Counted from the stretch's first letter, positions 1 to 20,222 are shown. The stretch is DNA of 20,222 bases from a virus (IMGVR_UViG_3300030061_002624:2047-22268), one strand, 5' to 3'. The notes: generated from the sequence alone by a model not told the origin. A program made the numbers and translations.

Positions 1-80
1 CCTATAGTGTAACCTTTGTAAATTTTGTTGTCTAGTTTTATCTTAGACCTGTCTGAGGGATAAAATTTTATTGTTTTCAT
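1..80 (-). CDS. Small phage protein, partial (runs off left edge)
   Basis: An ATG at 80-78 opens a frame that stays open to the window edge for 26 codons (MKTIKFYPSDRSKIKLDNKI...). A promoter-like element copy (83-117) lies only 3 bp upstream, so this is probably the first gene of a further minus-strand unit outside the window. With the -10-like GATAAT at 86-91, the transcript would start almost at the ATG, giving a leaderless or near-leaderless mRNA. The protein family was not recognised and the 3' end is missing. Confidence 0.5.
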   Translation of the reverse strand, partial: MKTIKFYPSDRSKIKLDNKIYKGYTI

Positions 81-82
81 AT

Positions 83-117
83 ATAATTATCGTTGTAGTT
101 ATGTAATTAGTTTGTAT
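83..117 (-). promoter_or_regulatory. Early promoter-like element, copy 1
   Basis: On the + strand this matches the repeated element TATATTATCTT-N6-TTTGTATTTAGTTTGTAA. The 18-nt half matches at 15 of 18 positions and the distance from the conserved TATC to the GTA is the same as in the other copies. Read on the minus strand it is a TAC-11-bp-TAC box followed by GATAAT. It precedes the partial gene starting at 80. Confidence 0.55.
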
Positions 118-118
118 T

Positions 119-271
119 TTATTTATTAGTTAATTTTCTTACTTCTTCTCCTAAATCTGCATTATTAGGATATTTTTTTGCTAATTCTTTCACTTGTAAC
201 CATCTTAGTTTTGGTATTGCAGTTTCTTGTTGGTGTTGCATATACTCTTGTACTGTTCTAAAATCACTCAT
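119..271 (-). CDS. Small hypothetical protein, 50 aa
   Basis: ATG at 271, TAA at 121-119. The product is a short charged protein (MSDFRTVQEYMQHQQETA...) with a predicted helical, Lys/Glu-rich C-terminal half and no membrane segment. It is the last gene of the minus-strand string that starts at 2022. Its ATG overlaps the TGA of the upstream gene as ATGA (271-268), suggesting translational coupling. Family not recognised. Confidence 0.6.
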   Translation of the reverse strand: MSDFRTVQEYMQHQQETAIPKLRWLQVKELAKKYPNNADLGEEVRKLTNK

Positions 272-471
272 ATCTCTTCAAATTTTATAGAACTACCAGC
301 GTCAAACCAGGTATGCTCAGGATCTATAGTTAATTCACCTTCGTATATTTTTCTAGCTTGGTTGTGAGCATATTGCCATTTTTGTGTTTCTGTACCTGCT
401 TTTTGTGTACTTCCGTAGTATCCGGCTAAGATATCTTTTGTTATAGCCTCTATTGCTTGTATTTCAGTCAT
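268..471 (-). CDS. Small hypothetical protein, 67 aa
   Basis: I chose the ATG at 471 (MTEIQAIEAITKD...). A TTG two codons further upstream (477) is also in frame, but the ATG fits the tight overlaps seen throughout this string. The protein is soluble, with an N-terminal helix and a YYGSTQKAGTETQKW segment in the middle. It overlaps the upstream gene by 8 nt (464-471) and the downstream gene by 4 nt. No function can be assigned. Confidence 0.65.
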   Translation of the reverse strand: MTEIQAIEAITKDILAGYYGSTQKAGTETQKWQYAHNQARKIYEGELTIDPEHTWFDAGSSIKFEEI

Positions 472-607
472 ATTCAATATAATTTAATTCTTGACTTAAT
501 TCTTCGATTAATTCACGCAGAAAATCTGCTTGTTCTTCTGGATCTTCAAAGTGGTTTCTAAAGTTATCATACACTTCATCCATTATTCTGCTTACGTATT
601 TACTCAT
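464..607 (-). CDS. Small acidic hypothetical protein, 47 aa
   Basis: ATG at 607, TGA at 466-464. The sequence (MSKYVSRIMDEVYDNFRNHF...) is strongly acidic in its second half (FEDPEEQADFLRELIEEL) and looks wholly helical. It overlaps both neighbours by 8 nt, in the same polarity, so it belongs to the same transcript. Family not recognised; support is the open frame, the overlaps and a protein-like composition. Confidence 0.6.
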   Translation of the reverse strand: MSKYVSRIMDEVYDNFRNHFEDPEEQADFLRELIEELSQELNYIEYD

Positions 608-791
608 TATTTATAATTTCTTGTATATATTCTTTATCTTCTACTATTTGTTCAGCAAGATCTAGTATATCTTTTAAACCATCTAGTTCATAGTTGTTTA
701 AGTCGTGTATATCACCTTGTCTTATAGCATTTACACAGTCTACTAAATCTCTTGCAGTGTTTTCAAATCTGCAGTAACTCATATTTGCCAT
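600..791 (-). CDS. Conserved small phage protein with MSYCRFENT start, 63 aa
   Basis: Starts at ATG 791, or at the internal ATG 782 giving MSYCRFENTARDLVDC. I recognise this N-terminus from many small proteins of uncultured aquatic phages; it has no known activity that I can name. Features are Cys7 and Cys19 (counting from 791), then an amphipathic helix with Leu/Glu-rich repeats (LKDILDLAEQIVEDKEYI). The gene overlaps the downstream gene by 8 nt. The family recognition is from memory and would need a profile search. Confidence 0.7.
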   Translation of the reverse strand: MANMSYCRFENTARDLVDCVNAIRQGDIHDLNNYELDGLKDILDLAEQIVEDKEYIQEIINNE

Positions 792-793
792 AA

Positions 794-964
794 TTATTTA
801 GTTAATTCTTTTAGTATTTTATTTATTAGTATGTCAGCATCGGCTACATACTTGTCGTCAGTTTCGGTGTAACCTAGTTCTTCAAACATATAATAGTCTA
901 ACTCGTTGTATATAGTATTGACAACTCTGTCACATACTCTATCTATTACTTCTTGCTCAGTCAT
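794..964 (-). CDS. Small hypothetical protein, 56 aa
   Basis: ATG at 964, TAA at 796-794. MTEQEVIDRVCDRVVNTIYN opens a short acidic helical protein with Tyr-rich middle (ELDYYMFEELGYTETDD). The ATG overlaps the upstream TGA as ATGA (964-961). A 2-nt gap separates it from the next gene. No recognised domain. Confidence 0.6.
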   Translation of the reverse strand: MTEQEVIDRVCDRVVNTIYNELDYYMFEELGYTETDDKYVADADILINKILKELTK

Positions 965-1248
965 ATTAATTCAAGTTTATTTAGTAATTCTTTTGATTTA
1001 TACTTTAACATACTATTACCATGATTGTCTAGTATCATTCTATGTAATACGCTAGATACTTTGTGAGTTCCATCCACCATGAAAGTTCTAGCATCACTTG
1101 CGTTACTTTCTTTGAAGTCATAGAACATAGATCCACCATACTTGTTTGATAGTTTTTCTAAATCAGATATGAAGTCGTTAACTATTTCTCTGCATTCTGC
1201 ACTTACTCTTTCTTGTAATGCTTTTTCTATTGCGTTAGTACTATTCAT
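961..1248 (-). CDS. Hypothetical protein, 95 aa
   Basis: ATG at 1248, TGA at 963-961. The N-terminal 35 residues look like one long amphipathic helix (ERVSAECREIVNDFISDLEK), followed by a more mixed segment with YGGSMFYDF and a Lys/Leu-rich C-terminal helix. It has no membrane segment or catalytic motif that I can name. ATGA overlaps on both sides put it firmly in the minus-strand string transcribed from the element at 2030-2064. Confidence 0.7.
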   Translation of the reverse strand: MNSTNAIEKALQERVSAECREIVNDFISDLEKLSNKYGGSMFYDFKESNASDARTFMVDGTHKVSSVLHRMILDNHGNSMLKYKSKELLNKLELI

Positions 1249-1397
1249 TTCTTTTTATTCTTTAATTCGTTAATCTCACTTTTCAACTGGTGGATTTCAG
1301 TTTGGCACTTCTTCATTTGTGCTTTCATTTTTCTGTCTTGGTAAAATTGATTCCAAGAATATAAATTTTGTATTTGCTTAATTTTTCTACTTATCAT
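1245..1397 (-). CDS. Small basic coiled-coil-like protein, 50 aa
   Basis: ATG at 1397, TGA at 1247-1245. The product is Lys-rich (MISRKIKQIQNLYSWNQFYQ then DRKMKAQMKKCQTEIHQLKS) and its C-terminal half has a heptad-like spacing ending in a KNKKK tail. It overlaps the upstream lipoprotein gene by 11 nt and the downstream gene by 4 nt. Family not recognised; nucleic-acid binding is possible from the charge but unproven. Confidence 0.6.
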   Translation of the reverse strand: MISRKIKQIQNLYSWNQFYQDRKMKAQMKKCQTEIHQLKSEINELKNKKK

Positions 1398-1602
1398 TTT
1401 TTTTATTTTTAATTTGTTCTAAATCATATATTACTGTTTCTAATACTAGAAAGTAACTATTTGCATTTTTATGTGGAATTTCCTGCCACTCGTAATCTTG
1501 CTTTACCCATTCTTGTAATGTTTCTAAGTTTTTAATACTTTGATTAATGTTCTTAGTAGTGTTACAAGATGTTAAAACTAATATTAATGCTATTTTTTTC
1601 AT
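1387..1602 (-). CDS. Putative small lipoprotein, 71 aa
   Basis: ATG at 1602, TAG at 1389-1387. The first 13 residues MKKIALILVLTSC form a compact lipoprotein signal: two lysines, a hydrophobic stretch and a lipobox LTSC with Cys13 as the lipidated residue. The mature part is soluble, mostly helical and rich in Trp/Tyr/Glu. The hydrophobic core is short, so processing is likely but not certain. In an early phage block, a lipoprotein could act at the envelope, for instance in superinfection exclusion; that role is inference. It neighbours a membrane protein gene (1602-1766). Confidence 0.65.
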   Translation of the reverse strand: MKKIALILVLTSCNTTKNINQSIKNLETLQEWVKQDYEWQEIPHKNANSYFLVLETVIYDLEQIKNKKNDK

Positions 1603-1766
1603 TAGAATAAGTAATTAAAAAAGAAAACGAACATATTTTTTAAAGCTATTACCATAGTTGGTACCCATATAGCTAAGAATATAGTTGTCATAATTTTAGC
1701 ATATACTTTTAACATTTTTTCTTCTACTGCTTTATAACAGAATTTAATTATTGCTTGTTTAACCAT
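1602..1766 (-). CDS. Small membrane protein, 54 aa
   Basis: ATG at 1766, TAA at 1604-1602; the stop shares one base with the ATG of the lipoprotein gene (TAATG). About 20 basic/amphipathic residues (MVKQAIIKFCYKAVEEKMLK) precede a hydrophobic segment at about residues 26-42 (TTIFLAIWVPTMVIAL), and the C-terminus is also hydrophobic (FVFFFNYLF). One or two membrane passes are likely. Coupling with the lipoprotein suggests a joint envelope role, which is inference. Confidence 0.6.
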   Translation of the reverse strand: MVKQAIIKFCYKAVEEKMLKVYAKIMTTIFLAIWVPTMVIALKNMFVFFFNYLF

Positions 1767-2022
1767 TTTTATATTGTTTAATTTTGGTTAGTAACTCGTG
1801 TATTTCTTCGTTTGGAAAGGTAGAATACACCTCATCTACCTTATTACTTACATAATCGTAAGTGAATTCGTTATCTTCAACACCGTAATGACTTACAATT
1901 AGTTCTCGTTTATCCCAACCATAAGGACTATGGTAAGCTTTAAAGATCGCTAGCTTCATTCCGCCATCATTGAATATCATAGCGTCGAGATGTTTTGTAG
2001 TTATGTATGTCACGTTGTTCAT
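1759..2022 (-). CDS. Hypothetical protein, 87 aa; first gene of the long minus-strand string
   Basis: ATG at 2022, TAA at 1761-1759. The product (MNNVTYITTKHLDAMIFNDG...) looks like a small alpha/beta protein with an aromatic middle (YHSPYGWDKRELIVSHYGVE) and a helical end. The promoter-like element at 2030-2064 ends only 7 bp upstream of the ATG, implying a very short leader or none. Internal Met15 (1980) is an alternative start if a normal leader is needed. It overlaps the next gene by 8 nt. Family not recognised. Confidence 0.65.
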   Translation of the reverse strand: MNNVTYITTKHLDAMIFNDGGMKLAIFKAYHSPYGWDKRELIVSHYGVEDNEFTYDYVSNKVDEVYSTFPNEEIHELLTKIKQYKNG

Positions 2023-2029
2023 ATTTTAT

Positions 2030-2064
2030 TATATTATCTTTTCTTGTTTGTATTTAGTTTGTAA
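2030..2064 (-). promoter_or_regulatory. Early promoter-like element, copy 2
   Basis: Perfect match to the consensus: TATATTATCTT, six spacer bases, TTTGTATTTAGTTTGTAA on the + strand. On the minus strand this is TTACAAACTAAATACAAA, with TACAAAC repeated at an 11-bp period, followed by AAGATAATATA. It overlaps the last codons of the gene at 2054-2155 and stands before the string that begins at 2022. Confidence 0.7.
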
Positions 2065-2155
2065 CATATGCACATAGTATTGTTACTACTGCACATAATA
2101 TGAAGTATAATATTACTTCACTGCCTGTTGTTGAGAAATCAGTTTTCTTTTTCAT
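2054..2155 (-). CDS. Membrane micropeptide, 33 aa
   Basis: ATG at 2155, TAA at 2056-2054. MKKKTDFSTTGSEVILYFIL is followed by a hydrophobic stretch to about residue 30 (CAVVTILCAYV), so this looks like a single-pass N-in membrane peptide. Its ATG overlaps the TGA of the 26-aa ORF upstream (ATGA, 2155-2152). The last codons, including its stop, are the conserved promoter box, so coding and promoter functions share the same bases. Too short for homology; supported by coupling and composition. Confidence 0.45.
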   Translation of the reverse strand: MKKKTDFSTTGSEVILYFILCAVVTILCAYVTN

Positions 2156-2232
2156 TTTATTATTTCTATTATTATATCAATTAGTATTATTGTAGTTATT
2201 ATTATTGGTGCTATTGCTATTATTAAAATCAT
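2152..2232 (-). CDS. Hydrophobic micropeptide, 26 aa
   Basis: ATG at 2232, TGA at 2154-2152. The peptide is almost only Ile/Leu/Ala/Thr (MILIIAIAPIIITTIILIDI) with a short acidic end, so it would be a single membrane helix. It is joined by ATGA overlaps to the genes on both sides, the main evidence that it is translated. The ATT/ATA-rich sequence could also give such a frame by chance, so confidence is modest. Confidence 0.35.
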   Translation of the reverse strand: MILIIAIAPIIITTIILIDIIIEIIK

Positions 2233-2429
2233 AGTATTTGACTTAGTATTGTATAAAGATTATCTTGTTTGTCTTTACTTAATTCAGTGAATTTTTTCAC
2301 ACCACCATCATAGTTGTGTAAGTGATTAATAATTTGCTGAGTACATTCAGCTTGTTTTACTGTCTTTTCCATTTCTGCAAATGCTTTAGACCAAGACCAG
2401 TTTGAAGGAGAGTTAGGATTGTAAGCCAT
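2229..2429 (-). CDS. Hypothetical protein, 66 aa
   Basis: ATG at 2429, TGA at 2231-2229. MAYNPNSPSNWSWSKAFAEM leads into a Lys/Gln-rich helical body with one Cys (AECTQQIINHLHNYDGGVKK). It is soluble and not recognised. It is the first gene after the element at 2532-2566, with a roughly 100-nt leader that contains a possible hairpin (2470-2510), unlike the short leaders of its neighbours. Confidence 0.6.
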   Translation of the reverse strand: MAYNPNSPSNWSWSKAFAEMEKTVKQAECTQQIINHLHNYDGGVKKFTELSKDKQDNLYTILSQIL

Positions 2430-2469
2430 AATATTTAGTTTTTAAAGGTTAATAAATTAGTTTTGGTGG

Positions 2470-2510
2470 CGTCAAGTGTTCGTATTATTTATACATGCTA
2501 AAGTATGACG
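2470..2510 (-). promoter_or_regulatory. Possible structured leader of the 2429 gene
   Basis: CGTCA (2470-2474) can pair with TGACG (2506-2510), and inside it GTAT (2482-2485) with ATAC (2491-2494). This lies between the promoter-like element and the gene, in the longest leader of the left arm. The stems are only 5 and 4 bp, so a regulatory role is uncertain. Confidence 0.25.
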
Positions 2511-2531
2511 ATCAACTACATGTTTTGTTTA

Positions 2532-2566
2532 TATATTATCTTACTACTTTTGTATTCAGTTTGTGA
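2532..2566 (-). promoter_or_regulatory. Early promoter-like element, copy 3
   Basis: TATATTATCTT, six spacer bases, then TTTGTATTCAGTTTGTGA on the + strand: full match in the -10 half and 16 of 18 in the TAC-repeat half. It directs transcription leftwards to the genes at 2429, 2232 and 2155 and starts right after the stop of the gene at 2568-2756. Confidence 0.65.
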
Positions 2567-2567
2567 T

Positions 2568-2756
2568 TTACAAAAAGGCTTGAGCAATAACTTCTGTAAG
2601 TACTATGCAGAATAAGCCAGTGAATATTATAGTGCATAAAGCAGCACAGATTTCAGTTTCATATTTACTTAATATGTTTTTAGTTTTATTAAAAATTGAT
2701 TTCATAAAGGTGTATATTAGTTTATTTATTATTTTAGTTGATGAGGTACAACACAT
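2568..2756 (-). CDS. Single-pass membrane protein, 62 aa (or 45 aa)
   Basis: The longest frame starts at ATG 2756. Since the -10-like GATAAT lies at 2765-2770, an mRNA would start almost at that ATG; the internal ATG at 2705 (MKSIFNKTKNILSKYETEIC) has a normal leader and may be the true start. The C-terminal half is a clear membrane helix (AALCTIIFTGLFCIVLTEVI). The positively charged N-terminal part suggests N-in topology. No family recognised. Confidence 0.5.
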   Translation of the reverse strand: MCCTSSTKIINKLIYTFMKSIFNKTKNILSKYETEICAALCTIIFTGLFCIVLTEVIAQAFL

Positions 2757-2761
2757 GACTT

Positions 2762-2796
2762 CTCATTATCTTACATAGATATTAAATATATTTATA
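2762..2796 (-). promoter_or_regulatory. Early promoter-like element, degenerate copy 4
   Basis: The -10 half is kept (ATTATCTT at 2765-2772), but the TAC-repeat half is largely lost (about 8 of 18 positions match). It stands before the gene at 2568-2756, in the position where the other copies occur. It may be a weaker or differently controlled promoter. Confidence 0.4.
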
Positions 2797-2810
2797 TTTA
2801 AGTGTTATAT

Positions 2811-2851
2811 GACATTAGCCTATTAGTTATATATAGTAACAGGCTAGTGTC
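2811..2851 (-). terminator. Strong inverted repeat after the 2860-3099 gene
   Basis: Arms GACATTAGCCT (2811-2821) and AGGCTAGTGTC (2841-2851) pair at 10 of 11 positions around a 19-nt loop that can itself form a GTTA/TAAC stem. It begins 8 bases past the stop at 2860 in the reading direction, where a terminator would sit. There is no U-run on the minus strand, so it could instead be an RNA-processing or stability element. Confidence 0.5.
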
Positions 2852-2859
2852 ACATGCTA

Positions 2860-3099
2860 CTACTCACTTACTGTAGCTAATTCTCTGCAGAATTTTGGTA
2901 CAATATTTGAGTTAGTATAGCTTTTGTATTCTTGAAAGCAATTCATAGTTTCAAACTTTTCTTGAAATGTTGAGTATATTTCATCATGATCATAAGTATA
3001 AGTTATACCTTTTGAGTTAGTGAAAGTGATTATTGCATTTTGGCCAATTAATGACTTTCTGATTACAAATCTTTTAGTTGTTAAGTTATTAGTTTTCAT
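2860..3099 (-). CDS. Hypothetical protein, 79 aa
   Basis: ATG at 3099, TAG at 2862-2860. The product (MKTNNLTTKRFVIRKSLIGQ...) has a beta-rich start with FVIRKSLIGQNAIITFTNSKG and a helical end containing YSTFQEKFETMNCF. It stands alone, with its own promoter-like element at 3141-3175, an A-rich AAAT-repeat leader of about 40 nt with no Shine-Dalgarno, and a hairpin downstream. Family not recognised. Confidence 0.65.
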   Translation of the reverse strand: MKTNNLTTKRFVIRKSLIGQNAIITFTNSKGITYTYDHDEIYSTFQEKFETMNCFQEYKSYTNSNIVPKFCRELATVSE

Positions 3100-3140
3100 A
3101 TTTATTTATTTTATTTATTTATATTTATTTATTTAGTTTA

Positions 3141-3175
3141 TATATTATCTTAATTAGTTTGTATTTAGTTTGTAA
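3141..3175 (-). promoter_or_regulatory. Early promoter-like element, copy 5
   Basis: Perfect TATATTATCTT and perfect TTTGTATTTAGTTTGTAA halves with six bases between them. On the minus strand the TACAAACTAA unit occurs twice at an 11-bp period. It lies directly after the stop of the gene at 3179-3424 and serves the gene starting at 3099. Confidence 0.7.
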
Positions 3176-3178
3176 TTA

Positions 3179-3424
3179 TTATTGTTGAATATTAATTAGT
3201 AAGTATGACTCGTCAGATAAGTGACATGAGTGATGAGAGAATTCAACATTATATTTAATTAGTTCTTTAGCGACTTTCATTATATTATGTATGAAGCTGT
3301 AGACGATTAGTTGATCTTCCATATTTTTCATATTTAGTCTTTCATATAATTCAGAGTAATCTGGATTGTCGATGAGGTATTCATGATTGTCATTTAGTAC
3401 TGGTAGTTTAGTTAAATCTAGCAT
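3179..3424 (-). CDS. Hypothetical protein, 81 aa
   Basis: ATG at 3424, TAA at 3181-3179. MLDLTKLPVLNDNHEYLIDN is followed by a helical middle (DYSELYERLNMKNMEDQLIV) and a His/Ser-rich segment VEFSHHSCHLSDESYLLI near the end; the HHSCH cluster could bind a metal, which is speculation. Single-gene unit with its own element at 3459-3493 and a leader of TTTA/AAAT tetranucleotide repeats. Family not recognised. Confidence 0.65.
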   Translation of the reverse strand: MLDLTKLPVLNDNHEYLIDNPDYSELYERLNMKNMEDQLIVYSFIHNIMKVAKELIKYNVEFSHHSCHLSDESYLLINIQQ

Positions 3425-3458
3425 AGTTATTTATTTATTTATTTATTAGTTATTATAT

Positions 3459-3493
3459 TATATTATCTTAGTTTAATTGTATTTATATTGTAG
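3459..3493 (-). promoter_or_regulatory. Early promoter-like element, copy 6
   Basis: Perfect TATATTATCTT half; the second half ATTGTATTTATATTGTAG keeps GTATTTA and TTGTA at the exact distance. On the minus strand TACAAT occurs twice, 11 bp apart. It is about 35 bp upstream of the ATG at 3424. The 76 bp between it and the gene stop at 3570 show no further gene. Confidence 0.6.
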
Positions 3494-3569
3494 TTTTGCT
3501 TTTATAAATTCATATTTGATAAACCTGGGAATTATAAAACTAACAGGGCTTTGTGTTGCTTAATATGAT

Positions 3570-3710
3570 TTATGATTGATAATCAGGTAAATCATTATGA
3601 GCTTGCATAAACTTGTAATGCATTGGATGATTAGTATAATGCCAGCCAGCTTGTAGCATTTCATAAAGGTTAGTAATTTCTTGAGATTGTTTTTTAGTTA
3701 AATTATTCAT
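3570..3710 (-). CDS. Small hypothetical protein, 46 aa
   Basis: ATG at 3710, TAA at 3572-3570. MNNLTKKQSQEITNLYEMLQ forms a likely helix, followed by an aromatic/His-rich end (AGWHYTNHPMHYKFMQAHND). It has its own promoter-like element (3730-3764), and its leader ends AACTTAAAATAAATAAT-ATG, nearly identical to that of the next gene upstream. Too short to classify. Confidence 0.55.
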   Translation of the reverse strand: MNNLTKKQSQEITNLYEMLQAGWHYTNHPMHYKFMQAHNDLPDYQS

Positions 3711-3729
3711 ATTATTTATTTTAAGTTAT

Positions 3730-3764
3730 TATATTATCTTTATTGCTATGTATTTAAATCGTAA
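3730..3764 (-). promoter_or_regulatory. Early promoter-like element, copy 7
   Basis: Perfect TATATTATCTT half with the six-base spacer; the second half TATGTATTTAAATCGTAA keeps GTATTTA and GTAA. TAC boxes on the minus strand are 11 bp apart. It lies directly downstream of the 32-aa ORF (3765-3863) and serves the gene at 3710. Confidence 0.6.
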
Positions 3765-3863
3765 TTATAGTATTATGTTAGCTAATTGATATACGAAGTT
3801 GATGAGGTTAAGAACGAATAGAGTTAAAGCGATGTTGAAAGTTATTAATTTTAATTTATACAT
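3765..3863 (-). CDS. Membrane micropeptide, 32 aa
   Basis: ATG at 3863, TAA at 3767-3765. After MYKLK the peptide is one hydrophobic helix (LITFNIALTLFVLNLINFVY) with a short tail. It has its own promoter-like element at 3899-3933 and a leader nearly identical to that of the gene at 3710, which favours real expression. It is the gene nearest the divergent spacer on the minus strand. Confidence 0.45.
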   Translation of the reverse strand: MYKLKLITFNIALTLFVLNLINFVYQLANIIL

Positions 3864-3898
3864 TTTATTTATTTTAAGTTATTAATTATTGATTACAT

Positions 3899-3933
3899 TA
3901 TATTATCTTAAACCACTCGTATATACATTGTAA
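3899..3933 (-). promoter_or_regulatory. Early promoter-like element, copy 8
   Basis: Perfect TATATTATCTT half; second half CTCGTATATACATTGTAA keeps GTAT and TTGTAA. The minus-strand TAC boxes are 11 bp apart. It is the outermost copy, at the left edge of the divergent spacer, and drives the 32-aa ORF. Confidence 0.6.
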
Positions 3934-4259
3934 AACGATCGTGACATAAACAAATAGGCAAATCGAAATATGTGAATCATATACAATAATATTATGCAAA
4001 ACGTAAAAATATTAACATAATAATCAAAAAACTAGGGCGGGCTGGGCAATTTAATTTCAATTTTCTCTAGGATTTTGCAATTATATTTTGGGGTACTGCC
4101 CTATAATTCTATATTTCTAACAATAATAAATAAAACAGTGACAATAGGTAGTTAATATACCTAGTAATCAGCTAATGTCACACTTTATATTTAGGTAAAA
4201 AGCAAAAATAACCTGTAAATAGCTATATTATACGTATAAAACTAAAAAAAATCATAATT
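3934..4259. other. Divergent intergenic spacer between early and late arms
   Basis: No credible gene in about 325 bases. It separates leftward small genes from the rightward late genes. It contains a GC-rich patch (AGGGCGGGCTGGGCAA at 4034-4049) that stands out from the AT-rich surroundings, a segment GCCCTA (4098-4103) able to pair with it, and an inverted repeat at 4138-4181. Immediately before the first rightward gene, TATATTATACG (about 4222-4232) is a possible -10 region, but no convincing -35 is visible. Candidate roles are a divergent control region, a structured RNA or a replication origin; none is shown. Confidence 0.5.
4138..4181. repeat. Nested inverted repeat in the divergent spacer
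   Basis: Outer arms GTGACA (4138-4143) and TGTCAC (4176-4181), inner arms TAGGTA (4145-4150) and TACCTA (4158-4163) around GTTAATA. Its right arm, CAGCTAATGTCACA, resembles the right arm of the hairpin at 2811-2851 (AGGCTAGTGTCACA). It could be an operator, an RNA hairpin or part of an origin. Confidence 0.4.
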
Positions 4260-4472
4260 ATGGATAAATATCAAGATAAAAAGGCCGCAATGGACGACTA
4301 TTCGCACGAAAGAAAGCTAAGAATAGATGGTAGGTACGAAGCAGCTCATGGAAAGATGGCAAATGCTGAAAACGATTTCGATCACGCGCATGCTTTAAAG
4401 AAAGATGCTCACTATGATCACATGGATAGAAATTCACCTCATCCAATATTAAAACATTCACATAAATTTTAA
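4260..4472 (+). CDS. His-rich small phage protein, 70 aa
   Basis: ATG at 4260 behind an A-rich leader (ACTAAAAAAAATCATAATT). This is the first gene of the rightward late arm. The product is very hydrophilic, rich in His, Asp, Lys and Ala (YEAAHGKMANAENDFDHAHA; HYDHMDRNSPHPILKHSHKF) and probably helical. Small His/Ala/Lys-rich proteins of this style recur next to tail-fibre genes in aquatic phages, but I know no function. The following fibre gene starts 12 bases downstream. Confidence 0.7.
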   Translation: MDKYQDKKAAMDDYSHERKLRIDGRYEAAHGKMANAENDFDHAHALKKDAHYDHMDRNSPHPILKHSHKF

Positions 4473-4484
4473 ATAAATTATAAC

Positions 4485-6416
4485 ATGGCTATAATATATT
4501 CATATCCATTAACCACTTCACCACTAAATGGTAGTGACTTAATGTTGATATCAGACATGACATCCAGTGATAGGCCAACTAGAAGTGTTACACTACAACA
4601 GATTGCTAATTTTGCGTCAGCTGGTGGAGTTGCTGGTGTTGGTCAAGTTATAGCTGGAAACAATATAACATTAGATCCACCCGAAGGAACTGGAATAGTA
4701 ACTCTAAACGCAGTAGTTCCAGCACCTGTAACATATACATTTGTTAATGCGTCTGCTGTACAAACCGGTGATGCAATACTTAGACTAAGTGACGGCACTA
4801 CAGATCAAAACGTAGGGATAAAAGCAGGTAGTAATATTACAATAGACAACAATGCTTCTAATCAGTTTACAATTAATGCAGATATAGCATGTTGGACGTT
4901 GAGCGCGCAAAGTGAGGAAGGTAATGTTTCTCTTTTGCTTTCTGATGGTGGATCAGAGGATCCTGAAGGTTGTCCAGATACTGCAGTAACTTTTGCGGCT
5001 GGTGAAAATATGACAATAACCTCAAATGAAGGAGGCAGCATAATTACTTTTACAGCAGCTGGTGGTGGCGGTGAAGGAATGGCTTCATGGACACTAAGCG
5101 CTGATTCTGGCACTGATCAAACCGTAACAAATGCTGATACAGTTAATATAGCTGGTGGAAACATTATAACTACAAGTGTTGCTGCTACAGACGAAGTTAC
5201 TGTAACACATGATAATGTAGCTAGAACTAATACTGCTCAACAAGCAACTTTAGCGTTCGGATCTAGCTTTTCTACTATAACAGGAATTACATCGTCAACA
5301 GAAGGTCATATCACAAATGTAACAACGAGCACGTTGACTATTCCAAGCATACCTTGTGCAAGTTCTACTATAGGTGGTATTAGAGCTAGTGCAGTTGAAA
5401 CTACTCTTCCATCTCCATCAGAAACAGGTAATTATTATCCTATAGAAGTTATTGAAAACGAAGAGCCAACAGACAACGATTGCTTTGCTGTAGTAAGAGT
5501 TCCTACTGGTGGTGGCGCAGCAATTTCTTGTCCAACTGCAACTACACTAGGAGGTATTAGAGCTACTCAAGTAGCAGTTACGTCTCCAGAAATAGCTGGA
5601 AGCGGTACTTATTATCCTATAGAAACTCTTATTGAACAAGAAGTGGAAACTGATAATTGTAGAGCAGTTGTTAAAATTCCAGATGCTGCAGCTCCTGGAA
5701 ATGGGCAAATAACTATTACAGCGGGAACCGGGTTAAGTGGCGGTGGAACATTTACAGTTAATCAAGCTGGCAGCACTGAAGTAACGCTTAATGCAGATAG
5801 CTCTAGTAGCGAAACAGGTTGGTCACCTATGACAATAACTGAAGGAGCTACAACTCTTCCTGTTCAAGCTGAACAATCGCTTACTATTTTTTATCATGCT
5901 ACAGCTGATGCAACATTTAATGCTAACACTATAAAAATGATGCTAACAGACGTAGACGCTGCAGGAGGTGTTAATAAAGACGATAATTTCTCTGTAGCTT
6001 TATACTCAGGATCTTTAACAGATTTTGAAAACGGTGGAACTGCGCCATCTTTAATAAACAACTGGGATTATACACCAGCAGGTGGAACACCTGTTTTTGG
6101 TATTAAAGAAATTACTAGTGAGACAACTTCTAGTATTGTAGCTGGAAACGACTATGTTATTGCAGTATCTGTAAAACCTGGTGGCGCATTATTACTAGGA
6201 GATGGTGTAGTTACAGGTAGTTTAGGTAGTTCATTTATCAACTCAAGATACTTAGGTGTGGGTAATACTACTCTATATGGAACAATTGGAGATGAATGGC
6301 CTGAGAATTTAGCTGAACTTCCAACTTTTGATGGAGGAACACCATGGAGATATTCTATACACTTCTATAATGTAACTGCAGTTGAAGAAGAAGCTCCAGA
6401 TCCAAAAGGAGGATAA
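4485..6416 (+). CDS. Tail fibre / receptor-binding-type structural protein, 643 aa
   Basis: The N-terminus (MAIIYSYPLTTSPLNGSDLM, then LISDMTSSDRPTRSVTLQQI) matches the start I recognise from fibre proteins of Bacteroidota and aquatic phages, probably the virion-attachment part. Residues about 80-290 contain three degenerate beta modules with recurring 'G.NITI/MTI...' and 'WTLSA' (residues 137 and 202). Residues 291-340 and 349-398 are a tandem duplication (TTLGGIRA, YYPIE, AVV.[VI]P). A Gly/Thr-rich stretch (AGTGLSGGGTFTVNQAG) leads to a C-terminal beta-sandwich-like domain, about 440-632, probably contacting the host. Low-complexity, Gly/Thr/Ser-rich composition fits a trimeric fibre. The family call is secure; exact fold and receptor are not. 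Confidence 0.8.
   Translation: MAIIYSYPLTTSPLNGSDLMLISDMTSSDRPTRSVTLQQIANFASAGGVAGVGQVIAGNNITLDPPEGTGIVTLNAVVPAPVTYTFVNASAVQTGDAILRLSDGTTDQNVGIKAGSNITIDNNASNQFTINADIACWTLSAQSEEGNVSLLLSDGGSEDPEGCPDTAVTFAAGENMTITSNEGGSIITFTAAGGGGEGMASWTLSADSGTDQTVTNADTVNIAGGNIITTSVAATDEVTVTHDNVARTNTAQQATLAFGSSFSTITGITSSTEGHITNVTTSTLTIPSIPCASSTIGGIRASAVETTLPSPSETGNYYPIEVIENEEPTDNDCFAVVRVPTGGGAAISCPTATTLGGIRATQVAVTSPEIAGSGTYYPIETLIEQEVETDNCRAVVKIPDAAAPGNGQITITAGTGLSGGGTFTVNQAGSTEVTLNADSSSSETGWSPMTITEGATTLPVQAEQSLTIFYHATADATFNANTIKMMLTDVDAAGGVNKDDNFSVALYSGSLTDFENGGTAPSLINNWDYTPAGGTPVFGIKEITSETTSSIVAGNDYVIAVSVKPGGALLLGDGVVTGSLGSSFINSRYLGVGNTTLYGTIGDEWPENLAELPTFDGGTPWRYSIHFYNVTAVEEEAPDPKGG
5355..5678 (+). repeat. 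Tandem ~50-residue duplication inside the fibre gene
   Basis: Residues 291-340 and 349-398 of the fibre align over their whole length: C.S/T-TIGGIRAS vs C.TATTLGGIRAT, NYYPIEVIENE vs TYYPIETLIEQE, TDNDCFAVVRVP vs TDNCRAVVKIP. Both copies hold two cysteines at like positions. The DNA has diverged, so the duplication is not recent. Confidence 0.7.
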
Positions 6417-6420
6417 AAAA

Positions 6421-6460
6421 TTTCTACATACCGTAGAAAACCAAACTATCAAGTGATAGT
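6421..6460 (+). terminator. Two tandem hairpins after the fibre gene
   Basis: Hairpin 1: TTTCTAC (6421-6427) and GTAGAAA (6433-6439) around ATACC. Hairpin 2: ACTATC (6445-6450) and GATAGT (6455-6460) around AAGT. They fill the 80-base gap between two co-oriented genes. Neither is followed by a U-run, so they may be a weak terminator, an RNA-processing site or mRNA stabilisers. Confidence 0.4.
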
Positions 6461-6496
6461 ATAAATAACCAACGTTAAACATAAAACCAAAATAAA

Positions 6497-6784
6497 ATGA
6501 CGTTTTTATACCGTACTCAAGCGTGGAGTAGTACCCCACAACCAGATCAAAATATGATCAACCACTGGAAACATATAACAGAAAAAAGTAACTGGAGAAT
6601 TGTTCAGCTACCAAATGGATTTTTCCAAACAGAATATAAACATCCAGAAGAAGATGACTGGATCGACGTAACAAGAAGAGAAACAATGGATGGTGCTGAA
6701 GCCGCTATTGATGGATCTATAGAACATTATACAAAAAAATTAGAGTTCTTAAAAGGACCTAAAGTAGTTAAAACTTTTAAATAA
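6497..6784 (+). CDS. Conserved small phage protein, 95 aa
   Basis: ATG at 6497 with an ACCAAAATAAA leader. The middle of the protein (WRIVQLPNGFFQTEYKHPEE, then DDWIDVTRRETMDGAEAAID) is a pattern I recognise from proteins next to fibre genes in many uncultured phages. It looks like a small beta-sheet domain followed by an amphipathic helix. A fibre-associated or virion role is inferred from position only. Confidence 0.7.
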   Translation: MTFLYRTQAWSSTPQPDQNMINHWKHITEKSNWRIVQLPNGFFQTEYKHPEEDDWIDVTRRETMDGAEAAIDGSIEHYTKKLEFLKGPKVVKTFK

Positions 6785-6792
6785 AAATAAAA

Positions 6793-7761
6793 ATGGCAAT
6801 AAGCGCGACAATAACAACATCTCGTTTTGGGACTAGTCACGATGCAGCATACTTAAAAATAATTAAAACAACTACTGACTACTTGACAAATTCGTCTTGT
6901 AGTCATGTAGGTGTTTATGATTCAATAGCTGCATACCTAAGTGGTGCTCAACCTATGTATGTTGAGAAAATTAATTATAATCAAGAATATGTCCAAGATA
7001 CTTGGGGTAGTGCAGAAGAAGCTACACCACCTAGACAAACTGCATATAGAGCTAGTAGAGATAAGATTAAAAATATTTCAGATTATAGTAATATAGTTAA
7101 TATATATGATTATGGTTTTGAAGGCGGAGGATCTTTAACTTCAGAAGAGCAAACAGAATTAAAAAATGCAAGAACTGAGTTAAGTGATGTAGAAGAACAT
7201 TTAACATCTTTAAACATGCACTTAGCTAAAGAAGAAGAAAGAAAATCTATTCTTGAACCAGAGCTTGCTGGATTAACAGCTAAGATGGATGCTTTAATTA
7301 AAGACATAGATGATAAGAAAAACGCTCATCAAGGTTTAAAAGAAACTTTAGACATGGCTCGTGATAAAATGACTAAGCTAAAAGAAGCTTATGAAAAATC
7401 TGAATCTCAAGAAGATGAAGATAAGGTTAGAGCTCATTCTCCTATATTAGAAGCAGCGGAGAAAGCATATCAAGAAGCTGAAGTAGAGCTTAAGGAAAAG
7501 TCAAAAGAAAGAGAAGATCTTAATAGATCGATAGAAGAAACTAAAGCTAATTTGTCTGAAAATAGTTCGATGTTAGAAGATATAGCCTTAGACATTGAAA
7601 AAGCTCAAGAACACCAAAAAGAGGTTTCAGAAAGATATGGAGCGTTAATAGCTAAAGACGCTACTGCAAAGTTTACAGAAAACTCTATGCAAAAACAAAA
7701 AGAAGAAGCACAAGCTGAAGGTAAACTAAAAGAACTTGTAGAAGAATATCAAGGATCATAA
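6793..7761 (+). CDS. Coiled-coil structural protein, 322 aa
   Basis: ATG at 6793 behind AATAAAAATAAAA. The first ~110 residues (MAISATITTSRFGTSHDAAY...) form a globular domain of a type found downstream of fibre genes in aquatic phages. After a GFEGGGS hinge, residues about 112-320 are a long charged coiled coil with dense Glu/Lys heptads and no prolines except near residue 217. The shape, a small head on a long helical rod, suggests a fibre or fibre-accessory protein. The strings of Glu and Lys make remote homology searches unreliable for the rod. Confidence 0.65.
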   Translation: MAISATITTSRFGTSHDAAYLKIIKTTTDYLTNSSCSHVGVYDSIAAYLSGAQPMYVEKINYNQEYVQDTWGSAEEATPPRQTAYRASRDKIKNISDYSNIVNIYDYGFEGGGSLTSEEQTELKNARTELSDVEEHLTSLNMHLAKEEERKSILEPELAGLTAKMDALIKDIDDKKNAHQGLKETLDMARDKMTKLKEAYEKSESQEDEDKVRAHSPILEAAEKAYQEAEVELKEKSKEREDLNRSIEETKANLSENSSMLEDIALDIEKAQEHQKEVSERYGALIAKDATAKFTENSMQKQKEEAQAEGKLKELVEEYQGS

Positions 7762-7772
7762 AAAAAAATATT

Positions 7773-7844
7773 ATGGGATACACAACAAAGCCAAAGCCAA
7801 AGCCAAAGCCAAAGCCAAAGCCAAAGCCAAAGCCTAAAAAATAA
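7773..7844 (+). CDS. Lys-Pro repeat micro-ORF, MGYTT(KP)8KK, 23 aa
   Basis: ATG at 7773, TAA at 7842-7844. After MGYTT come eight Lys-Pro pairs and two lysines, encoded by a perfect AAGCCA hexamer array. A KP-repeat peptide would be extended (polyproline-like) and strongly basic. It lies 11 bases after the coiled-coil gene and 26 bases before groEL. The ATG context (TATT-ATG) is like that of neighbouring genes, which supports translation, but the repeat could also just be a DNA element. Confidence 0.45.
   Translation: MGYTTKPKPKPKPKPKPKPKPKK
7788..7835 (+). repeat. Hexanucleotide tandem repeat (AAGCCA)8
   Basis: Eight consecutive AAGCCA units, the last ending in T. It is the only long perfect microsatellite in the late arm. 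Such arrays change length by replication slippage; each step of 6 bp keeps the reading frame, changing the peptide by one KP pair. Confidence 0.85.
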
Positions 7845-7870
7845 CTAATAAACCAATTTAATTTAATCAA

Positions 7871-9412
7871 ATGAACGAAACAATAGTAAAGCACCTTAAC
7901 TTTGGAGAGGATGCTAAGAATAAAATATTCCAAGGTATAGACAAGTTAACTAAAGCTGTTAGCTCTACATTAGGAGCTAGTGGCAAATGCGTAATACTAG
8001 AAGATGGTTCTGGTAATCCTCAAATAACTAAAGATGGAGTTACGGTAGCTGATTCAGTTATTTTACTTGACCCAGTAGAAAACATGGGTGCTAAACTACT
8101 AAAAGAAGCAGCGAGAAAAACAGTGAGAGAAGCTGGTGATGGCACAACAACAGCTACTGTATTGGCTCATGCTATATTAGACGAAGCTTATAAACTTGCG
8201 GGACATCAAAGTGCAAGGGAATTAAAGACTGGGATTAACAATGCTGTAGATAAAGTAATAAAATACTTAGAAAAAATTTCATCAGAAGTTAAGGGAAATG
8301 AAATAGCTAATGTTGCTACTATATCTTCTAACAACGATGCAGAGTTAGGAGAAATAATTTATAGTGCTTTTAAAAGTGTAGATGATACTGGTGTAGTTAT
8401 AATGGAAACGCATGATGATCCAGAAACTGTAGTAGAAGAAGTTGATGGCATACAGTATGCAGCTTCATTAAAAAACCCACACTTTATAACAGATAAAGAA
8501 AAAGGTACAGCCGTTTTAAAAAATCCTTTAGTACTAATCGTTGAGAGTAAGATTGAAAACATAAGAAAAATACAATCTGTTCTAGAGTATATAATTAAAA
8601 ACAAAAGATCATTGTTAATTATAGGTGATTCAGATAATCAAGTTATGACTGCATTAGCCATGAACAAGGTTAAAGGTAATATAAATGTAAATATAATCGA
8701 TGCACCTGCATATGGATTAAACAAAAAAGATATATTAGAAGATTTAGCTTTATTGACTGGTGCAACTGTTATAAATGAAAACTTAGGTGATGACTTAGAC
8801 TTGATATCGCCCGAACATTTAGGAACATGTATTAGTTCTACAACTAGTCAAAAAGAAACTATTATACAAGTTGAAAATAAGCCTAAAGAAATTGATGAGT
8901 TAATTTTATCAATAAACAAACAGATTAAAGAGACTAGTAATCCAAACATAAAAATAAGACACGAAAAAAGATTAGCAAGATTATTAGCTAAAGTTGCTAT
9001 TGTAAAAGTAGGTGCTAATTCCAGTGTTGAACTAAAAGAAAAGAAAGATAGAGTTGAAGATGCTATTTGTGCTACAAAAGCTGCAATCAAAGAAGGTATA
9101 GTGCCTGGTGGGGGTATAGCTTTACTCAATGCTTCACAAAATATAATTCCAAAATCTAAATCAGAAGAAGTTTTATTAGAAGCAATTAAAGCACCTTTCA
9201 ATATAATATTGCAAAATGCTGGAGTATTAGAATATGAAACACCTAAAGTAAAAGGAAAAGGATTGAACGTGGTTACAGGAAAAACGGTAAATATGGTAAA
9301 GTCCGGAATAATAGATCCTTTACTTGTTACTAAAAGTGCATTACGAAATGCAGCTTCTGTAGCTACAACTATATTATCTACTGATTGTGTAATTAATAAT
9401 TTAAGAGCATGA
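7871..9412 (+). CDS. groEL: Phage chaperonin GroEL (Hsp60), 513 aa
   Basis: ATP-driven folding chaperonin acting in the host cytoplasm, probably on phage proteins. Nearly full length compared with bacterial GroEL (about 548 aa). ATPase residues are present: Asp55 in ITKDGVTVA, Asp90 in [12 protein letters not shown], Asp397 in [15 protein letters not shown], followed by [10 protein letters not shown]. The strongly conserved LGPKG phosphate-loop motif is LGASG (34-38), so the usual Pro is Ala. In the apical domain the usual RGYLSPYF is ASLKNPHF (198-205), and the GGM-rich C-terminal tail is absent. The gene overlaps groES by 4 nt (ATGA), and the order groEL-groES is the reverse of bacterial operons. 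It lies among fibre and virion genes, suggesting a role in folding them (inference). Confidence 0.95.
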
Positions 9413-9669
9413 AAGCAGTAGGAAGAAATATACTTATATTACCAATAAAAAGAAAAGACAACAAAACAAAAGGTGGGTTGATATTAACAGATGCTCATCG
9501 AGAAGACTTAAGATATAACTTAGCAAAAGTTGTTACAGTAGGAGATGAAGTAAAAGGATTAAATGATTCTGATACTATTTACTATGACAGCAACTCTGGC
9601 TTTGGTATTGAAATTAATAAAGAAAAATTTAAAATCATAAAAGACCACGACGTGGTAATAATACTTTAA
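9409..9669 (+). CDS. groES: Phage co-chaperonin GroES, 86 aa
   Basis: Lid of the GroEL chamber. It starts at ATG 9409, overlapping the groEL stop. [20 protein letters not shown] gives the first beta-strands; residues about 17-32 are the mobile loop with GGLIL (22-26), the counterpart of GGIVL in GroES, which docks on the GroEL apical domain. VVTVGDEV and DTIYYDSNSG follow the barrel strands, ending KIIKDHDVVIIL. Length is slightly below bacterial GroES (about 97 aa). Coupling to groEL means they probably act as a pair. Confidence 0.9.
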   Translation: MKAVGRNILILPIKRKDNKTKGGLILTDAHREDLRYNLAKVVTVGDEVKGLNDSDTIYYDSNSGFGIEINKEKFKIIKDHDVVIIL

Positions 9670-9672
9670 AAC

Positions 9673-10362
9673 ATGGATCCACAAGCAAGATTAAACAAAA
9701 TGATAAAAGCACAAAAAAGTCCGCCAATGGCATATAAAGATATAAGACGAGGAGACGATCCGCAGTTAGATCAAATGGACACTTGGGATGCTAAACAAAC
9801 GTCGGGTTCAAATAATCCGGGAAGTAGTAGATTTAAGACAGCGGTTAAAAATTTTTTAGATCCTACTAAAAATATAAAAGGTGAAACAAAAGTTCTTAAT
9901 GAAAGGCAAAAATTAAGAGCAGCTAAAAAACTTGTTAGAAAACGTGATGACGAAGGAAAGGTTGTGAATTATGCAGAGAATGCAGCAAGAACAAGTAATA
10001 TAGCTTTAGATATGGATAAAGGAAGCACGTATAGTAAATTGTTAAAATCTAGAGCTTATAAAAAGAACGAAGCAGATCAAAGAGGAATTTCAGTTGGAAA
10101 AATGAAAAGAGGCTATAAGCATAAAAATGCTTCGCTTGATGCTCAAAACAGTGATAAAGTAAGTAGCGATGATGCACACGAATTAACATATAAGCAAACA
10201 GCTAAAGCTGCAAAAATGGTTAGTAAAGGTAAAGACAAAAAAGCTAAGAAGTTTATAAGTAACAAGAAGAATAAAAATGAACGTAAGATTATTAGAAAGA
10301 CTGGAGACGATATGTCAACAGTTTCAACCATGGATCATCAACGTATTCTTAATAAACTATAA
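9673..10362 (+). CDS. Basic hypothetical phage protein, 229 aa
   Basis: ATG at 9673, three bases after groES. It is very Lys/Arg-rich and hydrophilic throughout. The N-terminal ~60 residues (MDPQARLNKMIKAQKSPPMA; DDPQLDQMDTWDAKQTSGSN) look disordered and the rest carries repeated basic clusters (RKRDDEGK, KKAKKFISNKKNKNERKIIR). No catalytic motif, signal or membrane segment. Composition fits a DNA-binding, internal virion or scaffold-like protein. The family is not recognised. Confidence 0.65.
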   Translation: MDPQARLNKMIKAQKSPPMAYKDIRRGDDPQLDQMDTWDAKQTSGSNNPGSSRFKTAVKNFLDPTKNIKGETKVLNERQKLRAAKKLVRKRDDEGKVVNYAENAARTSNIALDMDKGSTYSKLLKSRAYKKNEADQRGISVGKMKRGYKHKNASLDAQNSDKVSSDDAHELTYKQTAKAAKMVSKGKDKKAKKFISNKKNKNERKIIRKTGDDMSTVSTMDHQRILNKL

Positions 10363-10809
10363 TTGAGAAAACCTACAGCTTCTGAGTTAAAAGATTTGCA
10401 TTTATTAAAACATTATAGGATAGTACGTAAATGGGCGTGTAAAACCTGTAATATTAAAGATGCAGACCTTGAGTTATTAATCTACTTAGAAGCTATAGAT
10501 CATTTTTCAAAACAAGATTTTAAAACCGGTACGTACTCATACAGCTGGGACAACAGGCGCTGGAACAGATTGTTAAAAGAGGGTTGGATAGTCGTTTGGA
10601 GAAAACGAAATAGAACAACGCAGAAATACAATATATACAAAGTATCCTTTAAGTGCAAACAGTTAATTAGTCGTATGTACCGTATTATGTTAGGTGAGGA
10701 AGACATACCAACTACTACTCGTAGTAATATAATAATGAAAAAGAAAACATATATAGATAAAGTACTTTCTCACTCTATATTAAACTTAAACAACGATAAA
10801 AATAGATAA
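10363..10809 (+). CDS. MarR-like winged-helix protein, 148 aa
   Basis: Starts with TTG at 10363, directly after the previous stop (TAATTG); no ATG lies early in this frame, and homologues I remember start at the same place. The domain runs about 10-110: helices with HYRIVRKWACKTCNIKDADL and LELLIYLEAIDHFSK, a recognition region SWDNRRWNRLLKEGW, then a wing WIVVWRKRNRTTQKYNIYKV. This is the winged-helix (MarR-type) arrangement I recognise from Bacteroidota phages. It is expected to bind DNA and could be a late transcription regulator; partner and targets are unknown. The C-terminal ~30 residues are basic and likely flexible. Confidence 0.65.
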   Translation: MRKPTASELKDLHLLKHYRIVRKWACKTCNIKDADLELLIYLEAIDHFSKQDFKTGTYSYSWDNRRWNRLLKEGWIVVWRKRNRTTQKYNIYKVSFKCKQLISRMYRIMLGEEDIPTTTRSNIIMKKKTYIDKVLSHSILNLNNDKNR

Positions 10810-10811
10810 TT

Positions 10812-11162
10812 ATGCCAGATCCAATGACAGCAATTGCCTTAGCACAAGCAGGTATTCAAGCCGGAAAAGCGGTGCAAGATGGAATAGACAAAAGAATAAA
10901 GTCATCAGATTTTAGTTCAGGCCAAGAAGAAGAATATAAAATTAAGGATCCTGTAAAGCCAGTGGACTTAGCTTCAAATGATAGAAAGTTTAATCCATAT
11001 AGTAGAAAAATGAGTAGTGGAACTTCTTCTATAGAACCAGCTGTAGATTCAAATTATGATCAAGCATTTAATACCCTATCAATGGGTCCAATAGATAACA
11101 CTTCTGTTCCTGAAAATGAAGAAATAAACAGAGGTGATATATTTTCAAACCAAATTAGTTAA
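10812..11162 (+). CDS. Hypothetical phage protein, 116 aa
   Basis: ATG at 10812 (AATT-ATG). An Ala/Gly/Gln-rich N-terminal helix (MPDPMTAIALAQAGIQAGKA) is followed by a polar, probably disordered remainder rich in Ser, Asn, Asp and Pro. The helix could be a membrane-active or assembly segment, as in some internal virion proteins, but I do not recognise the family. Tightly packed between the winged-helix gene and the small Cys-rich gene. Confidence 0.6.
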   Translation: MPDPMTAIALAQAGIQAGKAVQDGIDKRIKSSDFSSGQEEEYKIKDPVKPVDLASNDRKFNPYSRKMSSGTSSIEPAVDSNYDQAFNTLSMGPIDNTSVPENEEINRGDIFSNQIS

Positions 11163-11172
11163 AAAATAAATT

Positions 11173-11346
11173 ATGCCAAGTTACGGAGAAAAACAACAAC
11201 CAGCAGGATATGCTAAAAAATGCGGGTGTGGACCAGTAGGTACTAGAGTAATGATGAGTAATAAATCTAATGTTACTCCAGTTTTAAAAACAATCGACAA
11301 CATACCTTACAAAGGTAATGCTGTGTTGAACGCTAATAGATCATGA
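11173..11346 (+). CDS. Small Cys-containing protein, 57 aa
   Basis: ATG at 11173 (AAATT-ATG), TGA at 11344-11346. MPSYGEKQQPAGYAKKCGCG carries a CxC pair in KCGCGP (17-21), followed by VGTRVMMSNKSNVTPVLKTI and a polar tail. A like GCGC pair occurs in the small protein at 12557. It overlaps the following membrane-protein gene by 4 nt (ATGA). No known function. Confidence 0.55.
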   Translation: MPSYGEKQQPAGYAKKCGCGPVGTRVMMSNKSNVTPVLKTIDNIPYKGNAVLNANRS

Positions 11347-11516
11347 TGGGTTTAGACGACTTAAAATTATATTGTTTAAATATAACGTCATTTACTATTG
11401 TTAGTTTTGATTGGTTAGAACCTTTTTTAAAGATATTATTATTGTTTACTACTTTAGGCTATACAGCTCATAAATGGTGGATAATGAAAAAGAAAAATAA
11501 TGAGACAGATAAATAA
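11343..11516 (+). CDS. Small membrane protein, holin-like, 57 aa
   Basis: ATG at 11343, TAA at 11514-11516; 17-nt overlap with the amidase gene, so translation is coupled. Two hydrophobic stretches, a weak one at about 10-21 (YCLNITSFTIVS) and a clear one at about 26-41 (EPFLKILLLFTTLGYT), are followed by HKWWIMKKKNNETDK, a positively charged tail typical of small holins. Directly before the endolysin, this is the classical holin position. A homologous holin activity is inferred; another holin candidate lies at 14488. Confidence 0.6.
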   Translation: MMGLDDLKLYCLNITSFTIVSFDWLEPFLKILLLFTTLGYTAHKWWIMKKKNNETDK

Positions 11517-11913
11517 AATTATCGTACATTGCTCCGCTACCAGGGAAGGTGAAAACTACACAGTAGATACTATACGTAGTTGGCATGTTGACGGTAGAGG
11601 CTGGAGTGACATAGGCTATCATTTCTACATAGACTTATATGGTGAAATACACAAAGGTAGAGATATAGCTAGAATCGGGGCTCACACGAAGGGTCAGAAT
11701 CGTAATTCAATAGGTATATGCTATTGTGGTGGCGTTGAAGCTGATGGTAAGACCCCGAAAGATACTAGACTAGATTGTCAAAAAGATAGTCTATTAGCAG
11801 TGCTAAGAACGCTTAAGGCAATGTATCCTGAAGCTGTAATACATTCTCACAAGGACTTTGCTAACAAAGCGTGTCCATCATTTGATGCTACTAATGAATA
11901 TGAAAATATCTGA
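11500..11913 (+). CDS. N-acetylmuramoyl-L-alanine amidase (endolysin), 137 aa
   Basis: Zinc amidase of the T7-lysozyme/PGRP type (Amidase_2) that cleaves the bond between muramic acid and the stem peptide. Zinc ligands by motif are His10 in IVHCSAT, His117 in HSHKDFANKACPSFD, and Cys125; the catalytic Tyr40 lies in GYHFYI and Lys123 sits before ACP. The domain fills the protein, with no signal peptide, so it depends on a holin for release. Length is close to T7 lysozyme (about 150 aa). It sits between two membrane protein genes, making a compact lysis block. Confidence 0.92.
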   Translation: MRQINKIIVHCSATREGENYTVDTIRSWHVDGRGWSDIGYHFYIDLYGEIHKGRDIARIGAHTKGQNRNSIGICYCGGVEADGKTPKDTRLDCQKDSLLAVLRTLKAMYPEAVIHSHKDFANKACPSFDATNEYENI

Positions 11914-12175
11914 AGGAACCGAATTCAAGATAGACATTAAAACAGTAATAAGCTTAATAGTTGTAACGTCTATGTTTGTAGGTATGTACTATACACTACA
12001 AGCAGATATTGAACAAGCTAAAAAAATGCCACCATCTGAAATAAAAAGATTAGAATACGACCTTAAACAGCAATGGCAAACTGAACATATAGAAGACTTA
12101 GAAGAAAAAGTTGATGAAATACTTTTTTGGTGTAAAGAGGTAGATGGTAAATTAAGTAATAAAAAAGATAAGTGA
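11900..12175 (+). CDS. Membrane/coiled-coil lysis accessory protein (spanin-like), 91 aa
   Basis: I chose ATG 11900 (MKISEGTEFKIDIKTVISLI); ATG 11894 is an equal alternative, while the longer frame from 11858 lies inside the amidase and is less likely. The KISEGTEF start occurs in small membrane proteins next to endolysins in many phages. After the N-terminal 14 residues comes one membrane helix (IKTVISLIVVTSMFVGMYYT), then a charged coiled coil (IKRLEYDLKQQWQTEHIEDL). This is the layout of an inner-membrane spanin or a signal-anchor lysis protein. No lipoprotein partner was seen nearby. Confidence 0.65.
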   Translation: MKISEGTEFKIDIKTVISLIVVTSMFVGMYYTLQADIEQAKKMPPSEIKRLEYDLKQQWQTEHIEDLEEKVDEILFWCKEVDGKLSNKKDK

Positions 12176-12300
12176 TGGCTAGAAAAGCAACTAAAAGAAA
12201 AAAGAAAGCCTGTTGGAGAGGATACGAAAAGCGAGGTATGAAAAAGAAAGGTGGACGTATGGTTAATAACTGTGTTAAAAAAGGAACAAAGAAAAAATGA
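12175..12300 (+). CDS. Small basic protein with CWRGYEKRGMK motif, 41 aa
   Basis: ATG at 12175 sharing a base with the previous stop (TGATG), TGA at 12298-12300. The whole protein is a Lys/Arg-rich short motif: KKACWRGYEKRGMKKKGGRM, then VNNCVKKG. I recognise the CW.GYE..GMK.K.G...NCV pattern as one found as a small separate protein or as a tail of virion proteins in marine phages. Two cysteines (13 and 33) flank the motif. Role unknown. Confidence 0.65.
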   Translation: MARKATKRKKKACWRGYEKRGMKKKGGRMVNNCVKKGTKKK

Positions 12301-12560
12301 CAAATGCTAGTTATGAAAAATCTAACCGCAAGATGCGAGCTAAGCACAAGAAAGAAACTGGAAACACTTTAGGTAAAAGACAAACAAGTGGTACTGGAAA
12401 GCGTAGAATATCTTTCGCTTGTAGATTTGCTGGTATGAAAGGTCCTATGAAAAAACCTAATGGCGAACCAACTAGAAAAGCTAGAGCTTTAAAAAAATGG
12501 GGTTTTGGAAGTGTTGAAGCTGCTAGAAAATTCTGTAACAAACATAAAGCTAAAAAATGA
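12297..12560 (+). CDS. Small basic Cys-containing phage protein, 87 aa
   Basis: ATG at 12297 with ATGA overlap to the previous gene. The N-terminal 35 residues are basic and likely disordered; the conserved part is RRISFACRFAGMKGPMKKPN, then EPTRKARALKKWGFGSVEAA and RKFCNKHK. This pattern (S.ACRF.GM.GPMK ... ALKKWGFGS..AAR.FC) is familiar from aquatic phages, sometimes fused to other proteins. Cys42 and Cys80 may pair or bind metal. High charge fits a nucleic-acid or virion-associated role. Confidence 0.65.
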   Translation: MTNASYEKSNRKMRAKHKKETGNTLGKRQTSGTGKRRISFACRFAGMKGPMKKPNGEPTRKARALKKWGFGSVEAARKFCNKHKAKK

Positions 12561-12712
12561 AAGATAAAGGCCTTGGTGATACTATAGCTAGATTTACGAC
12601 AGCAACTGGAATAAAAAAGTTAGCAGATAAGATACCGTCTGGTTGTGGATGTGATAAACGACAAGACTGGTTAAATAAAAATTTTCCTTACAACAAAGGC
12701 ATAAAAAGATAA
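12557..12712 (+). CDS. Small GCGC-motif phage protein, 51 aa
   Basis: ATG at 12557 with ATGA overlap to the previous gene, TAA at 12710-12712. An N-terminal helix (LGDTIARFTTATGIKKLADK) is followed by IPSGCGCDKRQDWLNKNFPY, a C-terminal GCGC..R..WLN..FPY motif I recognise from other phage micro-genes. The two cysteines at 30 and 32 are closely spaced. Function unknown. Confidence 0.65.
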   Translation: MKDKGLGDTIARFTTATGIKKLADKIPSGCGCDKRQDWLNKNFPYNKGIKR

Positions 12713-12714
12713 TT

Positions 12715-12915
12715 ATGAGTAAACTATCAACAGAACAAAGAAAGAAACTAAGAGATGATCAATTTTGCGGTCCTGAAAGATCATTCCCAGTAAATGACTG
12801 TGATCATGTAACAGCAGCAAAAAGAATGATAAGTCGATACAAAGGTCCTGGTGACAAAGGTTCTATAATGGCTTGTGTTAAAAGAAAAGAAAAATCATTA
12901 AGTTGTAAAAAATAA
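12715..12915 (+). CDS. Small phage protein with FCGPERSFPVND motif, 66 aa
   Basis: ATG at 12715 (AATT-ATG). Residues 17-32 (FCGPERSFPVNDCDHV) followed by TAAKRMISRYKGPGDKGSIM match a motif (F.GP.RSFP..D..H...A) known from phage capsid- or prohead-associated proteins and from DUF6582-type domains; the family number is from memory. Here it stands alone as a minimal copy with extra cysteines (18, 28, 54, 64). It may be a virion decoration or assembly module. Confidence 0.65.
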   Translation: MSKLSTEQRKKLRDDQFCGPERSFPVNDCDHVTAAKRMISRYKGPGDKGSIMACVKRKEKSLSCKK

Positions 12916-12918
12916 GTT

Positions 12919-13077
12919 ATGGAAAAAGTAAAAGAAATTATAAATCACCCATTGTCAAAAGCTGTATTAGCTGGTATTGTTGGTGCAACGTTATTAGTAG
13001 AATCACATCCCATGTATGCTGGTGTAGCTTTTGGGTATTCTTTTAGAGAGGTTTTATTAGCATTTAAAGCAGACTAA
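12919..13077 (+). CDS. Small membrane protein, 52 aa
   Basis: ATG at 12919 (AAGTT-ATG), TAA at 13075-13077. MEKVKEIINHPLSKAVLAGI leads into a moderately hydrophobic, glycine-rich segment (VGATLLVESHPMYAGVAFGY) with one or two possible membrane passes, and the end is amphipathic (SFREVLLAFKAD). A hydrophobic phage micro-gene near the lysis block could be an extra holin or antiholin, but no motif proves this. Confidence 0.55.
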   Translation: MEKVKEIINHPLSKAVLAGIVGATLLVESHPMYAGVAFGYSFREVLLAFKAD

Positions 13078-13079
13078 TT

Positions 13080-13517
13080 ATGACAATGCGTGATGAGAAA
13101 AGAGGACCTATAGGCGATAAGTTTAAGGAGATTGGAACAACTATTAAAAGTAGATTAAGAAGAAATCAAACAGCTCAAGCAATTAAAAAAGAGGCAAAAG
13201 ACCTGGGTTATAGAAAATCTGAAGCTAGAGATATGGCTAAAAGATATAGAAGAGATGACTTTTCACCTGAAGAGTTATCGCAAATGTCAAAAATATTTAT
13301 GACTGATATAGGTCACACAAAAGGAGGAAATAATAATAATAGATCATTAAGTGTTGGTGATGCTAAAGCTATATCAAACTTCAGTAATCAAGATGAATTT
13401 GGTAGATCAAAGGCAGAACAATTATATGACGCCAAACAAGGTATAACTCCAAAACCATTAAATACCGTGCCATTAGATAATCCCGTGGCAAAAGGTTCTA
13501 CAAAGAAAAAAGATTAA
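13080..13517 (+). CDS. Hydrophilic hypothetical protein, 145 aa
   Basis: ATG at 13080 (CTAATT-ATG). The first ~65 residues are strongly basic and helical (KFKEIGTTIKSRLRRNQTAQ; AIKKEAKDLGYRKSEARDMA), the middle is polar with an Asn run (GGNNNNRS), and the C-terminus is Lys/Pro-rich. It resembles the two flanking proteins in composition. No recognised domain; an internal virion or DNA-associated role is a guess. Confidence 0.6.
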   Translation: MTMRDEKRGPIGDKFKEIGTTIKSRLRRNQTAQAIKKEAKDLGYRKSEARDMAKRYRRDDFSPEELSQMSKIFMTDIGHTKGGNNNNRSLSVGDAKAISNFSNQDEFGRSKAEQLYDAKQGITPKPLNTVPLDNPVAKGSTKKKD

Positions 13518-13519
13518 TT

Positions 13520-14488
13520 ATGCCAGATTTAAATATAGCAAAATCAATTAATAAAGATGACTATGCAAAGCATGAAGGTGAAGTTCACGTTAAAGATGGT
13601 GTACAATATAAAGTAATAAATGAGAAACAAGATGAATATATACCTCAAAAGTCTAAAAAATCTACAAACCTGTTTGAGGGTACTCCAAATGCCTACTTCG
13701 AAAAATTAAGTGGAAACAAAGCTTATCAGAATAAAGATGGTTCTCCTAAGTCCGCGCAGCAAATAAACATGCTCACTGGTGTAAACAAAATACACCCAGA
13801 TAAATTTAAAGAATATGATAAATATGTAGGCTATAAACCAAAGCAAGAAATTGTTTTTACTGATGGTGGTAATAATAGAGAGACTGAAACTATTACACAA
13901 GATATACCAGAAGACAATGGTGGAGGTAGCAGCACAAGTGAGGTGCCAGATGGTGGTGGAGGTTCATTTACTTATACTGTTTCAGATGGTGATTCTAACA
14001 AAGAAAAGAAACGATCATTTAAAAATATATTTAATAAGAAAGATAAAATAAAAGGTGATGGTTTAACAGAATGTTCTAGTGACAATCCTACTGCATGTGG
14101 TTTAGATATGGCTAAGGAAGTTGGTAAGGAAAAAAAGGCGGAGACAAAAGCATATAATCAAGCTCAAAGAAATAGAAGTTATAGAGTAAAAAAAGACGGG
14201 ACTCAAGTATTAAAAAAGCAATTTGCTCCAGGAGAATGGTTTAATGAAAAGATGGATAACTTTAAAGATAAAAGAATTAAAAATCAAGCCAAAAAAGACC
14301 AGAATCAAAGACAAAGAGAAATTAAAAAAGAAAGTAATCGAAGAAGAAAACTAAAGCAAATAGAATTTCAACATGAACATTCTGATAGGTATGGTAAAGT
14401 TGATAATTTCTTTAACGAATTAGCTTATAAAAAAAGAAATAAAAAAGACAACCCTGGTAGAACAAGAACAATTAAAGCTAGCTTTTAA
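13520..14488 (+). CDS. Low-complexity hydrophilic protein, 322 aa
   Basis: ATG at 13520 (TTAATT-ATG). The N-terminal ~110 residues are polar with Tyr/Lys repeats (YKVINEKQDEYIPQ; YFEKLSGNKAYQNKDGS). A glycine/serine linker (DNGGGSSTSEVPDGGGGSFT, about 132-151) leads to a segment with CSSDNPTACG, then a very basic tail (NQRQREIKKESNRRRKLKQI). The layout, two charged parts around a Gly-rich linker, suggests a flexible structural or internal virion protein. Family not recognised. Confidence 0.6.
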   Translation: MPDLNIAKSINKDDYAKHEGEVHVKDGVQYKVINEKQDEYIPQKSKKSTNLFEGTPNAYFEKLSGNKAYQNKDGSPKSAQQINMLTGVNKIHPDKFKEYDKYVGYKPKQEIVFTDGGNNRETETITQDIPEDNGGGSSTSEVPDGGGGSFTYTVSDGDSNKEKKRSFKNIFNKKDKIKGDGLTECSSDNPTACGLDMAKEVGKEKKAETKAYNQAQRNRSYRVKKDGTQVLKKQFAPGEWFNEKMDNFKDKRIKNQAKKDQNQRQREIKKESNRRRKLKQIEFQHEHSDRYGKVDNFFNELAYKKRNKKDNPGRTRTIKASF

Positions 14489-14940
14489 TGAAAAAAGAAA
14501 AAAAGAAATTTAAAGAAACTAAGGTTGGGGCTTTTTTAACGGAGAAAGCTCCTAAACTTATTTCCCAGTTAGGAGAGTTTCTGCCTGATCAAGGTGGATT
14601 AGGAGTAGTAAAAAATCTAATAACAAGTGATTCTAATATTAAGCCAGAAGATAAAGAGATGGCTTTGAAACTATTAGAGCAAGATATAGCTGAGATGAAT
14701 AACATATCTCAAAGATGGGCTAGTGATATGAAAAGTGACTCATGGTTGAGTAAGAACACTAGACCTATGACGCTTATATTTCTTACTTTAGCCATGACAA
14801 TATTTATAATACTAGACTCTACAGTATTATTAGAGATTAAAACAGGTTGGGTTTCCCTATTAGAAGCTCTGCTGCTTACAGTATATGTAGCGTACTTTGG
14901 GTCTAGAGGCGCAGAAAAAATAACAAAAATAAAAAAATAA
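14488..14940 (+). CDS. Holin, 3-TM (GTA_holin-type) family, 150 aa
   Basis: ATG at 14488 overlapping the previous stop by one base (TAATG). Residues 80-137 carry the pattern DMKSDSWLSKNTRPMTLIFL, then a second membrane helix within WVSLLEALLLTVYVAY and FGSRGAEKITKIKK. The combination SWLSKN.RP ... YFGSRG.EK is characteristic of the 3TM phage holin family (PF11351-type) as I know it. Membrane helices are at about 94-112 and 120-137. It is separated from the amidase by about 2.6 kb. Holins make the lesion that releases the endolysin; having this plus the small protein at 11343 suggests two membrane lysis factors. Confidence 0.75.
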   Translation: MKKEKKKFKETKVGAFLTEKAPKLISQLGEFLPDQGGLGVVKNLITSDSNIKPEDKEMALKLLEQDIAEMNNISQRWASDMKSDSWLSKNTRPMTLIFLTLAMTIFIILDSTVLLEIKTGWVSLLEALLLTVYVAYFGSRGAEKITKIKK

Positions 14941-14942
14941 AA

Positions 14943-15197
14943 ATGGGATACGCTAAAGGAGATTTCTCAAGCCAAGCAAGGGTGTTTGCTCATGATGCTA
15001 CTAATGTAGTTATTGGCGATGATTTAGATAACGTTTGCATATATGTCGGTACAGGTGGAGATATAACTGTTACTATGCAAAGCGGTAGAACTGGCATAAT
15101 ATTTAAAAACGTTCCCTCAGGTGCTTTTTTACCGGTATTAGTAAAAAAAGTTGAAGCTGTTGCAAATGGAGCGGGAGACTTATTAGCATTATATTAG
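14943..15197 (+). CDS. Small conserved virion protein (beta-rich), 84 aa
   Basis: ATG at 14943 (AATAAAA-ATG). The pattern IYVGTGGDITVTMQSGRTGI, then FKNVPSGAFLPVLVKKVEAV and a terminal D-LLALY is one I recognise in small phage proteins found near tail and fibre genes ('YVGT.GDv.V....G....F.nVp.G..LPv.v..V'). It should fold as a small beta-barrel or jelly-roll and may act as a decoration or fibre-associated protein. Function unproven. Confidence 0.7.
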   Translation: MGYAKGDFSSQARVFAHDATNVVIGDDLDNVCIYVGTGGDITVTMQSGRTGIIFKNVPSGAFLPVLVKKVEAVANGAGDLLALY

Positions 15198-15198
15198 T

Positions 15199-15354
15199 AT
15201 GTGGTTAGGTATTGGATACACTATTCCCATGCATGGAGACAGGAATCTAAAACTTCCTCCTCCGGTAATAGGAGAATTCATAGAATTAGAACCTAATCTA
15301 TTTTTAATAGAACTAGAAGGAGCAGGCGTGTCGGATAAAATATTACTAGAATAA
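15199..15354 (+). CDS. Small hypothetical protein, 51 aa
   Basis: ATG at 15199, two bases after the previous stop; TAA at 15352-15354. MWLGIGYTIPMHGDRNLKLP, then PPVIGEFIELEPNLFLIELE suggests a short beta-hairpin protein. The position directly before the second fibre gene suggests a tail-related small protein. Family not recognised. Confidence 0.55.
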   Translation: MWLGIGYTIPMHGDRNLKLPPPVIGEFIELEPNLFLIELEGAGVSDKILLE

Positions 15355-15364
15355 AAATAACAAA

Positions 15365-17623
15365 ATGGCAAACGAAAAAATAAGTGCGTTTAATACCGTA
15401 GAAGACGGTCAAGGTACCAAACCAGATGTAAGGAAACTTAAAGGAATAGCTGGATACGAAGAGTTAACTATTGGTTCAGGTGTTTATACTAATGCTCAAA
15501 TGTCTGGTGAAGAGTTAGTAGAAAGCATAATAAACCAAGGTAGTGCAGCTCAAGGAAGAATATCTTTTTACGGTGCTGGATCAGGTGGCCAAACTAGCTT
15601 AGGTGGTTCTAGCGGATTATCGTGGGATCAAACTACAGATACGTTAAATATAGGAACTCCAAATAGTGGTGCTGGTTTAGAAGCTGATGTTAGACTTCAT
15701 GGTACTTACGTTACTGGTGATGGGCAACCATCTCTTTCTTTTTATTTTGGCGATAGCAGTATTTCCACTACTCCAAATATTTTTACTATTATAACCGACA
15801 AAACAGGAGCCGATCAAGTATGGGTTTTACCAGCTGAGTTACCAGATGTTAATGATGCTTTAGTTGCTTTAGATGTTGATCAGGAAGAAGTAACATTAGG
15901 ATGGGCAACTAACTTTGATACTCAATACACTTTCTCAGCTGAACAAAGCACTGTAGGTTCAAACGAATCACCTGACTTAAAATTAGGTTGGGAAGATTCT
16001 ACAGGCACACTGCAAGGATATCTTATACAACTAAGTGGTGGTACAAATATCACAACAGAAAGAAGTACAACTGGAGATGAAATAACAATAAATGCCACAC
16101 CAACTGGTTTAACAGGACAAATTCAATTTGCATCCTCAACAAATACTTTTAATGCTGATAGCGCTTTATTTTATACTATAGGCAACAACGTTGGTAATCT
16201 ATCAGTGGGAGATGTAGGAATTACTCAAGGTAGACTTAACCTTTATGGAGGAGCAACAACTAGTGGAAGTATAAATATATCGGATCCAAATGATGACGGT
16301 ATAACAATAAAACTTCCTAATGACATGGGTGGTGTTAACTACGATGTAATTTTACCAGAGATCGCACCTACTAATAGCCAGATATTGGAATCAGATGCTA
16401 GTGGTAATTTATCTTGGATTGATACTCCAACAAGTGCTGGAGCTAGTGCATTTACTCCAAAAGCAGGTGCTGATGTAATTGACTGGGATTATGCAACTGA
16501 TGGACCTAACTTAAGATTAAACTTAGGTTCAGGTTTAGAAAACGTGTTAACCGTAAATAATATTACTGATTTTCCAAATGGAAGTACTGGATTTGTAATT
16601 ATGAATCCACAAAACTCAACAGATTACAAAATGCCTAGTGAAGATTATGGAAGTGCCAGTGGTATAACTAGTAAACTGTCGGGAGGTGATGCTAGTCTCG
16701 GTGGTACTAACAATGTATTATGGGAGTGGACGTATGATGGAGCTAATTTTTATTGGCAAAAATTTCAAAATTATGTTAATCCAATTTATCCTCCATCTGT
16801 AGTTTTTGATTCGACTAGTTTAATAGCATTTTACCATCCAGAATCTTATAATGAATCTGTTAATGGAGCTTCTTTAATTGCAGGAACACCAGTTACTAAT
16901 ATCGCTACTAGTATATTGATAGGTAATTTAGCTGTAGGATCAAACGTTACTAATGCAGAATTTTATACAAGAGATGATTCTGTTAGTAGACCAGCTTTTT
17001 GGAGTTTAGGTGGAGATTCAAATTCTATTATATCTCCTAGTACTTTTTCAGGTTTACCTGTTACTAATACAGTTAGTTGTTATATTCAAGGTCCTTTTGC
17101 GTCTAGTTATTCAACAATTTTTGATTTTGATGAGGGATCTGGATATCAAGAACTTTTATACATAAACAGTTCAAGAGAATTTGAATTTGATTACAGTCCA
17201 GCTCTTTCCTTAAATTACCCAGCGTTAATAGATTATAGTGGTAATGTTGGTGGAGCAGATTTATCTAATGAATGGATTTTTATTAGTGTTTCTTTAGATG
17301 ATGCAAATAATGAAGTTATATTTTACGCAGGTTGTCAAAGTTCTTTAGATGCTGCTACTGCAGCTGGAGGACCAACCAACTGGGATTATGATGGTTTAGG
17401 TAATACTATAGCAGTAGATGCTAATGGACTTTATAAAGAAACAAATGCTTTTACAATAGGAACAAATACTTTTAATAGATTTTTCTATGGTCAATCAGTT
17501 GGTTCTGTTTCAGAAGGAGCTAAATGTCATTTAGGTATGTTAGGTATATACAGCGCGGTGTTGAATGATTCACAGGTTACACAAAACTGGTTAGATTCAA
17601 GAGGAGTCTATTATATAAGTTAA
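15365..17623 (+). CDS. Second tail fibre with LamG-like C-terminal domain, 752 aa
   Basis: ATG at 15365 (AATAACAAA-ATG). The N-terminus (MANEKISAFNTVEDGQGTKP) is a typical fibre start. Two repeats of a small beta module occur: residues about 63-98 (GRISFYGAG...DTLNIG) and 251-284 (GQIQFASS...NLSVGD), each followed by a segment of the type 'P...LP......ALVALD...VTLGW' or 'ILESDASGNLSWIDT'. Residues about 485-752 form a carbohydrate-binding-like jelly roll: SLIAFYHPESYN, later LGMLGIYSAVLNDSQVTQNW, the G-hYs..L...qv pattern of LamG/concanavalin domains. It probably reads host surface glycans. The C-terminal domain is likely the specificity part. Confidence 0.8.
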   Translation: MANEKISAFNTVEDGQGTKPDVRKLKGIAGYEELTIGSGVYTNAQMSGEELVESIINQGSAAQGRISFYGAGSGGQTSLGGSSGLSWDQTTDTLNIGTPNSGAGLEADVRLHGTYVTGDGQPSLSFYFGDSSISTTPNIFTIITDKTGADQVWVLPAELPDVNDALVALDVDQEEVTLGWATNFDTQYTFSAEQSTVGSNESPDLKLGWEDSTGTLQGYLIQLSGGTNITTERSTTGDEITINATPTGLTGQIQFASSTNTFNADSALFYTIGNNVGNLSVGDVGITQGRLNLYGGATTSGSINISDPNDDGITIKLPNDMGGVNYDVILPEIAPTNSQILESDASGNLSWIDTPTSAGASAFTPKAGADVIDWDYATDGPNLRLNLGSGLENVLTVNNITDFPNGSTGFVIMNPQNSTDYKMPSEDYGSASGITSKLSGGDASLGGTNNVLWEWTYDGANFYWQKFQNYVNPIYPPSVVFDSTSLIAFYHPESYNESVNGASLIAGTPVTNIATSILIGNLAVGSNVTNAEFYTRDDSVSRPAFWSLGGDSNSIISPSTFSGLPVTNTVSCYIQGPFASSYSTIFDFDEGSGYQELLYINSSREFEFDYSPALSLNYPALIDYSGNVGGADLSNEWIFISVSLDDANNEVIFYAGCQSSLDAATAAGGPTNWDYDGLGNTIAVDANGLYKETNAFTIGTNTFNRFFYGQSVGSVSEGAKCHLGMLGIYSAVLNDSQVTQNWLDSRGVYYIS

Positions 17624-17660
17624 ACAAACAAAAAACAAACAAACAATTAAATTTAATCAA

Positions 17661-17912
17661 ATGAATAAAATAAAAGAAGAACAATTAAAGAAAATTCAAG
17701 AACAACAAACTGAGTTAAACAAAGTAATAAATCAAATAGGTTATTTAGAAGGGCAGAAGCATGCTCATCTTCATCAAATGGCAGATATTAATCACACCAT
17801 AAATGAATTTAAATTAGAGTTAGAAAAAGAGTATGGCCAAGTTAATATAAACGTAGAAACAGGTGAATACTCAAAGCTTGAAGAAAAGCCAGCTGAGTTA
17901 AAAACTGTGTAA
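17661..17912 (+). CDS. Coiled-coil small protein, 83 aa
   Basis: ATG at 17661; the 17 bases before it and 5 from it match the groEL start region with one mismatch. Residues 1-55 are a long charged coiled coil (KEEQLKKIQEQQTELNKVIN), ending YGQVNINVETGEYS, a pattern I recognise in Bacteroidota phage small proteins. The gene is joined to the next by a TAATG overlap. It could be an assembly chaperone or fibre trimerisation factor; this is inference from the coiled coil. Confidence 0.65.
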   Translation: MNKIKEEQLKKIQEQQTELNKVINQIGYLEGQKHAHLHQMADINHTINEFKLELEKEYGQVNINVETGEYSKLEEKPAELKTV

Positions 17913-18139
17913 TGAATAATGTTATTAGAAAAATAAGCATTGGCGCGGATTATAAAAACGAAGCCATGCATTACTCTGTTGGTCAACAAGTGTATGGAGG
18001 TCATACGATATCTAATATACTTTATAAACCAAATGACAACTCTTATAATATATTTATATCTAAAGAAAACGAAGTTATGCCATGGAAGAAATTTAATTCT
18101 AACATGGCTATATCCGTTGAATATGATTTAGAATATTAA
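17912..18139 (+). CDS. Conserved phage protein, 75 aa
   Basis: ATG at 17912 overlapping the previous stop (TAATG) and its own stop overlapping the next start at 18139 (TAATG). MNNVIRKISIGADYKNEAMH, followed by YSVGQQVYGGHTISNILYKP and VMPWKKFNSNMAISVEYDLE, is a family I recall from uncultured phages: short, beta-rich, no assigned function. It belongs to a coupled gene string with the tandem GroES-like protein. Confidence 0.7.
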   Translation: MNNVIRKISIGADYKNEAMHYSVGQQVYGGHTISNILYKPNDNSYNIFISKENEVMPWKKFNSNMAISVEYDLEY

Positions 18140-18744
18140 TGAAGTCTTTATATAAATTTATTATATCTCCACTTAATGAGAGATACGACAATACAATAAA
18201 AGTAGGTGGACTTGATTTAATAACTAACACAACTATAGAAGATTATAAGTCTGTAAGTAAAAAAGCTATAGTTATTGAAACGCCATCTGCTTTTAAAAGT
18301 AAAGTCAAAAAAGGAGATCACGTAATAGTTCATCATAATATTTTTAGAAGATATTATGATATGAAGGGAAGGGAGAAAAATAGTGGATCTTATTTTAATG
18401 AAGATAAATACTTCTGTACTAGTGATCAGATATATCTTATTAAAAAAGAAAACACTTATGAAGCAAATTTAAATTATTGCTTTGTAAAACCCTTACTAAA
18501 TACCAACAAATTAAGTTTAAATAAAGAGCTTCCATTAAGAGGAGTTATTAAATATTCTAATAAATATTTAAGTGAAAAAAATATAATTGAAAACACGTTA
18601 GTAAGTTTTAATCCAAACAGTGAGTTTGAGTTTATACTAGAAGGAGAAAAATTATATTGTATGAAATCTAATAATATTGTATTAACTCATGAACACGAAG
18701 GAAACGAAAAAGAAAATAATCCAAGCTGGGCAAAAAGCCGTTGA
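18139..18744 (+). CDS. Tandem GroES-like domain protein, 201 aa
   Basis: ATG at 18139 coupled to the previous gene. Two GroES-like parts are visible. The first, residues about 4-101, has FIISPLNERYDNTIKVGGLD with GGLDL at the place of the mobile loop motif and later KGDHVIVHHNIFRRYYDMKG. The second, about 111-184, has NYCFVKPL, LPLRGVIKYS and SEFEFILEGEKLYCMKSNNI. The C-terminal EGNEKENNPSWA is a signature I recognise from Bacteroidota phage relatives. It could be a second co-chaperonin or a GroES-derived virion/assembly factor; the GroEL in this window is a likely partner. Assignment rests on pattern recognition and needs structural confirmation. Confidence 0.65.
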   Translation: MKSLYKFIISPLNERYDNTIKVGGLDLITNTTIEDYKSVSKKAIVIETPSAFKSKVKKGDHVIVHHNIFRRYYDMKGREKNSGSYFNEDKYFCTSDQIYLIKKENTYEANLNYCFVKPLLNTNKLSLNKELPLRGVIKYSNKYLSEKNIIENTLVSFNPNSEFEFILEGEKLYCMKSNNIVLTHEHEGNEKENNPSWAKSR

Positions 18745-18964
18745 AGAATTAATTAAAGTAGCTAAAGAAAAAATAGTAGACTCTGATGACGATGTATCAG
18801 CTGATAGACTTAAAAATGCAGCTGCTACTAAAAAGCTAGCTATATTTGACGCTTTTGAAATACTTACTAGAATTCAAGAAGAGGAAGATATGCTAAGTGA
18901 AAAACCAAAGGAAAAGAAAGAAGAAAGAACTTTTAAAGGTTTTGCAGAAGGGAGGAGCAAGTGA
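18689..18964 (+). CDS. Small helical protein, 91 aa; possible small terminase
   Basis: ATG at 18689 lies 56 bases inside the preceding gene in another frame, an unusually long overlap; no other Met occurs before residue 69, so either this start or a non-ATG start is used. The protein is helical and charged (AVEELIKVAKEKIVDSDDDV, then SADRLKNAAATKKLAIFDAF, EILTRI). Short, helical, acidic/basic proteins two genes before TerL are candidates for the small terminase subunit, but no helix-turn-helix is clear and I label it unknown. Confidence 0.55.
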   Translation: MNTKETKKKIIQAGQKAVEELIKVAKEKIVDSDDDVSADRLKNAAATKKLAIFDAFEILTRIQEEEDMLSEKPKEKKEERTFKGFAEGRSK

Positions 18965-19257
18965 AGTTTCTTTGTAGTGGATGTGGAGGCTGCTGTATGT
19001 CAGCCGGTAAACTGAATGGTGCTGCATATGGATTACCAATTAAAGAAGATGGTTCCTGTGCAAATTTAATCGGTTCTAAATGTTCTATATACGAAACCAG
19101 ACCAGACATATGTAGAGTAGATAAGATGATGTTTAATGATGATAATTTAAGTAGAAAAGATTACTATAAAAGAGCTACTTCTGTGTGTCATCAAATTATT
19201 GATTATTTAGGTATAGATCCGCATTATAAAATTAATATAGACGACTATGACTTATAA
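18961..19257 (+). CDS. CxxCxxCC metal-binding protein (YkgJ-type), 98 aa
   Basis: Starts with GTG 18961, overlapping the previous TGA; GGGAGGAG lies 6-12 bases upstream, an exception to the general lack of Shine-Dalgarno sites. Cys5-x-x-Cys8-x-x-Cys11-Cys12 at the N-terminus plus Cys33, Cys41 and Cys51 (CSIYETRPDICR) is the signature of the YkgJ/CxxCxxCC zinc- or iron-binding family. No partner enzyme is seen. Such genes sit next to terminase genes in other aquatic phages as far as I recall. The stop overlaps the terminase start by 11 bases. Confidence 0.8.
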   Translation: MKFLCSGCGGCCMSAGKLNGAAYGLPIKEDGSCANLIGSKCSIYETRPDICRVDKMMFNDDNLSRKDYYKRATSVCHQIIDYLGIDPHYKINIDDYDL

Positions 19258-20222
19258 TCAAACTCTTTGGAAAGAAATACCAGATATTGTAAATCCTAAA
19301 ATATTATCTAAACAAAATAGATATAAAAAATGGGAGTATGGTTATAATTCAGAATATGATTTTATATGTATAAGTAAAACAGGTCAAATTGGACAAATCA
19401 TTGAAATACAAAACCTCCGTATTGCTTTACCAAAAGAACATGAACCTTTTAAACGAAGCAAAAAGAAAGAGGAACAATATTGGGAAAAACAAGAATACCC
19501 AAAAGAATTAGCTAGAATAAAAACTAGGTTTGATTGGGAGGAATATCCTACAGATTTTAAAGAAAAATGGTTTGACTATATAGATGATGAATTCAAAAAA
19601 CGAGACGAAGGTTATTGGTTCTTTAATAACGGCGTGCCTACTTATATTACTGGTACTCATTACATGTATTTGCAATGGTCAAAAATTGACGTTGGTTCGG
19701 CCGATTATAGAGAAGCAAACAGACTCTTCTTTATATTTTGGGAAGCATGCAAGGCAGATGATCGATGCTATGGAATGTGCTATCTTAAAAACAGACGATC
19801 TGGATTTTCTTTTATGTCGTCCGCAGAACTCGTCAACCAAGCCACCATATCTTCAGATGCCAGATTCGGCATCCTTTCAAAGTCTGGAGCAGATGCTAAA
19901 AAAATGTTCACAGATAAAGTTGTACCGATATCCGTTAACTATCCGTTTTTCTTCAAACCGATCCAAGATGGTATGGATCGTCCTAAGACCGAACTAGCAT
20001 ATAGAGTACCAGCTTCAAAACTTACTAGACGAAAACTAGAAACAAATGAACAATTAAAAGAATTACAAGGACTTGATACTACTATCGATTGGAAAAATAC
20101 TGGAGACAACTCTTATGATGGTGAAAAACTAAAGATATTAGCACATGATGAAAGCGGTAAATGGGAAAGACCTGATAATATATTAAACAACTGGAGAGTT
20201 ACAAAAACTACATTAAGACTAG
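19247..20222 (+). CDS. terL: Terminase large subunit, partial (first 325 codons; runs off right edge)
   Basis: DNA-packaging motor ATPase and nuclease. ATG at 19247, inside the end of the previous gene. The ATPase domain shows a Walker A-like segment CYLKNRRSGFSFMSS (178-192), a form without the usual GKT/GKS but with Arg residues as in Bacteroidota-phage terminases (KGRR.G.S). A Walker B segment KILAHDESGKWE (296-307) has the Asp301-Glu302 pair. Upstream, RDEGYWFFNNGVPTYITGTH, then YMYLQWSKID is the conserved adenine-binding region of this terminase type. The nuclease domain lies beyond the edge. Family assignment by motif order is firm. Confidence 0.85.
   Translation, partial: MTYNQTLWKEIPDIVNPKILSKQNRYKKWEYGYNSEYDFICISKTGQIGQIIEIQNLRIALPKEHEPFKRSKKKEEQYWEKQEYPKELARIKTRFDWEEYPTDFKEKWFDYIDDEFKKRDEGYWFFNNGVPTYITGTHYMYLQWSKIDVGSADYREANRLFFIFWEACKADDRCYGMCYLKNRRSGFSFMSSAELVNQATISSDARFGILSKSGADAKKMFTDKVVPISVNYPFFFKPIQDGMDRPKTELAYRVPASKLTRRKLETNEQLKELQGLDTTIDWKNTGDNSYDGEKLKILAHDESGKWERPDNILNNWRVTKTTLRL

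Follow-up and report, generated by a model that had tools for sequence, protein, structure and literature searches.

Which protein switches on a phage arm that is filled with small genes, and through what kind of promoter? We addressed this question for a stretch of 20,222 nt (the window), which corresponds to positions 2047-22268 of a 22,268-nt virus record (IMGVR_UViG_3300030061_002624); coordinates are those of the window unless the record is named. Small ORFs fill its left arm on the minus strand. The right arm runs on the plus strand from about 4260 and encodes GroEL (PHROG E 2e-135), a GroES-like protein and a holin-like protein, together with weak tape-measure matches. The TerL protein of a 68-kb relative, G023, matches only phages of Flavobacterium, Cellulophaga, Tenacibaculum and Maribacter and one uncultured record, so that the host is probably a member of the Flavobacteriia.

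A recurrent element heads the small genes of the left arm

According to the initial annotation, a 35-bp promoter-like element occurs eight times in the left arm, one copy being degenerate. We computed the motif anew and scored the complete record with a matrix derived from 344 copies in other contigs only, i.e. with the window's record left out. Nine copies in the record reach 16-46 bits, and the next best site of the 22,268 nt scores 0.3. In first-order Markov simulations of the record the maximum averaged -2.5, with a largest single value of 15.0, and the number of exact consensus matches expected by chance is 0. All nine copies lie on the minus strand, the other arm being devoid of them. 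Seven of them are annotated ones, with position and strand as proposed, but the degenerate copy at 2762-2796 scores -18.8 bits and has only AAGATAAT in common with the element, so that it had to be discarded. Two further strong copies, absent from the annotation, are located just left of the window at record positions 989-1023 (45.6 bits) and 1944-1978 (39.1 bits).

Followed along the minus strand, copy 1 (3899-3933; 25.7 bits) has a predicted +1 at 3895/3896 and heads a 32-aa ORF (3765-3863) with a leader of about 32 nt. Copy 2 (3730-3764, minus strand; 22.4 bits; +1 predicted at 3726) precedes a 46-aa ORF (3570-3710) with a 16-nt leader, and copy 3 (3459-3493, minus strand; 29.4 bits; +1 predicted at 3455/3456) an 81-aa ORF (3179-3424) with a leader of about 31 nt. 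Copy 4 (3141-3175, minus strand; 38.0 bits) is predicted to start transcription at 3137, leaving a leader of 38 nt in front of a 79-aa ORF (2860-3099). Downstream of copy 5 (2532-2566, minus strand; 29.6 bits; +1 predicted at 2528) a structured 99-nt leader is followed by a 66-aa ORF (2229-2429). Copy 6 (2030-2064, minus strand; 37.8 bits; +1 predicted at 2026; 4-nt leader) heads a string of about ten small ORFs (50-95 aa) that extends from 2022 down to 119 on the same strand; these were taken from the ORF list, their function is unassigned, and the ones compared with Pfam all stayed below the gathering score. Copy 7 (83-117, minus strand) is the weakest real copy with 16.1 bits, and an ATG (80-78) is found 11 nt after the G of its GATAAT. 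The gene headed by copy 7, predicted to be leaderless, continues past the window's left end.

The leader of copy 5 contains a conserved H-type pseudoknot RNA (2470-2523, minus strand; R1 match of 77.5 bits). In an alignment of six sequences 96.7% of the cells are paired, compared with 20-42% in slid controls, and 7 of 10 pairs have changed on both sides. A search with the pseudoknot model revealed two further members, L074 and L016, and comparison of the leader with Rfam gave no match.

The element is common to a large group of uncultured phages

Applied to relatives found via GroEL, a first matrix yielded 94 matches versus 4 in the reversed sequences, and with a relaxed pattern 30 of 50 records had matches (about 130 versus 3 in the reversed control). 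Scanning viral contigs with the exact degenerate 35-mer gave no match because the relatives prefer ATACGA over ATACAA; with a refined pattern, however, the motif was found in at least 118 stretches of IMG/VR. The computed confinement of the copies to one arm, as annotated, holds in the window's record and in five relatives of 50-68 kb, where no copy is located outside the arm that diverges from groEL and the structural genes.

In the relatives the consensus is TTACAAACTAAATACGA-N9-GATAATATAA (353 copies). We call the G of GATAAT -12, so that GATAAT spans -12 to -7. In the logo of the 353 copies the box TTACAAACTAAATACGA then occupies -38 to -22 and GATAATATAA begins at -12; the nine bases in between are poorly conserved, and there is no signal upstream of -40. 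GATAATA is present in about 100% of the copies, and the same holds for A-11 and T-7 of the -10 hexamer, an invariance that is partly due to selection by the search matrix. The fixed spacing of the two halves and the 11-bp TAC...TAC repeat, both noted earlier in the window, recur in this larger set, with C-35 in 99% and C-24 in 90% of the 353 copies. Within the box, ACAAAC at -36 to -31 is properly placed for the -35 element of a sigma70-type promoter, expected at a spacing of 16-18 bp, but conservation runs on to -22. In sigma70-type promoters the spacer positions -28 to -22 are normally unconserved, implying that something besides a sigma factor may contact this segment. The element is real and highly conserved, and it is in all probability a virus-specific promoter common to a large group of uncultured Bacteroidota phages. 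A literature search, limited in reach, found no account of the motif or of the promoters.

GATAAT is predicted to be a -10 element with a fixed start site

The search matrix ends at -2, so that +1 and the start codons lie outside it and signals at these positions are unbiased. In 97% of the copies a purine is found 12 nt after the G of GATAAT. Without the leaderless copies the computed +1 base is A in.58, G in.39, C in 0 and T in.03, and it is the sole downstream position where G is common (39% of the non-leaderless copies versus 0-6% at the other positions shown). An ATG is located exactly at +1 in 41 copies, as compared to 4 copies with the ATG at 11 nt and 1 with it at 13 nt, and these 41 copies come from 29 loci and have 40 different N-termini. 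In the remaining copies the leaders are mostly A-rich and comprise a few to about 50 nt. A start at a purine about 7 nt after the -10 hexamer is typical of sigma70-type promoters and agrees with the 97% seen here, so that GATAAT is most simply read as a -10 element with a predicted +1 at the purine 12 nt after the G. The -10-like core, a resemblance noted in the initial annotation, is at the right distance from the inferred +1 purine. About 12% of the copies are predicted to produce leaderless mRNAs, with the A of AUG as +1. For the window's own copies the inferred start is 11 or 12 nt after the G, 11 giving the better fit in some, and 3 of the 9 copies of the record have an ATG at 11-12 nt.

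The position of +1 bears on two other readings of the element. AATACGA, 10 nt before GATAAT, resembles the T7 promoter and aligns with TAATACGACTCACTATA|G, which would turn the element into a promoter for a T7-like single-subunit polymerase, with GATAAT as transcript start. However, the purine and the wall of start codons are located 12 nt after GATAAT and not at GATAAT, conservation is lacking in the 9 nt that separate the boxes, a stretch conserved in T7-type promoters, and a search for PF00940 that had no positive control gave no match in 30 + 20 records. We rejected a T7-type promoter on account of the inferred +1 position and assign this reading hardly any probability. Conserved, repeated sites with an inner direct repeat would also fit a binding site for a repressor or a replication protein, or a processing site, in front of genes. 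However, the orientation strictly follows transcription (309 copies to 1), the -10-like core keeps a fixed distance from a purine +1 and the start-codon wall stands at +1, so that a function other than that of a promoter is very improbable.

A sigma70-family protein of the relatives is encoded downstream of the motif

In G023 a 252-aa protein of the sigma70 family is encoded on the same strand, about 2.5 kb downstream of the last copy, and homologues occur in the other GroEL-derived records that reach into the same region. The window's own 22-kb fragment stops short of this region, and the sigma is known from the relatives. The protein matches the PHROG sigma factor family (E 5e-16) and the FliA/RpoD profiles (2e-8 and 7e-8), and its predicted fold (model pLDDT 79, pTM 0.49) matches Thermus sigmaA with an E-value of 6e-7 and a probability of 1.0.

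A search with the sigma alignment resulted in 80 sigma loci. The linkage computed for them is strongly directional: 309 motif copies are found on the strand of the sigma gene and upstream of it, against 9 downstream copies, 1 copy on the opposite strand and 0 in reversed controls. Wherever the upstream sequence extends for 9 kb or more, which is the case in 47 loci, the motif is present in it (47 of 47). For the reverse test we used 25 contigs of 48-71 kb picked by the exact DNA motif alone. The sigma is encoded in 20 of these, two of the genes being broken by a frameshift or stop (G058 and G071), and the same 20 contigs encode the HTH protein described below. In the remaining five the copies listed end within about 0.8 kb of the transcription-ward contig end; these contigs end too early to tell. 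Thus, as expected for a phage-sigma regulon, a sigma70-family protein is encoded in the relatives, and promoter class and sigma co-occur.

Nine complete or near-complete related phages of Flavobacteriia type (MW202828, elemoE and seven others) lack both the sigma and the motif; the sigma search in these nine had no built-in positive control, and the same alignment matched in 20 of the 25 motif-picked contigs. MW202828 and elemoE are without the early motif and also without the late motif introduced below and, hence, cannot tell which class the sigma reads. As the sigma-positive contigs form one clade, the motif and the sigma gene may have been inherited together without any direct contact between sigma and promoter.

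Directly upstream of the sigma gene, 73 of the 80 loci encode a 200-aa protein with a C-terminal HTH, for which a PDB fold search returned nothing at E <= 0.001 (model pLDDT 84). The other seven loci have no HTH gene within the available flank and nevertheless keep the upstream box, indicating that the HTH protein alone is not the reader everywhere and weakening its case as sole box reader. In four of these seven loci a changed half-site, TCGAAAC (TCGAAAC.TAATAC), replaces TACAAAC. The sigma region-4 sequences provide no obvious explanation of the TCGAAAC.TAATAC half-site, and no clear covariation was seen when promoter variants were compared by eye with sigma region 4 or the HTH helix.

Host-type promoters and the late arm

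The absence of the Bacteroidota TAnnTTTG from the element, pointed out in the initial annotation, is confirmed. Moreover, TAnnTTTG is not enriched, with 26 occurrences in the window versus 31.5 expected and no enrichment in the noncoding DNA of the 80 sigma loci, and we rejected host TAnnTTTG promoters upstream of the arm for this reason. A generic sigma70 scan gave no excess, and no host-type promoter for the arm's first transcription was recognised.

A de novo search of late-arm upstream regions identified TATCAAGTGATARTATAAATAACC, with about 59 matches on the late strand of GroEL loci, some of them inside coding sequence, and 0 on the other strand and in reversed controls. In the window this candidate late-arm promoter is TATCAAGTGATAGTATAAATAACC (6447-6470, plus strand), which has the core GATARTATAAATA in common with the motif, and this core is identical to that of the first promoter class. 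One sigma might serve both classes, using different upstream contacts; given the same core in the late motif, it may also serve mainly late genes.

This leads to an alternative in which the arm is read by the host (or an alternative host) sigma together with an activator on the 11-bp direct repeat, as with PhoB or MotA, and the phage sigma acts in the late arm only, as in 7-11. The pho box of PhoB, a direct repeat, and the MotA box of T4, an activator site, overlap -35 and are combined with a good -10 element. The element has the same layout of a box overlapping -35 and a good -10, although its sequence is unrelated and any activator here is only a candidate. Being one helical turn apart and overlapping the -35 region, the two TAC half-sites fit an activator bound in tandem, and the HTH protein adjoining the sigma could be this activator. 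The late arm has a motif that carries an AAGT extension of its own, and transcription of the arm that leads to the sigma gene has to begin before any sigma is present. However, GATAATATA misfits TAnnTTTG, the nine sigma-less related phages lack the motif, their hosts being Flavobacteriia where known, and the box is kept in the seven loci where an HTH gene was not found nearby. We regard a host sigma with an activator as conceivable but rather doubtful.

A model for switching on the arm

We favour the reading that the copies are promoters of an RNA polymerase composed of the host core and the phage sigma, possibly aided by the HTH protein encoded beside the sigma, and put its probability at roughly two in three. 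GATAAT (-12 to -7) would function as -10 element, TTACAAACTAAATACGA (-38 to -22) with its two TAC half-sites 11 bp apart would stand in for the host -35 element, and transcription would begin at the purine found 11-12 nt after the G. The most likely reader would be the RNA polymerase core of the host with the phage sigma70-family protein bound to it, possibly together with the HTH protein. In the relatives the sigma is encoded downstream in the same transcribed arm; it would exert positive feedback on its own operon, and the arm may be expressed early. The motif with its strand and confinement, the predicted +1 and the link to the sigma gene are computed results, and the reading by this sigma, the aid of the HTH protein, the feedback and the time of expression go beyond them. 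A single phage protein thus probably activates all of these small genes. The earlier proposal that a phage-specific polymerase partner reads the promoter and controls the arm is favoured by the -10/+1 arrangement, by the lack of TAnnTTTG enrichment and by the sigma linkage.

If the sigma acts on promoters in its own operon, positive feedback results, as has been argued for 7-11 and phiEco32 (PMC4331800), but the first round needs a starter; leaky host transcription, a virion-delivered factor or a host sigma with an activator are possible starters. In a more elaborate scenario, which we consider unlikely, sigma and HTH protein would jointly read the bipartite promoter, with the sigma on the -10 and the HTH protein on the 11-bp repeat, and would redirect the Bacteroidota RNA polymerase as soon as infection begins, being delivered by the virion or produced by leaky transcription, with part of the arm leaderless.

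Relation to known systems and implications

That a phage can encode a sigma and use promoters dedicated to it is already known from phiEco32 and 7-11 (PMC4331800, PMC8948821). The likeness comprises the podovirus type and an own sigma with a dedicated promoter set, the promoters of 7-11 being bipartite as well, and a 2015 analysis placed phage promoters also upstream of the sigma gene, resulting in feed-forward (PMC4331800). However, the phiEco32/7-11 consensuses (tAATGTAtA; GTAAtg-16-aCTA) are unrelated to this element, and the phage promoters of phiEco32 and 7-11 serve middle/late genes, their early promoters being of the host sigma70 type. Here, in contrast, a dense set is located in the arm leading to the sigma, the upstream box is 17 bp long, and about 12% of the copies are predicted to be leaderless. 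The Bacteroidota housekeeping promoter, TTTG / TAnnTTTG (Flavobacterium johnsoniae, PMC6847099), belongs to the probable host phylum, and there too transcripts start a few nt downstream of the -10/-7 element, but the element described here is without TAnnTTTG and differs in the bases at -12 to -6. Leaders of F. johnsoniae mostly exceed 10 nt (PMC6847099), unlike the predicted leaderless copies. Group 2 of the putative Flavobacteriaceae phages consists of GroEL-bearing, uncultured, marine phages, one genome reportedly having a sigma70-like gene (PMC5332604); that paper mentions only this gene, and we found no promoter class described there. The present element is set apart by its sequence, the 17-bp box, the dense use in the sigma-leading arm, the Bacteroidota setting and the starts predicted to be leaderless.

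Little is known of how Bacteroidota phages programme their transcription, since their hosts use an unusual promoter code. The element provides a class of promoters whose start site is predicted to the single base, present in at least 118 IMG/VR stretches, along with a named candidate reader that is testable in vitro without phage culture. It would permit annotation of operons and of early/late classes across many uncultured marine phages, and it offers an orthogonal promoter/sigma pair for Flavobacteriia.

A conserved pseudoknot RNA in a promoter leader

The leader of one copy of the repeated promoter element (window 2532-2566) contains a conserved H-type pseudoknot RNA on the minus strand (window 2470-2523). 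Both of its stems show compensatory changes, and it has counterparts in loci L007, L008, L010, L016, L018, L057, and L074 of relatives. For one transcript of the window the start is predicted about 5 nt before the pseudoknot, and nothing in Rfam matched window 2470-2523. The RNA is possibly a regulatory leader or a small RNA. 3' of the pseudoknot, L008 carries a piece (GGTTCGATTCCTCAC) related to a noncoding stretch of L086 (record 1-2300), located at about 1500-1800 on the minus strand. This stretch exhibits a tRNA-like T-arm (GAGAGGTTCGACTCCTCTC) and possibly also an acceptor stem, and was recognised neither by ARAGORN nor by Rfam.

Duplicated small genes and the groEL region

The small genes at record 1790-1978 and window 1-117 are tandem duplicates; each is preceded by a separate copy of the promoter and begins with a start codon placed 11 nt past the G of GATAAT. 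The phage GroEL (window 7871-9412) is encoded about 9 kb from a GroES-like protein of 201 aa (window 18139-18744). Immediately 5' of groEL lies the micro-ORF MGYTTKPKPKPKPKPKPKPKPKK (window 7773-7844, plus strand), and a similar one, MGYSKTKPKTKPKTKK, is found upstream of groEL in L025.

Variant promoters and the sigma gene in relatives

In the variant promoters of L162, located 6.4-9.2 kb upstream of the gene for the sigma70-family protein (sigma), TTTGA(T/C)ACGAA replaces the usual box while GATAATA is unchanged; the nearby sigma gene belongs to the same family as that of other relatives. In two near-complete relatives chosen by motif, the sigma gene is interrupted by a frameshift or stop (G058:C1:55767-56520 and G071:C1:65743-66500), with the HTH gene likewise being split in G071, and both have kept the promoter set despite this interruption. 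Sigma homologues with 57-79% identity were also found in the genome_contigs loci L192-L198, on mostly short contigs that are probably phage contigs binned together with hosts. The metagenome-assembled genomes in which these contigs were placed carry the labels Aliivibrio, Halieaceae, Lewinella, Ilumatobacteraceae, and Sphingobacteriales.
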